Source of the DNA: Candidatus Streptomyces philanthi | Lineage (GTDB): Bacteria > Actinomycetota > Actinomycetes > Streptomycetales > Streptomycetaceae | Length of the DNA stretch: 64,000 nt | NCBI GenBank assembly: GCA_018114805.1 | Contig: CP073042.1 | Coordinates: 2,294,001-2,358,000, forward strand | Direction of reading: 5' to 3' | Shown: positions 1 to 64,000 of the stretch, piece after piece | Position numbering within the stretch: position 1 is the stretch's first letter | Layout of the letters: each line of letters starts with the position of its first letter | The notes under the pieces: model-generated | What the model was told of the DNA's origin: nothing | Databases searched by the model: none | What the model saw: the letters and a program-made list of their open reading frames with translations, nothing else | Made by a program: the position numbers and the translations under genes

Positions 1-222
1 GACCCCCTGCCACAGGGAGCCGCCGCCGTTCTCACTGTGCGTGCCTGTCCCCGTCCCCACGGGCAGGCACTGCCCGGTCGGCGGGAGGATCGCTGCCCTC
101 CCGCGTTCCCGGGCGTCTCGTCGGTGGTCGCTGACCACCGGGGGCCGCCGCGGCCGAGTGGATCGGCCGGCGGCGACCGGGTCGGTCCGCGCGGGCCCGG
201 GAGGGACCGCGCGGATCCGTGC
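1..222. other. Left edge, no gene seen
   Basis: The first 222 bases lie downstream of the leftward MMPL gene. Open frames here are short or are antisense extensions with poor codon third-position pattern. I see no RNA gene and no clear terminator hairpin. Confidence 0.5.
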
Positions 223-2457
223 TCACACCCGGGTCAGTCGCGCGTCCGGGTCAGAGTCCCGCTGCACCTGGGTCGGGTCACCCAGTTCCTTGTGCAGCTT
301 CTCGCCCTCCACGTCCACGTTCGGCAGGATCTTGTTCAACCAGCCGGGCAGCCACCAGGCGCTCTTGCCGAGCAGCCCGAGCACCGCCGGGACGATGGTC
401 ATACGGACGATGAAGGCGTCGAACAGCACCGCGATCGCGAGGCCGAAGCCGATCATCTTGACCATCTGGTCGTGCGAGCCGATGAAGCCCGCGAAGACGC
501 TGATCATGATGACGGCTGCCGCCGACACCACGCGGGCGCCGTGCGTGAAGCCGGTGACGACGGCCTGCTCGGGCGTCTCGCCGTGGACGTACGCCTCGCG
601 CATGCGGGTCACGAGGAAGACCTCGTAGTCCATCGCGAGACCGAAGACCACACCGATCATGAAGATCGGCATCATGCTCATCACCGGGCCGATCTGCTCG
701 ACACCGAACAGGCCCGACAGCCAGCCCCACTGGAAAACCGCGACCACGGCGCCGAGCGCAGCGACGACGGAGAGCAGGAAGCCGAGCGCCGCCTTGAGCG
801 GCACCAGGACGGAGCGGAAGACGATCATCAGGAGCAGGAAGGCCAGGCCCACCACGAGCGCGAGGTAGGGCACCAGCGCGTCGTTCAGCTTCGCCGACAC
901 GTCGATGTTCATCGCCGTGGTGCCGGTGACCAGGACCTTGAACCCGGTCTCGCCCTGCCAGCCGTCCGCCTTGTCGCGGATGTTGGCAACCAGGTCCTCG
1001 GTCTCCAGACTGCTCGGCTTGGAGTCCGGGAGGACAGTGACCGTCGCGGTGTCGCCGGCCTTGTTGAACGCGGGCTCGGTGACGCTGGCGACGTCGTCCA
1101 GCTTCTTGATGCTCGCGGCGACGGTCTTGGCGGCCGCCTGCCCGTCCTTGGCCTTGGCCGCGTCCACGACCACCATGAGCGGGCCGTTGAAGCCGGCGCC
1201 GAAGCCCTCGGAGACCAGGTCGTACGCCTTGCGCTGGGTGGTGCTCGTCGGCTGCGCGCCGTCGTCCGGCAGGCCGAGCTCCAGCTTGCTGACCGGGGCC
1301 GCCGCGGCGCCGAGCGCGACCACGCCGAGGAGCAGCAAGGCCACCGGGCGGCGCAGCACGAAGCGCGCCCAGCGGGTGCCCATCTTGGGCTTCTCCGAGA
1401 CCGGCGGGATGCCGTTCTCGCTCTTCTTGCGGGCCTTGCGGCCGAAGATCCGCTTTCCGGCGAAGCCGAGCATCGCCGGGATCATGCTGATGGCGATGAG
1501 GACGGCGATGGCCACCGTGCTGGCCGCCGCGAAGCCCATCTTGCTGAGCACCGGGATGTTGACGACCGCGAGGCCGACCAGCGCGATGATGACGGTCAGA
1601 CCAGCGAAGACGACCGCGGAGCCCGCGGTGCCGACGGCGCGACCGGCCGCCTCCTCACGCTCGCGGCCCTCGCTCAACTCGGCCCGGTAGCGGGAGACGA
1701 TGAACAGCGCGTAGTCGATGCCGACCGCGAGGCCGATCATCATGGCCAGCGTCGAGGTGGTGTTGCCCAGGTTGAGCACGTTGGCTAGCGCGGTGATCAA
1801 CAGGATGCCGATGCCGACGCCGATCAGGGCGGTCAGCAGCGGAAGCCCGGCGGCCACCAGCGAGCCGAAGGTGATGATGAGGACCACCGCGGAGATGGCG
1901 ATGCCGATGATCTCGGTCGCGCCCTGCTCGGGCATGGCCTCCAGCGCGTCGCCGCCGATCTCGACGGCCGGGTTCTTGCCGCCCTTGTCGTCGTAGTCGA
2001 CCACCGCTTCCTTCAGGCCGTCCTTGGTCGCGTCCTCAAGTTCCATTGAGGTGACCTTGTAGGTGGCCGTGGTGAAGGCGGTGGTGCCGTCCTTGCTGAC
2101 GGTGCCGTCCGCGAACGGGTCGCCGATGCGGCTCAGTTCGTCGGAGCTCTTCTTGACGTCCGCGATGACCTTGAGAACTTCCTTCTTGTTCTCCGGGTCG
2201 GTGATCTTCTCGTTGCTGGGCGCATGGAAGACGATGCGGGCGCTGGCGCCATCGGCGTTGGACTCGGGCGAGCGCTTCTCCATCAGGTCGAAGGCTTCTT
2301 GCGCCTCAGTGCCGGGTACGGAGAAGCTCTCGTTGGTCGGCTTGGAGGCCGTGGCGGCGCCTGCGATGGCGACAGCCAGCAGCGCTACCCAGAACAAGGC
2401 GACGAGCCGGCGTCGCCTGAAGGCGAATCGGCCGAGCTTGTAGAGGAAGGTGGCCAC
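223..2457 (-). CDS. MMPL/RND family transporter
   Basis: Membrane exporter of the MMPL branch of the RND superfamily, expected to use the proton gradient to export lipids or hydrophobic compounds. The 744-residue protein shows the family duplication: an N-terminal helix (about 15-37), an extracellular domain, a TM bundle with GLAVGIDY at about 242, a second extracellular domain, and a second bundle with GLAMDYEVF at about 606. The Asp-Tyr pairs are the proton-relay positions of MMPL proteins. I chose the GTG at 2457 because the protein then begins right before the first helix and a GGGAG lies about 11 bases upstream. An ATG at 2562 would add 35 unconserved residues. The TetR gene lies just upstream in the same direction. 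The substrate cannot be read from sequence. Confidence 0.9.
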   Translation of the reverse strand: MATFLYKLGRFAFRRRRLVALFWVALLAVAIAGAATASKPTNESFSVPGTEAQEAFDLMEKRSPESNADGASARIVFHAPSNEKITDPENKKEVLKVIADVKKSSDELSRIGDPFADGTVSKDGTTAFTTATYKVTSMELEDATKDGLKEAVVDYDDKGGKNPAVEIGGDALEAMPEQGATEIIGIAISAVVLIITFGSLVAAGLPLLTALIGVGIGILLITALANVLNLGNTTSTLAMMIGLAVGIDYALFIVSRYRAELSEGREREEAAGRAVGTAGSAVVFAGLTVIIALVGLAVVNIPVLSKMGFAAASTVAIAVLIAISMIPAMLGFAGKRIFGRKARKKSENGIPPVSEKPKMGTRWARFVLRRPVALLLLGVVALGAAAAPVSKLELGLPDDGAQPTSTTQRKAYDLVSEGFGAGFNGPLMVVVDAAKAKDGQAAAKTVAASIKKLDDVASVTEPAFNKAGDTATVTVLPDSKPSSLETEDLVANIRDKADGWQGETGFKVLVTGTTAMNIDVSAKLNDALVPYLALVVGLAFLLLMIVFRSVLVPLKAALGFLLSVVAALGAVVAVFQWGWLSGLFGVEQIGPVMSMMPIFMIGVVFGLAMDYEVFLVTRMREAYVHGETPEQAVVTGFTHGARVVSAAAVIMISVFAGFIGSHDQMVKMIGFGLAIAVLFDAFIVRMTIVPAVLGLLGKSAWWLPGWLNKILPNVDVEGEKLHKELGDPTQVQRDSDPDARLTRV

Positions 2458-2581
2458 GAGAAGGGGTGCTCCCGTCGAGTGAGTGGAGTGGCAGGGACGT
2501 GCAGGACCAGCCCAGCGACGAGAGCGGCGCGCTGGGATGGGGACTTTCGGGTGAAACCGCATCTATCGGGTGAAACCGAAT

Positions 2582-3211
2582 CTAGGTGACGGCCAGGCTT
2601 GCGGTGACGTCAGGGTCGGCGCCGAGAGCGGGGAGTATAACGGCGTCGATGTACTCGTAGAGGAAGGCGTCGTCCGCGTGCGCGGCGTCGATCAGCGGGC
2701 GGGCCACAAAGGCCCCGGTCATCATGTGCGGCACGAAGTTCATGGCGGGCGTTCCGGCGGCGATCTCCCCCCGGGCGACAGCGCGGGTCAGCAGCGCATC
2801 AAGGGCGGCGAGTTCGGGTGCGATGAGCAGATCCCGAAGCGCCTGTTGTAGGTCTGGATTGTCGTGCGCCGCGTGGGCGAGCCCGCGCAGCAGGTCCGCG
2901 TCACGCTCCGCGTTGTGCTCGCCGCACCGCACCATCTCGCGCAGATCGCCCCGGAGCGAACCGGTGTCGATCTCCTCGAGCGTGCCCGCCTTGAGCGACC
3001 GCAGCGCGGTGGCCACCAGCTCCGGCTTACCTCTCCACTGGCGGTAGAGCGTGGCCTTGCTGGCCCGGGTGCGGGTGGCGACCGCGTCCATCGTCAGCGC
3101 CTCATACCCCACCTCGCGGAGCAGATCGATGACGGCGTTGTAGAGCTCGCCTTCCCGCTCGGGGGTCAGCCTGCTGCGCCGTGACGTGGTCTTGCGCTCT
3201 GCGACCTGCAT
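2582..3211 (-). CDS. TetR/AcrR family regulator of the MMPL exporter
   Basis: A 209-residue repressor. Residues about 18-65 form the TetR helix-turn-helix (AVIDLLREVGYEALTMDAVA then ASKATLYRQW), and the rest is a helical ligand-binding domain with a TetR_C-type ending. It sits upstream of the MMPL exporter in the same direction and likely represses itself and the exporter. Two inverted repeats with the same half-site (CGAAAC/GTTTCG) lie 20-80 bases upstream of its start, which fits autoregulation. The inducer is unknown. Confidence 0.88.
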   Translation of the reverse strand: MQVAERKTTSRRSRLTPEREGELYNAVIDLLREVGYEALTMDAVATRTRASKATLYRQWRGKPELVATALRSLKAGTLEEIDTGSLRGDLREMVRCGEHNAERDADLLRGLAHAAHDNPDLQQALRDLLIAPELAALDALLTRAVARGEIAAGTPAMNFVPHMMTGAFVARPLIDAAHADDAFLYEYIDAVILPALGADPDVTASLAVT

Positions 3212-3230
3212 GAATCCACCCCCATCCGAA

Positions 3231-3289
3231 CGAAACGGTTTCGTACTTGCTCAGTATATGTCGCGCGTCAACGAAACGATGGCGTTTCG
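3231..3289. promoter_or_regulatory. Paired TetR-type operators in divergent promoter region
   Basis: Two inverted repeats share identical 6-bp half-sites: CGAAAC-G-GTTTCG at 3231-3243 and CGAAAC-N6-GTTTCG at 3272-3289. Between them is an AT-richer stretch with TTGACG (3271-3266, minus strand) and TATACT-like sequence. The placement between the tetR start (3211) and the tricorn start (3397) suggests the TetR protein binds here. That protein-site link is inference. Confidence 0.65.
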
Positions 3290-3396
3290 CTCGTGTTCTG
3301 CATCACAGCGCAACCATGCGCGGGTAAAACACCTCGCACGCATGAAGTGCGCCCGACCGAGTTGCCGCGCGCCCCCGGGACCGAAAGCATGAACGG

Positions 3397-6300
3397 GTGA
3401 CCGTTAGCGACGACGCCTATGTCCGCTTTCCGCATCTGCACGGGGACTTGCTCTGCTTCGCGGCCGAGGACGACCTGTGGGACGTGCCCCTGACCGCTCC
3501 TGACAGGACGCCGGAGCGGGCATGGAGGTTGACCGTCGATCGCACCCGGGTGGGCCACCCGCGCTTCTCGCCCGACGGCACGCGGATCGCGTACACCAGT
3601 TGGCGCAGTCTGGACCCGGAGATCTACCTGGCCCCGGTCGAGGGCGGCCCGGCCCGGCGGCTCACCTACTGGGGCAGCACCGACACGCGGGTGTGCGGCT
3701 GGACGCCGCCGGACCGGGACCAGCGCTCGGACATCATGGCCGTCTCCTCACACGGCCAGCCGTTCTCGTACTACTCCTGGGCCTACAGCCTGCCCACCGA
3801 CGGCGGCCCGGGCGGGCGGTTGCCGTGGGGCCCGGTCTCCCACATCGCCGTCGCCGACCTGGACGCCGCCGACCTCGCCGGGGTCGAGCTGGGCGGCGAG
3901 GAGCTGGCCGGCGAAGACCCGGACAACCGGTGCACGCTGCTGCTGACCGGCAAGCCGCCGCACGAGCCGGCCTCCTGGAAGCGGTACCGGGGCGGGGCGA
4001 CGGGCCGGCTGTGGCTGCACGGCACCCGGCTGGTGCCGGACGTGGTCGGGCACCTAGACAGCCCGATGTTCGTCGCCGGGCGGATCGGCTTCCTCTTCGA
4101 CCACGAGGGCGTCGGCAACCTCTACTCCTGCCTGCCCGACGGCTCCGACCTGCGGCGCCACACCGACCACGCGGACTTCTACGCCCGGCACGCCGCCACC
4201 GACCGCTCGCGCGTGGTCTACCAGTGCGCCGGCGACCTGTGGCTGGCAGACGACCTGAGCCCGACGGGCGTGCCGCGCAGGGTGCCGGTGCGGCTCGGCG
4301 GGCCGCGCGCCGGGCGGCGCACGTACCAGGTGCCGGCCGCGGCCCACCTGCGCTCGCTGGCCATGGACGAGACCGGCCGGGCCAGCGCGGTGGGCGTGCG
4401 CGGCAGCCTGTACTGGCTCACCCACCGCGACGGGCCGGCGCGCACCATCGCCGACACGCCGGGGGTGCGGGTGCGGCTGCCGGAGATGCTCGGGCCGACC
4501 GGGCGGGTGGCGTACGTGACCGACGTGGAGGGCGCCGACGCGATCGAGATCGCGGAGCTCCCACGGGCGACCGGCCCGTCCCGGCCGCGCCGGCTGGCGG
4601 CCGGGCAGCTCCGCCGGGTGCACGAGCTGGCCGCGTCGCCCGACGGCGAGTGGCTGGCCGTGGCCACCCACGACGGGCGGCTGCTCCTGGTGGACGCGGC
4701 GCCCCGCCCGGAGGACGAGGCGCGGGCCATGACCGAACCGCTGCCGGGCGTGGGGCCCGAGGCGGACTACGCGGGCCCGGAGGGGCCGGACGCGCCGAAG
4801 GTCAGCGAGCTGACCCGGTCCGCCAACGGGCCGGTGCGGGACCTGGCCTTCTCGCCCGACTCGGCGTGGCTGGCCTGGTCGCACCCGCACATCGGGCGCT
4901 CGCTCCGGAAGATCAAGATCGCCCGGCTGCGGCCCACCGGCACCCTCGGGCGGGCCATCGTGGACGTCACCGACGGGCGGTTCGAGGACGAGCAGCACGT
5001 GTTCACGTGCGACGGGCGGTACCTCGCCTTCCTGTCCTGGCGCGGCTTCGACCCGGTCTACGACGTGCACACCGGGGACCTGTCCTTCCCGCTGGGCTGC
5101 CGCCCGTACCTGCTGCCGCTGTCCTCGGCGACACCGTCGCCGTTCGCGCTCTCGCCCGAGGGCCGCCCGGCCGCCGGCGGGCTCGACCCGGGGGTGACCG
5201 CCGGCGACCTGGACAGCAAGGTGCTGGTGGAGGTGGAGGGGCTGGCCAGCCGGGTGACCGTGTTCCCGGTCGCCGCGTCCAAGTACTCCGCGCTGTGCCC
5301 GGTCAGCGGCGGCGGCCTGGCCTGGCTGCGCTGGCCAATCTCCGGCGCGCTCGGCGAGACGTTCGCCAACCCGGCCGACACCTCCGGCCGCCCCACCCTG
5401 GAACACTTCGACCTGGCCAAGGCGCGGCGTACCGAACTCACCAGCTCGGTCGACTGGTTCGCGGTCAGCGGTGACGGCTCCCGGCTGGTCGTCAACGACG
5501 ACGGCGACCTGCGGGTGGTGCCCGCGACCGACCTCGGGGACGCCGACACCACCGTCCACATGGACCTGCGGCGCATCCTGCACGACGTCGACCCGCCGGC
5601 CGAGTGGCGGCAGGCGTATGCGGAGGCGGGCCGGTTGATCCGCGCGTACTTCTGGGAGCCGGGGCTGGGCGGCGTGGACTGGGACGCGGTCCTGGACCAG
5701 TACCGGCCACTGCTCGAACGCGTCGCCTCGCCCGACGAGTTCGCCGACCTGCTGCGCGAGGTGCTCGGCGAACTGGGCACCTCGCACGCGTACGTATCGC
5801 CGTCGCGCCGCAACGAGGGGCCGCCGCACTACCAGCGGGCCATCGGGCTGCTCGGCGCCGACTTCACGCACGCCAAGGACGGTTCCTGGGTCGTCTCGCG
5901 CATCCTGCCGGGCGACTCGTCCAACTCCAAGGCCCGCTCCCCGCTGGCCGGTTCGGGCATCCGCGAGGGCGCCACGCTCACCCACGTGGACGGGCGGACG
6001 GTGGACCCGGTGGCCGTGCCCGCGCCGCTGCTCGCGGCGGCCGGCGGGACCACGGTGGAGCTGACGTTCCGCCCGGCCGAGGGCGCCGGGCCGCCGCGCC
6101 GGGTGGCGATCGTGCCGCTGGTCGACGAACGGCCGCTGCGCTACCAGCACTGGGTGGCCAAGCGGCGCGAGGTGGTGCGCGAGCTGAGCGGCGGCACGTG
6201 CGGCTACCTGCACATCCCCGACATGGGCGGCTCGGGCTGGGCCCAGTTCAACCGGGACGTGCGGATGGAGATGTCCCGGCCCGCGCTGATCGTGGACGTA

Positions 6301-6822
6301 CGCGGCAACGCGGGCGGCAACATCAGCGAGCTGGTGGTGGAGAAGCTGACCCGCACCATCCTCGGCTGGGACCTCACCCGCAACGCCCAGCCGGTGAGTT
6401 ACGCCAGCGATGCGCCGCGCGGGCCCGTGGTGGCCGTGGCCGACGAGATGACCTCGTCCGACGGCGACATGATCACCGCCGCGTTCCGGCTGCTGGGCCT
6501 CGGGCCCGTGGTGGGCCTGCGCACCTGGGGCGGGGTCGTCGGGATGACGGGCCGGCACCGCCTTGTGGACGGCACGACGATCACCGTGCCGATGAACGCG
6601 GCCTGGTTCGACGCGTACGGCTGGGGCGTGGAGAACCACGGCGTGGAGCCGGACATCGAGGCGTTGCGCTCACCGCTGCACTGGGCCGAGGGCAAGCGCC
6701 CGCAACTGGCCGTCGCCGTGCGCACCGCGCTCGACATACTTGAGCGGCATCCCGCCGCCCAGCCGCCCGACTACTCCGGCGTACCGGACCGCAGCCGCCC
6801 GCCGCTGCCGCCGCGCGCCTGA
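3397..6822 (+). CDS. tri: Tricorn protease homolog (S41 family)
   Basis: A large cytoplasmic serine protease that acts downstream of the proteasome on 6-12-residue peptides. The 1141 residues follow tricorn order: a beta-propeller region in the first ~700 residues (repeated FSPDG/LSPEG-like blades), a C1 helical domain, a PDZ domain (about 850-930), and the tail-specific protease core. The catalytic His lies in GTSHAYV (His797) and the nucleophile in TSSDGD (Ser1021-Asp1022). Glu of GWGVENHGVEPD completes the set seen in archaeal tricorn. The start is GTG at 3397; no strong ribosome binding site is visible. Transcription runs opposite to the tetR-MMPL pair. No lesion in 3.4 kb. Confidence 0.93.
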   Translation: MTVSDDAYVRFPHLHGDLLCFAAEDDLWDVPLTAPDRTPERAWRLTVDRTRVGHPRFSPDGTRIAYTSWRSLDPEIYLAPVEGGPARRLTYWGSTDTRVCGWTPPDRDQRSDIMAVSSHGQPFSYYSWAYSLPTDGGPGGRLPWGPVSHIAVADLDAADLAGVELGGEELAGEDPDNRCTLLLTGKPPHEPASWKRYRGGATGRLWLHGTRLVPDVVGHLDSPMFVAGRIGFLFDHEGVGNLYSCLPDGSDLRRHTDHADFYARHAATDRSRVVYQCAGDLWLADDLSPTGVPRRVPVRLGGPRAGRRTYQVPAAAHLRSLAMDETGRASAVGVRGSLYWLTHRDGPARTIADTPGVRVRLPEMLGPTGRVAYVTDVEGADAIEIAELPRATGPSRPRRLAAGQLRRVHELAASPDGEWLAVATHDGRLLLVDAAPRPEDEARAMTEPLPGVGPEADYAGPEGPDAPKVSELTRSANGPVRDLAFSPDSAWLAWSHPHIGRSLRKIKIARLRPTGTLGRAIVDVTDGRFEDEQHVFTCDGRYLAFLSWRGFDPVYDVHTGDLSFPLGCRPYLLPLSSATPSPFALSPEGRPAAGGLDPGVTAGDLDSKVLVEVEGLASRVTVFPVAASKYSALCPVSGGGLAWLRWPISGALGETFANPADTSGRPTLEHFDLAKARRTELTSSVDWFAVSGDGSRLVVNDDGDLRVVPATDLGDADTTVHMDLRRILHDVDPPAEWRQAYAEAGRLIRAYFWEPGLGGVDWDAVLDQYRPLLERVASPDEFADLLREVLGELGTSHAYVSPSRRNEGPPHYQRAIGLLGADFTHAKDGSWVVSRILPGDSSNSKARSPLAGSGIREGATLTHVDGRTVDPVAVPAPLLAAAGGTTVELTFRPAEGAGPPRRVAIVPLVDERPLRYQHWVAKRREVVRELSGGTCGYLHIPDMGGSGWAQFNRDVRMEMSRPALIVDVRGNAGGNISELVVEKLTRTILGWDLTRNAQPVSYASDAPRGPVVAVADEMTSSDGDMITAAFRLLGLGPVVGLRTWGGVVGMTGRHRLVDGTTITVPMNAAWFDAYGWGVENHGVEPDIEALRSPLHWAEGKRPQLAVAVRTALDILERHPAAQPPDYSGVPDRSRPPLPPRA

Positions 6823-7046
6823 GGCGGGCCCGGGCGTACGCGGGGGCTCGGGGCGCGGGTTCCGGGGCGTGCGGTCACGGTCACCGTCACGGGCTGGGCG
6901 GTCGCGGTCACGGGCAGCACGGTCACGCGCCTGCCGGTCACGGGCTAGGCGGCACGCGCTGGGCGAAATGGCCCAACATGCGAGGAACGCGGGTCCGTGT
7001 CAGGCTGATCGGGGCCCATCCCCGATCACCCTGAGGAGGGAAGGAC
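6823..7046. repeat. Intergenic GGTCACGG short repeats
   Basis: The spacer between tri and the small stress gene carries at least four copies of (C)GGTCACG(G), near 6872, 6905, 6920 and 6935, spaced 15-33 bases apart. No palindromic order is obvious. They could be low-complexity sequence or a cluster of protein sites. Confidence 0.4.
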
Positions 7047-7220
7047 ATGGGTGTTTCGGACCAGTTCAAGGACAAGGCCGAACAGGTGAAGCAGCAGGCC
7101 AAGGAGAAGGGCGGGAAGGACAAGGACGGGCAGGGCGAGCGTTCCGAGGACGACGCGCAGGGCGGCGCCAAGGAGCGCGGCCAGGACACGCTGGACGACG
7201 CCAAGGGCCGCTTCATGTGA
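7047..7220 (+). CDS. Small CsbD-like stress protein
   Basis: A 57-residue, highly charged protein starting at an ATG behind a strong GAGGAGGG ribosome binding site (7033-7040). The sequence is rich in Lys, Glu, Asp, Gly and Gln, with motifs like FKDKAEQVKQQAKEK and AKERGQDTLDDAKGRF. This matches the style of CsbD-like general-stress proteins of actinobacteria. No membrane segment. A hairpin follows the stop, so it is probably a single-gene transcript. The exact function of CsbD proteins is unknown. Confidence 0.7.
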   Translation: MGVSDQFKDKAEQVKQQAKEKGGKDKDGQGERSEDDAQGGAKERGQDTLDDAKGRFM

Positions 7221-7256
7221 CACCGCTCCCCCTCCACCCGCGCGGGAGAGGTCGGA

Positions 7257-7281
7257 GGGACGCGCCACGGGGGCGCGTCCC
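7257..7281. terminator. Hairpin between convergent genes
   Basis: GGGACGCGCC (7257-7266), a short loop, and GGCGCGTCCC (7272-7281) form a 10-bp GC-rich stem between the CsbD-like gene and the leftward SDR gene. It can serve both directions. No long T run. Confidence 0.6.
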
Positions 7282-7304
7282 TTCGCGTGCGCGGCGGGGT
7301 CGGG

Positions 7305-8201
7305 TCAGCTCCGACGGCTGCTCCTGGCCGCCTCGTCCGCGCCGCCACCGGCGCCGACCAGGCCGCGGCGGGTGCCGCTGGCGGCCTCCAGGCGCGGCGC
7401 GAAGCGGCGCATCTCGCGCTGGCCGACGGTGCCGATGAGGGCGGGCAGGTAGCCGCGGAAGGATTGCATGCCGCGCAGCCACCACTGCCCGTACACGTGT
7501 GCCGACCGACGCTCGATGCCGGCCACGAGCCGGTCGAGGGCCGGGCCCAGCGGGTAGGTGCGGCTGCTCGGCCAGGGCAGCGTGGTCCGCAGGTCGCGCA
7601 GCACCTCGTCCTCGTCGGCCCCGCGCACCATGTCGGTGTCGGTCCAGCTCAGGTAGCCGACGCCGACCCGCACGCCCCGGTAGCCGACCTCGGCGCGCAG
7701 GCTGTGGGCGAACGCCTCGACGCCGGACTTCGACGCGCAGTACGCCGTCATCAGCGGCGCCGGCGTGATCGCGGCCAGCGAGGCGATCTGGAGCAGGTAG
7801 CCGCGGCTCTCCAGCAGGACCGGCAGGAAGGCGCGGGCGGTGGTGGCGCTGCCGATGAGGTTGACCTCGATGACGCGGTTCCAGGCGCGCTCGTCGGAGT
7901 CGACGAACGGGCCGCCGGTGGCGACGCCGGCATTGGCCACGACGATGTCGACCTTGCCGAACCGCTCCTTCACATCCCGGGCGACCTGGGACATCGCGGC
8001 GTGGTCGGTGACGTCGGCGTGCCAGTGGCCGCCCGCACCGTGCAGGGTGTCGGCCACCCGCTTCAGCTCCTCCGGCTCGAGGCCGACCAGCGCCACCGTC
8101 GCGCCGCGCGCCGAGAGCTTGCGGGCCAGGAGTTCCCCCACCCCGCGCGCCGCTCCGGTCACCACAGCGACCTGGCCTTCCAGGCTGTTGCGTGCGCTCA
8201 T
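7305..8201 (-). CDS. SDR family NAD(P)-dependent oxidoreductase
   Basis: A 298-residue short-chain dehydrogenase/reductase. The nucleotide-binding TGAARGVG is at about residue 15, NAG (VVANAGVA) at about 88, the catalytic Ser region at IASLAAI, and Tyr-Lys in YCASK at about 155. A ~70-residue C-terminal extension follows the core. It is the last gene of a three-gene operon, and its ATG overlaps the stop of the upstream hydrolase by four bases (8198-8201). In this setting it likely oxidises or reduces an alcohol/ketone belonging to the monooxygenase-hydrolase pathway. The substrate is inference. Confidence 0.88.
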   Translation of the reverse strand: MSARNSLEGQVAVVTGAARGVGELLARKLSARGATVALVGLEPEELKRVADTLHGAGGHWHADVTDHAAMSQVARDVKERFGKVDIVVANAGVATGGPFVDSDERAWNRVIEVNLIGSATTARAFLPVLLESRGYLLQIASLAAITPAPLMTAYCASKSGVEAFAHSLRAEVGYRGVRVGVGYLSWTDTDMVRGADEDEVLRDLRTTLPWPSSRTYPLGPALDRLVAGIERRSAHVYGQWWLRGMQSFRGYLPALIGTVGQREMRRFAPRLEAASGTRRGLVGAGGGADEAARSSRRS

Positions 8202-9196
8202 GCCAAGGGCTCCTTCGCCGTTGCCGCGTCGGCCACGGCCGACGCCTTCGGGGGTGCCGCGGCCGGGGCGGGGTCGGTGAGGTGGTCGGCGACCAGGCCA
8301 CGGATGGCGTCCACCACCGCGTCCGGGACCTCCACCGGGGTCATGTGCCCGATGCCGGGCAGCACGGTCAGGCCGAGCGGGTTCGGCAGCGCAGCCACGA
8401 TCCGGTGGGCGTGCACGGGCGGGGTGAGCCGGTCGGCGGTGCCGACGACGACCGCCGTCGGCGGGGTCAGCTCGCCGATGTCGGCGACCAGGTCCATCTC
8501 GCCCATCATGTGGCCCCACTGGGCGCGCACCAGGCGCGGGCAGGCGTGCACGATACGGGCGCAGGCGTCGGTCATCTCGCGCGTCGCGGCCCGCCCCATC
8601 GTCACGTACCGGAGCACCCGGCGGGCGACCGGCGTGACCCGGCCCAGCGCCGCCGCCGAGCCCAGCACCAGGGTGTGCACCCGCTCCCGGACGCGGCCCC
8701 TGGGCGTGGGCACCACCAGCGTCTCGGCCAGCAGCGCGCCGGCGCCGGTGCTGCACATGAGCACGGCGGCGGCCCGCTCGCGCAGTTCGGGCCGGCGCGC
8801 CGCGGCCATGATCGTCATGCCGCCCATCGAGTGGCCCACCACGACCGCATGTTCCCTGCGACCGTCCGGGCCGGTGGCCAGGGTCTGGTCGAGCACGACG
8901 GCCAGGTCGTCGGCGAGCGTCTCGGTGGTGTAGCCGCCGTACGGGGGCGGGGCGGAGCGGCCGTGCCCGCGCTGGTCGTAGGCGATGACCCGGTGGTCGC
9001 GCGACAGTTCCCTGATCACCGGCGCCCAGAAGGCGATGGAGCAGGTCCAGCCGTGCGCGAGCGCCACGGTCGGGGCGCCGCCCGGGCCGTACTCCTCGAC
9101 GTGCAGGGGCGCGCCGTCGGCGGACGTGACGGTCAGTTCGCGGACGGGGGCGAGCGGCACGTACCTGCCCTGGGCGGAGTGGCTCGGTCGGCTCAC
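8198..9196 (-). CDS. Alpha/beta hydrolase
   Basis: A 332-residue alpha/beta hydrolase. The oxyanion region is HGWTCS, the nucleophile elbow is GHSMGG (about residue 125), and the late catalytic His is in GIGHMTPVE near residue 290. It overlaps the monooxygenase gene by four bases upstream (9193-9196) and the SDR gene by four bases downstream, so all three are translationally coupled. A hydrolase next to a Baeyer-Villiger-type enzyme commonly cleaves the ester or lactone product. That role is inferred from context. Confidence 0.88.
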   Translation of the reverse strand: MSRPSHSAQGRYVPLAPVRELTVTSADGAPLHVEEYGPGGAPTVALAHGWTCSIAFWAPVIRELSRDHRVIAYDQRGHGRSAPPPYGGYTTETLADDLAVVLDQTLATGPDGRREHAVVVGHSMGGMTIMAAARRPELRERAAAVLMCSTGAGALLAETLVVPTPRGRVRERVHTLVLGSAAALGRVTPVARRVLRYVTMGRAATREMTDACARIVHACPRLVRAQWGHMMGEMDLVADIGELTPPTAVVVGTADRLTPPVHAHRIVAALPNPLGLTVLPGIGHMTPVEVPDAVVDAIRGLVADHLTDPAPAAAPPKASAVADAATAKEPLA

Positions 9197-10824
9197 GCGA
9201 CGGCCTCCGCGGACGGGCCGTCGGCCTGCGGCCAGCCGGCCGGCGCCGCGGCGCGCTTGGCGGACGCGGTGGACGTGGCAGACGCCGCTGGCCTGCCCGT
9301 CGGCGCGCCCCCGGCGTGCCCGGCGCCGGCGCCCGCCGGCGCGGAGACGCTCGCTCGGTGCGGGGCGCGCAGCACCTCGTACTCAGCGAGGTCGACCTCG
9401 CGGGTGGCCCGGCGGAACTCGCTGGTGGTGCCGGGCCAGACGGTGGTGTTGCGACCGTTCGCGTCCAGGTACCAACTGTCGCAGCCGCCGACGTTCCACA
9501 CCGTGCGCTTCATCCGCTCCTGCACCCGGTGCGACCAGGCGTGCACGGCGGACGGGCGGGCGTCGAGCGCGGCCCGGCCGCCCAGGGTGTCGAGTTGGCG
9601 CAGGTAGTCGACCAGGTAGTTGAGCTGCGACTCGATCATCAGGATCATCGAGCTGTTGCCGAGGCCCGTGTTGGGGCCGATGATCGTCATGAAGTTGGGG
9701 AATCCGGCGGCCGTGCTGCCGCGCAGCCCCTCCATCCCCTCCTTCCACTCCTCGGCCAGCGTGGTGCCGGCGGCGCCCGTGACGCGCCGCGCGATGGGCA
9801 TGTCCGTGACGTGGAAGCCGGTGCCGAAGACGATCGCGTCGACCTCGGTCTCGCTCCCGTCGGCCGCGACCAGCGTGGAGCCGCGCACCTCGCTCAGGCC
9901 GGAGGCCACGACGTCCACGTGGGGCTTGGCGAGCGCCGGGTAGTAGCTGTTGGACAGCAGGATGCGCTTGCAGCCGATGCGGTAGTCGGGCGTGAGCTTG
10001 GCGCGCAGCGCGGGGTCCTTGACGGCCTTGCGCAGGTGCGACTTGGCCAACGCATCGACCAGGCCGAGCTGGTTGGGGCGCTTGGTGAAGGCGCTGACCT
10101 GCAACTCGCGTATGCCCCAGAGCAGTCCACGGCGCACCGCGCGCGTCGCGGGCACCCTGGTGTGCAGCCACTGCTCGACGCTGGTGATCTTCCGGTCGGC
10201 GCGCGGCAGCACCCACGGCGGGGTGCGCTGGAAGAGGGTGAGGCGCTCGACCGTGGGCTCGATGGCGGGCACGATCTGGATGGCGGAGGCGCCCGTACCG
10301 ATCATGGCGACGCGCTTGCCACGCAGGTCGTAGTCGTGGTCCCAGCGCGCCGAGTGGAAGACCCGGCCGGGGAAGGAGTCGAGGCCGGGGACGGCGGGGA
10401 TCTGCGGGTCGGAGAGCGGGCCGGTGGCGGAGACGAGGACGTCGGCGGTGTACGCGCCGCTGGCGGTGTCGATCTCCCAGTACAACTCGTCGCCGTTCCA
10501 CCTCGCGCGGCGCACCTCGGAGTTGAACCGCAGGTGCGGGCGGAGCCCGAAGGTGTCGGTGACCCGCTCCAGGTAGGCCCGAATGTGCGGCTGCCCGGAG
10601 AAGTTGCGCGGCCACTCGGAGTTGGGGGCGAAGGAGAAGGAGTACAGGTGCGAGGGCACGTCGCAGGCGCAGCCGGGGTAGCTGTTGTCGCGCCAGGTGC
10701 CGCCGACGGCGTCGGCCCGTTCCAGGATCACGAAGTCGGTGATGCCCTCGCGACGCAGCCGGACCGCCGCCCCGAGCCCACCGAAGCCGGTGCCGATCAC
10801 CGCCACCTGCACATGCTCAGCCAT
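9193..10824 (-). CDS. Flavin-containing monooxygenase, Baeyer-Villiger type
   Basis: A 543-residue class B flavoprotein monooxygenase. Residues about 10-15 hold the FAD Rossmann motif (GTGFGG). GGTWRDNSYPGCACDVPSH follows. The Baeyer-Villiger fingerprint FxGxxxHxxxW reads FPGRVFHSARW at about 160, followed by the NADPH motif GTGASA. An Ala/Gly/Pro-rich C-terminal tail of ~60 residues is unusual. The ATG at 10824 is preferred for its GGGAGG site seven bases upstream; an upstream ATG at 10857 lacks one. It is the first gene of the coupled operon and is divergent from a MerR regulator. The reaction expected is O2/NADPH-dependent oxygenation of a ketone. Confidence 0.88.
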   Translation of the reverse strand: MAEHVQVAVIGTGFGGLGAAVRLRREGITDFVILERADAVGGTWRDNSYPGCACDVPSHLYSFSFAPNSEWPRNFSGQPHIRAYLERVTDTFGLRPHLRFNSEVRRARWNGDELYWEIDTASGAYTADVLVSATGPLSDPQIPAVPGLDSFPGRVFHSARWDHDYDLRGKRVAMIGTGASAIQIVPAIEPTVERLTLFQRTPPWVLPRADRKITSVEQWLHTRVPATRAVRRGLLWGIRELQVSAFTKRPNQLGLVDALAKSHLRKAVKDPALRAKLTPDYRIGCKRILLSNSYYPALAKPHVDVVASGLSEVRGSTLVAADGSETEVDAIVFGTGFHVTDMPIARRVTGAAGTTLAEEWKEGMEGLRGSTAAGFPNFMTIIGPNTGLGNSSMILMIESQLNYLVDYLRQLDTLGGRAALDARPSAVHAWSHRVQERMKRTVWNVGGCDSWYLDANGRNTTVWPGTTSEFRRATREVDLAEYEVLRAPHRASVSAPAGAGAGHAGGAPTGRPAASATSTASAKRAAAPAGWPQADGPSAEAVA

Positions 10825-11058
10825 GCCGCCTCCCGAATCGAGGAACCGCGCCAGCAATCACTGGCACAGTTAGGAGGGTAAGGCAGGAACATACCGAGCG
10901 GTAGGGGTTGGGCGAGGGGAAGTTACCGACGGTCGCACCCCGCCGCCGTACGTCCGGGAACCATCCCGGAACCGCCGCGCGAGCCTCGCGAACCAGGCCG
11001 TGGCGCACGCCGGACGCCGAGCCCGCGCCACCGGGCCGGGTCGACATAGACTGCTCGG

Positions 11059-11886
11059 GTGGCGAAGACGACAGAGGCCGAGCAGGGGCGCGAGTACCGC
11101 ATGGCGGAGTTGGCCGAGGAGGCCGGCATCACCGTACGGACGCTGCGCTTCTACCGCGAGCGCAAGCTCATCCCGCCGCCCCGCCGCGAGGGCCGGATCG
11201 CCTGGTACACCGAACACCACCTGGCCAGGCTGCGCACCATCGCGGCGCTCCTGGAGCGGGGCCACACGCTGGGCGGCATAGCGGAGTTGCTGACCGCCTT
11301 CGAGAGCGGGCGCGACGTGGGCGAGGTGCTCGGCCTGGCGGCGGCCATCCCGGTGCCCTGGTCAGAGGAGACCCCGGTCAGGCTCACCCCGCAGGAGTTG
11401 GCCGACTACTTCACCGGCGAGGTCACCCCGGAGAACCTGGCCACCTCACTGGACCTCGGCTACCTGGCCGTGGACGGCGACGACCTCGTCCACGTCAGCC
11501 GCCGCCTGCTCGACGCCTCCCACGACCTGGTCCGCAGGGGCGTGCCGCTGGCCGAGGTGCTCGCCGCCGGGCGGGAGCTGCGGCAGCACATGGAGGCCGT
11601 CACGGAGAGCTTCACCGAACTCGTCCGCACCCATGTGCTGGCCGACGTCGTCGCCCGGGCCACCGCCGGCGAGGGCCTGACGCCGGACGAGGCGGCGCAC
11701 GTCACCAGGACGCTGGACAGCCTGCGGCAGAGGGCCAAGAGCATCGTCGACGCCGAACTCTCCCTGGCCATGGACCGCCGCGTCCGGGCCGAACTGGAGA
11801 AGTGGCTGGGCCCCGCCGACGCCAGGGCCGGGCGCCCCACGGCGCCGGCGGCCGTGGACGGCCCGCGGGCGAGCACGCGGGACTGA
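11059..11886 (+). CDS. MerR family transcriptional regulator
   Basis: A 275-residue regulator. The N-terminal MerR winged helix reads YRMAELAEEAGITVRTLRFYRERKL at about 13-37, followed by WYTEHHLARLRTIAALLERG. A long helical C-terminal region of ~180 residues with no metal-binding Cys suggests an organic ligand rather than a metal. It is divergent from the monooxygenase operon across ~230 bases and is the natural candidate to control it. GTG start at 11059. Confidence 0.85.
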   Translation: MAKTTEAEQGREYRMAELAEEAGITVRTLRFYRERKLIPPPRREGRIAWYTEHHLARLRTIAALLERGHTLGGIAELLTAFESGRDVGEVLGLAAAIPVPWSEETPVRLTPQELADYFTGEVTPENLATSLDLGYLAVDGDDLVHVSRRLLDASHDLVRRGVPLAEVLAAGRELRQHMEAVTESFTELVRTHVLADVVARATAGEGLTPDEAAHVTRTLDSLRQRAKSIVDAELSLAMDRRVRAELEKWLGPADARAGRPTAPAAVDGPRASTRD

Positions 11887-11947
11887 CCCCGAACGCGCCA
11901 CCGGGTCGCCCCGGCCCCGGCGGCCGGTTCCGTCGGCCGGCCCCGCG

Positions 11948-12790
11948 TTACGCAGCCGCGTAGGTGACCGTCACCGGCGCGTGGTCCGACCAGCGCAGGT
12001 CGTAGGAGGCCGCGCGCTCCACGACGGTCGAGGTGGCGCGCTCGGCGAGCCCCGAGGTCGCCACGTGGTAGTCGATGCGCCAGCCGCTGTCGTTGTCGAA
12101 CGCCTTCCCCCGGTAGCTCCACCAAGTGTACGGGCCCTCGACGTCCGGGTGCAGGCGCCGCACCACGTCCGTGTAACCGCCCTCGTCGAAGAGGCGGCCG
12201 AGCCAGTCGCACTCCTCGGGCAGGAAGCCGGCGCTCTTGCGGTTGGCCTTCCAGTTCTTCAGGTCGGCCTCGCGGTGCGCGATGTTCCAGTCGCCGCAGA
12301 CCAGCACCTCGCGCCCGGTGGCGGCGGCCCGCTCGCGCAGCTCCTTCAGGTAGGGCAGGAACTCGCCCATGAAGCGTTTCTTCTCCTCCTGCCGGGGCGT
12401 GCCGGCCTCGCCGGAGGGGAGGTAGAGGCTCGCGACGGTCAGCCTCGGCAGGTCGGCTTCCAAGTAGCGCCCACTGGCGTCGAACTCGGTGGAGCCGAAG
12501 CCGGTCTGGGTGCGCTCGGGGGGCTGGCGGGTGTAGAGCGAGACGCCGGCGCGGCCCTTGGCCGCCGCGGGGGCGTGCGCGACGTGCCACCCCTCGGGCT
12601 CGCGCACCTCGGCCGGCAACTGCTCCGGCTCGGCCCGCACCTCCTGGAGGCACACCACGTCCGCCTCGGTCGCCGCCAGCCAGGGCGTGAAGCCCTTCTT
12701 CGCGGCGGCCCGCAGACCGTTCACGTTCACCGTCGTGACCCTCGTGACCGCCGTCACCGTACGCACCACCCTTGTTCCCCGGTCGCTCAC
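11948..12790 (-). CDS. xthA: Exodeoxyribonuclease III
   Basis: AP endonuclease / 3'-5' exonuclease of the ExoIII (EEP) fold, for base-excision repair. Of 280 residues the core begins at TVNVNGLRAA (Asn of the active site), then LQEVRAE (metal Glu), the Tyr-containing LYLPSGE, GDWNIAH (Asp/Asn pair) and the terminal SDHAPV (catalytic Asp-His). The GTG start overlaps the stop of the upstream small gene (GTGA, 12787-12790), indicating translational coupling. A start ~17 codons downstream would suit the family length equally well. Confidence 0.9.
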   Translation of the reverse strand: MSDRGTRVVRTVTAVTRVTTVNVNGLRAAAKKGFTPWLAATEADVVCLQEVRAEPEQLPAEVREPEGWHVAHAPAAAKGRAGVSLYTRQPPERTQTGFGSTEFDASGRYLEADLPRLTVASLYLPSGEAGTPRQEEKKRFMGEFLPYLKELRERAAATGREVLVCGDWNIAHREADLKNWKANRKSAGFLPEECDWLGRLFDEGGYTDVVRRLHPDVEGPYTWWSYRGKAFDNDSGWRIDYHVATSGLAERATSTVVERAASYDLRWSDHAPVTVTYAAA

Positions 12791-13179
12791 CGAACCCCAG
12801 GCAGGCTACGCGCCACGCGCCGCACTCCGGAGCGCCGCCGCCCCTCCGGCGGAACGCTCGGTTCCGGGGGCGTGGCGGCGCGCTCCCGGTGCGCGGCGGC
12901 CCGGGGCAGGGTGATGCCCTCGGCCGCCGCGGTGACCTCGACGGCGCGGGCGGCCAGCGAGAGGCCGATCTCCTCCAGCGCGTAGACGGACTCGATCAGC
13001 AGAGTCTCGGCCGTCGCCGCCATCGCCTCGCCGCAACGGTTCTGCTCGGCCACGTCCTCCGGGCCATGCGCCTCGTCCATGCTCTCCAGCCGGGCCCGCA
13101 GCTCCTCGTGCCGCCGCTCCAGGTCATGGACGCGGCGCACCGCGCGCAGGATCTCCGCATCGGTCGGCGTAACGATCAT
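12787..13179 (-). CDS. Conserved hypothetical protein
   Basis: A 130-residue soluble, mostly helical protein I do not recognise. The N-terminal ~90 residues look like a coiled helical pair (DAEILRAVRRVHDLERRHEELRARL), and the last 40 are Arg/Pro-rich. The ATG at 13179 follows GAGAGGGAGC and is preferred over an ATG at 13206. It is coupled by overlap to exonuclease III, so the two are co-expressed. Confidence 0.65.
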   Translation of the reverse strand: MIVTPTDAEILRAVRRVHDLERRHEELRARLESMDEAHGPEDVAEQNRCGEAMAATAETLLIESVYALEEIGLSLAARAVEVTAAAEGITLPRAAAHRERAATPPEPSVPPEGRRRSGVRRVARSLPGVR

Positions 13180-13393
13180 GGTGCTCCCTCTCAGCGCGCT
13201 GGCCATTTACACCGTGAGGGAGGAGAAATCCGGGCACCACGCCCACATAAGTCCGCAAAAAGTGACCAACGTCTCACCCTGTCGGCCACAACCCAGCAGC
13301 CTTCGGCCCCGGCCGCGCGCCACGCCCGCCAACGACCACCGCGGGGTCCGTAAACCGGTGGCCCCGCATCGACGCGTCCGTACGATAACCAGA

Positions 13394-13873
13394 ATGCAGA
13401 TCGTGCCCGTGCCGTATGACCACCCCGATGTCGCGCACCTCAACGACCTGGTGCAGCAGGAGTACGTCGAGCGCTACGGCGAGCCCGACGACACCAAGCT
13501 CCAGGCCCACGAGTTCGAGCCGCCCCGCGGTTTGTACCTGCTCGCCTACGACGCGGACGGCAGCCCGATAGCCAGCGGCGGCTGGCGGTCGCAGGACCAG
13601 AGCAACGAGGGGTACGCGGACAGCGACGCGGAGCTGAAGCGGATGTACGTGGTGCCCGCGGCGCGCGGCCAGGGGCTGGCCCGCCGGATGCCCGCCGCCC
13701 TCGAAGCCGACGCCCGCGCGGCCGGCCGCACCCGCATGGTCCTGGAGTCCGGCACAGAGCAGCCGGAGGCGCTGACGCTGTACGCCTCGTGCGCGTACGT
13801 GCCGCACGAGCCGAAGTTCGGCCTGTACCGCTTCCACGACGAGAGCCGCTGCTTCGTCAAGCCGCTCGCCTAG
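13394..13873 (+). CDS. GNAT family N-acetyltransferase
   Basis: A 159-residue GNAT acetyltransferase. The acetyl-CoA pyrophosphate loop is RGQGLARRMPAAL at about residue 97, preceded by the strand LKRMYVVP. The C-terminal half (MVLESGTEQPEALTLYASCAYV) matches motif B, though the usual GY.. strand reads as CAYV. Single gene with its own upstream region of ~190 bases shared with the leftward small gene. The acceptor is unknown. Confidence 0.85.
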   Translation: MQIVPVPYDHPDVAHLNDLVQQEYVERYGEPDDTKLQAHEFEPPRGLYLLAYDADGSPIASGGWRSQDQSNEGYADSDAELKRMYVVPAARGQGLARRMPAALEADARAAGRTRMVLESGTEQPEALTLYASCAYVPHEPKFGLYRFHDESRCFVKPLA

Positions 13874-13961
13874 CCGACCGGGCCCCGGCCATCACCCGGC
13901 ACGGCCGCGCGCCCCGTACGGGCCGCGCGGCCCCATCCCCCTGACGAACGGCGCCCCGCCC

Positions 13962-14936
13962 ATGCAGCCCCTGTGCACGCCGCGCGCCCTGCGCCGACTC
14001 CTGGCCGGCGTCGGCCTGTCCGGACCGGCAGCGGAGCCACGCCGCGTCGACGAGGGCGGCGAGCACGCGTCCTGGTGGATCGGCGACGACCACGTGCTGC
14101 GGCTCGCCCTCGACCCGGCCGGCGCCGCCCGGCAGCGGCGCGAGAGCGCGCTGCGCGACCTGCTCCGCGACCACCTGGAGGTCGCCGTGCCGGCCAGCTT
14201 CGGACGCGGCGAGTGGGCGCCCAGGCTCACCTTCACCCTCGACACCCGGCTGCCCGGCACCAGCGCCGAGGTGCGCCCTCTCTCGCGGGCCGGCGAGGCG
14301 GACCTCGCCGCGCTGCTGGCCGGGCTGCGCGCCGTGGACCCGGCCGAGGCGGCGGCGCTCGGCCTCCCGTATCGGCCGCCCCGCCCGCTGGCGCAGCCGT
14401 GGCGCGCGGCCGTCGCGGTCGCCGAACGTCTGCTGAGCGACGGCGAGTTCACGCCAGACCAGTACGCCGCGCTCACCACGACCGCCGCCCCGGCCCCTCC
14501 CGCCGCACGTCCCCCGGCTCCACACCACTCGGTGCCGCCCACGCCGGCCGACCGAGACGGGCCCACGCCCGGCGTGGCGGACGCGACGACGGCGCCGGAG
14601 CCGGAGCCGGTCGTGTGCCTGGGCCACTTCGACCTCAAGGGCGAACACCTGCTGGTCAGCGACGGCGGGCGGGTCACCGGCGTGCTCGACTGGACCGACG
14701 CGGCCATCGGCGACCAGGCGGAGGACATCGCGGGCCTGACCATCGCCGTGGGCGCGCCGGCCGCCGCCCGCGCGGCCGAACGCGCCGGATACGACCCGGC
14801 GTCGCGCCGACGCGGCCTCCTGCTCGCGCGGTACGACACCCTGGTCCAGCTCGCCGACCGGCTGTACGGGGACGACGACAGCCCGTTGCCGTTGCTGCGC
14901 GCCCAGCGGGACCGGGCCTGGCGCGCGAGGCCGTAG
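13962..14936 (+). CDS. Aminoglycoside phosphotransferase-like (APH) kinase
   Basis: A 324-residue protein of the APH/choline kinase fold. The catalytic Brenner motif reads HFDLKGEHLLV (catalytic Asp) at about residue 223, with the metal-binding Asp in GVLDWTDAAIGD at about 244. A Pro/Ala-rich insertion of ~50 residues (about 170-220) sits just before the catalytic loop. It could phosphorylate a small molecule or aminoglycoside, but resistance cannot be deduced from the sequence. Start ATG at 13962. Confidence 0.8.
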   Translation: MQPLCTPRALRRLLAGVGLSGPAAEPRRVDEGGEHASWWIGDDHVLRLALDPAGAARQRRESALRDLLRDHLEVAVPASFGRGEWAPRLTFTLDTRLPGTSAEVRPLSRAGEADLAALLAGLRAVDPAEAAALGLPYRPPRPLAQPWRAAVAVAERLLSDGEFTPDQYAALTTTAAPAPPAARPPAPHHSVPPTPADRDGPTPGVADATTAPEPEPVVCLGHFDLKGEHLLVSDGGRVTGVLDWTDAAIGDQAEDIAGLTIAVGAPAAARAAERAGYDPASRRRGLLLARYDTLVQLADRLYGDDDSPLPLLRAQRDRAWRARP

Positions 14937-15085
14937 CCGCGTGCGGTCGTTGCCCCACTCGGCGTATCACCCCAGCTCCGAGGCGTCGCGAGCGAGATCC
15001 CAACTGCGTCGCCTCTCAAAGTAATCCGTAGACTCGTCGCACGCCGTGCACACCGTGGACGGCCAGCGACGAGGGAGCGAGCACG

Positions 15086-15901
15086 ATGGCCAAAAACGGT
15101 TACCCTGCGGACCGCATCAACACCCAAGAAGCGCACTCCGCGCGCGTGTACGACTACATCCTGGGCGGCAAGACCAACTACGTCGTCGACCAGCAGGCCA
15201 GCGACGCGATGTGTCAGGAATGGCCCGCCATGCCCGTACACATGCGGGAGAACCGGTTCTTCATGCACCGGGCCGCGCAGTACCTCGCCCGCGAGGAGGG
15301 CATCCGCCAGTTCCTCGACATCGGCACCGGCATCCCCACCGAGCCCAACCTGCACGAGGTCGTCCAGCGCACCGCCCCCGACGCGCGCGTCGTCTACGTC
15401 GGCAATGACCCGATCGTACTGACCCACGCTCAGGCGCTGCTGGTCAGCACGCCGGAGGGACGCACCGCCTACATCGACAGCGACATGCGCGACCCCGCCG
15501 CCATCCTGGCCTCCCCCGAGGTCGCCGACACCCTCGACCTCACGCGGCCGGTCGGCCTGATGATCATCGGCATCGTGCACTTCCTGCTCGACGAGGACGA
15601 CGCGATGGGCATCGTCCGCCGACTGCTCGACCCGCTCCCCTCCGGCAGCTTCCTGGCCATGACCATCGGCACGGCCGACTTCGCGCCGACCGAGGTGGGC
15701 CGCGTGGCCAGCGAGTACGAGAGCCGCGGCATGCCCATGCGGCTGCGTACCCGGGCCGAGGCCGAGGCGTTCTTCGACGGCCTCGACCTGGTGGAGCCGG
15801 GCGTCACCCAGGTGCACTACTGGAAGCCGGACGCGGACACCGACCCGAACATCGACGACCGGGACATCGCCATGTACGGCGGCGTCGCCCGCAAGAACTG
15901 A
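15086..15901 (+). CDS. SAM-dependent methyltransferase, DUF574 family
   Basis: A 271-residue member of the DUF574 (PF04672) methyltransferase family, which is greatly expanded in Streptomyces. The hallmark opening is HSARVYDYILGGKTNY (about 16-31), followed by the SAM loop FLDIGTGIPTEPN (about 82) and YVGNDPIVLTHAQALL. The start ATG has GAGGGAGCGAG upstream. In DUF574 proteins the position before DP is usually Asp; here it is Asn. Targets are unknown for most members. Confidence 0.87.
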   Translation: MAKNGYPADRINTQEAHSARVYDYILGGKTNYVVDQQASDAMCQEWPAMPVHMRENRFFMHRAAQYLAREEGIRQFLDIGTGIPTEPNLHEVVQRTAPDARVVYVGNDPIVLTHAQALLVSTPEGRTAYIDSDMRDPAAILASPEVADTLDLTRPVGLMIIGIVHFLLDEDDAMGIVRRLLDPLPSGSFLAMTIGTADFAPTEVGRVASEYESRGMPMRLRTRAEAEAFFDGLDLVEPGVTQVHYWKPDADTDPNIDDRDIAMYGGVARKN

Positions 15902-15954
15902 GCCCCACCCCGGGCCGACCGCCCGCTTCCGCCACCGCCACGCGCCTCGTCACG

Positions 15955-17008
15955 TCAGGCGGGGCGGCGGGCTGGCTGCCGTCCGCTCGGCCAGTCGCTG
16001 TAGAACTGGCGGGCCCACCTTCGGTACTTCGTGATCGGCCCGTCCCCCTGCGCCAACCTCGGGTGCTCCAGATAGGTGTTGTGCGCCCAGATGGGGAGGT
16101 CGCGGTTGGTCTCGAAGGTGCTGAACCACGCGAGCGGCCCCGGCACCAGGGCGGCCAGCGCGCGGGCGGTGCCGCGGTGGCGGACGCCCGCGAACCGTAC
16201 GGCGACGGCCGGCCGCAGCTCGATCCGCACCGGGTCCAACGGCACCACGCAGAACCACGCGCGCATCTCCATGCCGACGGCGGGCACGGTCGTCTCGGCG
16301 ATGAAGACGCCGAGCCCCTGCACCGTCGCGCGCATCACCGGCGCCGACGAGGAGAACAGCGGGTTCTTCTTGCCGCCCACCCGCGTGAGGCGGTACGCGG
16401 ACGTCATGCGCGGCCCGTCGAACCGGGGCTCCTCCACCATCCGCACCCCCAGCCGGTGGATGGGCGTGAAGTGCCCGGTGTCGATGACGTTCTCCATGAA
16501 GCCCTGCGGGTGCGCCACGATCGTGCGCACGACGCACCGGACCGGCCCGAACCCCTCGGCCGCCGGCGGCGCCGTCACCTCCCACGACGGGGGTTCGCCC
16601 CGGGCGTGCCACCACACGAAGACCAGCCCGGCGACCTACCGGCTCACCACCGCGCCCAACCGTGCCCTGGGCGGTGGCGTGCCGTACCCGGTCCGTACGC
16701 ACTCGCCCTCGGGGGCGAACGCGAAGTGGTGCAAGGGACAGACGAGTTCCTCCCCCTCCACCCGCCCGCCGTGGCCCAGGTGAGCCCCCAGGGTGCGGGC
16801 AGAACGGCCGCACGGCGCGCAGCCGCCCGCTCTGCGTGCGGTAGACCACCACGTCCTCGCCCATCAGCCGGCGGGTGAGCACGCGCCCGGGCCGCAGCTC
16901 AGCGCTGGAGGCGACCGCGAACCAGCCGTCGGGATAAGGCGGGGGCGCCGCCGGAGGCGGCACGGCGGGCAACCGCGGTCTGGACCGGTCCGGCTTCGGC
17001 AGGCTCAT
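15955..17008 (-). pseudogene. Rieske 2Fe-2S ring-hydroxylating oxygenase (frameshifted)
   Basis: A gene for a KshA-like Rieske non-heme iron oxygenase. The first part (from ATG 17008) begins MSLPKPDRSR and reaches the Rieske motif FCPH. An extra C in the following C run (near 16803) shifts the frame; read past it, the LGHGG and CPxHH parts of the motif are intact. The second part is in another frame: a TAG near 16637, then 220 residues with the mononuclear iron ligands NVIDTGHFTPIH. Two lesions, each one base, and otherwise well-preserved coding. It could be a sequencing artefact. Substrate probably a hydrophobic ring compound (family knowledge). Confidence 0.75.
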
Positions 17009-17305
17009 GGTGACCCCTCCAGCTCAGGTTCCACTCGGCTTCCGCGCCACGTCCGACAACCGGGGCCGGCCCCGCCGCGCGGGCTCACCTCAGCGTCACG
17101 CCGGCCCGCGCGCCACGGCGGCCCTTCGGGCGAGGCTCACCGGAAGACGTGAAACGGGAGCGCGGCGGGTTTAGCCGGGCACCGCGCGCAGAGGCGCGGC
17201 CAGACGGCGGGCGAGCCCCGCCGCGGCGGCCGCGAGCCGGCGCGCGCCCGCCAACGGGGCGGGTGCGAGACGTTCTCAGACGGCACCGAATGTCCCGCCT
17301 TTACG
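17009..17305. other. Intergenic region, no gene seen
   Basis: Divergent spacer between the Rieske gene and the marR gene. It contains only GC-rich sequence with no open frame of good coding character. It presumably holds both promoters; I could not identify the hexamers. Confidence 0.4.
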
Positions 17306-17779
17306 ATGGAAGCCGTGCACGACAAGCCGCCCGAGGGGCCCGCAGCCGCCGACCCGACCACCGACGACACGGCCCTGGGCACGCTCCTGGCCGCCGCCAG
17401 CCAACGCTGTCGCCAGGCGTTCAACAGCGGACTGCGCGCCGCCGGCATGGAGTCCCGCCACTTCGCCGTCCTGCGCGGCCTGGCCCAGCACGGGCCCGCC
17501 AGTCAGCGGGAGTTGATCGAACTGCTCGACGTGGACAAGTCGGCCATGGTCCGGATCATCGACGAGTTGGAGCGGCAGGGCTTGGCCGAGCGCCGCCGCG
17601 CCGTGCACGACCGCCGCGCGTACGCGGTCCGCCTCACCGCCGAGGGCGAACAACGCCTGGCGGCCGTCCAGGAGATCGCCGTCCCCATCGGCCGGGAACT
17701 CTTCGGCTGGCTCGCGCCGAGGGACCGGGAACGCCTGGTGACCACCCTCCGCAAACTCGCCGGCGAACCGGCCCGGTAG
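17306..17779 (+). CDS. MarR family transcriptional regulator
   Basis: A 157-residue MarR winged-helix regulator. It carries the recognition segment ASQRELIELLDVDKSAMVRIIDELE (about 70-95) and the wing RRAVHDRRAYAVRLTAEG. It is divergent from the broken Rieske oxygenase and may control it. The first ~20 residues are Pro/Asp-rich, and the start could be one or two codons lower. Convergent with the LysR gene. Confidence 0.85.
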   Translation: MEAVHDKPPEGPAAADPTTDDTALGTLLAAASQRCRQAFNSGLRAAGMESRHFAVLRGLAQHGPASQRELIELLDVDKSAMVRIIDELERQGLAERRRAVHDRRAYAVRLTAEGEQRLAAVQEIAVPIGRELFGWLAPRDRERLVTTLRKLAGEPAR

Positions 17780-17862
17780 CCCGCGCCGGCGTGCGCCGCC
17801 CCGCCCCGGGGGCCCTTCCGCCCCCCGGCGCCGGGGGCCTGGCCGGCGGCCGACTCCCGGCA

Positions 17863-18773
17863 TCACGGCTGGGTGTCCCGCGCCGGCGGAAACCGGTGCG
17901 TCAAGAAGGGCGTGCTGGTGATGAACGTACGGAACGCGCGGGCCGCCTCGGAAAGGTGGGCGTCCCGGTGCCAGACCAGGGACAGCACCCGGTGGCAGTC
18001 GGGCGCGTCGATGCGCACCCAGGTGACCGGGGCGCGTATCCCCTCCTGGCGCGAGATCGCGGGGACCAGCCCGATGCCGAGGCCCGCGCCGATCAACTCC
18101 CCGCTGGCCCCCGGCTCGTCGGCCTCACAGGAGATCTGCAGGTCAGCCCCTCCGCGGCGAAGAGCCGGTCGAGCAACGCCCGGGGCCAGTTGCCGGGCCG
18201 GCTGACCACGAACGACTCGTGCGCCAGGTCGGCGACCCGCACGCTGCGCCGGCCCGCCAGCCGGTGCCCGTACGGCACGGCCAGCAGCACCTCTTCCCTG
18301 GCCAGCTCGACGCACTCGAGGCCGGTCCCGGTCAGCGGCTGGGAGGCGAGGCAGAAATCTACCTCCCTGGCCCGCAGCCGACGCTCCATCTCCACCGCGT
18401 TGGACTGGTAGAGCCGCACGTCGGCGGCGGGGTGGGCGGCGCGGAAGCTGCCGAGCGCGCGGGCGAGGGTCAGCAGCGTCTCGGCGATCACGGTCACCCG
18501 GCCGAGCCCGCGCTCGCGGGCGTCGGCCACCGCGCGCCACGCGTCGTCGAGCTCGCTAAGCGCGCGCTCGACGTAGCGCAGGAACAGCGCCCCGTACTGG
18601 TTGAGCCGGATGCGGCGGCCCTGCCGGTCGAAGAGGTCGGTGCCCAGCTCGGCTTCGAGGCGGGCGATAGTGCGGCTCACCGAGGACTGCGCGACGTGCA
18701 GTTCCTCCGCGGCCCGACTGATGTGCTCGAAGCGGGCCACGGCCCGGAAGTAGCGCAGTTGCAGCAGGTCCAT
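17863..18773 (-). pseudogene. LysR family regulator (one-base frameshift)
   Basis: LysR-type regulator. The ATG at 18773 follows GGGGGAGCG. The HTH is MDLLQLRYFRAVARFEHISR with AAEELHVAQSSVSRTIARLE, followed by a substrate-binding domain. The frame breaks at about 18140, where GGGGCTGACCTG appears to lack one G. The remainder (DLQISCEADEP to the stop at 17863) continues in the next frame with good LysR C-terminal similarity (GLGIGLVPAI). One missing base would restore a ~303-residue protein, so a sequencing error is likely. The regulated gene is not obvious. Confidence 0.78.
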
Positions 18774-18858
18774 CGCTCCCCCACCCATGCCGTCGTGATC
18801 ATCACGACACGCCGGACGAGCCGCCCGCGCGGGCGCCGGCCACCCGGCCGACCCCCCG

Positions 18859-19421
18859 TCAGGCAGGGGCGCCCGGGGCGTCCGCGCCCGGCCAGGCGCC
18901 CCGCGCGAGAAGGTCGAGGACGAGCACGCCAATGTTCCACGCGTCGTCCTCACCGTTGTGGTGCCGCCCCTCCAGCGGCAGCCCCGCGAGTTCCAGGGCG
19001 CGCGCCATGCCGGGCCGCCTGGCCAGCCCGTACGCGTCGGTGAAGACCGCCTTGGCGTCGGTGTGCCGGCCCGAGAACGGGTAGCGGGCCGGCCCGCGCT
19101 CGCACTGCCGGGCGAACTGCCCGCGGTCGTAGTCGCCCCAGCTCACCCACGCCCGGGTGGCCGCCCGGTGCTCGCGCGCCAGGGTCGCGCAGGCTTCGGC
19201 GAACGGCATGCCCGCGCCACCTCGGCCTGGGTGAGCCCGGTCAGCTCCGTACAGAACGGGCTCAGCGTGGACCTGGCCGGGCGCACCAGGAGCCGGTGTC
19301 GCGCCACCCGCTCGCGGGCCACGGTATCCACGACGCACAGGCCGATCTCGATGATCTCGATGACCTGCCCCGGCGGCGCCTGCCCGGCCCAGCACGTTGC
19401 CTCCACGTCCACGACGTTCAC
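18859..19421 (-). pseudogene. KapD-like 3'-5' exonuclease (DEDDh; one-base frameshift)
   Basis: Exonuclease of the DnaQ/ERI-1/KapD type. ExoI motif VVDVEATCW comes right at the start, then IIEIGLCVVD, SPFCTELTGLT, ExoII SWGDYDRGQF, HTDAKAVF, and ExoIII GRHHNGEDDAWNIG, giving the DEDDh set. The frame shifts near 19206, where GCGCGGGCATG lacks one G compared with the expected ARGMPF. The GTG at 19421 is the best start. Likely intact in the organism. Role in RNA or DNA trimming is inferred from the family. Confidence 0.75.
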
Positions 19422-19764
19422 CAGCCGCCCGTACGCCTCCCCCTCGGCCGCCCCGGCGGCCGGGCTGGCTCGTGGCTCCCGCCGGGCGCGCCGGGTCCGG
19501 TGGGCCGCGCGTCGTACGCCTGGTTCGTCGTCACGCTCGCCGACCCTAGGGACCCGCCCGCCGGTTCTCACCCAGGTTTCCCGCGCGGCACCCCCGCACC
19601 CACCGACGCCCAGCCCCACCCACCCACGCACGTCCGCACCGGCCCGGACACGTCCGGAGGTAAGCCGGGACGAGAGGGGCGCGAGGCGATGACTTTCACA
19701 ACGAGGCGCATGCGCCATGTGGCGCTCTTGCGCCGGGGCGCCGGCGTGTAGTCCGCTAACGCCC
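19422..19764. promoter_or_regulatory. Intergenic region with nested GGCGC palindromes
   Basis: A 343-base spacer upstream of the secreted amidase. Just 30-60 bases before its start lie GGCGCATGCGCC (19705-19716, a perfect 12-bp palindrome) and GGCGC-TCTT-GCGCC (19721-19734), which share half-sites. They may be operators. No gene is supported here. Confidence 0.45.
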
Positions 19765-21357
19765 ATGAGGAAGAGGAGCGTTGCCACGCTGATCACCGCC
19801 CTGCTGGCGGGGTCCCTCCTGACCGGCGCGCCGAGCCCCAGCGCCGCCGACACACGCACCGACGGTTCCCCACCCGCCGACTCGCCCCCGAGGCTGGGGG
19901 TCGACCTGGACACGGTGACCATCCCCGAGCTCCAGGCCCGGATGGCCGACGGCTCACTGACCCCGTCGGCGCTGACCCGCGCCTACCTGTGGCGTATCAA
20001 AACCGTCGACCCCAAGGTCAACGCGGTGCTACGGACCGACCCGACCGCCCGCCAGCAGGTCGCCGCCAGCGACGCCCGACACCGCGAGGGCACCACCCGC
20101 GGCCCGCTCGACGGCATCCCCGTACTCATCAAGGACAACGTCGACACCCGCGGCCTGGCCTCCACGGCCGGCTCGCTCGCGCTGGCCGACCGCCCGCCGA
20201 AGACCGACGCGGCGCTGGTCACCCGGTTGCGGCAGGCGGGTGCCGTGATCCTCGGCAAGACCAACCTCTCCGAGTGGGCGAACTTCCGCGCCGCCAAGCC
20301 CACCTCCGGGTGGTCCGCGGTGGGCGGCCAGACCCACAACCCGTACGTCCTCGACCGCAACCCGTGCGGCTCGTCCGCCGGCTCCGGCGCCGCGCTGGCC
20401 GCCTCGCTGTCCCAGGTCGCCATCGGCACCGAGACCGACGGCTCCATCGTCTGCCCGGCCGGCATGAACGGGGTGGTCGGCCTCAAGCCCAGCCTCGGCT
20501 TGGTCAGGGGGGACGGCGTGGTGCCGATCTCCGCCGAGCAGGACACCGCGGGCCCGATGGCGCGCAACGTCGTCGACACGGCGCTCACCCTCGCGGTGCT
20601 CAGCGAGCACGACGCCGCCCACCAGAACAGCCCCGCCACCGACCCCACCCGCCCCGGCGACCTGAGCGGCAAGCGCATCGGCCTGTGGCGCCTGCCCACG
20701 CTCGGCCCGAAGGTGGACGCCCTGATGGTCCGTACGGCGCGGAAGCTGCGCTCAGCCGGCGCCGAGGTCGTCGAGGTGACCCCGCCGTACCAGGATCGGC
20801 TGGCCGAGCTGGAGTTCCCGGCGCTGCTCAGCGAGTTCCACCGGGACATCGACGCCTACCTCGCCACCCGCGAGGGCGGTCCGCGCGACCTCGCCGAGCT
20901 GATCCAGTTCAACCGCGACCACCCCGAGGAGCGGACCTGCTTCAGCGGGCAGGAACTGTTCGAGCAGGCCCTGGCGGCGCCGCCCACCACCGACCCGGAG
21001 TACCGGGCGACGCGCGCTGAGCTGAAGGACCTCTCACGGCGCTCGATCGACGAGACGCTGGCCACGTACCGGCTGGACGCCATCGCCGCCCCCACCAACC
21101 CGCCCGCCTGGACCACCGACTGCGCCCGTAGCGACAACGACGTGATCCCCTCCTCCACCACCGCGGCCGTCTCCGGCTACCCCTCGCTTTCCGTGCCGGC
21201 CGGCTTCGCCGACGAACTGCCCGTCGGCCTGCTCCTGACCGCCGGCAACCACCAGGACGGCAAGCTCCTGTCCCTGGGCTCGGCCGTGGAGTCCCGCCTC
21301 GACGCCTGGCGCGCCCCTCGCTACCTGCCGACGGTGGGCCCGGACCGCGCCCGCTGA
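19765..21357 (+). CDS. Secreted amidase (amidase-signature family)
   Basis: A 530-residue amidase with a Sec signal peptide (MRKRSVATLITALLAGSLLTGAPSPSAAD, cleavage near residue 28). The Ser-cisSer-Lys triad is visible: Lys in PVLIKDN (about 128), cis-Ser in PCGSSAGSGAA (about 205), nucleophile Ser in TETDGSIVCPA (about 229). Only the substrate-side loop differs from GatA. It probably hydrolyses amides outside the cell; not a tRNA amidotransferase. Start ATG 19765. No lesion. Confidence 0.9.
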   Translation: MRKRSVATLITALLAGSLLTGAPSPSAADTRTDGSPPADSPPRLGVDLDTVTIPELQARMADGSLTPSALTRAYLWRIKTVDPKVNAVLRTDPTARQQVAASDARHREGTTRGPLDGIPVLIKDNVDTRGLASTAGSLALADRPPKTDAALVTRLRQAGAVILGKTNLSEWANFRAAKPTSGWSAVGGQTHNPYVLDRNPCGSSAGSGAALAASLSQVAIGTETDGSIVCPAGMNGVVGLKPSLGLVRGDGVVPISAEQDTAGPMARNVVDTALTLAVLSEHDAAHQNSPATDPTRPGDLSGKRIGLWRLPTLGPKVDALMVRTARKLRSAGAEVVEVTPPYQDRLAELEFPALLSEFHRDIDAYLATREGGPRDLAELIQFNRDHPEERTCFSGQELFEQALAAPPTTDPEYRATRAELKDLSRRSIDETLATYRLDAIAAPTNPPAWTTDCARSDNDVIPSSTTAAVSGYPSLSVPAGFADELPVGLLLTAGNHQDGKLLSLGSAVESRLDAWRAPRYLPTVGPDRAR

Positions 21358-21512
21358 CCGCCCGCCCCACCCACCGCACAGCCCACCGGCGCCAGCGGCG
21401 TCGCACACGGCGGCCGGCCACCACCCGGGGGCCGGCCGCCGCCCCCTTCTCCGGCCGCCCCGCCCCTCGCCCCGACCGGCCTTCCCGAACGCGCGAAAAA
21501 CCTCGCCCACCA

Positions 21513-21539
21513 TGTCGAGAACCCGCGCCCGGCTCCGTC
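21513..21539 (+). promoter_or_regulatory. Putative ECF42 promoter
   Basis: TGTCGA (21513-21518), a 17-base spacer, and CGTC (21536-21539), with the DGPF gene starting 53 bases further. Published ECF42 target promoters carry TGTCGA at -35 and CGA/TC at -10. The match, spacing and position suggest the sigma factor encoded just downstream drives this DGPF gene. Confidence 0.65.
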
Positions 21540-21591
21540 CCCGCCGTGAACGCGACCACAATGGGCCGCACCAGCACCAAGGAGAACCACC

Positions 21592-21999
21592 ATGGCCAAG
21601 TACCTGCTGCTCAAGCACTACCGTGGCGCCCCGGCACCGGTGAACAACGTGCCGATGGACCAGTGGACGCCGGCGGAGGTCTCGGCGCACGTGCAGTTCA
21701 TGCACGACTTCGCGGCCCGCCTTGAGGAGACCGGCGAGTACGTCGACGGTCAGGGGCTCCCGCCCGAGGGAACGTGGGTCCGGTACGACGGCGAGGGCCG
21801 CCCGCCGGTCACCGACGGCCCATTCGCCGAGACCAAGGACCTCATCGCTGGCTGGATGGTGATCGACGTCGACAGCTACGAGCGCGCCCTCGAACTGGCC
21901 GGCGAACTGTCGGCCGCCCCCGGCGCCGGCGGCAAGCCGATCCACGAGTGGCTGGAGCTGCGCCCGTTCCTCTCCGCGCCGCCCACCATCACGGAGTGA
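21592..21999 (+). CDS. YCII-related DGPF domain protein
   Basis: A 135-residue protein with the YCII/DGPF fold (MAKYLLLKHYRG at the start, TDGPFAETKDLIAGWMVIDVDSYERALELA around 78-108). DGPF proteins are the usual genomic partner and transcriptional target of ECF42 sigma factors, whose gene follows eight bases later. AAGGAGAACC precedes the ATG. Biochemical function unknown; a role in stress or metabolite sensing has been suggested for the family. Confidence 0.88.
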   Translation: MAKYLLLKHYRGAPAPVNNVPMDQWTPAEVSAHVQFMHDFAARLEETGEYVDGQGLPPEGTWVRYDGEGRPPVTDGPFAETKDLIAGWMVIDVDSYERALELAGELSAAPGAGGKPIHEWLELRPFLSAPPTITE

Positions 22000-22007
22000 C
22001 CACGGCG

Positions 22008-23227
22008 ATGGACGAGCTCCTGCTCCGCCGCCTCACGCCGCGCGTCCTGTACGGCGTCCTCGGCCGCCGCGGAGCCGACTTCGCGGCGGCCGAGGACGCC
22101 GTACAGGACGCGCTGGTCGAGGCCGCTCCGCACCTGGCCGGCCGGCCCCCCACGGGACCCGCAGGGCTGGCTGGTCACGGTGGCCTGGCGCTGGTTCCTC
22201 GACGCGATACGGGCGGACTCGGCCCGTCGCCGGCGCGAGGACCTGGCCGAGTCGGAACCGGCGCCCGGCCCGGCGCCCGCCGTGGACGACACGCTCCAGC
22301 TCTACTTCCTATGCGCCCACCCGTCGCTGACCCCCTCGTCCGCGGTCGCGCTCACGCTGCGCGCCGTGGGCGGGCTCACCACCCGCCAGATCGCCCGGGC
22401 CTACCTGGTGCCCGAGGCGACCATGGCGCAGCGCATCAGCCGGGCCGAGCGCACCGTCGCCGGCGTGGGGCTCTCCCCCGCCGGGGCGAAGCCGGACGCG
22501 TCGGGCGGGCCCAAGCGGAGAGGCGACGTCGCCACCGTGCTGCACGTCCTCTACCTGGTCTTCAACAAGGGCTACTCCGGCGACGTCGACCTCGCCGCCG
22601 AGGCCATCCGGCTCACCCGGCAGCTCGCCGCCTCCGTCGACCACCCCGAAGTGGCCGGCCTGCTCGCTCTCATGCTGCTCCACCACGCCCGGCGCGCGTC
22701 CCGCACCAGGCCCGACGGCAGCCTGGTGCCCCTGGCCGAGCAGGACCGCGGCCGGTGGGACACGACGTCGATCGCCGAAGGCGTCCAGATCCTCCAGACG
22801 GCCCTCACCCGCGACCAACTGGGCGAGTTCCAGGCCCAGGCCGCCATCGCGGCCCTGCACGCGGACGCCCAGCGGGCCGAGGAGACCGACTGGGTGCAGA
22901 TCGTCGAGTGGTACGACGAACTCGCGCGGCTGACCGACAGCCCGGTCGTCCGGCTCAACCGCGCGGTCGCCGTGGGCGAGGCGGACGGCCCACACGCCGG
23001 CCTGGCCGCCCTCGCCGAACTCGACGCCGCGATACGCGACTCCTCCACCAAGCCCCACCCGTTCCCCCGCCGCGAGGCGGTGGCGGCCCACCATCCACGA
23101 ACGCGCCGGCGACCTGGCCACGGCAGACCGCCTCTACGCCGAGGCCGCCCACCGCGCCCCCAACCTCGCCGAACGCACCCACCTCACCCACCAGGCCGCC
23201 CGCCTCAATACCCACCTACGCCCCTGA
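22008..23227 (+). pseudogene. ECF42-type RNA polymerase sigma factor (two frameshifts)
   Basis: An ECF sigma factor with the long C-terminal extension (DUF6596 plus TPR-like helices) typical of ECF42. Region 2 (ADFAAAEDAVQDALVEA) is in the first frame. From about 22150 the coding continues in another frame (GWLVTVAWRWFLDAIRAD, region 4 LTTRQIARAYLVPEATMAQRISRAERTV, then DVATVLHVLYLVFNKGYSGD). A second shift near 23085 leads to the true ending (HERAGDLATADRLYAEAAHRAP to the TGA at 23225-23227). Both breaks are small indels. The first ~35 codons carry a perfect 32-bp inverted repeat, and the protein differs there from the family. See findings. Confidence 0.8.
22040..22113. repeat. Perfect 32-bp inverted repeat inside the sigma gene
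   Basis: Arms 22040-22071 and 22082-22113 are exact reverse complements with a 10-base loop. The right arm encodes the conserved AAEDAVQDA of sigma region 2. The left arm encodes RVLYGVLGRRG, where relatives have a different sequence, so the left arm looks copied from the right by template switching. Confidence 0.85.
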
Positions 23228-23350
23228 CAACACCCCGCCCCCGACCGTCGCCTCGCCCCCTCGGGGCGAGCCAGGACCAACTGGCCGCCCTGTCACGGCC
23301 GGGTGCGCGTGGTGTGGTTCCGCCGTCGGGCCGGCTCACGGAGACACCAA

Positions 23351-23383
23351 AGAGTCCCAGCCGGGTTTCCCTGCTGGGACTCT
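23351..23383 (-). terminator. Hairpin after tRNA-Ala
   Basis: AGAGTCCCAG (23351-23360) pairs perfectly with CTGGGACTCT (23374-23383) over a 13-base loop. It lies ten bases past the 3' end of the leftward tRNA-Ala and may also end the rightward sigma-factor transcript. Confidence 0.75.
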
Positions 23384-23392
23384 GAGCTGCGG

Positions 23393-23466
23393 TGGACCTG
23401 AGGGGATTTGAACCCCTGACCCCCTCGATGCGAACGAGGTGCGCTACCAGTCTGCGCCACAGGCCC
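23393..23466 (-). tRNA. tRNA-Ala (anticodon CGC)
   Basis: On the minus strand the acceptor stem GGGCCTG pairs with CAGGTCC. The D arm, the anticodon stem CCTCG/CGAGG with loop TTCGCAT (anticodon CGC), the variable loop GGGTC and the T arm with GGTTCAAATCC are all present. CGC reads GCG alanine codons. The CCA end is not encoded. The leftward sepX gene lies just upstream. Confidence 0.95.
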
Positions 23467-23558
23467 TTGCAACGAGTGAAACTCTAGCATCCCTCTCGGG
23501 CTGCTCGGAAATCCGCTCCCGCGCTGGTCAACGACGGTCGTGACGCGCGTGGCGGGTG

Positions 23559-25067
23559 TCACTCGTTGGCGGCTCGGGGGCGGGATTCGTCGGCGTACTG
23601 GTCGAACAGTGCCGTGCGGCCCAAGTCGCGGGCCGGGCGGCGTGAGCCGGTGCCGGGCTGGGCGGGTGGCGGGGTGGGGTCGACGGGGTCGGCCGGCGCG
23701 GTGGGCCCGTCGGTGGGTTCGGCGGCGCTGGAGCGGGACGGGCTCCAGTTGTCGGGGGCGCCGAGGTCCACGTCGGCGGTGGCGCGGGGAGCCACCGGGG
23801 CGGTGACGTAGGTGGGCAGCGGCACCGGGACCGGGTCCCAGCTCTGGCCGGGCGCGCCGCTGCGCTCGCGCTCCCGCTCGTCCACCCACTCCGCGTGGTC
23901 GGTCTGTTCGACCAGGGCCCTGCGGTCGGCCGCGTGCGCGGAGCGGGCCGCCTCGGACGGCACCACGGGCGCCGCGCCCTCGCGCCGGTCGTCGGGCGCG
24001 GGGCGACCGGCCGGTGCGCCGGGGCGCCGGGTGGGGTCGCCGTCGTGGAGGCGCTGGGCCGGGTCGGCGCCGCGCGGTCGGTTGTGGCCGGGCTCGCCCT
24101 CGTACGTCGGCTGCCCGGCCGCTTCGTCGCCGGGCGCCGGACGGCGGGCCTGGTCGCTGCCGCTGCCCGGCTGGCGGGGCATGCCCGCGCCGGGGCGGGC
24201 GGGCCCCCGCCGCTCGGGGCGGGGGCGGTCGCCGGCGGGGCGGTCGACGGTGGGGCGGGGCGGGGTCGGGCGGTCGGGTCCACGGTCGGGAGCCGGGCCG
24301 TCGGCGGGGCCGTCGCCGGGCTGGGCGGCCAGCTCGGCACGGCGCCGGTCCATGGTCAAGGCGAAGCGGCGGCGCTCCTGCACTCTGAGGTAGACGATGT
24401 ACGCGCTGAGCAGCGCGGCAGGTCCTACCGGGGCCCACAGGAAGGCGACGCCGCCGACGGCGGCGACGATCGAGCCGACGGTGAAGGCGAGGAAGAGGAG
24501 CACCGTGGTGCGCCGGCGCCGGGCCAGCACCTTCGCGCGCCGGGTGCGCTCCCCAGCGCCTCCGTCCGCGCCGGCGCCAGCGCCGGCTTCCCGTCGCCCG
24601 GGTTCGTCCGCCTCGCTGGTCGCGGTCGGCCCGGCCGCCGGGGTGGCGCTGTCGGGCCCGGCGGGTGGGCGCTCGGTCGGGCCCGCGAGCAGGGCGTCGG
24701 TGACGGTGACGGTCATCGTCGCGGGATGGGCGAAGGCCCGTACGTCGACGATGTCGGTCTCGTCGTCCGGGCCGCCCGCCCCGACCGGCACGCGGTCGGG
24801 CGCGTGCGGGACCAAGGCGGCGCCGGCCGCCGCGCCGTCCGGCGTGTGGGCATCGTCGGATGCGGCCTCGGGCAGCTCCCCGGCGTCCAGCCCCTTGGTG
24901 TAGCGCCGCTCCACGGCCGCCCGGCCGGACAGCAGCCGGATGGCGGTGCTGAAGCGCTCCGTGGGACGGGCGTCGTTGAGTTCGTCCTGCCGGCGGAGCC
25001 ACATGGGCACCAGGTAGGCGGCCCAGGCCCCGACGATGACTGCGTAGATGAGGCCACTGCTGCTCAC
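23559..25067 (-). CDS. sepX: Divisome protein SepX (GlpR-like)
   Basis: A 502-residue membrane protein matching SepX, a Streptomyces cell-division factor needed for FtsZ organisation and sporulation septa. The opening SSSGLIYAVIVGAWAAYLVPMWL is one transmembrane helix. Then comes LNDARPTERFSTAIRLLSGR, a ~100-residue variable region, two more helices (about 185-225), and a ~270-residue Pro/Arg/Asp-rich tail expected to be disordered. The GTG at 25067 gives the start used by relatives; the frame extends 38 codons upstream without conservation. Flanked by tRNA-Ala and the Moco/GNAT genes. The function call rests on recall of the family. Confidence 0.82.
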   Translation of the reverse strand: MSSSGLIYAVIVGAWAAYLVPMWLRRQDELNDARPTERFSTAIRLLSGRAAVERRYTKGLDAGELPEAASDDAHTPDGAAAGAALVPHAPDRVPVGAGGPDDETDIVDVRAFAHPATMTVTVTDALLAGPTERPPAGPDSATPAAGPTATSEADEPGRREAGAGAGADGGAGERTRRAKVLARRRRTTVLLFLAFTVGSIVAAVGGVAFLWAPVGPAALLSAYIVYLRVQERRRFALTMDRRRAELAAQPGDGPADGPAPDRGPDRPTPPRPTVDRPAGDRPRPERRGPARPGAGMPRQPGSGSDQARRPAPGDEAAGQPTYEGEPGHNRPRGADPAQRLHDGDPTRRPGAPAGRPAPDDRREGAAPVVPSEAARSAHAADRRALVEQTDHAEWVDERERERSGAPGQSWDPVPVPLPTYVTAPVAPRATADVDLGAPDNWSPSRSSAAEPTDGPTAPADPVDPTPPPAQPGTGSRRPARDLGRTALFDQYADESRPRAANE

Positions 25068-25217
25068 GGTGACACGGTAGAGGGAGCGGAGCGGGCAGAT
25101 CCGCCGATTGGCGCGGTGTGTCGCACGATCTGGCTCATATCTCAAGCTTTTTTTGCGATTGGTGCGACGACTTACCGGCAAATGTGTTCAAAGTGTGGCC
25201 GTTATCGAATGTCTCTT
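25068..25217 (-). promoter_or_regulatory. AT-rich promoter region of sepX
   Basis: This 150-base spacer is the most AT-rich stretch nearby, with a T7 run at 25147-25153 and TATAG/ATATGAG patches. It must hold the sepX promoter and any terminator of the upstream GNAT gene. I could not assign exact hexamers. Confidence 0.45.
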
Positions 25218-26525
25218 CTATATGGGTGAGGTGCCGGGGCTCATCTGGTGCCAGCGGCTCAGCAGCCCGTCCAGCACCTCCTCCACGGTCAGCGCGAAGA
25301 CCAGGTGGTCCCGCCACGCGCCATCGATGTGCAGGTAACGGGGCCGCAGCCCCTCCTCGCGGAACCCGAGCTTCTCCACCACGCGACGGCTCGGGATGTT
25401 CTCCGGACGGATGCAGACCTCCACCCGGTGCAGCCCGACCGAGCGGAAGCAGTGGTCGACGGCGAGCGCCACCGCGGTCGGCATGACGCCGCGCCCGGCG
25501 ACCGCCTTGTCCACCCAGTAGCCGATGTGGCCGGAACACATCGACCCCCAGGTGATCCCGGCCACCGTCAACTGACCCGCCAGCCGGCCCTGGTAGTCGA
25601 CGACGAAGGGCAGCATCCGCCCCGCGTGCGCCTCGGCCCGCAGGTGACGGACCATCTGCCGGTACGTGGGCCGCTGGGCGACCGGGCCGCCGGGGGGCGG
25701 CGGCGGGATCGTCGCCTCCCAGGGGCGCAGCCACTCGCGGTTGCGGCGGTTGACCTCGCGCCAGGCGCGCTGGTCGCGCAGCCTTATCGGGCGGAGGGTC
25801 GTGGGACCGTCCACCAGCGCCACCGGCCAGCAGGCGTTCAGCGCGGGCTCCCGGCCGACTCGTCGGGGGCGCCTCCCACGGGGCGGCCCCGTTCGCCCGG
25901 TGCCGGCGGGGGCGGCGGGCGTCAGCTGCCCGCTCCGTCCGTTCGGCTCGCCCGGCGCGGCGGGGCGCGCGGTCCCGGCGGGGCGCGCGTGGTCGCCGCC
26001 TCGGAGCTGGTCCACGGCGTGCGCCAGCAGTCGGCCCAGCACCGCGAGGCCGTCCCGGACCCCGCCCGACGATCCGGGCAGGTTGATGATCAGGGTGGCG
26101 CCGGCCACCCCGGCGAGCCCCCGGGACCGCGCGGCCGTCGGCACCTTCGCCAGTCCCTCGGCCCGCAGCGCCTCCGGGATGCCCGGGATCTCGTAGTCGA
26201 GGACGGCGCGCGTCATCTCGGGTGTCCGGTCGGTGGGCGAGATGCCGGTGCCCCCGGTGGTGACGACCACGTCGTACGCGGCGGCCACCGCCTCCCGCAG
26301 GGCCGCGCAGACCGGCTCGCCGTCCGGCACCACGAGCGGCTCCTCGACCAGGAAGCCCAGCGCGGACAGCCCGTCGGCCAGCAGCGGGCCGCCCTTGTCG
26401 GGGTAGACGCCGGCGGCGGCGCGCTGGGAGGCAGTGACCACCAGGGCGCGGTAGCGCGGCCGGTCGGCCGGCGGACACTGGACGGGTGGCTCGGGGGGTG
26501 GGCCCGCAGGCGAGGGGGTCGTCAT
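25218..26525 (-). CDS. MogA/MoaB-like molybdopterin protein fused to RimJ-type GNAT
   Basis: One uninterrupted 435-residue frame. Residues ~1-185 are a MogA/MoaB molybdopterin adenylyltransferase (RALVVTASQRAAAG, VVTTGGTGISPTDRTPE, LIINLPGSSGGVRDGL). After a ~55-residue Pro/Arg/Gly linker, residues ~240-435 are a RimJ-like acetyltransferase (DGPTTLRPIRLRDQRAW, HIGYWVDKAVAGRGVMPTAV, IRPENIPSRRVVEKLGF). Relatives usually have two separate genes. No stop lies between, and at the expected GNAT start the codon is CTG (CTGAACGCC). So this is either a true fusion, a CTG start near 25838, or two lost signals. The ATG at 26525 overlaps the moaC stop. Confidence 0.8.
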   Translation of the reverse strand: MTTPSPAGPPPEPPVQCPPADRPRYRALVVTASQRAAAGVYPDKGGPLLADGLSALGFLVEEPLVVPDGEPVCAALREAVAAAYDVVVTTGGTGISPTDRTPEMTRAVLDYEIPGIPEALRAEGLAKVPTAARSRGLAGVAGATLIINLPGSSGGVRDGLAVLGRLLAHAVDQLRGGDHARPAGTARPAAPGEPNGRSGQLTPAAPAGTGRTGPPRGRRPRRVGREPALNACWPVALVDGPTTLRPIRLRDQRAWREVNRRNREWLRPWEATIPPPPPGGPVAQRPTYRQMVRHLRAEAHAGRMLPFVVDYQGRLAGQLTVAGITWGSMCSGHIGYWVDKAVAGRGVMPTAVALAVDHCFRSVGLHRVEVCIRPENIPSRRVVEKLGFREEGLRPRYLHIDGAWRDHLVFALTVEEVLDGLLSRWHQMSPGTSPI

Positions 26526-27004
26526 GAGGTGCGGCTCCAGTCGCCGGAGGCTCCGCCGGACTTCTCCTCGACCCTGACGTCCGTGATGGCCGCCTTGTCG
26601 ACGGCCTTGACCATGTCGATCACGGTCAGCGCCGCGACGGTGACGGCCGTCAGGGCCTCCATCTCCACGCCCGTACGTTCCGTCGTCTTCACTCGGGCGC
26701 GGATGACCACAGCGTCGTCGGCGACCGAGAGGTCCACCTTGACGCCGGAGACGGCCAGCGGATGACAGAGCGGGATCAGCTCCGGGGTGCGTTTGGCCCC
26801 CATGATGCCGGCGATCCGGGCGGTGGCCAGGGCGTCGCCCTTGGGTACGCCGTCGCCGCGCAGGAGTTCGACCACGCGCGGCAAGACGAGCACCCGCCTG
26901 CTGGCGGTGGCGGTACGCGCGGTGACGTCCTTCGCCGAGACGTCGACCATGCGTGCCGCGCCCGCGTCGTCGAGGTGGGTGAGGTGGTCCTGGGCGCTGC
27001 TCAT
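26522..27004 (-). CDS. moaC: Cyclic pyranopterin monophosphate synthase MoaC
   Basis: Second enzyme of molybdenum cofactor synthesis: converts 3',8-cH2GTP to cyclic pyranopterin monophosphate. 160 residues, normal length, with MVDVSAKDVTARTATA, GIMGAKRTPELIPLCHPL (conserved Lys/His region), GVEMEALTAVTVAALTVIDMVKAVDK and the C-terminal EEKSGG. Four-base overlap (26522-26525) with the next gene shows coupling to mogA. Clean gene, unlike the neighbouring moeA. Confidence 0.93.
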   Translation of the reverse strand: MSSAQDHLTHLDDAGAARMVDVSAKDVTARTATASRRVLVLPRVVELLRGDGVPKGDALATARIAGIMGAKRTPELIPLCHPLAVSGVKVDLSVADDAVVIRARVKTTERTGVEMEALTAVTVAALTVIDMVKAVDKAAITDVRVEEKSGGASGDWSRTS

Positions 27005-27188
27005 GGTTCTCCCGGTCGGTCCTAGGGCAGCAACCGTACCGGCCGTGCCCCGTGGTCAGCGCGGCAACCACCCACGGTGCGCCGCCCGGGAACGCGTGCC
27101 CCGCGCCCCGGTTCCGCGCCGCCCCCGCGCGTCCCGTGCGGCGCGCGCGGTCCCGGTCCAACGATCTGACCAGCGGTCAGCTCCCGCG

Positions 27189-28513
27189 TCAGTCCAGCAG
27201 GACGACGTCCACGGTGCCGCCCGGCTCCAGCGACGTGGTCTCCTCGGGCAGCACGATCAGCGCGTTGGCGTGCGCGAGCGCCTTGACCAGGTGGGAGCCG
27301 GAGCCGCCGACGGGGGTGACGGCGTTCTCGTCCGCGTCGTAGCGCCCGCGCAGGAACTGGCGGCGCCCCGGCAGTGAGCTGGCCACGCCCTCCGGGCAGA
27401 CCGCGCTGACCACCGTGCGGTGCACGGGCTCGACGCCCATCAGGGTGCGGATGGCGGGGCGGGCGAACAGCTCGAAGGAGACGTACACGCTGACCGGGTT
27501 GCCGGGCAGGGCGAGCAGCGGGGCGCGGTCCCGGCCGCCCTAGCCGACGAAGCCGAACCCCTGCAGCTTGCCCGGCTGCATGGCCAGCTTGCGGAACCGC
27601 ACGCCGTCGGCGTCGTCGCCGAGGCCCGTCAGCGCCTCCTTGACCACGTCGTACGCGCCGACGCTGACGCCGCCGGTGGTGACGAGCAGGTCGGCGCGGA
27701 TGAGTTGGTCCTCGATGGTGGCTCGCAGCGTGGCGGCGTCGTCGGTGACCGCGCCGACGCGGTAGGCGATGGCGCCCGCGTCGCGGGCGGCGGCGAGGGC
27801 GAAGCTGTTGGAGTCGTGGATCTGACCGGGGCCCAGCGGCTCGCCGGGCGGGACGAGTTCGCTGCCGGTGGAGAGCACGACCACGCGCGGGCGGGGCCGG
27901 ACCCGGACCGTGGCGCGGCCGATGGCGGCCAGCAGGCTGATCTGCGGGGCGCCGAGCACCGTGCCGGCGCGCAGGGCGAGTTCGCCGGCGCCGACGTCGC
28001 TGCCCCGGGCGCGCACGTGCACCCGCGCGGCGGCCGGCCGGTGCACCCGGACCTCGCCGCCGGCGCCCTCGGGGGCCGCGCTGTGCGCGAGCATGCCGTT
28101 GGCCGGTCCCCCGCCGCTGCCGCCGTCGGTCCACTCGACGGGCACGACCGCCTAGGCGCCGGGCGGCAGCGGGGCCCCGTCATGATGCGGGCGGCCTCGC
28201 CGGGGCCGACGCGGGGCGGTTCGCCGCTGCCGGCCGCGATGTCGCCGATGACGGTGAGGACCGCCGGGAACTCCTCGCGGGCGGCGGCCACGTCGGCCAG
28301 CCGCTACGGCATAGCCGTCCATCGAGCTGTTGTCGAAGGGGGCAGGGCCACCGGCACGGTGACGTCCTCCACCAGGACGCAGCCCTGCGCTTCGAGGAGG
28401 TGCAGCTCGATCGGGTCCAGCGGGCGCAGTCGGCCGAGGACGTCATCGAGGTGCTCGGACACCAGCCAGGTCCGCTCGGGTCTGCTGGTGGCCGGTTCGG
28501 CGGTGCTACTCAA
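27189..28513 (-). pseudogene. moeA: Molybdopterin molybdotransferase MoeA (five lesions)
   Basis: MoeA inserts molybdate into adenylated molybdopterin. The coding is recognisable end to end: ELHLLEAQGCVLVEDVTVPVALPP, SMDGYAVRLADVA, IMTG.PLPPGA, GSDVGAGELALRAGTVLG, VVVLSTGSELV, DSNSFALAAA, VTTGGVSVGAYD, FRKLAMQPGK, LLALPGNPVSVYVSFELFARPAIR. Five lesions: one C missing near 28338, an extra A near 28315, one G missing near 28176, a TAG near 28154 where Asp is expected, and a TAG near 27541. The TTG at 28513 abuts the galU stop. The protein sequence between lesions is well conserved, which favours sequencing error, but five in 1.3 kb is far above the local rate. Confidence 0.85.
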
Positions 28514-28517
28514 CGGG

Positions 28518-29420
28518 CTACATCTCCTCGGTGACGTAACGGTGAAGCCAGGCACGGAAGTCCGGACCCAGATCCTCACGCTCGCACGCGAGTCTGACAA
28601 TGGCACGCAGGTAATCACCACGGTCGCCGGTGTCGTAGCGGCGGCCCTGGAAGACGACGCCGTGCACCGGGCCGCCGACGGTCTCGTCGGCCGCGAGGGT
28701 CTGCAGGGCGTCGGTGAGCTGGATCTCGCCACCCCGGCCGGGCTCGGTGGTGCGCAGCACGTCGAAGACGGCGGGGTCGAGCACGTAGCGGCCGATGATG
28801 GCGAGGTTGCTGGGGGCGTCGGCCACGTCCGGCTTCTCGACCAGGTCAGTGACGCGTACGACGTCCTCGGCGTCGGTGGTCTTGACGGCAGCGCAGCCGT
28901 AGAGGTGGATCTGCGCCGGGTCCACCTCCATGAGGGCCACGACGCTGCCGCCGTGCGTCTCCTGCGTCTCAATCATGCGCGCGAGCAGCGGGTCCCTGGG
29001 GTCGATCAGGTCGTCGCCCAGGAGTACGGCGAAGGGCTGGTCGCCCACGTGCGGCGCGGCGCACAGCACGGCGTGGCCGAGACCCCTGGGGTCGCCCTGG
29101 CGGACGTAGTGCATGGTCGCCAGGTCGCTGGACTCCTGGACGCGGGCGAGCCGGGACTCGTCCCTCTTGCGGCGCAGGGCCTCTTCGAGTTCGTAGTTGC
29201 GGTCGAAGTGGTCTTCGAGGGGACGCTTGTTGCGGCCGGTGACCATGAGCACGTCGGAGAGTCCGGCGGTGACCGCCTCTTCGACCACGTACTGAATCGC
29301 GGGCTTGTCGACGACCGGCAGCATCTCCTTGGGGGTGGCCTTGGTGGCCGGGAGGAAGCGGGTCCCGAGGCCGGCGGCGGGGATGACAGCCTTGCTGATC
29401 CGAGGGCGCGATGGAGTCAT
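28518..29420 (-). CDS. galU: UTP-glucose-1-phosphate uridylyltransferase
   Basis: Makes UDP-glucose from UTP and glucose-1-phosphate for cell-wall and exopolysaccharide precursors. 300 residues with the nucleotide-binding AAGLGTRFLPATKATPKEMLPVVDKP, GRNKRPLEDHFD, GLGHAVLCA, LLGDDLI and LVEKP motifs typical of bacterial GalU. The ATG at 29420 is preferred over 29429 by family length. First in a leftward run galU-moeA, divergent from the folate gene. Clean. Confidence 0.93.
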   Translation of the reverse strand: MTPSRPRISKAVIPAAGLGTRFLPATKATPKEMLPVVDKPAIQYVVEEAVTAGLSDVLMVTGRNKRPLEDHFDRNYELEEALRRKRDESRLARVQESSDLATMHYVRQGDPRGLGHAVLCAAPHVGDQPFAVLLGDDLIDPRDPLLARMIETQETHGGSVVALMEVDPAQIHLYGCAAVKTTDAEDVVRVTDLVEKPDVADAPSNLAIIGRYVLDPAVFDVLRTTEPGRGGEIQLTDALQTLAADETVGGPVHGVVFQGRRYDTGDRGDYLRAIVRLACEREDLGPDFRAWLHRYVTEEM

Positions 29421-29519
29421 GCGGAGCACCCTACCGGTGGTTTTGCGTAGATCATGCTGGTCCGCGGAATATGACCCGAGGCGTCACAAGAGCAGCACAC
29501 ACGAGGGGTTATACGTGTC

Positions 29520-30134
29520 ATGACCTGGGCCGACGGTAGTAAGCGGGCGTTGCGGCGAGACCTCCTGAAGATGAGGTACAGGTTGACCGCAGATGACGTC
29601 GAGGAAACACTGGCTGGTTTTGTACGGCACGCGCTGGAGTTGCCCGAGTTGGGCGCGGCGCGCACCGTCGCGGCGTACGTCTCGGTGGGCAGCGAGCCAG
29701 GGACCGGCGCGCTGCTGGACGCGTTGCGCGAGCGCGGGACGCGGGTGCTGCTGCCGGTGTTGCTGCCGGACAACGACCTGGACTGGACGGAGTACGCGGG
29801 CGCCGAGCACCTGGCCAGCGTGGCGCACCCCGGCAAGATCAGCCTGTGGGAGCCGACGGGCCCACGCCTCGGGCCCGAGGCGGTGCTCGCGGCCGACGCG
29901 GTGTTGCTCCCCGGGCTCGCCGTGGACGGCAGCGGAGTGCGGCTCGGGCGCGGCGGCGGCAGCTACGACCGGGTGTTGGCCCGCCTGGAGACCGCGGGCG
30001 CGCGGCCGGCCCTGGTGGTGCTGCTGTACGCGCACGAGGTGGTGGAGCGGGTGCCACGGTACCAGCACGACCGGGCGGTCCACGCCGTGGTGACGCCGGA
30101 GGGCGTGCGCCGGTTCCGCCCGCCGGAGTGCTGA
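29520..30134 (+). CDS. 5-formyltetrahydrofolate cyclo-ligase
   Basis: ATP-dependent conversion of 5-formyl-THF to 5,10-methenyl-THF, recycling a folate storage form. 204 residues; N-terminal KRALRRDLLKMR, central YVSVGSEPGT, and the hallmark C-terminal phosphate loop RLGRGGGSYDRVL at about 142-154. The ATG at 29520 follows a short divergent promoter region shared with galU. A strong hairpin lies 18 bases past the stop. Confidence 0.9.
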   Translation: MTWADGSKRALRRDLLKMRYRLTADDVEETLAGFVRHALELPELGAARTVAAYVSVGSEPGTGALLDALRERGTRVLLPVLLPDNDLDWTEYAGAEHLASVAHPGKISLWEPTGPRLGPEAVLAADAVLLPGLAVDGSGVRLGRGGGSYDRVLARLETAGARPALVVLLYAHEVVERVPRYQHDRAVHAVVTPEGVRRFRPPEC

Positions 30135-30151
30135 GCCGGGCGCGCATGCGA

Positions 30152-30193
30152 GAGCGCCGGTGAGGCTGGCCGAAACCAGTCTCACCGGCGCTC
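30152..30193. terminator. Strong bidirectional hairpin
   Basis: An 18-base stem, 30152-30169 with 30176-30193 (GAGCGCCGGTGAG... with ...CTCACCGGCGCTC), one G-T wobble, 6-base loop. It sits between the convergent folate cyclo-ligase and penicillin acylase genes and can end both. Confidence 0.85.
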
Positions 30194-30221
30194 GTCACGT
30201 CGGGCGTGCGGCCCCGGGCGC

Positions 30222-32990
30222 CTACGGCGTCAGGGCCAACTTGTCCTCCGTCGCCTCGTCCACGGCCTTGTCGCTGAAGGCCCAGTCGAGCATCTCCCCC
30301 TTGACCCACTTGCTGGTCTGGTCGTCGTAGTGCTCGTGGTACGCGTGGCCAGAGGCACCGGTCAAATTGATCCAGCGGGACTTGTCGAGGTTGTCGAGGT
30401 TGACCACCATCCGCATGGAGGGCACCCAGACCACCTCGTAGCCGCCCGCCGCATTCCAGCCGGTGGCGTTGACCGCCGCCTCGCCGCCGCTGAGGTTCCA
30501 GGGGCCGCGATTGAGCATCCACTGGACGAAGCCGGGGCCCTTGGTGCCCAGGGTCTGGTTCTTCAGCGTGAGCTGGTGCAGTCGGCCCCAGCTCCAGGTG
30601 TTGATGTCCTTGCCGAGCTTCGAGGTCAGCTCGTACCGGGCGTCCTTCATGGCCCGGGCCAGCAGCTCGTCGCGGTTGTCGGTGGCGCGGTTGGTCTGGT
30701 TGCCGTTCGTGTGCCACCAGTCGTTGTCCGGCTGCTTGAGGAGGCCGCGCACGACCTCGTACCAGCGGTCGCCGCCGTCCGGCTGGGCCGCGTCCTTGTC
30801 GCGCTCGCCGCACTCGGTGATCAGGTCGCTGTCGTCGTCCAGGTCCTCGACCGGCCCGGTCTCGTCGGCGGGCCGCACCCGCAGGCACTGGTCCTTGACC
30901 CGCAGCTCCTTGGGGAGCTTGTTGCCGAAGGCGAGCTTGAGTGTGTTGCGCCAGACGGCGCTGAAGTACGCGGCGGCGGCCGAGTCGGAGTCCTGGGTGT
31001 AGTCCCAGCCGTCCAGCAGTTCCTGCGCCTCGCGGACGTACCCGTCCTTGATCTTGATCTTGAGCAGGTACGGGATCAGCACCTTCGCGATCTCGCTGGT
31101 GTTGTCCATCTGCAGGGTCTGCATGTCGTCGGTCGAGATCTTGCCGCCGTCCTTGATCTTCGACTCGATGAGGTCGGTGATGCGCTTGCTGCGCGCGCCG
31201 TAACCCCAGTCGTTGGTCAGCAGGTACGGGTAGCGCTCGCGGTCGACGACGGCCTGGTTGGCGGTCACGATGTAGCCGCGCTTGGGGTTGTACTCGTACG
31301 GCAGGGCCTTCTGCGGGATATAGCCGGTCCACTGGTAGGTGGAGTCCCAGCCCGGCGCCGGGTAGCGGCCGTCGATCGGCTTGCCGTTCTTGTCCTCGCC
31401 ACGGGTGGGGATCTTGCCGGGCGCCTGGTAGCCGATGTTGCCCTCGGTGTCCGCGTAGATGAGGTTCTGCGAGGGTACGGCGAAGTCGGCGGCGGCGGCG
31501 CGGAACTCGGTAAAGTTGCGCGCCCGGTTGAGCTTGAACACCGCGTCCATTGTGCGGGAGGGGTCGAGGGCGGTCCAGCGCAGCGACACGGCGTAGCCGT
31601 CGCCACGGTCCGGGGCCGCGTCACCGACCGGCGCCTTCTTGCCGACCGTCTCCAACTCGTCCTCGCGGTCCGAGACGATCGGCCCGTTCCTGGTCAAGCG
31701 GACGGTGATGGTGCGGTCCTTGCCGCCGGCGACCTTGATGGTCTCCTTGCGGGTGGTGAAGGGCCGCTGCTTGCCGTCGTACAGGTAGCCGTCGATGGTG
31801 ACCTTCTCCAGGTACAGGTCGGAGACGTCGGCGCCCAGGTTCGTCATGCCCCAGGCGATGTCCGCGTTGTGGCCGATGACCACGCCCGGCATGCCGGAGA
31901 AGGTGTACCCGGCAACGTCGTACGGGCACTTGGCGCTGACCCGGTTGCAGTGCAGGCCCATCTGGTACCAGAGCGAGGGCATCTGCGGGGCCAGGTGCGG
32001 GTCGTTGGCCAGCAGCGGCTTGCCGGTGGTGGTGTGCTCACCGGCGACCACCCACGAGTTGGAGCCGATGCCGTTGCCGCTCGGGCCGAGCAGCGCCGGG
32101 ATCTCGTCCAGCGTCTTGGACAGCGAGGACGGGCCGCTGCGCAGGCCCTGGCCCAGACCCGAGTCCGCGCCGGTGGCGGGCGCGTCGGCCCCGGTCGGCG
32201 GCTCCTCGCCCTTGGGGTCGAACTCCTTGGTCAGCGGGTTCACCGCGCCACGGTCCACGATCGGCCGGTTGCGGTCGTACGGGTACGCCGGGTACAGGTC
32301 CTCGATCTGCCGGGCGCTGAGCCGGCTGGTGGCCAGCGAGCGGTCGATCTCGTCCTGCATGTTGCCGCGCAGGTCCCAGGCCATGGCCTTGAGCCAGGCG
32401 ACCGAGTCGACCGGGCTCCACTTCTGCGGCTTGTAGTCGTTCTCGAAGCTGAGCGCCGCGTACTCGACGGACAGCTCCTTGCCCTCGTGGTCCTCGAGGT
32501 AGGCGTTGACGCCCGCGGTGTACGCCGTGAGGTACTTCTTGGTCGCGGCCGACAGCTTGGTGTCCCACTCGCGCTGCGCGGTCTCGCGCCAGCCGAGGGT
32601 CCGCAGGAACGCGTCGGTCTCGACCTGGTCGGAGCCGAACATCTCGGACAGCCGACCGGCCGTCAGGTGCCGTCGTACATCCATCTCCCAGATCCGGTCC
32701 TGGGCCTGCACGAAGCCCTGGGCGCGGAAGAGGTCTTCGGCAGTGTCCGCGTACAACTGCGGGATGCCGTTGCCGTCACGCTTGACCTGGACCGGGGATG
32801 ACATGCCGTCGAGGTGGATCGAGCCGGTGGTCTCGGGGAACGAGGCGCGCACCGTACTGATGCTCCAGAACACGCCATAGCCGACACCCGCGACGAGCGC
32901 CAGCACGACTGCGATCACGATCAGACGGGCGCGCCGCTTCTTCGTTTTCTTCTTTCCGGAGGGGGCGGTCGGTTCTTCGCGGGAGGGCAT
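30222..32990 (-). CDS. Penicillin acylase family protein (Ntn hydrolase)
   Basis: A 922-residue membrane-anchored or exported Ntn-hydrolase, autocleaved into alpha and beta subunits. After a Lys-rich start comes a TM segment (ARLIVIAVVLALVAGVGYGVFW). The alpha part has PQLYADTAEDLFRAQGFVQAQDRIWEMDVRRH. The N-terminal nucleophile Ser of the beta subunit is in GIGSNSWVVAG at about residue 310, followed by LANDPHLAPQMPSLWYQMGL. The oxyanion Asn and Arg regions are further on. The ATG at 32990 precedes the Lys-rich stretch; the open frame upstream is not conserved. Family members act on penicillins, acyl-homoserine lactones or related amides; the true substrate is unknown. No lesion in 2.8 kb. 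Confidence 0.92.
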   Translation of the reverse strand: MPSREEPTAPSGKKKTKKRRARLIVIAVVLALVAGVGYGVFWSISTVRASFPETTGSIHLDGMSSPVQVKRDGNGIPQLYADTAEDLFRAQGFVQAQDRIWEMDVRRHLTAGRLSEMFGSDQVETDAFLRTLGWRETAQREWDTKLSAATKKYLTAYTAGVNAYLEDHEGKELSVEYAALSFENDYKPQKWSPVDSVAWLKAMAWDLRGNMQDEIDRSLATSRLSARQIEDLYPAYPYDRNRPIVDRGAVNPLTKEFDPKGEEPPTGADAPATGADSGLGQGLRSGPSSLSKTLDEIPALLGPSGNGIGSNSWVVAGEHTTTGKPLLANDPHLAPQMPSLWYQMGLHCNRVSAKCPYDVAGYTFSGMPGVVIGHNADIAWGMTNLGADVSDLYLEKVTIDGYLYDGKQRPFTTRKETIKVAGGKDRTITVRLTRNGPIVSDREDELETVGKKAPVGDAAPDRGDGYAVSLRWTALDPSRTMDAVFKLNRARNFTEFRAAAADFAVPSQNLIYADTEGNIGYQAPGKIPTRGEDKNGKPIDGRYPAPGWDSTYQWTGYIPQKALPYEYNPKRGYIVTANQAVVDRERYPYLLTNDWGYGARSKRITDLIESKIKDGGKISTDDMQTLQMDNTSEIAKVLIPYLLKIKIKDGYVREAQELLDGWDYTQDSDSAAAAYFSAVWRNTLKLAFGNKLPKELRVKDQCLRVRPADETGPVEDLDDDSDLITECGERDKDAAQPDGGDRWYEVVRGLLKQPDNDWWHTNGNQTNRATDNRDELLARAMKDARYELTSKLGKDINTWSWGRLHQLTLKNQTLGTKGPGFVQWMLNRGPWNLSGGEAAVNATGWNAAGGYEVVWVPSMRMVVNLDNLDKSRWINLTGASGHAYHEHYDDQTSKWVKGEMLDWAFSDKAVDEATEDKLALTP

Positions 32991-33270
32991 CGCTGTCCTT
33001 CGAGGGGCAGGGTGGACCTGGAGTGCTGGAGCAACCGTAGCCGGAGCGCGGGCGGCTCCCCTACGCGGAGTCAGTGGCCGGCGATCAGGCGTCCCCGACG
33101 GTCGCCGCGACCACCGGCGATCGGCGTGAACGATCACGGCGGAATCGGTCGGCGCCGCCCCCACCTCGATCACAGGCGTTAAGAACCCGTAAAATGTTAG
33201 GTAAGGCAATGAAGTTCCGGTCGGCCGGAGTCAAGCATTTCGGTCGAAACTCGCGCGAAAGGGTCGGCCA
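32991..33270. other. Divergent intergenic region
   Basis: Spacer between the penicillin acylase and antiporter genes. GC-rich in its left half; the right part (33180-33215) is AT-rich with TTAAGAACC and TTAGGTAAGGC, the likely promoter area for the rightward antiporter. No gene or riboswitch recognised. Confidence 0.45.
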
Positions 33271-35073
33271 CTGACTGTTCACCACCTCAACGAACTCCTG
33301 CTGATGTGCGCGCTGGTGCTGCTGGTCGCCGTGGCCGCAGTGCGCCTGTCATCCCGCAGCGGGCTGCCAAGCCTGCTCATCTACCTCGGCATCGGCGTCG
33401 CCATAGGCCAGGACGGCCTGGTCGGCGTCGTCTTCGACGATGCCGAACTGACCCAGGTCATCGGCTACGCGGCACTGGTGGTCATCCTCGCCGAGGGCGG
33501 TCTCGGCACCAAGTGGCGCGAGGTCAAACCCGCCCTGCCGGTGGCCGCCATGCTCTCCACGGTCGGCGTCGCGGTGAGCGTGGGGGTCACCGCGACCGGC
33601 GCCCACTACCTGGTCGGGCTCGACTGGAAGCAGTCGCTGATCATAGGAGCCGTGGTCTCCTCGACCGACGCGGCGGCCGTCTTCTCGGTGCTGCGCAAGG
33701 TACCACTGCCCAGCAAGCTCACCGGCGCCCTGGAGGCCGAGTCCGGCTTCAACGACGCCCCGGTTGTGATCCTGGTCGTCGCGTTCTCGACGACCGGACC
33801 GATCGAGCACTGGTACGTCCTGGTCGGCGAGATCGCCCTGGAACTGGCCATCGGCGCGGCGATCGGCCTCGCCGTGGGCCTGCTCGGCTCGTACGGGCTG
33901 CGCCACGTGGCGCTGCCCGCCTCCGGCTTGTACCCGATCGCGGTGCTGGCCATCGCGGTCGCCGCGTACGCCGGCGGTGCGCTGGCGCACGGCTCCGGGT
34001 TCCTCGCGGTCTACCTGGCCTCGCTCGTGATGGGCAACACGCGACTGCCGCACTGGCCGGCGACGCGCGGGTTCGCCGAGGGGCTCGGCTGGATCGCCCA
34101 GATCGGCATGTTCGTCCTGCTCGGCCTGCTGGTCACGCCGCACGAGCTGGGTGACGACATCGTGCCGGCCCTGGTGGTGGGCCTGATCCTGACGGCAGTG
34201 GCGCGACCGGTATCGGTGCTGGTCAGTACCGCGCCGTTCCGCACCCCGTGGCAGGAGAAGGCGCTGCTGTCCTGGGCCGGGCTGCGCGGCGCGGTGCCCA
34301 TCGTGCTGGCCACGATCCCCATGGTCGCCGAGGTGCCGGAGAGCCAGCGGGTCTTCAACATCGTGTTCGTGCTGGTGATCGTCTACACCCTGGTGCAGGG
34401 CCCGACGCTGCCCTGGCTGGCCAGGCGGCTACGGCTCGGCGACTCCGAGCTGGCCGCCGACCTGGGCGTGGAGTCGGCGCCGCTGGAGCGGCTGAGCGGC
34501 CACCTGCTGTCGCTGGCCATTCCGAAGGGCTCACGCATGCACGGTGTCGAGGTCAGCGAGCTGCGGCTGCCGGCCGGCGCCGCCGTGACGCTGATCGTGC
34601 GCGACGGCACGAGCTTCGTACCGGGCCCGACGACCGTGCTGCGCAGCGGCGACGAACTCCTGGTGGTGGCCACCGACCCGGTGCGGGACGCGGCCGAGCG
34701 GCGGCTGCGGGCGGTCAGCCAGGGCGGCAAGCTGGCAGACTGGCTCGGCACGGGCGGCGACGACGCGCGGCCGACGGAGTCGACGCGGCGCCCCGGCGCC
34801 CCGGCGATCTGGCCGCCCTGGCCCTGGCAACGCCACCGCGCGAGGACCCGCGCCGGGGCGGGCCGCGCCCGAGGCGGCTCCCGGGCGCAGGGCGCGGGTC
34901 GTACGGCCGATACGGCTCGTACGGCCGGTACCGGGCGCACGGCCGATACGGGGCACGGGCGCGGCGACGTCGCGGGCCCCGAGCGGCGGGCGCACGGCGC
35001 CACCCGCAGCGCGGGTGCGGCACTCGGCGAGCGGCACCGGGATGAGCTTGATCACAGCCGGGACACGACGTAA
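33271..35073 (+). CDS. Potassium/proton antiporter, CPA1/NhaP2 type
   Basis: Cation/H+ antiporter. About 12 TM helices fill residues 1-385, with the family motif SSTDAAAVFSVLR and ESGFNDAPVVILV. A TrkA-C (RCK_C) domain follows (about 405-480: PKGSRMHGVEVSELRLPAGAAVTLIVRDG, SGDELLVVA). The last ~110 residues are a low-complexity Arg/Thr/Gly/Asp tail with imperfect RTADT repeats. The conserved beginning (LTVHHLNELLLMCALVLL) starts at a CTG at 33271, 11 codons before the first ATG (33304). Either CTG is the start or the true GTG was misread. Role in K+ or Na+ homeostasis. Confidence 0.87.
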   Translation: MTVHHLNELLLMCALVLLVAVAAVRLSSRSGLPSLLIYLGIGVAIGQDGLVGVVFDDAELTQVIGYAALVVILAEGGLGTKWREVKPALPVAAMLSTVGVAVSVGVTATGAHYLVGLDWKQSLIIGAVVSSTDAAAVFSVLRKVPLPSKLTGALEAESGFNDAPVVILVVAFSTTGPIEHWYVLVGEIALELAIGAAIGLAVGLLGSYGLRHVALPASGLYPIAVLAIAVAAYAGGALAHGSGFLAVYLASLVMGNTRLPHWPATRGFAEGLGWIAQIGMFVLLGLLVTPHELGDDIVPALVVGLILTAVARPVSVLVSTAPFRTPWQEKALLSWAGLRGAVPIVLATIPMVAEVPESQRVFNIVFVLVIVYTLVQGPTLPWLARRLRLGDSELAADLGVESAPLERLSGHLLSLAIPKGSRMHGVEVSELRLPAGAAVTLIVRDGTSFVPGPTTVLRSGDELLVVATDPVRDAAERRLRAVSQGGKLADWLGTGGDDARPTESTRRPGAPAIWPPWPWQRHRARTRAGAGRARGGSRAQGAGRTADTARTAGTGRTADTGHGRGDVAGPERRAHGATRSAGAALGERHRDELDHSRDTT

Positions 35074-35252
35074 AAGTGTGCCGATAACATAAATGCAGAT
35101 AGGCAATAACCGACCAACTCTGCCTGACGCAGAGCTGGCGCGACCGCACGGCGGCCCGTCCGCTATCTACCACGGTCATGCGCGAGAGGACAGCTCTCGG
35201 CGCCTCGTGTGTACCCCCACGGAGCGCTACCAGGCGGTGGAAAGGCCAGGCC

Positions 35253-36800
35253 GTGGCGCCCACGGTCTCCCCTCATCCGGCCGACGGGTCCCCAGCAGCC
35301 GAATCCGCCGAGGCGGGCCCGACCCGACGCACCGCACGCGGCTCCCGTAGCGCCGATCGATCCGCACCCGGTCCGATCGACGCCGCGGGCAAGCCCGGCT
35401 ACCGACAGTTGCTGCGCACGCCCGGCGCCTGGTCGTTCGTGCTGCCCGGATTCGCGGCCCGACAGCCGTTCGCGATGCTCACCATCGGCATCGTCCTGCT
35501 CATCCAGCACACCAGCGGCTCCTACGGCATCGCCGGCGCGGTCTCGGCTACGGCCGGCGTCTCGATGGCGGTCTTCGCGCCGCAGGGCGGCAAGCTCGCG
35601 GACCGCTTCGGGCAGGCGGCCGTGCTGGTCCCCGGAGTGCTCACGCACGCCGCCTCGGTCACGCTGCTGACCGTGCTCGCGCTCGGCGGCGCGCCCCTGT
35701 GGGCGCTGTTCGTGGCGGCGGTGCCGGCCGGCGCCTCGGTGCCCCAGGTCGGGCCCATGGTGCGGGCCCGCTGGGCGGCGCTGCTCGGCGACGGCGGGGC
35801 GGGGGCGACGGGCGGCGGCCGGGTATCGCTCCAGACGACGGCGGCGGCCTTCGAGTCGGTGACGGACGAGTTCACGTTCGTGATCGGCCCGGTGCTCACC
35901 ACCGCCCTGTGCACCGGCGCGCACCCGGCCGCGGGGCTGCTCGCCGAGGCGACCCTGACGCTCGTCGGTAGCCTGCTGTTCGCGACCCAGCGCCGCACCC
36001 AGCCCGCGCCGAGCCGCCCGCGCACGCCGGCGCGCTCCGCGCGCTGGGGAGCGCGTCGGGCGAGCGCGGGGACCGGGGGCGCGGAAGCCGGGTGCACGGG
36101 AACCGTGGCCGTGGGGGGCGCGGGCACGCCCGGGGCGCGACGCGAGGAGAGCGGCGCGCACCGGCCGGCCGCCTCCGCCCTCGGCGTGCCGGGCGTCCGG
36201 GTGCTCGCCGTGGTCTTCCTCGGCATCGGCTCCGTCTTCGGCGGCCTCCAGGTCTCGCTGACGGCCTTCACCGAGGAGATCGGCCAGCCCGGCATCAACG
36301 GCGTCCTGTACGGCGTCTTCGCCGCCGGCAACATGGTGGCCGGCATCGTCTGCGGCGCCCTGAGCTGGCGGCGCAGCCCGCAGCAACGGCTGCTGATCGC
36401 CTATCCGCTGCTCACCCTGGCCACCTCCGCGCTGTGGGCGGTGCACGCCGTGCCGCTGCTCGGCGCGCTCGGGCTGCTGGTCGGGCTGTGCATCGCGCCG
36501 GCGCTGATCACCGGGTACACGCTGGTGGACGCGCTCGTCCCGGCGACCGCGCGCACCGAGGCGTTCACCTGGCTCACCGGCGCGGTGGCGCTCGGCCAGG
36601 CCGGCGCCGCGACCGCCGCGGGCAAGCTCGCCGACGGCTTCGGGCCGAGCGCCGGATTCGTGGTCCCGCTGGCCGGTACGGGACTCGCGCTGACGACCCT
36701 AGTGCTGCTCCGCGGGCGCCTCGCCACCCCGTCCACAGGCCCGGTGGTGAGCGGCTCCACACGTGGGGTCGGTCACCGCGAGGCCGTCACGGTGGACTGA
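35253..36800 (+). CDS. MFS transporter
   Basis: A 515-residue Major Facilitator protein. N-terminal 65 residues are hydrophilic, then six TM helices (start LLRTPGAWSFVLPGFAARQPFAML, with the loop QGGKLADRFGQAAVLV), a ~100-residue soluble central loop rich in Arg/Ala/Gly, and six more helices (VRVLAVVFLGIGSVFGGLQVSLTAF onward). The central loop is unusually long and low in complexity. GTG at 35253 follows GGAAAGGCC. Substrate unknown; probably an efflux-type permease. Confidence 0.83.
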   Translation: MAPTVSPHPADGSPAAESAEAGPTRRTARGSRSADRSAPGPIDAAGKPGYRQLLRTPGAWSFVLPGFAARQPFAMLTIGIVLLIQHTSGSYGIAGAVSATAGVSMAVFAPQGGKLADRFGQAAVLVPGVLTHAASVTLLTVLALGGAPLWALFVAAVPAGASVPQVGPMVRARWAALLGDGGAGATGGGRVSLQTTAAAFESVTDEFTFVIGPVLTTALCTGAHPAAGLLAEATLTLVGSLLFATQRRTQPAPSRPRTPARSARWGARRASAGTGGAEAGCTGTVAVGGAGTPGARREESGAHRPAASALGVPGVRVLAVVFLGIGSVFGGLQVSLTAFTEEIGQPGINGVLYGVFAAGNMVAGIVCGALSWRRSPQQRLLIAYPLLTLATSALWAVHAVPLLGALGLLVGLCIAPALITGYTLVDALVPATARTEAFTWLTGAVALGQAGAATAAGKLADGFGPSAGFVVPLAGTGLALTTLVLLRGRLATPSTGPVVSGSTRGVGHREAVTVD

Positions 36801-36831
36801 CGCCGCGGAATGCTGCACTATGGATCATCGT

Positions 36832-36858
36832 TTAGCACTCATTGAGTGAGAGTGCCAG
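36832..36858 (+). promoter_or_regulatory. CIRCE-like HrcA operator upstream of fmdB
   Basis: TTAGCACTC (36832-36840), nine bases, then GAGTGCCAG (36850-36858). The CIRCE consensus is TTAGCACTC-N9-GAGTGCTAA, so 16 of 18 positions and the exact spacer match. The right arm runs into the ribosome binding site of fmdB, so HrcA binding could block expression. Regulation by HrcA is inference from the motif. Confidence 0.75.
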
Positions 36859-36867
36859 GAGGATCAC

Positions 36868-37233
36868 GTGCCGACCTATCAGTACCAGTGCACCGACTGC
36901 GGCGAGGGCCTTGAAGCGGTGCAGAAGTTCAGCGACGAGGCGCTCACGGAGTGCCCGAGCTGCAAGGGGCGCCTGCGGAAGGTGTTCTCCGCGGTCGGCG
37001 TCGTGTTCAAGGGCTCCGGCTTCTACCGGACCGACAGCCGCAGCGCCTCCTCCAGCAGCACCCCGGGCTCGTCGAAGTCCACGAAGAGCGGTTCGGACTC
37101 GTCTGCTTCGTCGGGCTCCTCATCCTCGTCTTCGTCGTCCGACTCGTCGTCGTCCTCGGCCTCCTCGTCGAACAACACGAGCGCGTCGAGCACCAGCAAG
37201 CCCGCGGCGGCCAAGGGCTCCACGGCCGCCTAG
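36868..37233 (+). CDS. FmdB family zinc ribbon protein
   Basis: A 121-residue FmdB-type protein. Residues 1-47 form a zinc ribbon (CTDC ... CPSC) with the typical opening MPTYQYQCTDCGEGLE and the stretch LRKVFSAVGVVFKGSGFYRTD. The rest is almost entirely Ser with some Ala/Thr/Lys, expected to be disordered. GTG start with AGGAGG seven bases upstream. Located between an MFS gene and the MTAP gene and preceded by a CIRCE-like box, suggesting a heat or protein-stress role (inference). Confidence 0.88.
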   Translation: MPTYQYQCTDCGEGLEAVQKFSDEALTECPSCKGRLRKVFSAVGVVFKGSGFYRTDSRSASSSSTPGSSKSTKSGSDSSASSGSSSSSSSSDSSSSSASSSNNTSASSTSKPAAAKGSTAA

Positions 37234-37300
37234 GGCGCCGCTGCCCGGTCCCGGCTGCCGTCCGGCGCCGACCCGACCGCTCGTCCGCCGTTGTCGCTCG

Positions 37301-37354
37301 CGCGGTTGCGGTGGCTGGCGCGGTCGCGGTCACTGGCGTGGTTGCGGTCGCTGG
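37301..37354. repeat. 18-base imperfect tandem repeat
   Basis: Three copies of about CGCGGTTGCGGTCGCTGG (37301-37318, 37319-37336, 37337-37354) and a partial fourth, in the 379-base spacer after fmdB. No gene spans them. The rest of the spacer holds the fmdB terminator and probably the promoter for the MTAP gene. Confidence 0.65.
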
Positions 37355-37407
37355 CCCGGTGACTGTCGCGTCGTGGATGCCTCACGTCGCCACCCCGTTT
37401 CTTCGTC

Positions 37408-37449
37408 GTGGCCCCCGGCCTGCCTCTCCGGAGGTGGGCCGGGGGCCAC
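37408..37449 (+). terminator. Hairpin after fmdB
   Basis: GTGGCCCCCGGCC (37408-37420) pairs perfectly with GGCCGGGGGCCAC (37437-37449) over a 16-base loop. A 13-bp stem about 175 bases after the fmdB stop. Confidence 0.75.
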
Positions 37450-37612
37450 GTCGTGTACGGGAGGCGGCTGGGGGCAGGCGTCGGGGCGCGCGGGTTGGCG
37501 CGGGCCACGTGGCGTACTGGTGGTCGCGCGGGCCGGTGCGCGGGCGTGCGCTGCGCGCTCGTCGGCGGCCCGGCACGCACGAGCCGCGCGCGGCGCCATT
37601 AGGGTGACCCGC

Positions 37613-38470
37613 ATGGCCGAGACGCAGACCACAGCACCGTCGGTAGCAGCAAAGCCCGCGCCCCAGGCGGAGATCGGGGTGATCGGCGGTTCGGGGTTCT
37701 ACTCCTTCCTCGACGACGTGACCTAGATCACCGTGGACACGCCCTACAACGCCCCCAGCGACTCGCTGTTCCTGGGCGAGGTGGCCGGCCGACGCGTCGC
37801 CTTCCTGCCACGCCACGGCCGCAAGCACCACCTGCCGCCGCACCGCATCAACTACCGCGCCAACCTGTGGGCCCTGCGCTCCGTCGGCGTGCGACAAGTG
37901 CTCGGCCCCTGCGCGGTCGGCGGGCTGCGCCCGGAGTACGGACCGGGCACCCTCCTCGTCCCGGACCAGATCGTGGACCGTACGAAGGCGCGGGCGCAGA
38001 CGTACTTCGACGGCGAACCCCGACCCAACGTGGTGCACGTGACATTCGCCGACCCGTTCTGCCCGCAGGGGCGCCTCGCGGCGCTCAAGGCGGCGCGCGG
38101 GCGCGACTGGGAGCCGGTGGACGGCGGCACGCTCGTCGTCATCGAGGGCCCGCGCTTCTCCACCCGCGCGGAGTCGCGCTGGCACGCGGCGCAGGGCTGG
38201 TCGGTGGTGGGCATGAGCGGCCACCCGGAGGCCGTGCTCGCCCGTGAACTGGAGTTATACTACACGTCATTGACCCTGGTCACCAACCTGGACACGGGCA
38301 CGGAGGCCGGCGACGGTGTCTCCCACGAGGAGGTCATGCGGGTCTTCGCGAGCAACGTGGACCGGCTGCGCGAGGTCCTCTTCGACGCGGTGGCCGCCCT
38401 CCCCGACCCGGCCGAACGCGACTGCGCCCGCGCCCACGAGGGGCGCGACCTGGGCATCGAGCTGCCTTAG
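37613..38470 (+). pseudogene. S-methyl-5'-thioadenosine phosphorylase / purine phosphorylase (internal TAG)
   Basis: MTAP/PNP-type phosphorylase for methylthioadenosine recycling. 286 codons with GVIGGSGFYSF, FLPRHGRKHHLPPHRINYRANLWAL, GPCAVGGLRPEYGPG, DQIVDRT, VVIEGPRFSTRAES and GMSGHPEAVLARELELYYTSLTLVTN. Codon 38 is TAG (37724-37726, within CCTAGATC) where relatives have Glu (GAG). A leucine TTA codon, rare in Streptomyces and read by bldA tRNA, appears near 38260 next to an unusual AT-rich patch. Everything else is intact, so one base change would restore the enzyme. Confidence 0.85.
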
Positions 38471-38868
38471 CCCTCGCCGGGCTGGCCCGCTCCCCTCCCG
38501 GGTCCGGCCCGGGGGCCGGGGGCCCGGGCCGGGGTCCGGGGCGCCCCGAGCTGGACTGGTGCGGCGCGGCGCGCGTGGCTGGTTTGTCGGGGGTGGGGTG
38601 CGCTGGGTTGGCGCGGCTGGGCTGGGCTGCCTCCGGTTGGGCTGGCGCGGGTCAGGTCGGCTGGTGCGGTTGGGCTGCCCCCACGTGGGTTGGGCGGGAC
38701 TGTCCCGGTTGGGTTGAGCTGGGGTGGCGAGGGAGGGGCGGAAGTGGGTGACGGAGTTATCCACAGCCCAGCGGCCGTCCACAGGCGCTCACGCGATCCT
38801 CCGAACGCGTGCACCGTGGGGTGTGCAGGCCACAGGGCCCCGACTCCGGACGACAGGTGGTGTTCGTC
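38471..38868. repeat. GGTTGGGCTG-rich low-complexity spacer
   Basis: A 398-base spacer with G-rich repeats: many GGTTGGGCTG, GGGCTGGGCTG and TTGGGTTGAGCTGG units between about 38600 and 38720, strongly G/T-skewed on the plus strand. It could form G-quadruplex-like structure. No gene is supported. The promoter for the next gene must lie near 38750-38850. Confidence 0.55.
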
Positions 38869-39730
38869 ATGTCCGCGTACGCCCCTTCCCCAGTCCCCCG
38901 CGTCGACTCGGCGCAGCAGCCGCCGGCTCCCGTGGCCGGCCCGGGCGCCCCACCGGACGCCGCGCCTGGGCGCGACCGGGCCGCCCCCGCGCCGCGCGCG
39001 TTACCCCTGTTCGAACCGGCGCGCGTACGCCAGGCACGCTGGCATCGGCTGCTGGCACCGCGTGCCGCGCAAGCGACGGCGTAGGGCGGCTCTCGCCCTG
39101 CTGGCGGTGGCGGCGCTGGCCTCGGCGGTCGCGGCGGGCTCCACGGACGACAAGCACTCCCCCTCCTCGGCTCTGTCCACCGCCCCACCTGGCACTCCCC
39201 ACCCCGGCGGCGCACGCGGCACGCCGCCGGCGTCGCCACCCCCGGCCCGTTCCGCCGGCCCGCCCGGCGAGGAGCGCGGGCACCCGACGGGCGACCTGCG
39301 AGTGGCGGCGGTGCGGATCGCCGACGCCGGGGTCGTGCGGCTGCTGCGCCGCGGCGACCTCGTGGACGTGCTGGCCACCGCGGCCGACGCCGTCTGGGCC
39401 GGCCCGCCCGCGGTCGCGCCGGCGCCCGGTCCAGCCGTTGACGCGGCCGCTGGTTCGGACGAGATCGACGGGACATCCGGGGCACCCGGGTCGGCCAGGG
39501 CCAAGGGCACGCCCCGGGACCGGCCGGCCGAGCGGGAGGCCGCCCCCGATGGCGGCCCGTCCGTGGGCCCGCGCGTGATCGCGCACGCCGCTCGCGTGGT
39601 CGACGTGCCGCCGGCGCGCGAGACCGCTTCTGGTGAGGGCACGCTCGTGGTGCTCTCCGTTCCCCGGCAGACCGCGACGGCCTTGGTCGGCACGGGTCTC
39701 GCCGCGCGATTGGCGGTGGTGCGGCGATGA
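38869..39730 (+). pseudogene. SAF/RcpC-CpaB-like pilus assembly domain protein (frameshifted)
   Basis: A Streptomyces protein with an N-terminal Pro/Ala-rich segment (MSAYAPSPVPRVDS), a basic stretch, one TM helix (AALALLAVAALASAVAAGS) and a C-terminal SAF/RcpC-like region (VAAVRIADAGVVRLLRRGDLVDVLA, VIAHAARVVDVPP, TLVVLSVPRQTATALV). The N-terminal part and the TM part lie in different frames; a one-base indel near 39050-39070 would join them. Relatives sit by mscL, as here. The link to pilus assembly is only by domain similarity. Confidence 0.7.
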
Positions 39731-39844
39731 TTCGCGTTCGTGTGCTGTCACCTCACGGATTCGGGCGGGCGGATTGGACAGCGCTGCCGCACCGTGCCAT
39801 AAGTTGCGGAATCTGGAAATCCGATGGTGGAAAGAGGCACGGCC

Positions 39845-40375
39845 GTGAGCAGTTCGGCGACCGACGAGAAACAGAGCGTCCTGGAGGGCTTCAAAGCCTT
39901 CCTGATGCGTGGCAACGTCATCGATCTGGCGGTAGCCGTCGTCATCGGCGCCGCGTTCACCAACGTCGTGAACTCGGTGGTGAAGGGCGTCATCAACCCG
40001 CTGGTCGGCGCGTTCGGTACCAAGGACCTCGACAGGTACAGCTCCTGCCTCAAGGGCCCGTGCAAGACGAACGAGGCGGGCGACGTGGTCAGCGGCGTCC
40101 CCATCATGTGGGGCACCGTGCTCAGCGCCACCCTGACGTTCCTGATCACGGCCGCGGTCGTGTACTTCCTGATGGTGCTGCCCATGTCGCGCTACCTGGG
40201 GCGGAAGGCGGCCCAGGACAAGCAGGTCGAGGTGGAACACGCCGAGGCGGAGGCCAGCGAGGTGGAGCTGCTGCGCGAGATCCGCGACGTGCTGGTCGCG
40301 CAGCGCGGTGCCCCAGCCTCCGCTGGACAGGCCGACGGCGGTCCGGAGTCGGGGCCGGCGCCGACCGAGCGCTGA
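39845..40375 (+). CDS. mscL: Large-conductance mechanosensitive channel MscL
   Basis: Osmotic safety valve that opens under membrane tension. 176 residues: N-terminal amphipathic EKQSVLEGFKAFLMRGNVIDLAVAVVIGAAFTNVVNSVVKGVINPLVG (first TM helix), an extracellular loop with two Cys (CLKGPCK), a second TM helix (TVLSATLTFLITAAVVYFLMVLPM) and a charged C-terminal helix. GTG 39845 is preferred, with AAAGAGG upstream; an ATG at 39824 adds seven residues. Longer loop and tail than E. coli MscL (136 residues). Confidence 0.92.
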   Translation: MSSSATDEKQSVLEGFKAFLMRGNVIDLAVAVVIGAAFTNVVNSVVKGVINPLVGAFGTKDLDRYSSCLKGPCKTNEAGDVVSGVPIMWGTVLSATLTFLITAAVVYFLMVLPMSRYLGRKAAQDKQVEVEHAEAEASEVELLREIRDVLVAQRGAPASAGQADGGPESGPAPTER

Positions 40376-40481
40376 GCGCCGCGTTCCGCCGCTGCCGCGC
40401 GCTGCTCGGCGAGGTTGGAGACGCCCTCTCGGGGCGGCCGACGGCCGCAGCGACGAAGCCGCCCCATCGGCCTCGGTCCTC

Positions 40482-40667
40482 TTACAGGTGGTGGGGCGGC
40501 TTCTCGTCCAGGAAGCGGGCCAGGTCGGCCGGGCCGCCCTCGCCCGGCCTCGGAGTCCGCTCGCCCCATCCCTGGTCCGTATCGTCCGAGGACTGTTGCG
40601 CCAACGGGTCGTCGAAGATCAGCGCGGCAGCCGGATCGCGCGGTTCAGAAGCGGGGTCGGTGCTCAT
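40482..40667 (-). CDS. Small conserved hypothetical protein
   Basis: A 61-residue acidic protein ending PADLARFLDEKPPHHL. It resembles a small Streptomyces protein found near mscL, as far as I recall. No domain is named. The reading frame has a normal codon bias and sits between genes on the other strand with no competing coding frame. Confidence 0.6.
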   Translation of the reverse strand: MSTDPASEPRDPAAALIFDDPLAQQSSDDTDQGWGERTPRPGEGGPADLARFLDEKPPHHL

Positions 40668-40838
40668 GCCCCCAGGGTACGTCCGCCGCGCGGCATGGCG
40701 CCGAGCATCGCTCCGGTCCGCCGTGCCGGAGCGACGCTCGGCGGCGACCGCGTCGCGGCTGCCGGTCCCCCAACCGGCAGCCGCAGAACGCAGCGGGGCA
40801 GGATCACCCGTACCTGCCCCTCTGGTGTGGCCCTCGGT

Positions 40839-41393
40839 CTACCGAGTGGCGGCCAGCTTCTCGTGCCACCAGTGGCCCCGGGCCGCAACCCAACGGACCG
40901 GAAGCCCCAGTCGATGCACGACCAGCACGGCCTCCAGCTCGGGACATCCCATCAGCGGCCGGTCGAGGGCGGTCTTCAACCCGTACGCCCGCCCATCCGG
41001 TAGCACCCCCTCCACGGTGATCAGCACGCGTGCACCGGACTCCCTGATCCGCTCGCGCAGTGCCCCCACCGGTCCCCTCATGGGCAGCGAGACACGGGAC
41101 GCGTCGAGTCGGCCACAAGCGAGCGTCGTGACGACCGACTCCGGCACCAGGGGCAGCATGATGACGGCCACCTGGTCACCGGAGCACACGCCAAGCTCGG
41201 TCAGCATGCTTGACGTGCGGGTCGCCTGGTCGAGGAGTTGCCTGTGGGTGAACTCCTCGGCCCGCCCCTGCTCGCCGACCCAGCGCAACGCCACCGGTTC
41301 CCCCGAGCCACCCGATACCGCCGCCGGCGTGGTCACGGCGGCGGAGAGGGTGGTGGCGGTGGCTGGTGCGGTGGTGTCAGATACGGCGAACAT
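40839..41393 (-). CDS. Truncated AMP-binding (acyl-CoA synthetase N-terminal) protein
   Basis: A 184-residue protein similar only to the first third of acetyl-CoA synthetase-type enzymes: EFTHRQLLDQATRTSSMLTELGVCSGDQVAVIMLPLVPESVVTTLACGRL, then ALRERIRESGARVLITVEG. It ends near the position of the usual HWWHE motif. The ATP-binding loop (YTSGTTG type) and catalytic Lys are absent, and no continuation lies downstream. It cannot adenylate alone. It may be a relic or a regulatory stand-alone domain. Confidence 0.7.
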   Translation of the reverse strand: MFAVSDTTAPATATTLSAAVTTPAAVSGGSGEPVALRWVGEQGRAEEFTHRQLLDQATRTSSMLTELGVCSGDQVAVIMLPLVPESVVTTLACGRLDASRVSLPMRGPVGALRERIRESGARVLITVEGVLPDGRAYGLKTALDRPLMGCPELEAVLVVHRLGLPVRWVAARGHWWHEKLAATR

Positions 41394-41745
41394 GAGAACA
41401 GCGTGGCGGGCTGGCGTTGACGTCCGATCAACGAACGCTATACGCGCACGTCAGAGGCGATTTTCAACGGCTATGCCGGCATCGCTCACCCCGTCGGCGT
41501 CCCGTCCACGGCCCGTCGGCGGCCGGCTCGGGCCCGTCCTCGGCCCGCTCCACGCCGCCCGCCACGCTACCTCCGCCGCCCCGTGGCCGGGCCCAGCCGC
41601 TCGCCCGACACGCCGCGTCGGACCAACCCGGGCGGAACCTCCTGCCACGGCCCACCGACCCGGCTACCGCCCCGTCTCCATCCCGTGCGCGCTCCGTTCC
41701 GTCGCCCCACCGGCCCGGTGCGGGCCGCGTGATAGGCATGGCCCC

Positions 41746-43143
41746 ATGGTGGCCGCTGACGACGCTGGAACCGGTCCGAGCAACGCGACAGCGGCAGAAG
41801 GCACCCCCCGGCCGGGCCTACGGAACGCCTTGACGGACGTCCGGGGTCTCCGGGTGGGCCACGCCCAGCGACAGGGCGGGGGCTGGCTGAGCGGCACCAC
41901 CGTCGTACTCGCCCCGCCGGGTGGCGCGGTGGCCGCGGTGGACGTACAGGGCAGCGGGCCCGGCACCCGGGAGACCGACGCGCTCGATCCGCGGAACCTG
42001 GTGGGACAGGTGGAGGCCATCGTCCTGACCGGGGGCAGCGCCTTCGGCCTGGACGCGGCCTCCGGGGTGATGGCGTGGCTTGAGGAGCGGGGCCGCGGAT
42101 TCCGGGTCGGCCCGCGGCCGGCCCAGGTGGTGCCGGTCGTCCCGGCAGCCGCGCTGTTCGACCTTGGCCGCGGCGGCGACTGGCACGCCCGGCCCGACGC
42201 CGCGCTCGGGCGGGAGGCCGCCGCCGCTGCGGCTGCCCACTCCGGGGGCGGGGCAGGCAGCGCGCGCGGCAACGTGGGGGCGGGCACCGGAGCGGTGGCC
42301 GGCGGCCTCAAGGGGGGCATCGGCACCGCGAGCGTGGTGCTGCCCTCCGGCATCACGGTCGCCGCCCTCGTCGCGGTGAACGCGTCGGGCTCTCCGGTCG
42401 ACCCGGCAACGGGCCGCTTGTACGGCACCCTCTTCGCCACGCACGACCAAGTCGACGGCGGGGGCGACGGCGGCGGCCACCACGGGAGGCACGGTGTGGA
42501 CGCGCCGCTGGGTGGGGCGGTGCCGCGCGAGCGGCATGCCGAGGCCCAGCGACGACTTCGGGAAGCGCGGGAGGAGTCTGAACGGCGCTCGGCCGCTTCC
42601 GTACGGCCGCCACTGAACACCACGCTCGCCGTCGTGGCCACGAACGCGACGCTGTCCCGCGCCCAGGCCCAGAAGCTGGCGGGCACCGCGCACGACGGGC
42701 TGGCCCGCGCGGTGCGGCCGGTGCACCTGCTCTCCGACGGGGACACCGTGTTCGCGCTGGCCACCGGCGAACGGCCGTTGCTGAGCCCAACCGTCGCCGG
42801 GACGGCCACAGGCGACCCAGCTACGGACCCGGGCCCCGGCTCGCCTTCGGGCTCAGGCTCACACTCGCCTTCGGGTTCGGGTTCGGGTTCGGGTTCGGGT
42901 TCGGGTTCGGGTTCGACCGTCGCCCAGGTTCCGGGGTCGACCACGGACCAGGCCGCAGACCCGACCTCGGACCCGGCCTTCGGGGTGCACGTGGCGGCGG
43001 GGGCGCTCAACGAGGTGCTCACCGCCGGGGCGGACGTACTGATGCGGGCAGTGGTGGACTCGATGCTCGCGGCTGAGAGCGTGGACGGTCCAGGCGGCGT
43101 CTTCCCCGCCTACCGGGACCTGTACGCCGCGCCAGCGCGCTGA
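41746..43143 (+). CDS. P1 family peptidase (DmpA/NylC-type, S58)
   Basis: An autoprocessing N-terminal-nucleophile hydrolase (L-aminopeptidase/DmpA, NylC oligomer hydrolase). 465 residues: GLRNALTDVRGLRVGHAQ, VLTGGSAFGLDAASGVMAWLEERG, GNVGAGTGAVAGGLKGGIGTAS, and the self-cleavage region LNTTLAVVATNA. The mature beta chain would begin at a Thr there. A Gly/Ser insert (about 362-392) encoded by TCGGGT repeats sits before the conserved C-terminal stretch (DPAFGVHVAAGALNEVLTAGADVLMRAVVDSMLAAESV). No signal peptide. Start ATG 41746. Confidence 0.87.
   Translation: MVAADDAGTGPSNATAAEGTPRPGLRNALTDVRGLRVGHAQRQGGGWLSGTTVVLAPPGGAVAAVDVQGSGPGTRETDALDPRNLVGQVEAIVLTGGSAFGLDAASGVMAWLEERGRGFRVGPRPAQVVPVVPAAALFDLGRGGDWHARPDAALGREAAAAAAAHSGGGAGSARGNVGAGTGAVAGGLKGGIGTASVVLPSGITVAALVAVNASGSPVDPATGRLYGTLFATHDQVDGGGDGGGHHGRHGVDAPLGGAVPRERHAEAQRRLREAREESERRSAASVRPPLNTTLAVVATNATLSRAQAQKLAGTAHDGLARAVRPVHLLSDGDTVFALATGERPLLSPTVAGTATGDPATDPGPGSPSGSGSHSPSGSGSGSGSGSGSGSTVAQVPGSTTDQAADPTSDPAFGVHVAAGALNEVLTAGADVLMRAVVDSMLAAESVDGPGGVFPAYRDLYAAPAR
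42871..42915 (+). repeat. TCGGGT hexamer tandem repeat in coding sequence
   Basis: About 7.5 head-to-tail copies of TCGGGT, encoding an SGSGSG run within the P1 peptidase. Such repeats slip during replication, and the copy number may vary between strains or be miscalled. Confidence 0.85.
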
Positions 43144-43204
43144 GCCGGGCGGCGGGGGCGGCGTGGGGGCGGGGGTGGGGGCGGGGGGAAGCCCCAAACA
43201 GGGC

Positions 43205-43240
43205 AGAGCCCCGGTGCGGGGGGAGTGGCACCGGGGCTCT
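43205..43240. terminator. Bidirectional hairpin between P1 peptidase and hrdD
   Basis: AGAGCCCCGGTGC (43205-43217) pairs perfectly with GCACCGGGGCTCT (43228-43240), 10-base loop, between two convergent genes. Confidence 0.85.
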
Positions 43241-43295
43241 CTGGTCTTGGGGGCGCCGAGGTCGGGCGTCGCCTGACCTCGGCGTCGTGGCGCTG

Positions 43296-44297
43296 CTACG
43301 CCGCCGCGTCGAAGCCCGTGTCGCGGGCCAACTTCTTCAGTTCGAGCAGGGCGTGCTTCTCGATCTGCCGGATGCGTTCGCGGGTCAGTCCGTGCTGCTT
43401 GCCGACCTCGGTCAAGGTGCGCTCGCGGCCGTCCTCCATGCCGTAGCGCGCCTTGATGATCGAGGCGGTGCGTTCGTCGAGCCGGCCGACCAGGTCCTCG
43501 AGGCCCTCGCGGCGCAGCATCACCAGGACCGACTGCTCCGGCGACTCCGCCGAGGTGTCCTCCAACAGGTCACCGAACTGGGTCTCGCCCTCGTCGTCCA
43601 CCGACATGTTGAGACTTACCGGGTCACGGGCCCAGTCGAGCACGTCCGCGACCCGCGCCGGGGTGGAACCGAGTTCGGCGGCGATCTCCGCGTGCTCCGG
43701 ATCGCGCCCGTTCTCCCGGTTGAACTCGCGCTGCACCCTACGGATGCGGCCCAACTCCTCGACCAGGTGGACGGGGAGCCGGATGGTGCGCGACTGGTCG
43801 GCGATGGAGCGCGTGATGGCCTGTCGAATCCACCAGGTTGCGTACGTCGAGAACTTGAAGCCCTTGGCGTAGTCGAACTTCTCCACCGCGCGCACCAGGC
43901 CCGCGTTGCCCTCCTGGATCAGGTCGAGGAGCGGCAGGCCGCTGCGCGGGTACCGGCGCGCGACCGCTACCACAAGGCGCAGGTTGGAGCGGATGAACAC
44001 GTCCTTCGCCCGGGCCCCCTCGGCGGCGAGTGCCTCAAGCTCCGCGCGGCTCGCGCCGCCCGCCTCGGCATCGTCCACCTCGCCGTCGAGGATCTGCTGG
44101 GCGTACACCCCGGCCTCGATGGCCTGGGACAGCTCGACTTCCTTGGCCGCGTCGAGCAACGGTGTACGTGCGATCTCGTCCAGGTACATGCCGACCAGGT
44201 CGCGGTCGGTGATCTCCCCGCCTACGGCGCGAACGCTGCTTGCCCCGTCAGAACCGGTGTTGGTGGCCTGACGACGGGCGACGGCACTGGTTGCCAT
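43296..44297 (-). CDS. hrdD: RNA polymerase principal-like sigma factor HrdD
   Basis: Group 2 sigma factor similar to the principal factor HrdB but without its long N-terminal region. 333 residues with region 1.2 (DLVGMYLDEIARTPLLDAAKEVELSQAIEAG), 2.3-2.4 (KGFKFSTYATWWIRQAITRSIADQSRTIRLPVHL), region 3, and region 4.2 (TLTEVGKQHGLTRERIRQIEKHALLELKKLA). The ATG at 44297 follows GGGAGCACGC. A longer frame to 44438 is not conserved. A SigR-type promoter lies ~90 bases upstream. HrdD is dispensable in S. coelicolor. Confidence 0.93.
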   Translation of the reverse strand: MATSAVARRQATNTGSDGASSVRAVGGEITDRDLVGMYLDEIARTPLLDAAKEVELSQAIEAGVYAQQILDGEVDDAEAGGASRAELEALAAEGARAKDVFIRSNLRLVVAVARRYPRSGLPLLDLIQEGNAGLVRAVEKFDYAKGFKFSTYATWWIRQAITRSIADQSRTIRLPVHLVEELGRIRRVQREFNRENGRDPEHAEIAAELGSTPARVADVLDWARDPVSLNMSVDDEGETQFGDLLEDTSAESPEQSVLVMLRREGLEDLVGRLDERTASIIKARYGMEDGRERTLTEVGKQHGLTRERIRQIEKHALLELKKLARDTGFDAAA

Positions 44298-45084
44298 GCG
44301 TGCTCCCTTGCGATGAGTTGGTCGCGGGGTCGGGCTGGTCGGGATAGAGGGTCTGGACCCTGCAAGTACCCCGTCCGATGGAAACAACGAGCGGAAACAG
44401 ACAGAATTCCCGGCCGGCCCCGCAATTTTCGTGATCATGCAGTAGCGTGTCCCGCCGCAAGGGAGCCCACATGTCAGTGGATCATCGGGAAGCGCAGGTC
44501 AGGGCGGGTGCCGGAGACGGCCCCCACGCTTGTCCGACTTCCGGCCCGCGCGGCGCCCGTGAGACGGCCATCACGTCCTTCGCCGCGTGCCCCGTTCCCG
44601 AACGGCGTCGTCCGCGTCCATGCTTCTACCCTGTAGACGGCATACGTCGCCATCTGGTTGCTCAGCCCGCCGGCCGCCCGGCGATGGAAAGCCCAGGTGG
44701 CGGCACCGGACAGGAGTCGGCCCCGCGCGGCCCGGCCGGCCCGCGCCCCATCGGACCCTCCAGGCCGTCGGGCCCCGGTCGCTTGCAAGCGCAACCAGGT
44801 TCGGCCCGCTTTCACACCCAACCGCCACCGCGCACAACACCGCTCCCTCGCCACACCGCGCCTCCATTCTATCGGGGCCCCGCCACACCAAGGCCCCGCC
44901 GTCGACCGCATGCCGCGCACAGCCCTGCGGTGAACCGCCCACCAGATGGCCGTCATCGCAGGTCACAGCAGACAAACCGGCTGATCGAGTTGCCGGGCGC
45001 CGCGCCCGGGTGTGCTGTGGAGGGTGTGCCCTGCCGGTCGACCAGGGGTGACGGCCGGGGGTGACGAGAGAGAGGGGTCCAGTC
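44298..45084. other. Long divergent region between hrdD and a membrane protein gene
   Basis: About 790 bases without a supported gene. The left part holds the hrdD promoter. Short open frames around 44450-45060 on both strands have mixed third-position composition. I see no RNA gene or clear hairpin. Could hold an unrecognised small gene or long leader. Confidence 0.4.
44385..44411 (-). promoter_or_regulatory. SigR-type promoter of hrdD
   Basis: On the minus strand GGGAAT (44411-44406), 17 bases, GTTG (44388-44385). SigR targets in Streptomyces carry GGGAAT-N18-GTT, and hrdD is a known SigR-dependent gene. The spacer is one shorter than the consensus. It lies ~90 bases before the start codon. 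Confidence 0.7.
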
Positions 45085-45522
45085 ATGACGCACAGCCACA
45101 CGCATCCGCAACCTCACGCACACGGCCCCCGGCACGCGCGCCCGCGCAAGCCGGGCGCGACGGCGCGGTACGTCGAACACCACACCTACGACTGGTCCGT
45201 CCCACTCGCGCTGGGCCTGTTCTTCGGCGCGTACGTCGGCTTCCTGGAGCACGACGGCGGCTCGTCGGCGGGCAAGTCCGCGATCGTCGGGCTGATCGCG
45301 GCGGCCGTGTGCTTCGCTGTCTGCTACGCCATCGGGCGCCGCCAGGGCTCGATGATCACCGAGGTGAAGACGCTCGCGTACGCGGTGGCCTTCGGTTGCG
45401 CCTTCGGGTTCCTGTACGGGCTCAGCGGCGCGACCGTGTTCAAGGCGTCCATGATGGGCCTGCTGCTCGGCGCGATCATGGGTATGTGCGCCCTGTACGT
45501 CTTCCGTAACCGAGCACGCTGA
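45085..45522 (+). CDS. Small integral membrane protein
   Basis: A 145-residue protein I cannot name. His/Pro-rich N-terminal tail (MTHSHTHPQPHAHGPRHARP) with six His, then four TM segments (SVPLALGLFFGAYVGFLEHD; SAIVGLIAAAVCFAVCYAIG; TLAYAVAFGCAFGFLYGLSG; ASMMGLLLGAIMGMCALYVF). Conserved in Streptomyces by my recollection. ATG 45085 with GAGAGAGAGGGG upstream. The His-rich tail could bind metal (inference). Confidence 0.7.
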   Translation: MTHSHTHPQPHAHGPRHARPRKPGATARYVEHHTYDWSVPLALGLFFGAYVGFLEHDGGSSAGKSAIVGLIAAAVCFAVCYAIGRRQGSMITEVKTLAYAVAFGCAFGFLYGLSGATVFKASMMGLLLGAIMGMCALYVFRNRAR

Positions 45523-45732
45523 CCAGCCACCGCGACCGACCACACCACCACACCCACGCCCGCACCCCGCCGTCGCGCAGACCGCCACGCCCTCGCACCA
45601 AGCACCACGCGCGCCCCGCACCACGCACCAAAAGAGCCAGGTACCAGGTCCATGGTCGCCGGCCGCAGGAACTAGGCGTGGTTGGTCCTCGCAACCGTTC
45701 CGGGTCGTGGCGCGGCTGCCTAGCGTGCGCCC

Positions 45733-46980
45733 ATGGACGACACGAGCGGCATCCTCGACGAAGCTCTCGAACGACTGCACAGCAGCGGCCCCGAGCGCGA
45801 GGGTTGGCTGTCCAACCACGCGCCCATGGCAGTGGAGGCACTGGTCAGGCGGGGACAGTCGGCCACCATGCACCGCTGGCTCGACTACTACGACAGCAAG
45901 CTGGAGGACCGGCCGCGCCGGGTCTCCCCCGTCACCGAGGCCACCTGGCAGCAGGCGCTCGGCGACCCCCGGCACCTCACGGACTGGGCGGACTACTTCA
46001 CTCACCAACTGGCCGAGCGGCCCTGGCGCGAGGTCCTGGCAGTGTGGTGGCCCCGCCTCCTGCCCGGAATTCTCGCCTCAGCCACCCATAGCGTGATCCG
46101 GGTCGGCCACGCGGTCCGTACCCTGCTCGACGCCGAACGGGCCGCACAGGCCGCGCAGGTCACGCACGCCGCCCCCGGCACCGACGCAGGCTCGGCGGTG
46201 ACACCCGTGCCCACCGCCCCCCACGCCTCATCCGCCCCGAAGGGCCCACGCCTGGCCGAACTCGCCGAGGCTCTCGGCTACTGGGCCGCCCGCCACCAGC
46301 CCCTACCGGGCGGCCCAGTGGACGTCAGCGGCGCGGCGACCCCAGCGGCAGCGCTCCCCGCGCTCCCCCGCCTGGCTGACCAGAGCGGCGGCATCCGCGA
46401 CCGGCTGGCCCGCGTACCCACCGTCCCCGGCTGGCATCGGGCGATGGGCGCGCCGCACGTACCCGACGACCCGGAGCGGGCGTACGCGCAGCTCGGCCGG
46501 CTCGTACGGGCCGGCACCCACCGGTACGCCACCCACGGTCACGGCGATCCGATCATGCTCGTGCACGCCGCCACCGTGCCCAACGCGGTGCTGCGTACGC
46601 TGCCCGCGCTGCCCCGTGCGCTGTGGGCGCCCTCGCTGCGCGCCGTGTGGCCGCCCGTGGCCGTGCTCATGATGATCTACGGGCCAGCGGCATCACGGCC
46701 CGCGCCCCACTTCGCCGGCGACCGCCCGGCAGAGCATCACCCCGCACAGCACCACCTCGCGGACGGCCAGACCGCGGAACGGCGGTCGGCACCGACGGTT
46801 CGGCAGGCCGTGAGCATGACGCCCGACGAGGTGTTCGCGCTGGCCGCGGCGCACGGGGACGAGCACGTGATCAAGTTCGCGGACACCGCCGTGGACGTGG
46901 CGGCCACCGCACCGGACGGTGACGCCCGCGCGCTCGCGGCGGCCATGCACGCCCAAGCCCTGATCGGCGCGCCCCGCTGA
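45733..46980 (+). CDS. Questin oxidase family protein
   Basis: A 415-residue protein of the questin oxidase-like family (PF14027). Family features: LDEALERLHSSGPEREGWLSNHAPMAVEALVRRGQ, WLDYYDSKLEDRP, TEATWQQALGDPRHLTDWADYF, WWPRLLPGILASATHSVIRVGHAVRTLL, and a C-terminal GDPIMLVHAATVPNAVLRTLPALPR. Two internal low-complexity stretches (about 145-170 and 325-345). Fungal questin oxidase opens an anthraquinone ring by Baeyer-Villiger-type reaction; the bacterial role is unknown. ATG 45733. Short spacer upstream. Confidence 0.82.
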   Translation: MDDTSGILDEALERLHSSGPEREGWLSNHAPMAVEALVRRGQSATMHRWLDYYDSKLEDRPRRVSPVTEATWQQALGDPRHLTDWADYFTHQLAERPWREVLAVWWPRLLPGILASATHSVIRVGHAVRTLLDAERAAQAAQVTHAAPGTDAGSAVTPVPTAPHASSAPKGPRLAELAEALGYWAARHQPLPGGPVDVSGAATPAAALPALPRLADQSGGIRDRLARVPTVPGWHRAMGAPHVPDDPERAYAQLGRLVRAGTHRYATHGHGDPIMLVHAATVPNAVLRTLPALPRALWAPSLRAVWPPVAVLMMIYGPAASRPAPHFAGDRPAEHHPAQHHLADGQTAERRSAPTVRQAVSMTPDEVFALAAAHGDEHVIKFADTAVDVAATAPDGDARALAAAMHAQALIGAPR

Positions 46981-47415
46981 CCCGCGCCCCCGCGTGGTGT
47001 GCGAGCGCGTACGGACGGCACGACGCCTTTCAGTCAGGTTCCGTGAGCGCGCACGGGAGTCGAAAGTGCCGCCGCCGATGAGGCCACATAGCCTCAGAAC
47101 GCCCGCGAGGCGACCATCGGGCGGCAGCCGGCGATCATTCAGCGAAACGACACGGCGCCCAAACGAACGTTCTCGGCCAACACAAGCGTCAAGGGAGCCC
47201 CTTCCACGCGTGCAGAGATGATCAAAAGACCGTGCGGGCACCGACGATTGGTGGACCATGCACTGAGGTGCCCCGGCCACCTGACGTACCGCGTCAGGTG
47301 GGCCGGACTCCGCCCCGCGCGCCCGTACCGGGAGCGCCGGCGTGCGGCGGGGTGACCCTCCGTACCGGGAACCGGGTGGCCCGTCACGCTCGGGGAATGG
47401 CCGCAACTCGCACTT
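46981..47415. other. Intergenic region, no gene seen
   Basis: About 435 bases between the questin oxidase and marR genes. Unremarkable, moderately AT-richer than surrounding genes. No coding frame of good character. The last part leads into the marR operator area. Confidence 0.45.
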
Positions 47416-47457
47416 GTTTAAACTTCAAGAAGAGCTTCCGGGATGAAACAGTTGTTT
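47416..47457 (+). promoter_or_regulatory. Operator-like palindromes before marR
   Basis: GTTTAAAC (47416-47423, perfect 8-bp palindrome) and AAACA-GT-TGTTT (47446-47457, an inverted repeat) share the TGTTT/AAACA half-site. The second ends three bases before the marR ATG (47460). AT-rich islands like this in a GC-rich genome are typical of MarR autoregulation. Confidence 0.55.
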
Positions 47458-47459
47458 TC

Positions 47460-47961
47460 ATGACGAGTGGACCCCAGCCCGAGCTGCGCTGGCTCACCGA
47501 TGAGGAGCAGCAGACCTGGCAGGCGTACATGCACGCCTCCACGCTTCTTGAGGACCATCTCGACCGTCAGTTGCAGCGCGACGCCAGCATGCCGCACACC
47601 TACTACGGCCTGATGGTGCTGCTCGAGCGCGCGCCACGGCGGCGGATGCGGATGACCGAACTGGCGCGGAGCGCGAAGATCACCCGCTCGCGCCTCTCGC
47701 ACGCCGTGTCCCGGCTGGAGAAGTACGGCTGGGTGCGGCGCGAGGACTGCGCCTCCGACAAGCGGCCAGAACGCCGTGCTCACCAACGAGGGCTACGAGG
47801 TGCTCAGCAAGTCCGCGCCCGGGCACGTCGAGGCGGTCCGTCATGCGATCTTCGATCGCCTCTCGGCCGAACAGGTCAGCCAGCTCGGTGAGATCTGCCG
47901 CGCCATCGCCAACGGTCTCCAGCCTGAGTGTGGCCGCGCCGACCTCCCCTGGCTGCGCTGA
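47460..47961 (+). pseudogene. MarR family regulator (frameshifted)
   Basis: MarR-type regulator of ~165 residues. First part from ATG 47460: MTSGPQPELRWLTDEEQQTWQAY, then the helix-turn-helix RMRMTELARSAKITRSRLSHAVSRLEKYGWV and the wing start REDCASDKR. Near 47768 the frame shifts (two bases appear missing before CCAGAACGCC), and the remainder NAVLTNEGYEVLSKSAPGHVEAVRHAIFDRL continues to 47961. Likely paired with the convergent MFS pump and its TetR regulator. Confidence 0.78.
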
Positions 47962-48172
47962 ACCCCCCGCACCCCACGCCTTCACGCCCCGGCGTCCCGT
48001 GCCCCACGCCGGGCACCCCCACCACACCTTCCCCACTTCCCCACCCCATCACCGCCGCCCCGCGCCCCGCCGCGTAGGCCCACCCGGGGCCGACCGCCGT
48101 CAGCACCGGCCGACGGCGCCGATCCGGCCGGCCGGTCGCGCCGTGCGGATACGCGGCGGGGGCCCCGAGCCT

Positions 48173-48199
48173 GGCTGCCGCGCATCGGGCGCGGCAGCC
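48173..48199. terminator. Hairpin between marR and MFS pump
   Basis: GGCTGCCGCGC (48173-48183) pairs with GCGCGGCAGCC (48189-48199), an 11-bp stem with a 5-base loop, between convergent genes. Confidence 0.75.
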
Positions 48200-48256
48200 G
48201 CTGTCCTTCCACTTCCATCCGAGCCTCACTCGGCGCCGGAAGGGCGGTGAGCTGGG

Positions 48257-49765
48257 TCAGTGGGCCATCACCGGCACCGGAACGTCGTCCTCCGCACCAT
48301 CGCCGGAGGCGGTGGCACCGTGGCCACCCTGCGGCCCGGTGTTGACGAACGTGAAGGCGATCGCCGAGGCCGCCAGGAGGATGACGACGGCCCAGGTGAT
48401 GGCGGTCGTGTACCCCTTCGACCAGGGACGTGAGCTGCAGGCTCTTCGCCGACGTAGCGCCCTGCGCGTGGTCCTTGAAGTACTCGGTGGTGGCGCTGGC
48501 CGCGATCGTGTTGAGCAGCGCGGTGCCGATGGCGCCGCCAACCTGCTGCGAGGTGTTCACCATCGCGGAGGCGATCCCCGCGTCACGCGGCTGCACGCCG
48601 TGCGTCGCCAGGCTCATCGCCGGCATGAACGCGGTACCCATGCCCAGGCCGAGCAGCAGCATGGCCGGCAGGATCAGCCCGGCGTAGGAGCTCTCGGTGT
48701 CGAGCTGGGTGAGCAGCCCCATACCGGTGGCGACCACCAGGAATCCGGGGCCCATGAGCAGCCGCGGGGGGGCGCGGGTCATCAGGCGGGCGCCGATCTG
48801 GGTCGACCCGGTGATCATGGTCGCGATCATCGGCAGGAACGCGAGGCCGTCGTGACCGGGCTGTAGTCCTTGACGATCTGCAGGCAGTAAGTGAGGAAGA
48901 GGAACAGGCCGAACATGCCGATGACCGCGAGGCCCAGCGACATGTAGACGCCGGCACGGTTGCGCTCGGTGAGCACGCGCAGCGGAAGCAGCGGGTTCTT
49001 GACCCGGCCCTCGACCACGACGAAGGCGGCGAGCAGCACCACGGCGGCGATGAACAGGCCGATGGTGGCGCCCGCGGTCCAGCCGTCCTCCTCGGCCCGG
49101 GTAAAGCCGTAGACCAGCGAGACCAGACCCGTGGTGGCGAGCACCACGCCGGGTATGTCGAGCTTGGAGGGGTTACGGCTGTCGCTGGGCTCGCTGATGA
49201 CCAGGATGGCGCCGGCCACGGCGACGGCGGCGAACGGGATATTCACGTAGAACGTCCAGCGCCAGTCCATGTACTCGGTGAGCACGCCACCCAGGATCAG
49301 ACCGACCGCACCGCCACCACGGGCGATGGCGCCGAAGACGCCGAACGCCTTGGCCCGCTCCTTCGGGTCGGTGAACGTGACCGCGAGCAGCGACAGGGCC
49401 GCGGGGGCGAGCAGGGCACCGAACACACCCTGCAGGGCGCGGGCGCCGAGCAGCATGCCGGTGTTGACCGCGGCGCCGCCGATGGCGGAGGCGGCGGCGA
49501 AGCCGAGCAGGCCGATGATGAACGTCTGACGACGTCCCCACAGGTCAGCCAGGCGTCCGCCGAAGAGGAGCAGACCACCGAAGGCGAGGGCGTACGCGGT
49601 GATGACCCACTGCTTGTTGCCCTCGGAGATGTGCAGGGACTCCTGCGCCGAGGGGAGCGCGATGTTCACGATCGTCGCGTCGAGCACGACCATCAGTTGG
49701 GCGAGGGCGATGAAGATCAGCCCTTTCCAGCGCCGTGGGTCAGCTTGCTTGGCCATTTCTGGCAT
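48257..49765 (-). pseudogene. MFS drug transporter, DHA2 (EmrB/QacA) type (two frameshifts)
   Basis: A 14-TM multidrug-type efflux pump. The first 310 residues (from ATG 49765) hold LAQLMVVLDATIVNIALPSAQ (motif D1), LFGGRLADLWGRRQTFI (motif A) and GPLLGG-type motif C as GLILGGVLTEYMDWRWTFYVNIP. Frame breaks near 48850 and near 48425. The three pieces read on in the neighbouring frames (LMGPGFLVVATGMGLLTQL; DAGIASAMVNTSQQVGGAIGTALLNT; YTTAITWAVVILLAASAIAF) to the stop at 48257. Each break is one or two bases. Downstream of a TetR gene in the same direction; the two probably form a regulated efflux unit. Confidence 0.82.
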
Positions 49766-49915
49766 GAGTGGGCCTACCTAGCGATACGGGAGTGAAAGAT
49801 CGGGAATCGCCGGGCCGGTGACGCGGGAGGCATGCAGGGCCCGGATGGTGGCAAGAGCGCGCCTGTGGTGACTGTCAGCGGCGCGGCAAGAGAAGAGAAA
49901 CGTCAGGTCAGGTGC
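49766..49915. promoter_or_regulatory. Spacer between tetR and MFS pump
   Basis: 150 bases separating the TetR stop from the pump start. Likely contains a promoter and operator for the pump. I found no clear repeat. Confidence 0.35.
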
Positions 49916-50596
49916 TCAGGTCGTGGGGCGCAGGTCCTCCATGGTTGCTGCCGCGCCGGGGAGTACGGAGCGGGCCGGCGTCGCTAGGCCGTCCAGGAAC
50001 AACTGCAGGTGCCGGTGGACGAATTGATCGAAGTCCACGCACCTCACCCCGCACCCGGAACCGCGGCCCCGGGGCGTGGCCCCCAGGCCGGGAAGCGGTC
50101 GCGTGAGTTGGGTGACGGCGACCATCAGGTCACCGACGTCTATGTCGGTCCGTAGCTGACCGCTCTCCCGGGCATCCCCCATCAGGGCTTCGATGCCGCA
50201 GTTGAAGCGGTGACGAGCGGCGACCAACTCAGGGTGTTCCTTGTCAGCGGTGTGTGACATCAGCGGGCACAGCGCTCCCATCCCGGCCGCCTGGTGTACG
50301 AAGCGCCGCAGCGCTTCGAAAGCGTCCGGCTCCTCCACCCTCGCCGCCTCCGCCTGGTCGGCTATCTGATCCATGACGGAGAGCGCGACGTGGTGTATCA
50401 GCTCGCCGCGATCCGCGAAGTGCCGGTAGAGCGTGGCATTCCCGACCCCAGCCCGTCGAGCGATTTCATCGAGGGGGACGTCGGCCCCGTGCTCGACGAA
50501 CACCTCGCGGGCCGCCGCGATGATCCGCTCCCGGTTGCGCAACGCGTCCGCGCGCAGCCGGGGCTGCGAGACCTTCGCGGAGCTGGTGGCGGTCAC
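49916..50596 (-). CDS. TetR/AcrR family regulator (efflux-associated)
   Basis: A 226-residue repressor. DNA-binding domain RERIIAAAREVFVEHGADVPLDEIARRAGVGNATLYRHFADRGELI (about 23-68), then a helical ligand domain. Between LTRPLPG and CVDFDQFVHRHLQLFLDGL there is a Gly/Arg-rich insert (about 12 residues) not expected in relatives. Start GTG 50596, with GGGAGAGCGGTC upstream. Located just upstream of the MFS pump, the usual arrangement for a local repressor. Confidence 0.85.
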   Translation of the reverse strand: MTATSSAKVSQPRLRADALRNRERIIAAAREVFVEHGADVPLDEIARRAGVGNATLYRHFADRGELIHHVALSVMDQIADQAEAARVEEPDAFEALRRFVHQAAGMGALCPLMSHTADKEHPELVAARHRFNCGIEALMGDARESGQLRTDIDVGDLMVAVTQLTRPLPGLGATPRGRGSGCGVRCVDFDQFVHRHLQLFLDGLATPARSVLPGAAATMEDLRPTT

Positions 50597-51525
50597 GACC
50601 GCTCTCCCTTCGATGGCTGGGGGCCCGCGGGCCCCCGCTCGTCACGGTTTCTGCTCTTCTGTCACGCCGATGCCTACTGCTGACGCGCCGCCGCGCTCAC
50701 GGCTGCCGCCGACTTCCGCGGTTCCTCGGTCGTGTGGTCATGGGACGCGGGCGCCACCGGACGCGCTGTGCGCGCCCTCAGCTCCCGTGCCGCTCCGTCA
50801 CTTCCCGGCCCCGGGACGATCCTTGGGACCTAGATCTCAAGTCCTCGCACCGGGGAACCTGTCCCCGTTTCTGAAGTCACCCGGTTAAACGGGGAGCCCC
50901 TCCCCGGATATTTCGCGAGTCGATGTGAACTGGAACACACACTCGAAAGGCGAGATCCCCGCGAACTCGTAGAGCCGCGTATCCGCAGGTCACGGGCGCG
51001 CCACCGGCGCGAAGAGCAGCCGGTCGAAGACCGTTCGCGGCGGAATCCAGGGGATGTGCGGCGGAATCCGGGTGACGTACGGGGCCCGTGGGGCGTACGA
51101 AGCGGGCCCGCGTACCGCGCCAGGCGGTCCGCGGCCCCGCCTCGGCCAGCGCTCGCGCGCTCGGGATGGTGGTCACACAGCGCAGCCACCGCACCCGACC
51201 GGCTGCCCCGGTCGCGAAGGCGGGTCCGGCATGCGGCACCAACGGCCAGGCGACAGCAACCTTCCCGAGGACCAGGGCCCGGACCGGGCGCGATGGCCCA
51301 TATCCGACGGCCCTCGCGCCGGCGCACGCCCCACACCCCCCGCCGCGCACCACCGCGACCCCCGCGACCCCACCCAGGCACCCCGAACGTCGCGCACACC
51401 CCCGGACCTCCCCGGCTCCGCACACGGCGCAGGCCAACCCGCGCACCCCCGCCTCCCCCGCCCGCCTCGCCACCCCGTCATCCCCCCGAGCCCGGAAGCT
51501 CGCCCGCTCGGGCCACATATCCGCA
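50597..51525. other. Long region without a supported gene
   Basis: About 930 bases between the tetR gene and the metalloprotease. A 13-bp direct repeat TATCCGCAGGTCA occurs at 50980-50992 and 51518-51530. A 21-base-period tandem pair (GCGGCGGAATCC at 51037 and 51058) lies inside. Open frames on both strands are Pro/Arg-rich and look like shadows. Possible promoter sequences for tetR (left) and the protease (right). Confidence 0.45.
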
Positions 51526-51529
51526 GGTC

Positions 51530-53117
51530 AGGGACGGGCACGAGACCGCAGGGCGCCCCGTGTCGCGCTCGTCGCGGCCGCCGCCTTGGTCGCCCTCATA
51601 CCCGTGGCGCCCACGGCCACCGACGACCCGACCGCCACGCCCCCGGACCACCCACCGGCCCCGGCCGAGTGGGACAGCACAGCGTCCGACCAGGCGCACG
51701 CCCGGTCACACGAGAGCGGAACGGACCACAGCCTCACCGGCCGACGCGACGAGCGACCGACAGACAGGGACTGGGGACGGGGACGGCGCGACGACCCGGA
51801 CCGGGCCAGACGGCGGCGCCACGCGGCGAGAGGGACCAGCGCCCCGACGACCGGGACGACTCCGAAGCGGACGTCTCCGGCACCGGCGCCGCAGACCTCC
51901 CCTGCGCCCTGCCGACACATGGCGACGCCCACCTGTCCGAAGGCATACCGACCAAGGACGGCTACGTGCGCGGCACGGGCACGGTGCACGCACTCACCCT
52001 CATGATCGACTTCCCGGACACACCCGGCGAGGGCTCGGCGCGACAGCGGTTCGAGGAGTTCTTCCCGCAGACCTCGCGCTGGTTCGCCCGCGGTTCGTAC
52101 GGACGGCTCGGCTACCGGCCCGCCACACCGATCCGCCACTGGCTCCGGATGCCGCGCTCCTTCGCCGCGTACGGCATCGACCGCGGCAGCCCGTACGAGC
52201 CCGGTTACCAGCGGCTGCTCAAGGACATCGTGGCCGCGGCCGACGAGCGGGTGGACTTCGGGCGGTACGACCTGGTCAACGTCCTGGTCACGCCGAACGC
52301 GGGGCCGCCGGCGGCGCACACGGTGCTCTCGGTGACGTTCGCGGACAACGATCGCGCGCCGCGCGCCGACGGCGTGCGCCTGTCCAACGTCTCGTTCGTC
52401 TACAGCCGCCAGGACGACGGCACCGGCAGCCTGCGCGAGACCGGCTACCGCGTACTGCCGCACGAGAACAACCACTCCTTCGGCCTGCCCGACCTCTACA
52501 CGGCGTCGGGCGCGGGCCGCGCCGGGCACTGGGACCTGATGTCGGAGGACTGGGGCGCCAACAACGACATACTCGGCTGGCACAAGTGGAAGCTGGGCTG
52601 GCTCGGCGCGCGGCAGGTCGTGTACGCCACCGAGAGTCCCGACGCGACCGCCCGAGCCGGAACATCCCGGCACACCCTGACCCCGCTCGCTCGTCCCGGC
52701 GGCACGAAGGTGGTCTTCCTCCCCGTGTCGCGCCGTGGTGGGTACGCCATGGAGGCGCGGACGCCCGGGGGCAACGACGCCGCCGTGTGTCGACCGGGCG
52801 TCCTCGTCTACTGGGTCGACGTCCACAAGGACTCGGGGCAGGGCCCGGTCACCGTCATGGACAGCACACGCGGAACCGACCCGCGCCACCCCCACCGACC
52901 GCACGGGGCCGCGCCCGCGCCCAACGGGCCGACGGCCGGCGCGCAGGGCTGCACCCGGCTCCCCAACGTGCACGCGGGCCTGAGCGACGCGACGTTCACG
53001 CCGGGCCAGACCTTCACCGACAACCGGCACGGCGTACGCGTCAGCATCACCGTCACCGACCGCACCCGCGGCGGCGACTACGCCATCAGGATCACCCGAC
53101 GCGGCGCGACGAGTTGA
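51530..53117 (+). pseudogene. Secreted M6 family metalloprotease (frameshifted near N-terminus)
   Basis: Zinc metalloprotease of the immune-inhibitor-A-like M6 family. A clear signal peptide core (RVALVAAAALVALIPVAPTA, around 51555-51615) lies in one frame. The catalytic domain lies in another from about 51880: TVHALTLMIDFPDTPGEGS, a zinc motif HENNHSFGLPDLYTASG (HExxH) at about 52462, and AGHWDLMSEDWGANNDILGWHKWKLGW. The two must be joined by an indel around 51700-51880. No start codon is found just upstream of the signal region, so a second lesion at the 5' end is likely. The start given is approximate. Confidence 0.75.
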
Positions 53118-53148
53118 GCCTCGATCCCCACGCACCAGAAGCCAGACA

Positions 53149-53835
53149 TCACGCATCACGCCAATGCTGCCGCCCCAGGCTGATGATGCGCAGTTGGCTG
53201 CGGGCGGTGGCGGCGATCCGGGCCTCTGCGGGAGCCGCCGCGCGATCGGCCTCGGCGGGGTCGTCGGAGGCGTCAGCGTCCGTGGCGGCGGAGCGGTCCG
53301 GGGCCGCCTCAAGGAACGCCGCGGCGGCCATCACCATGTGGTCCACGTACAACTCGGCCAGCATCCGGATGTCCTCGGCGCTCCAACCGTCCGCCTCCAG
53401 TTGGAGGGCGAAGGCGGCGGCCACCTCGTCGACGAAGCGGCCCAACTCCGCCGCGATGGCCTCGCGTACGGGGCGTACGCCGCCGTGCCGCTCGCGCGCG
53501 ATGAACCGAACGTGGGCCGGGTACGCGCGCACGTGGCGCGACACCGCGTCGACGGTGCCCTCGATCCGTTCCTCGTCGCCGTTCTGCTCGGCGAGTATCG
53601 CGCGGATCATGTCGTGCAGGCTGCCCAACGCCTCCTCGACCAGCGCCACTCCGAGGTCAGCCATGTCGCGGAAGTGCCGGTAGAAGGCGGCCGGGGCCAC
53701 GCCCACCAGTCGGGTCACCTCACGCAGGCCGAGGCTGCTCAGGCTCTGCTCCTCAAGCAGCCGCAACCCCGCGTCCAGGAGTGCCTGCCGGGTCTTCTGC
53801 TTCTGGGCCTGCCTGACCCCGACCGTGTGACTCAT
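53149..53835 (-). CDS. TetR family transcriptional regulator
   Basis: A 228-residue repressor with DNA-binding helices KTRQALLDAGLRLLEEQSLSSLGLREVTRLVGVAPAAFYRHFRDMADLG. The C-terminal ~35 residues are Ala/Asp-rich. The upstream region has a cluster of TCAGTGAAC palindromes, suggesting autoregulation. It is divergent from a tiny membrane protein and a DUF4190 gene, which may be its targets. Confidence 0.86.
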   Translation of the reverse strand: MSHTVGVRQAQKQKTRQALLDAGLRLLEEQSLSSLGLREVTRLVGVAPAAFYRHFRDMADLGVALVEEALGSLHDMIRAILAEQNGDEERIEGTVDAVSRHVRAYPAHVRFIARERHGGVRPVREAIAAELGRFVDEVAAAFALQLEADGWSAEDIRMLAELYVDHMVMAAAAFLEAAPDRSAATDADASDDPAEADRAAAPAEARIAATARSQLRIISLGRQHWRDA

Positions 53836-53876
53836 GTCATTCAGTAAACAACCGTTCTCCCACTTTGGCCACCGTA

Positions 53877-53918
53877 CACTGAAGTCAGTGAACAGTCGTC
53901 ATTCCAAACGTTCACTGA
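53877..53918. promoter_or_regulatory. TetR-type operator cluster
   Basis: CACTGA-AG-TCAGTG (53877-53890) and TCAGTGAAC-N16-GTTCACTGA (53885-53918) are nested inverted repeats. A related half-site TTCAGTAAAC is close to the tetR start (53840s). The set lies between the divergent TetR and small membrane protein genes. Binding by the adjacent TetR is inferred. Confidence 0.65.
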
Positions 53919-54039
53919 AACCTTGGTCAGCGCTTCCCCGACCGCACACCGGCCACATCGGCCTCGCCGGTCACCCGGAGCGCGCCCACCGCCACCCCCT
54001 GGACCACCGACCCCGCCCCTGACCGAGAAAGGCCGTCCG

Positions 54040-54198
54040 ATGCTTTTCCTCGTCGCACTCTTCCTCCTCATGAGCCTCGTGGTCGGCGCGGCAGCCCACA
54101 CCTCGCTGCCGGTCTTCCTCATAGCGGCCACCGCCATCGCCGGTTGGCTGCTCGTCTTCTCCCTCCGCGAGCGCCGCACACGCGCCAAGCAGTACTGA
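54040..54198 (+). CDS. Small membrane protein
   Basis: A 52-residue protein with two hydrophobic helices (MLFLVALFLLMSLVVGAAAH; LPVFLIAATAIAGWLLVFSL) and a basic tail RERRTRAKQY. Start ATG 54040 with GAGAAAGGCC. It is followed 27 bases later by a DUF4190 gene and likely co-transcribed. No name known. Divergent from the TetR regulator. Confidence 0.7.
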   Translation: MLFLVALFLLMSLVVGAAAHTSLPVFLIAATAIAGWLLVFSLRERRTRAKQY

Positions 54199-54225
54199 CC
54201 GCCCCCGTAGCGAGAGGAGTTCACC

Positions 54226-54588
54226 ATGGGTGTCCTCACCCGAGACCATCAGCGGACCACCACCAGCCCGACCGACGACCACCCGACGCCCCACCCCGCT
54301 TCCACCCCGCCGGCCACCACCGAACCGGCCACCAGCCGACACGCCGACCGCCCACGCGACGCCGACGGCATGGCGGTGGCCGCCTTCGTACTCGGCCTCA
54401 TCGGCCTGCTCGTCTTCAACCTGGTCTTCAGCCCGTGCGCCATCGCCCTGGCCACCCTCGCCCTCCTCCGCGGCACCCGCCGCAAGGGGCGCGCCCTCCT
54501 CGGCCTCACCCTGGGCGTCGCCGACCTGGTCGTCCTGTTCTCCCTGCTCGCCGCGAACGACAAGGTGACCTGGCAGTTCGGCGGCTAG
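54226..54588 (+). CDS. DUF4190 domain-containing membrane protein
   Basis: A 120-residue protein. A Thr/Pro/His-rich N-terminal 45 residues, then the DUF4190 domain of two TM helices (MAVAAFVLGLIGLLVFNLVFSPCAIALATLALL; RGTRRKGRALLGLTLGVADLVVLFSLLAA). ATG 54226 behind GAGAGGAG. Probably in one unit with the preceding small membrane protein, controlled by the divergent TetR. Confidence 0.82.
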   Translation: MGVLTRDHQRTTTSPTDDHPTPHPASTPPATTEPATSRHADRPRDADGMAVAAFVLGLIGLLVFNLVFSPCAIALATLALLRGTRRKGRALLGLTLGVADLVVLFSLLAANDKVTWQFGG

Positions 54589-54766
54589 GCGGGGGCGTAG
54601 AGTGCCCAACCGGCAGGCATACGAGCAGGCTCCCGCCCCCTCCACGGCCCGCCCCACCACGCCGGCACCCCCATCCGCTACCCTGTCCTGGGCCGCCCTC
54701 ACCGACGGCCCAACCGCGTGAAGCCAGACACTCTCGACCCGAGACCGACGGGGCCACGCAAGCCCC

Positions 54767-54839
54767 GCCTCCGTAGCTCAGGGGATAGAGCACCGCTCTC
54801 CTAAAGCGGGTGTCGCAGGTTCGAATCCTGCCGGGGGCA
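54767..54839 (+). tRNA. tRNA-Arg (anticodon CCT)
   Basis: Acceptor stem GCCTCCG pairs with CGGGGGC (one T-G). D arm GCTC...GAGC, anticodon stem CCGCT/AGCGG with loop CTCCTAA (anticodon CCT, reads AGG), T arm GCAGG/CCTGC with TTCGAAT, discriminator A. CCA follows in the DNA (54840-54842). A terminator lies right after. tRNA 3' ends are common integration sites. Confidence 0.95.
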
Positions 54840-54851
54840 CCAGCAAGAAAG

Positions 54852-54880
54852 CCCCGGACCGGTCACCGTCCGGGGTTTTT
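54852..54880 (+). terminator. Rho-independent terminator of tRNA-Arg
   Basis: CCCCGGAC (54852-54859), 8-base loop, GTCCGGGG (54868-54875) and T5 (54876-54880). Classic stem plus T run, twelve bases after the tRNA end. Confidence 0.92.
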
Positions 54881-55042
54881 GACGTCGCCGGCTTCCACGT
54901 CTGACGTCTACCGTCCGGCATCAACGGCGGCGCTCAGCCAGCCAGCTTCGCAACGCCGCTGCGACACCCGGCCCGCGTGGCCACTGGCCGCCGCCCGATC
55001 GCCGCCCGGAGACGCTCCCCCGGGCGGCGGCCCGCTGCGGGC

Positions 55043-56971
55043 TCATGCTCCTCCCGCGGCCCTCGCGAACCGGGACCAGTCGGTGAACTCCCAGTCCCAG
55101 CGGCGGCAGACGCGTTCTTGGGGGAGGTCGGGCTGGGAGGGGGCGAGGAGGAGGAGTTGGGCGTGGCGGCCGTCGCCGACGATGGCCAGGAGGTAGCCGC
55201 CCGGTTGCGCCAGCATGAGGGACATCTCGTTGTTGGTCATGGCGAACCGGGCGTCGGGCCGGTCCAGCTTCTTGACCTCGATGCGTACCGGTTCGCCGCG
55301 TGGGTCGATGCCCTCCAGGTCGTAGCCGACGTTCTGCGCGCTGACGTCGCGGAGTGTCCAGCCGAGGTGGTTGAGGTATTCCTTCGTCGCCAGTTCGGCC
55401 GCCCGCCACCGTTTCAGTATGGACGCCAGGGAGTTGTCCGCGGAGGGGGCCGCCTTCGTGACGCGGACTTCCTCGGTGCGTAGCGGGGCGGCGGGTGGCG
55501 GGGCGGTGGGCGGCTCCTCCTGCGGGCTGGCCTCCTGGACGAGTCGGCTCTCGGCCTCGGTGAGCCTGCGGCCGTGGGTGCGGGCCAGTTCCTGGAAGTG
55601 GGCGGCCAGGCGCGCGCGGAGTGGGTCGGACAGCAGGGTGGGGTCCAGGTCGGCCAAGAGGGCCGTGAAGTCGACGCTTCGCAGGCCGAGGACCGTCTTC
55701 AGCGCCCGGGCGGCGGACTGGTGGCGCGACGCGTACAGCACCTGTGGGGCGCCGTCGGGGAAGATGACCCGCACGTCCCGCGGCTCCAGTGGGAGCGGGG
55801 AGTGGGCGAACGGCGGGCGGTCATCTCCTCGCGCAGCGCGGAGACAAGGAGCTTACCGGCGGAGGCCGTTCCGGAGATCAGCACGCCGCGCAGGTCCTCG
55901 CCATCCAGGACCAACTGCCACAGCCGCTCGAACATCGGGTCGCCCGGTGTGCGCAGCCGCCGCGCGATGGCGTGGGCCGCGTCGGCCAGCACCTGGCGGG
56001 TCGACGCGTCCGCCGTCACCGCTTGGGTGCGGGAAGGGTCGGTGAGGAGGTCGCCGGAGACGACGACCGGCAGCCCCACCTCGTCCTGGAGCGGCAGGAA
56101 GCAGGCCAGTCGGCCCCGTACGCCGGTCATGGCCAGGGCGCGGGCGTCGAGGGGTACCGCCACGGTCGCCGCACCGTGGCGCAGCAGGGCGAACGCCGCC
56201 TCGGCGCCGTCGACGCGGAGCACGACCCGGGTGGCGTCGCGTTCGATGTGGATGTCCTGCGGGGCGGCCGCAACCCCTTGGCCCACGCCGACGCCTCCGG
56301 CGCCCGTTCCCGACGCCGGCCCCGTCGCCGCGGGGGTGCGGACGCGCGTCACGTTGCGGAGGAACAGCGCGCTGAGCGGGTCGATCGCCCCGGGCGTCGC
56401 CGCACCACCCGACGGCATCGCCGCGCTGCCCGACGGGGCGGCGGGTCGGCGGGTCGCTGGCAGGTGACGGTGAAGGTGACGCCGGCGACCGGCGCGTCGG
56501 GGTGCACCTCGGTGGGTATCCGGATCAGCGGCACCGCGCTCGCGTCGACCTCACCGAGCAGCGCCGCGGCGGCCGTCCGGTCGAACGCGAAGCGCACGCC
56601 CGCCGACTGGACGTCGATCCGGTGGGCGATGGCCGCCAGCGACTTGAAGCCGATGCCCCGGTAGCCGATCGAGTCGCCGCCGCGCGACTTGGTGGAGCTG
56701 GCACTGCGGCACAGCGCTTCGACGTCCGCCGCGTCCAGTGGGCGCCCGTCGTTGCCCCAGCGGAACCGGCCGCCCCCAGGTCCTCGACGAGCACGGTGCG
56801 GGCGCCGGCGTCGTCGGAGTTCTGGAGGAGTTCGTACGGCACCCGGTCCCGGTAGGTGTCGGCCAGCAACCCTTCCATCTGGGCGACCTCGCGGAAGAGT
56901 CCGGGTGCCTGCCGGTGTTCGCGTACGAGGGTGTCGCGCAGGGCGGCGACGGCCGTCGGCAGGGCGGTCAC
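55043..56971 (-). pseudogene. GHKL (Hsp90/sacsin/NOV-like) ATPase with C-terminal DUF3883 domain (three frameshifts)
   Basis: About 640 residues when joined. The N-terminal part has an Hsp90/MORC-type ATP-binding domain: N-box VPYELLQNSDDAGA and glycine box SIGYRGIGFKSLAA. The middle is unassigned (DIHIERDATRVVLRVDGAEAAF, GDPMFERLWQLVLDGEDL). The C-terminal DUF3883/NOV domain shows TKEYLNHLGW, VGYDLEGIDPRGEPVRIEVKKL and MTNNEMSLML. The D...E-x-K arrangement resembles PD-(D/E)XK nucleases. Breaks near 56779 (one G missing), 56440 and 55815. GTG start 56971 overlaps the previous gene's stop. Proteins of this type sit in defence-related loci in other genomes. Function here unknown. Confidence 0.75.
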
Positions 56972-57401
56972 AGGTCCTCCGCGTCCAGGACGCGGACCAC
57001 CACGCGGGTGGGCTTGCCGGACAGGTCGTCAAGGTGGAACGGGAGTTGGACGATCCAGCGTGGCTGACGCGACGGCACCGCGCCGCCCTCGCCGACCAGC
57101 ACCCGCCCGTACAGCGGCGTCTCGCGCTTGTCGAGCAGGAAGTCGCTGTCGTCCAGCACCTCGACGGCGAGCGCGGGCAGCGGGACCTCGAAGGGGCACT
57201 CGTCCTCGACGTCGCTCTCGTCCTCGGGGGCCTCGCCACGCCACGTCTCCATGGCGACGAGGTCGGTCAGCAGTTCCCTGGCCGTCGCGAACTCCGCGAA
57301 CCCACCGACGCGCACCTGGAGGGTCGCCTCGCCCTTGGCGCCGACGAACGTGGCGTCACAGGTGGTGGGCCTGAGCCGGACGGCCTCGTGGACCGTCTCA
57401 T
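56968..57401 (-). pseudogene. Hypothetical protein, middle gene of GHKL cassette
   Basis: About 144 residues, unrecognised. The frame with strong third-position G/C begins right at the end of the previous gene (ETVHEAVRLRPTTCDATFVGAKGEATLQVRV) but has no start codon in frame before a GTG at 57315. An ATG overlapping the upstream stop (57401) is in another frame, so a small indel near 57390 is likely. Acidic, beta-rich (ESDVEDECPFEVPLPALAVEVLDDSDFLLDKR). Coupled at its 3' end to the ATPase gene (56968-56971 overlap). Confidence 0.55.
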
Positions 57402-57868
57402 TCCATCAGCTCGACGGGCAGCGGCTTGCTCCTCGTCCCGGGCCAGGTCAGGTCGAGGTCGGTCTCGCCGACGTCGAAGGCGGTCACCTGGAGCGCGATC
57501 TGCTCGGGCCTGACGCGCTGGGAGGTCTCCCAGGTGCTGCTGGTCTGGGAGAAGCGCACCGGCCGCTTGCTGGCCTTCTTGATCGTCTCCAGCAGGGCGG
57601 GCGTGTAGCTGACCGCGTCGGGCCGTTCCACCGGGCTCAACCCGAGCAGCAGCGTGGGCGGGTAGTCGTCGTCCTCGTCCGCCGAGAAGCGGTCGGTCCA
57701 GTCCTCGCGCAGGAAGCGGGCGGTGCCCGAGACGACGATCTCCTGGAAGTGGGTGCCATCGAAGCTCTCCGTCACCAGCCGCGCGCGTACGTTCTCGACC
57801 TGCCATCCGACCAGCGACAGCGCCAGCTCGTCGACCTGTACGTCGGGTTCCTCGATCTTCTTCCCCAT
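57398..57868 (-). CDS. Hypothetical protein, first gene of GHKL cassette
   Basis: A 156-residue protein with no domain I know. Acidic overall, with ALSLVGWQVENVRARLVTESFDGTHFQEIVVSGTARFL and ALQVTAFDVGETDLDLTWPG. No signal peptide or TM segment. It heads a leftward run of three overlapping genes ending in the GHKL-DUF3883 protein; the overlaps show they are made together. It could be an adaptor or sensor for the ATPase (inference). Confidence 0.65.
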   Translation of the reverse strand: MGKKIEEPDVQVDELALSLVGWQVENVRARLVTESFDGTHFQEIVVSGTARFLREDWTDRFSADEDDDYPPTLLLGLSPVERPDAVSYTPALLETIKKASKRPVRFSQTSSTWETSQRVRPEQIALQVTAFDVGETDLDLTWPGTRSKPLPVELME

Positions 57869-58312
57869 CGACGCCCCGCCCCTCCCGTTCGCCCGCTCAG
57901 GCCAGCTCAGATGTGGGTGACTTGCAGACGATAGCTCCCGACCTTCACACGTCCTCCACGCACCCTGACGGGGTCGCCCGCCCCGGTGAGGGTGAGGGCG
58001 CGCGGCGCCGACGCGAGTCGGAATGGCGGCCCGCCGGGGGCTGCCGAGTGGCTGGTTGTCGCTTTGTCCGGGGACGAGGCGACCGGTCCGCTAGGCGGGC
58101 TTATTCGACACCTGTCAACATAGGGGCGCGCCGATGGGGTGGGAGGCGGAGGTCTCCGCGCCGCGGCGACGGTCAACGCTCGGCGGGGCCCCGCGGCCTC
58201 CCCGATCCGTCGTCACGCCCTCAGGTACGTACGGAGCGTAAAAGTGTCGTCACGTACGGATCGTCTGGCCCCGTCCACCAGGCAGGGGCTGCTGCCACGT
58301 TCGAGGAGAGCC
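57869..58312. promoter_or_regulatory. Divergent region between GHKL cassette and ArsM-like gene
   Basis: About 440 bases. On the minus strand a TTGACA (58118-58113) with a TAGCGG about 19 bases further could drive the GHKL cassette. No clear promoter is seen for the rightward gene. No gene in the interval. Confidence 0.4.
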
Positions 58313-59413
58313 ATGTCGACCACCACGGCCGCGTACGTCCAGGAGTGCGGCGGAGGGAACCCTCCGTCCCCCGCGGGCCGACCCGCCCCCCGGCTGCCGC
58401 ACGGCGCCGCCCCCGCCGCACGTCGCGGCGGCCCTGCGGCGGGTGCACGGGGAGGTGGTGGACCGGTTCCACGGGCGCGGCTCACCGATCCCCGCGGCCC
58501 TCGCCGGCGCCACGGTGCTCGACCTGGGGTGCGGCAGCGGGCGCGACGCCTACGTGCTGGCCCAACTCACCGGCCCCACCGGGCGGGTGATCGGGGTAGA
58601 CGTGGCGGAGAACCAACTGGAGGTGGCGCGCCGGCACCTGGGCCACCACGCCGAGCACTTCGGCTACGCCAACGTCGACTTCCGCAACGGCTACCTGGAG
58701 GACCTCAGCACGGCGGGCATCGCGGACGGCTCCGTGGACGTGGTGGTCGCCAACCGCGTGGTCAACCTATCCCCCTGCAAGCCCGGCTGTTCGAGGAGAT
58801 CTTCCGCGTCCTGCGGCCCGGCGGCGAGTTGCACTTCTGCGAGATCTTCGCCGACCGCCGCATCCCCGCGTCCCTCATGGAGGACCCGGAGCTGCTGGGC
58901 GAATGCCTCAGCGGCGCGCTGTACGAGCGGGACTTCCGCCGTCTCATGGCCCGTTCGGGCTGCGCCGACGTGCGGGTGATCGACCGGTGCCCGGCGCCCG
59001 TCTCGCACCCGGAGATCGCGCGCAAGATCGGGTACGTGAACTTCTCCGCGCTCACCGTGCGGGCGTTCAAGCTGCCCCTGGAGGGCGGGTGCGAGGACTA
59101 CGGCCAGACGGCCGTCTACCGCGGCACCCTGGAGGGGCACCCGCACGCCTTCGACCTCGACGACCGGCACCGGTTCGCCACGGGCCGGCCAACCCCGGTG
59201 TGCGGCAACACCGCCGACATGCTCGGCCGGACCCGCTTCGCCGCGCACTTCGACGTCACGGGCGACAAGACGGTGCACCGCGGCGTGTTCACCCCCTGCT
59301 CCTCCCCCGCCCATGATCCCGACGGCGCGGCGGACGGCGGGGGCGGCGAGCCCGACGGGACGAGCGGGGCGGACGGGACGACCGGGCCCGAGGGGGCGGA
59401 GGCGCCACGCTGA
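58313..59413 (+). pseudogene. ArsM-like arsenite methyltransferase (frameshifted)
   Basis: A class I methyltransferase with ArsM architecture: VLDLGCGSGRDAYVLAQLTGPTGRVIGVDVAENQ (SAM site), VNLSP, VLRPGGELHFCEIFADRRIPASLMEDPELLGECL, the third ArsM Cys in GGCEDYGQTAVYRGT, and a C-terminal region with TPVCGNTADMLGRTRFAAHF. The start (MSTTTAAYVQE) and end are in one frame, the middle in another: shifts near 58400 and near 58780 (one C missing in AAGCCCGG). The second ArsM Cys (SNCVVNLSP in relatives) is Arg here (ANRVVNLSP), so the protein may not bind arsenite. Part of an arsenic gene cluster. Confidence 0.72.
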
Positions 59414-59491
59414 CGCCCGGGGTCGCGCGGGCGTCAGGCCCGGCTCCGGCCGCCCCGTGCCAGCGTCCGGCCGTACCCACACTCGGCCACC

Positions 59492-60616
59492 TCAGCGTTC
59501 GGCCGCCGAGGGCCGCGCGGTGGGGGCGAACTTCGCCGGCCAGGCGAGGGAGACGTACACCAGGCCGATCAGGACGGGCACCTCGATCAGCGGGCCGACG
59601 ACGCCGGACAGGGCCTGGCACGAGGTCACGCCGAAGGTGGCGATGGCGACGGCGATGGCGATGGCGAGTTCGAAATTGTTGCCGGCGGCGGTGAACGCCA
59701 GCGTCACGGTCCGGTCGTACGCCAGCCCGATCGCCTTGCCGAGCAGGAAGCTACCGGCCCACATCAGCGCGAAGTACGCCAGCAGCGGCAGCGCGATCCG
59801 GGCCACGTCCAGTGGTTGGGAGGTGATCGTCCTTCCCTGGAGGGCGAAGAGGATCACGATCGTGAACAGCAGCCCGTACAGCGCCCACGGCCCGATCGCG
59901 GGCAGCACGCGGGCCTCGTACGACTCGCGCCCCACGCGCCGCTCGCCCAGGTGGCGGGGGAGGAAGCCGGCAAGCAGCGGGATGCCGAGGAAGACCAGCA
60001 CGTTCAGGGCGATCTTCCCCATCGAGATGTCGAGGCGCTCGCCGTCGCCCAGGCAGAGCTAGCCCGGCAGCAGGTCCAGGTAGAGCCAGCCCAGCAGGCC
60101 GAAGGCGATGACCTGGAAGACGGAGTTCAGCGCGACCAGCACGGCGGCGGCCTCCCGGTCGCCGCTGGCCAGGTCGTTCCAGATGATGACCATGGCGATG
60201 CAGCGGGCGAGGCCGACGATGATCAGGCCGGTCCGGTCCTCGGGCAGGTCGGGCAGGAAGATCCAGGCCAGCGCGAACATGACCGCGGGTCCCACGAGCC
60301 AGTTGATCACCAACAAGGAGACCATCAGCCGCCGGTCGCCGGTGACCGCGTCCAGCCGGTCGTACCGGACCTTGGCCAGGACCGGGTACATCATGACCAG
60401 CAGGCCCACGGCGATCGGCAGCGAGACCCCGCGGATCTCGACTTTGGCGAGCGCGTCGTCCAACCCCGGGACAGCCCGCCCGAGCCCCAGCCCGAGGGCC
60501 ATGGCCAGCATGATCCACACAGCCAGGAAGCGGTCGAGGGTGGAGAGCCCGGCGACGACCGAGGTCTCCTGGCCCGCTGGCGGCGACGCATCATCGATCA
60601 GTTCGGCGCGGTTCAC
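59492..60616 (-). pseudogene. Arsenite efflux permease ACR3 (internal TAG)
   Basis: ACR3-type As(III)/H+ antiporter with ten TM helices. Key Cys in LIIVGLARCIAMVIIWNDLA. A TAG at 60060-60062 interrupts the hydrophobic LLPG*LCLGDGE, where Trp (TGG) is expected. Downstream the frame is open (ISMGKIALNVLVFLGIPLLAGF, AFTAAGNNFELAIAIAVA). A single base change would give a ~374-residue protein. Overlaps the arsR gene by four bases (60613-60616), so both are translated from one message. Confidence 0.85.
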
Positions 60617-60921
60617 GGACAGGCTCGCTTGTTGTCAGCGGCGGTACGGGCGGATTCGGCCAGCTCGGCGAACTGATCCGCGAGCTGGGCGAGGCACTCG
60701 GGCCGCAGCCGGTAGTAGGTGAACCAGCCACACGGCTCGGTGTCCACCACCCCCGCCTCGCGTAGCACGCGCAGATGGTTGGACAGGTTCGTCTGCCGGG
60801 CTCCGGTCTCCGCCACCAGGTGCGTCGTGCACAGCGTCTCGCGGGCCAGGAGGGTCACGATCCGCAGCCTGAGCGGGTCGGCCAGCACCCGCATCAGATC
60901 AGTGTCGACTGACGTCATCAT
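60613..60921 (-). CDS. arsR: ArsR/SmtB family repressor
   Basis: A 102-residue winged-helix repressor that releases DNA on binding As(III). The recognition helix is TGARQTNLSNHLRVLREAGVV. Candidate metal ligands are the Cys in ETLCTTHL, EPCGWF and PECL, different from the ELCVCDL pair of E. coli. Two ATG codons in a row (60921, 60918). Its operator-like palindromes lie right upstream. Shares an operon with acr3 and is divergent from arsC. Confidence 0.87.
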   Translation of the reverse strand: MMTSVDTDLMRVLADPLRLRIVTLLARETLCTTHLVAETGARQTNLSNHLRVLREAGVVDTEPCGWFTYYRLRPECLAQLADQFAELAESARTAADNKRACP

Positions 60922-60924
60922 GGG

Positions 60925-60954
60925 CTGATACTTTCACATCAGTGGCCGCTGATG
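60925..60954. promoter_or_regulatory. ArsR operator-like palindromes
   Basis: CTGAT-N8-ATCAG (60925-60942) overlaps CATCAG-N6-CTGATG (60937-60954). ArsR proteins often bind ATCA/TGAT inverted repeats. Position between divergent arsR-acr3 and arsC fits control of both. Confidence 0.65.
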
Positions 60955-61175
60955 CGATTGCCGTCGTCGGCGCCTCACGCCTTGCGGTCTCACGCCTTGT
61001 GGCCTTACGGGCTTGCGGTCTCGCGGCCTTACGGCGTCGCGACGGCAGGGCACCGAGACCCCCGCCGGGCGCTGTCGCCCACACGCCAGCTCCCGCCCTC
61101 GTTCACGTTCCGGCGTGAGTCCAGCACGGTCGCGAGTCAGCACGGTCTTCAGTCCGGAGCCAGAAAGAGAGCCCC

Positions 61176-61599
61176 ATGCCCGAGAAACCCTCCGTCATGT
61201 TCGTCTGCGTGCACAACGCCGGCCGGTCGCAGATGGCCGCCGCCTGGCTGACCCACGTGGCCGGAAGACCGGGTGGAGGTCCGCTCGGCCGGCTCACGGC
61301 CGGGTGCGGCCGTGCACCCCGCGGTCGTCGAGGCCATGCGCGAGGTGGGCATCGATATCTCCGCCGAAGCCCCGAAGGTGTTGACCGTGGACGCGGTCCG
61401 GGCCTCCGACGTCTGCGTCACGATGGGCTGCGGCGACGCCTGCCCGGTCTTCCCCGGCAAGCGTTACCTGGACTGGACACTGGACGACCCCGCCGGCCAG
61501 GACATCGAGGCAGTCCGCCCGATCCGGGACGCGCTCAGGGGCCTGGTCGAGGACCTGATAGCGGAGATCGCTTCCGGGCCGGCCCGGAACCGGGGTTAG
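61176..61599 (+). pseudogene. arsC: Arsenate reductase ArsC, LMW-phosphatase type (one-base frameshift)
   Basis: Thiol-dependent arsenate reductase of the low-molecular-weight phosphatase family. The first 33 residues hold the active-site loop VCVHNAGRSQMA (C-x5-R). An extra A near 61266 (GGAAGACC) shifts the frame. The rest (VEVRSAGSRPGAAVHPAVVEAMREVGIDIS, DVCVTMGCGDACPVFPGKRYLDWTLDDPAGQ with the other two redox Cys) continues to 61599. One base restores a ~140-residue protein. Divergent from arsR. Confidence 0.83.
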
Positions 61600-61653
61600 C
61601 GTTTCCGCCCTGGGCGAACCTCTTCAGCGGGCCGCGCACCACGGATGGGCTGC

Positions 61654-62355
61654 CTACCGCGGGCGCGCGGCGCTCACCAGCAGGGTGTCGACGGCGGACG
61701 GGCCCTGACCCCCGGACGGAAGCGACTCCACCCCGACGTCAGACAGCCCCGCCGCGTCCAGCAGCGCCGCCCATCGGTCGGGGCGGAGCACCCAGCGGTG
61801 CAGGGTGGCCGGCCGCCCGTCGGGCGTACGGGCCGGAACACGCGCCGGTACGAGTTCGGCCGTGGCCGGCTCGCCGGTGACGTGCCGGGCCAAAGTGGCG
61901 AACACCAGCCGCCCGCCGAGGCGCAGGGCCGCCGCCGCGGCGGGCAGCAGGTCGCGCGGAATCGGTAAAGTCGAGCGCGCCGAAGACGCTGTAGAGCACC
62001 TCGTACGAGGCGGGCGCCGCGCGCAACCAGGCCACCACGTCGGCGTGGACGAGGCACAACCGTGGCGCGAGGTGGGCGTACAGGTCGGTGGCCAGGGCGT
62101 GTTGGGCGGCGGAGGCGTCCACCGCGTCGAGGCGGGCGGGCTGGTGGTAGCGGGCCAGGTGCGCGGCGTGCCGCGCGGAACCTGCCCCCAGGTCGGCCAC
62201 GTACAGCCCGGTCAGGTCGCCCAGCAACTCCGCCCCGGGCCGGTGTCCTGGCCCCGCCCCTGGCCCCAGGTCCAGTGGAAGGCGGCCGGGACGGCGCGTT
62301 CCGAGGTCGCGCGCCCGCGGCCGTAGTGGTGCCACAGGTCGGGCGTCGCGGTCAT
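61654..62355 (-). pseudogene. Class I SAM-dependent methyltransferase (two frameshifts)
   Basis: Small-molecule methyltransferase (~232 residues). ATG 62355: MTATPDLWHHYGRGRATSERAVPAAFHWTWGQG. A G missing near 62236 shifts the frame; then LLGDLTGLYVADLGAGSARHAAHLARYHQPARLDAVDAS (SAM site) and LYSVFGALDFTD. An extra T near 61963 shifts again; then LVFATLARHVTGEPA to SAARPR. Relatives read through cleanly, so artefact is likely. Neighbour of the arsenic genes but with no arsenic-specific feature. Confidence 0.75.
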
Positions 62356-62834
62356 CCGGTTCGCCCGCCGCCCCGGCCCGGCCACCTCTCGCCGCACCCG
62401 CGCCCTGGCCCGCGCGCGGGGAAGCGCGCGTCGCCACGGTCGCGCGGGGCCTCGATCGTGCCGGCCCGCCGCGCCGTTCGGCGTGGTCGTCAAGATGGCC
62501 ATCGGCCCTCCCGTGCGGCGCTGGTCGCCAGGTGGGCGGCGAACCGCCCCTGGGCTCCAACACCCCCTGGGCGGTCCGGATTCCCCCCCGGCAGTGGCCC
62601 ACACACACGCCACCGCGCCGGGCCGCGGGCGGTCGTCGTCCGAGGGGCCCAGCGGACAGCGCACCCGCTCCCGCCCCTATACGCTGGCCAACAGCCGCCC
62701 CTGTCGGGGGGCGTTCGACCCCCTAACCATCGCCCGGGGACGCGGTGATCTGGTCTGATGACGTCGTGGCAGCCGCGCGCCGGCCGCTGCACACGAAATG
62801 AGATGTCCAGGCTACCATCACGTGGGAGGACTTC

Positions 62835-63683
62835 ATGCAGGTTGGGCAGCCGAGTCTCACCGCTCGGGGCGCCGCCGCGCTGCGGGCGGCGCACCAGGAG
62901 TTGGACGGCGGGGTCGTCTTCGCCGACCCGTTCGCGGTGGCGATCCTGGGTGACGACGCGGACGATCCGCTGTGCGCGACGGCCTTCGAGCCGGGCCGCG
63001 AGCCGCTGCGGGTGAGCGTCGCCGCGCGCTCGCGCTGCGCCGAGGACGCGGTGGCCGACGCGGTGCGCGAGCGGGCTGTACGGCAGGTCGTCGTGCTCGG
63101 GGCCGGGCTCGACACGTTCGGGTACCGCAATCCGCAGGCGGCCTCCGGGGTGCGGGTCTTCGAGGTCGACCACCCGGCCACGCACGAGTGGAAGCGCCGG
63201 CGACTGCTGGACGCCGGGATCGCGGTACCCGACGAGCTGACGTTCGTCCCCATCGACTTCGAGGCGTCCGACCTGGCCGAGGGGCTCGCGGCGGCCGGGT
63301 TCGACGCTGAGCGGCCGGCGTTCTTCATGTGCCTGGGCGTCGTCCCGTACCTGACGGCCGAGGCGGTCGCCGCCACGTTCGGCTTCATCGCCTCCCTGCC
63401 GGCCGGCACCGAGGTCGTCTTCGACTACGGCGAGCCCGTGAGCGCCCTGAGCCCCGAGCAGCGCGCCTTGCACGAGCGGCGGGCGGAGTGGGCCGCGCGG
63501 CAGGGAGAACCCTTCCACAGCTCCTTCGACCCCGCTGAACTCGCCGACCGACTCCGCTCGTGGGGCTTCGCGGAGACGGCGAACGCGTCCTTCAGCGACC
63601 TGGCCCGGCGGTACGCGCCGGACAGCGCGGCGGCCGAGGCGCTGCGGGAGGCGGGCGGCCACGTGATGCGGGCCCGGGTCTAG
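62835..63683 (+). CDS. SAM-dependent methyltransferase, TIGR00027/LCMT family
   Basis: A 282-residue member of the leucine-carboxyl-methyltransferase-like TIGR00027 family common in actinobacteria. Features: PSLTARGAAALRAAHQ, RSRCAEDAVADAVRERAVRQVVVLGAGLDTFGYR (SAM site), VFEVDHPATHEWKRRRL, FMCLGVVPYLTAEAVAATFGFI. The ATG follows GGGAGGACTTC. Clean. Some members methylate polyketide or lipid products; the substrate is unknown. Confidence 0.87.
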   Translation: MQVGQPSLTARGAAALRAAHQELDGGVVFADPFAVAILGDDADDPLCATAFEPGREPLRVSVAARSRCAEDAVADAVRERAVRQVVVLGAGLDTFGYRNPQAASGVRVFEVDHPATHEWKRRRLLDAGIAVPDELTFVPIDFEASDLAEGLAAAGFDAERPAFFMCLGVVPYLTAEAVAATFGFIASLPAGTEVVFDYGEPVSALSPEQRALHERRAEWAARQGEPFHSSFDPAELADRLRSWGFAETANASFSDLARRYAPDSAAAEALREAGGHVMRARV

Positions 63684-64000
63684 GACCGGGACGACGAGCC
63701 GGGGAGCCGGGAAGCCGACGAGCCGGGGAGTCAGGCGACGAGCCGGCGGGCCGGCCGGGCAAGGAGTCGGCGGACGTTCCGTACGGCCAACCCTCCAGCC
63801 CTAACCCGCAACCCCACAACCCCGCCCAAGCCTCCCCCTCACCGCCCAAGCCGCGGCCCGCCCCAGGCCGCCACCTAAACAAATCGCCAATCCGCCAAAC
63901 CACGATAGCGAGTTGCAGTGGGGTGCGGGCGGCGGGCGAGTGGGCAGGATAGGAGGCAGGCGGGGCGCGGCGGGCGTCGTACCGAGGGAGCGGGAGGCCG
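63684..64000. other. Right edge, short GC repeats, no gene seen
   Basis: The 317 bases after the methyltransferase contain three near-copies of GACGAGCCGGGGAG (63693, 63717 and an imperfect one at 63737) and Pro-codon-rich sequence. No gene with convincing codon use. The sequence is cut by the window end. Confidence 0.4.

Follow-up and report, generated by a model that had tools for sequence, protein, structure and literature searches.

The window, by which we mean the whole 64,000-nucleotide stretch of DNA analysed here, contains leftward coding sequence at positions 55043-57868, as had been stated in a preliminary description of this DNA. That description divided the region into three genes joined by 4-base overlaps; the cassette is real, and consists of two genes. 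The upstream gene, designated A (positions 56968-57868, reverse strand), encodes a protein of approximately 300 amino acids. The downstream gene, designated B (55043-56971, reverse strand), encodes a protein that is 602-652 amino acids in length in its relatives and that comprises a sacsin-type GHKL ATPase, a middle region and a C-terminal NOV_C (DUF3883) domain. The stop codon of A and the start codon of B share the tetranucleotide GTGA (56968-56971, reverse strand, read from 56971 to 56968), and this overlap is the part of the three-gene reading that stands. A 4-base overlap at the same junction is present in the window and in each of seven intact gene pairs from relatives, with the sequence GTGA in five of the pairs and ATGA in the remaining two (L012 and L013).

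In the window, A is split between two reading frames, the first piece covering 57868-57398 and the second about 57396-56968, with a frame switch near 57.40 kb that was located by reading the three reverse frames. In the seven relatives (S. anulatus, L009, together with L010, L012, L013, G154, G094 and G940) A is a single open reading frame. Because the former ‘gene 1’ and ‘gene 2’ correspond to one frame in those relatives, only one of the overlaps is real; the three-gene reading is thereby ruled out, and its extra gene is an artefact of a frame break. Approximately 60 bases upstream of A lies a putative −10-like hexamer (TATCGT, 57928-57933, reverse strand), identified by eye, and a hexamer of the form TAnnnT, also read by eye, recurs upstream of A in the window and in the seven relatives. 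A tRNA-Arg(CCT) gene is located at 54767-54842 on the forward strand, with 201 bases between it and the end of B, in agreement with the distance of about 200 bases given originally.

The preliminary description also suspected frameshifts, and B is indeed distributed over four frame pieces in the window (with switches near 56.77, 56.44 and 55.8 kb) in addition to the two pieces of A. The source assembly appears complete (a single contig of 7.34 Mb, 99.54% complete). In tblastn comparisons of the window with genes of two related genomes, G154 and G031, frame changes were found in 9 of 24 genes for G154 (7 of 22 when A and B are left out) and in 10 of 33 for G031, whereas the corresponding comparisons between the two relatives gave 2 of 28 and 0 of 30. 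Since breaks are many between the window and its relatives and few between the relatives themselves, most of them probably stem from an error-rich assembly of the window. Frame breaks of this kind can yield false extra genes even in an assembly that looks complete.

It is also conceivable that the window copy is decaying and no longer functions in the source strain. The cassette contains four breaks, compared with about one expected from the other compared genes (a hand calculation, P about 0.02), and one of the four is a gap of several bases; the surplus and the multi-base gap leave room for genuine decay. S. buecherae, moreover, keeps just the last 190 or so amino acids of B (residues 415-601, without the ATPase) at the same site. 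On the other hand, many other genes in the window are broken too, G154 carries an intact A and B at that site, and the dN/dS values of A and B relative to G154 (0.28 and 0.40) lie within the range for 18 other genes (0.06-0.72, some of these values being probably inflated by breaks). We consider decay of the window copy quite unlikely.

The preliminary description had recognised Hsp90/sacsin-type ATP-binding motifs in the ATPase, and a C-terminal DUF3883 domain with a D...ExK pattern; both assignments were borne out. The N-box ELLQNSDDAG (56804-56833, reverse strand) and the glycine box GYRGIGFKS (56640-56666, reverse strand) of the GHKL ATPase are identical in all seven intact relatives. The NCBIfam model for the sacsin ATP-binding region, NF047352, matched three B proteins with scores of 63.2 bits (that of L009), 65.8 and 61.4, relative to a cut-off of 50, and Pfam SACS scored below its own cut-off for B of L009 and L012. 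The NOV_C domain (55169-55387, reverse strand) was delimited from Pfam, motifs and a model with fold comparison. Pfam placed it above the cut-off of 22.1 in the C-terminal piece from the window (6.9e-10, 39.3 bits), and the intact B of relatives (two proteins searched) also scored above threshold. The catalytic residues of PD-(D/E)XK nucleases are defined by the pattern D...(E)xK, which is present in all seven intact B proteins within the conserved segments QNVGYD and EVKK (GYD...EVKK in the window); these are the putative catalytic residues of B.

An AlphaFold2 model of B, for which four sequences were supplied, is of poor quality as a whole (mean pLDDT 45). Residues 479-574 nonetheless trace an alpha-beta-beta-beta-alpha-beta arrangement, with block pLDDT values there of about 52-73. 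Among the matches listed in a VIA comparison of this model, most are to nucleases and they centre on residues 467-606; the best of those listed is the SPARDA nuclease (Z 7.7 over 115 residues, rmsd 3.8), with others to Hjc (Z 7.5), RecU (7.0), PvuII (6.5), DpnI (5.8) and EcoRV (4.7), to tRNA-splicing endonucleases (up to Z 7.3) and, in one case, to a sex-pheromone precursor. A VIA Z score below 8 can mean merely a common arrangement of secondary structure, and the matches were drawn from a list ranked by Foldseek; the fold match is persuasive because it agrees with the motif and with the Pfam domain. In the Foldseek search itself, eight matches under E 0.001 were to acetyl-CoA carboxylases with rmsd values of about 23-28 and were discarded as spurious, and the nuclease matches ranked lower, from E 0.0096. 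A survey from 2013 describes DUF3883 as a novel REase domain (PMC3710099). We therefore predict that B combines a sacsin-type GHKL ATPase with a NOV_C domain that resembles PD-(D/E)XK nucleases.

Intact A gave no match in PADLOC, in Pfam (E 0.1) or in NCBIfam (E 0.1), and the piece of A from the window gave one Pfam match that was far below its cut-off. The model of A, of middling confidence (pLDDT 64), is mostly beta and falls into two halves. Residues 163-299 of this model match an Ig-like domain of GH2 enzymes (Z 6.7 over 85 residues, rmsd 2.2), and residues of about 18-137 match GH2, FN3 and cytokine-receptor domains (Z 5.2-6.2), all of which we take to be Ig-like. A Foldseek search with the model returned nothing at E 0.001. 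Searches of solved structures by sequence gave no match at E 5 for one query (A4) and one match at chance level (0.1) for another (A2). Alignment of the two halves of A with hhalign scored 15.1, within the range of 30 column shuffles (8.2-16.3), and thus detected no internal repeat; the two-domain reading accordingly derives from the model, which suggests that A consists of two tandem Ig-like beta-sandwich domains.

The cassette is rare. Within Streptomyces, 7 of 392 genomes carry A. B was detected in 6 of 382, a count that includes the S. buecherae remnant, and its C-terminal piece was found in 5 of 199 genomes of an earlier sample (the three samples overlap). In a sample of the phylum (396 genomes), A turned up in a single genome, the source genome itself. 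When the C-terminal piece of B served as query, a pattern-based scan of GTDB species genomes led to at least 6 confirmed loci. In all, seven intact pairs were identified (L009, L010, L012, L013, L020 in G154, L021 in G094 and L073 in G940) in addition to the broken copy in the window. Two of these lie beyond Streptomyces, in Ca. Mycobacterium methanotrophicum (L012) and Tomitella cavernea (L013). The B sequences of G115 and L009 are identical and were counted once, and G031 and L011 were likewise treated as one locus; a 27-amino-acid match in Rhodococcus gordoniae (L014) was too short to count as a copy.

At E 1e-5, none of 50,697 phage records matched, and pattern scans of viral contigs confirmed no relative of B or A. 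Plasmid searches returned one record for B, at 28% identity, and, for A, merely fragments in two Streptomyces plasmids.

Long sacsin-like relatives of B also exist. With B as query and a threshold of E 1e-10, a search of the class had matches in 90 of 394 genomes. Among 10 stretches fetched from that search, an open reading frame matched the B profile in five, and the A profile matched an open reading frame in none (E 1e-3). The five matching relatives, from Actinomycetota, are 1,040-1,567 amino acids long, two of them with helicase domains, and none of the five contains NOV_C at E 0.001. These proteins count in favour of the idea that the cassette is a non-immune chaperone or DNA-maintenance unit, in which the ATPase would act on proteins or in repair and the nuclease-like fold would be structural, as would also suit the description of sacsin as a chaperone in the survey cited above (PMC3710099). 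The presence of the D...ExK motif in every intact B speaks against such a role, as do the sporadic distribution of the pair and the defence genes beside some copies, and we judge it improbable.

The two genes show a close evolutionary association. Across 21 locus pairs (which are not independent of one another), the identities of A and B correlate at 0.95, and in the same 21 comparisons A is in every case the less conserved of the two; A and B diverge in parallel in these alignments. Among the loci searched, no complete B was found without A: the instances of B sequence lacking A are the S. buecherae remnant and the short Rhodococcus match. The converse does occur. The preliminary description held that homologues of its small genes scattered without the ATPase would speak against its reading, and A without B is found in two of the seven A-bearing Streptomyces genomes (L075 in G963, and L076 with the partial L077 in G1005), while a third, G940, has an extra copy (L074) besides its intact pair. 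Neither G963 nor G1005 contains B elsewhere in its genome, just long sacsin-like proteins.

Three of these solitary genes (L074, L075 and L076) are open, 79-82% alike and show dN/dS values of 0.32-0.44, from which they seem to be maintained under constraint. Solitary A ends in CTGTGAGGA in L074, L075 and L077 and in CTGTGAGGG in L076, and the next 2.5 kb showed nothing above chance that resembles a remnant of B. We considered whether solitary A is a relic of a lost B; the ends would fit a lost overlap, but so would those of any A ending in CTG-TGA, and they were not taken as evidence.

Because A alone is tolerated and complete B alone was not seen, the pattern, drawn from few loci, tends to favour A as a restraint on B, although a B that is unable to work without A would give the same pattern. 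This bears on a further possibility, that A and B are a guard pair resembling a toxin-antitoxin system, in which B would be a toxic nuclease, A its inhibitor, solitary A genes spare antidotes or decoys, and immunity a by-product or an abortive response. Such a pair would account for the constant company of A with complete B (in the seven intact pairs and the broken window copy), for the constrained genes for A that lack B, and for the better conservation of B than of A in all 21 locus pairs. It accounts less well for the ATPase motifs of B, which would be needless in a simple toxin, and A is bigger than the usual antitoxins; a sensor essential to B, moreover, would produce the same pattern in these few loci. 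We regard a guard pair of this kind as rather unlikely, if the most credible of the competing explanations.

The same tRNA-Arg(CCT) and the same arsM-like gene flank a variable stretch in the window, in G154 and in G031. Between them, the window has A and B alone, G154 has a 260-amino-acid open reading frame, PDC-S27 and A and B, and G031 has an HNH gene and a remnant of B. The content of this stretch differs among the three genomes, which suggests a hot spot for insertions. In S. anulatus (L009) a tRNA gene of this kind is located 5 kb past B, with a gene for a PNP-type effector in between.

The preliminary description proposed a defence context, and genes of that kind do lie beside several copies. 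Within about 8 kb of the pair, PADLOC identified DpdE (1.6e-258) and HmaA (E 0) at L012, and a type ISP restriction enzyme (E 0) is found at the same distance in L013. PDC-S27 is a neighbour of L020 by PADLOC, and L021 adjoins a gene for an nSTAND1-WD40 protein (Pfam) that has no PADLOC match. At L010 and L073, three flanking genes tested at each locus gave no specific defence match. PADLOC matched 5 of 10 neighbouring genes in one set and 2 of 10 in another (both of the latter generic), compared with 1 of 10 randomly drawn genes over 50 amino acids used as a control; the neighbours were picked by eye, all of them at loci of the relatives. Matches on a kinase (at L073) and on an arsM-like methyltransferase (at L020) were set aside as generic. 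The presence of defence genes near A and B is suggestive, the genes having been chosen by eye rather than the enrichment measured.

Of the described defence systems, the anti-phage system Tiamat is the closest. The ATPase part of B matches TmtA in PADLOC (1.3e-26 for B of L009 and 1.1e-24 for B of L012), with the best stretch on TmtA positions 18-143 of 1370, and the NOV_C part, from the window piece, matches weakly (0.00037) on positions 1196-1322 of 1370. Both ends of B therefore correspond to those of a known protein, and the proposal of an undescribed system has to be toned down. Tiamat is a single stand-alone gene. B, in contrast, is accompanied by a conserved, overlapping second gene in all seven intact pairs, and its 602-652 amino acids compare with 1302-1782 for the matched TmtA profiles, the long middle being missing in B. 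On these sequence comparisons, A and B stand close to Tiamat as a rare and compact variant with two genes, but fall outside that system by length and gene number. Tiamat is listed as enriched in Actinobacteria, almost always chromosomal and of unknown mechanism (PMC10482375).

Two other systems show a partial likeness. VcSduA (Shedu type I-D, paraMORC3) also places a GHKL ATPase before a C-terminal PD-(D/E)xK nuclease; it differs in being a single protein and in having DUF4263 where B has NOV_C (Pfam found no DUF4263 in two B proteins at E 0.1), and its GHKL subfamily is presumably different from that of B. VcSduA has been shown to be anti-phage and is modelled as a clamp-like dimer, with an ATP-controlled clamp hypothesised (PMC12137116). 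The HmaA-like protein that adjoins the cassette in L012 carries a C-terminal NOV_C domain, and the NOV_C region of B itself weakly matches HmaA; the motor of HmaA is a SNF2-type helicase, whereas that of B is a GHKL ATPase.

A comparable arrangement was found on a plasmid of Planococcus lenghuensis (WP_077591171/WP_077591170), where a compact sacsin-type ATPase-NOV_C protein of 684 amino acids, 28% identical to B over residues 2-307, is preceded by an overlapping gene. The product of that upstream gene (209 amino acids) has no PADLOC or Pfam match and no NCBIfam match near cut-off, and is unlike A by eye. In open PMC papers we found no description of an A-like partner or of the pair.

Based on the observations described above, we tentatively favour, as nearly an even call, the reading that the two genes A and B make up an immune cassette related to Tiamat but more compact, in which B would be an ATP-gated nuclease and A both its sensor and its restraint. 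The anatomy of B, together with the precedent of VcSduA, leads to a model of an ATP-gated dimeric nuclease: ATP binding would close the sacsin/Hsp90-type part of B as a dimer clamp, closure would pair the two C-terminal PD-(D/E)XK domains, and the paired domains would cut invading nucleic acid, or that of the host as an altruistic response. A, presumably co-made with B by way of the overlapping start and stop codons, would bind B, restrain it and free it upon encountering a phage or plasmid signature. The patchy spread of the pair, its defence neighbours, its variable site beside a tRNA and the deletion remnant in S. buecherae count towards an immune role; the broken window copy, the poor model of B, the solitary genes for A and the failure to find a copy in phage or viral sequence count against it. 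The sensor-effector unit of the preliminary description is retained in this cassette as an ATPase-predicted nuclease of the GHKL/NOV type with a partner that matches no family, although that partner is one protein rather than the two accessory proteins described; as a whole, the earlier account was partly confirmed in what it observed and partly supported in how it was interpreted.

A more speculative extension, which we think unlikely, is a new two-component immune module in which an Ig-like A guards an Hsp90/sacsin-type, ATP-gated nuclease and solitary A genes serve as antidotes or decoys in trans, allowing their hosts to tolerate elements that bear the pair. If the immune cassette that we favour is correct, B would be a naturally occurring counterpart of TmtA at roughly half the size, with its ATPase near its nuclease and a single small partner, and would thereby offer a tractable model of control by sacsin-type ATPases; such control of a nuclease would be testable in standard Streptomyces strains.

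Genes for A, the roughly 300-aa partner protein, were also found without B, the sacsin-type ATPase with a C-terminal NOV_C domain, at four loci: L074 (9821–10702, minus strand), which holds the second A copy of genome G940, L075 (9329–10225) in G963, and L076 (9166–10047) and L077 (9426–9773, a partial gene) in G1005. Three of these four solitary genes are open and under constraint. By eye, L075 and L076 also have in common a small membrane-protein-like gene upstream.

The tRNA-Arg(CCT)/arsM-like site that holds the A–B cassette in the window differs in S. buecherae and G154. The S. buecherae locus (L022, 8549–9775) contains an HNH gene and a deletion reaching from upstream of A to within B. 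At the G154 locus (L020, 5603–8414), a 260-aa ORF that had no match in PADLOC or Pfam and a PDC-S27 ATPase lie between the tRNA and the cassette. At the S. anulatus locus (L009, 10901–13501), for its part, a PNP-type effector is followed by genes for 660-aa and 177-aa proteins, neither matched in Pfam or PADLOC, that possibly constitute another defence operon.

The genes adjoining the cassette in the window (58389–60616), which we take to encode an arsM-like methyltransferase and an ACR3-like arsenite transporter, are spread over more than one frame; their counterparts in relatives G154 and G031 are long ORFs. Since about one-third of the genes compared with two close relatives across the window (1–64000) are frame-broken, despite a genome completeness score of 99.5%, any 'new small genes' claimed from it warrant distrust.

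A Planococcus plasmid (L072, 8681–12049) encodes a compact sacsin-type ATPase-NOV_C protein, whose gene is accompanied by two others: one upstream that overlaps it, and a small third one. By eye, the overlapping gene does not resemble A, and compact proteins of this kind, similar to the Tiamat protein TmtA, may have different partners.
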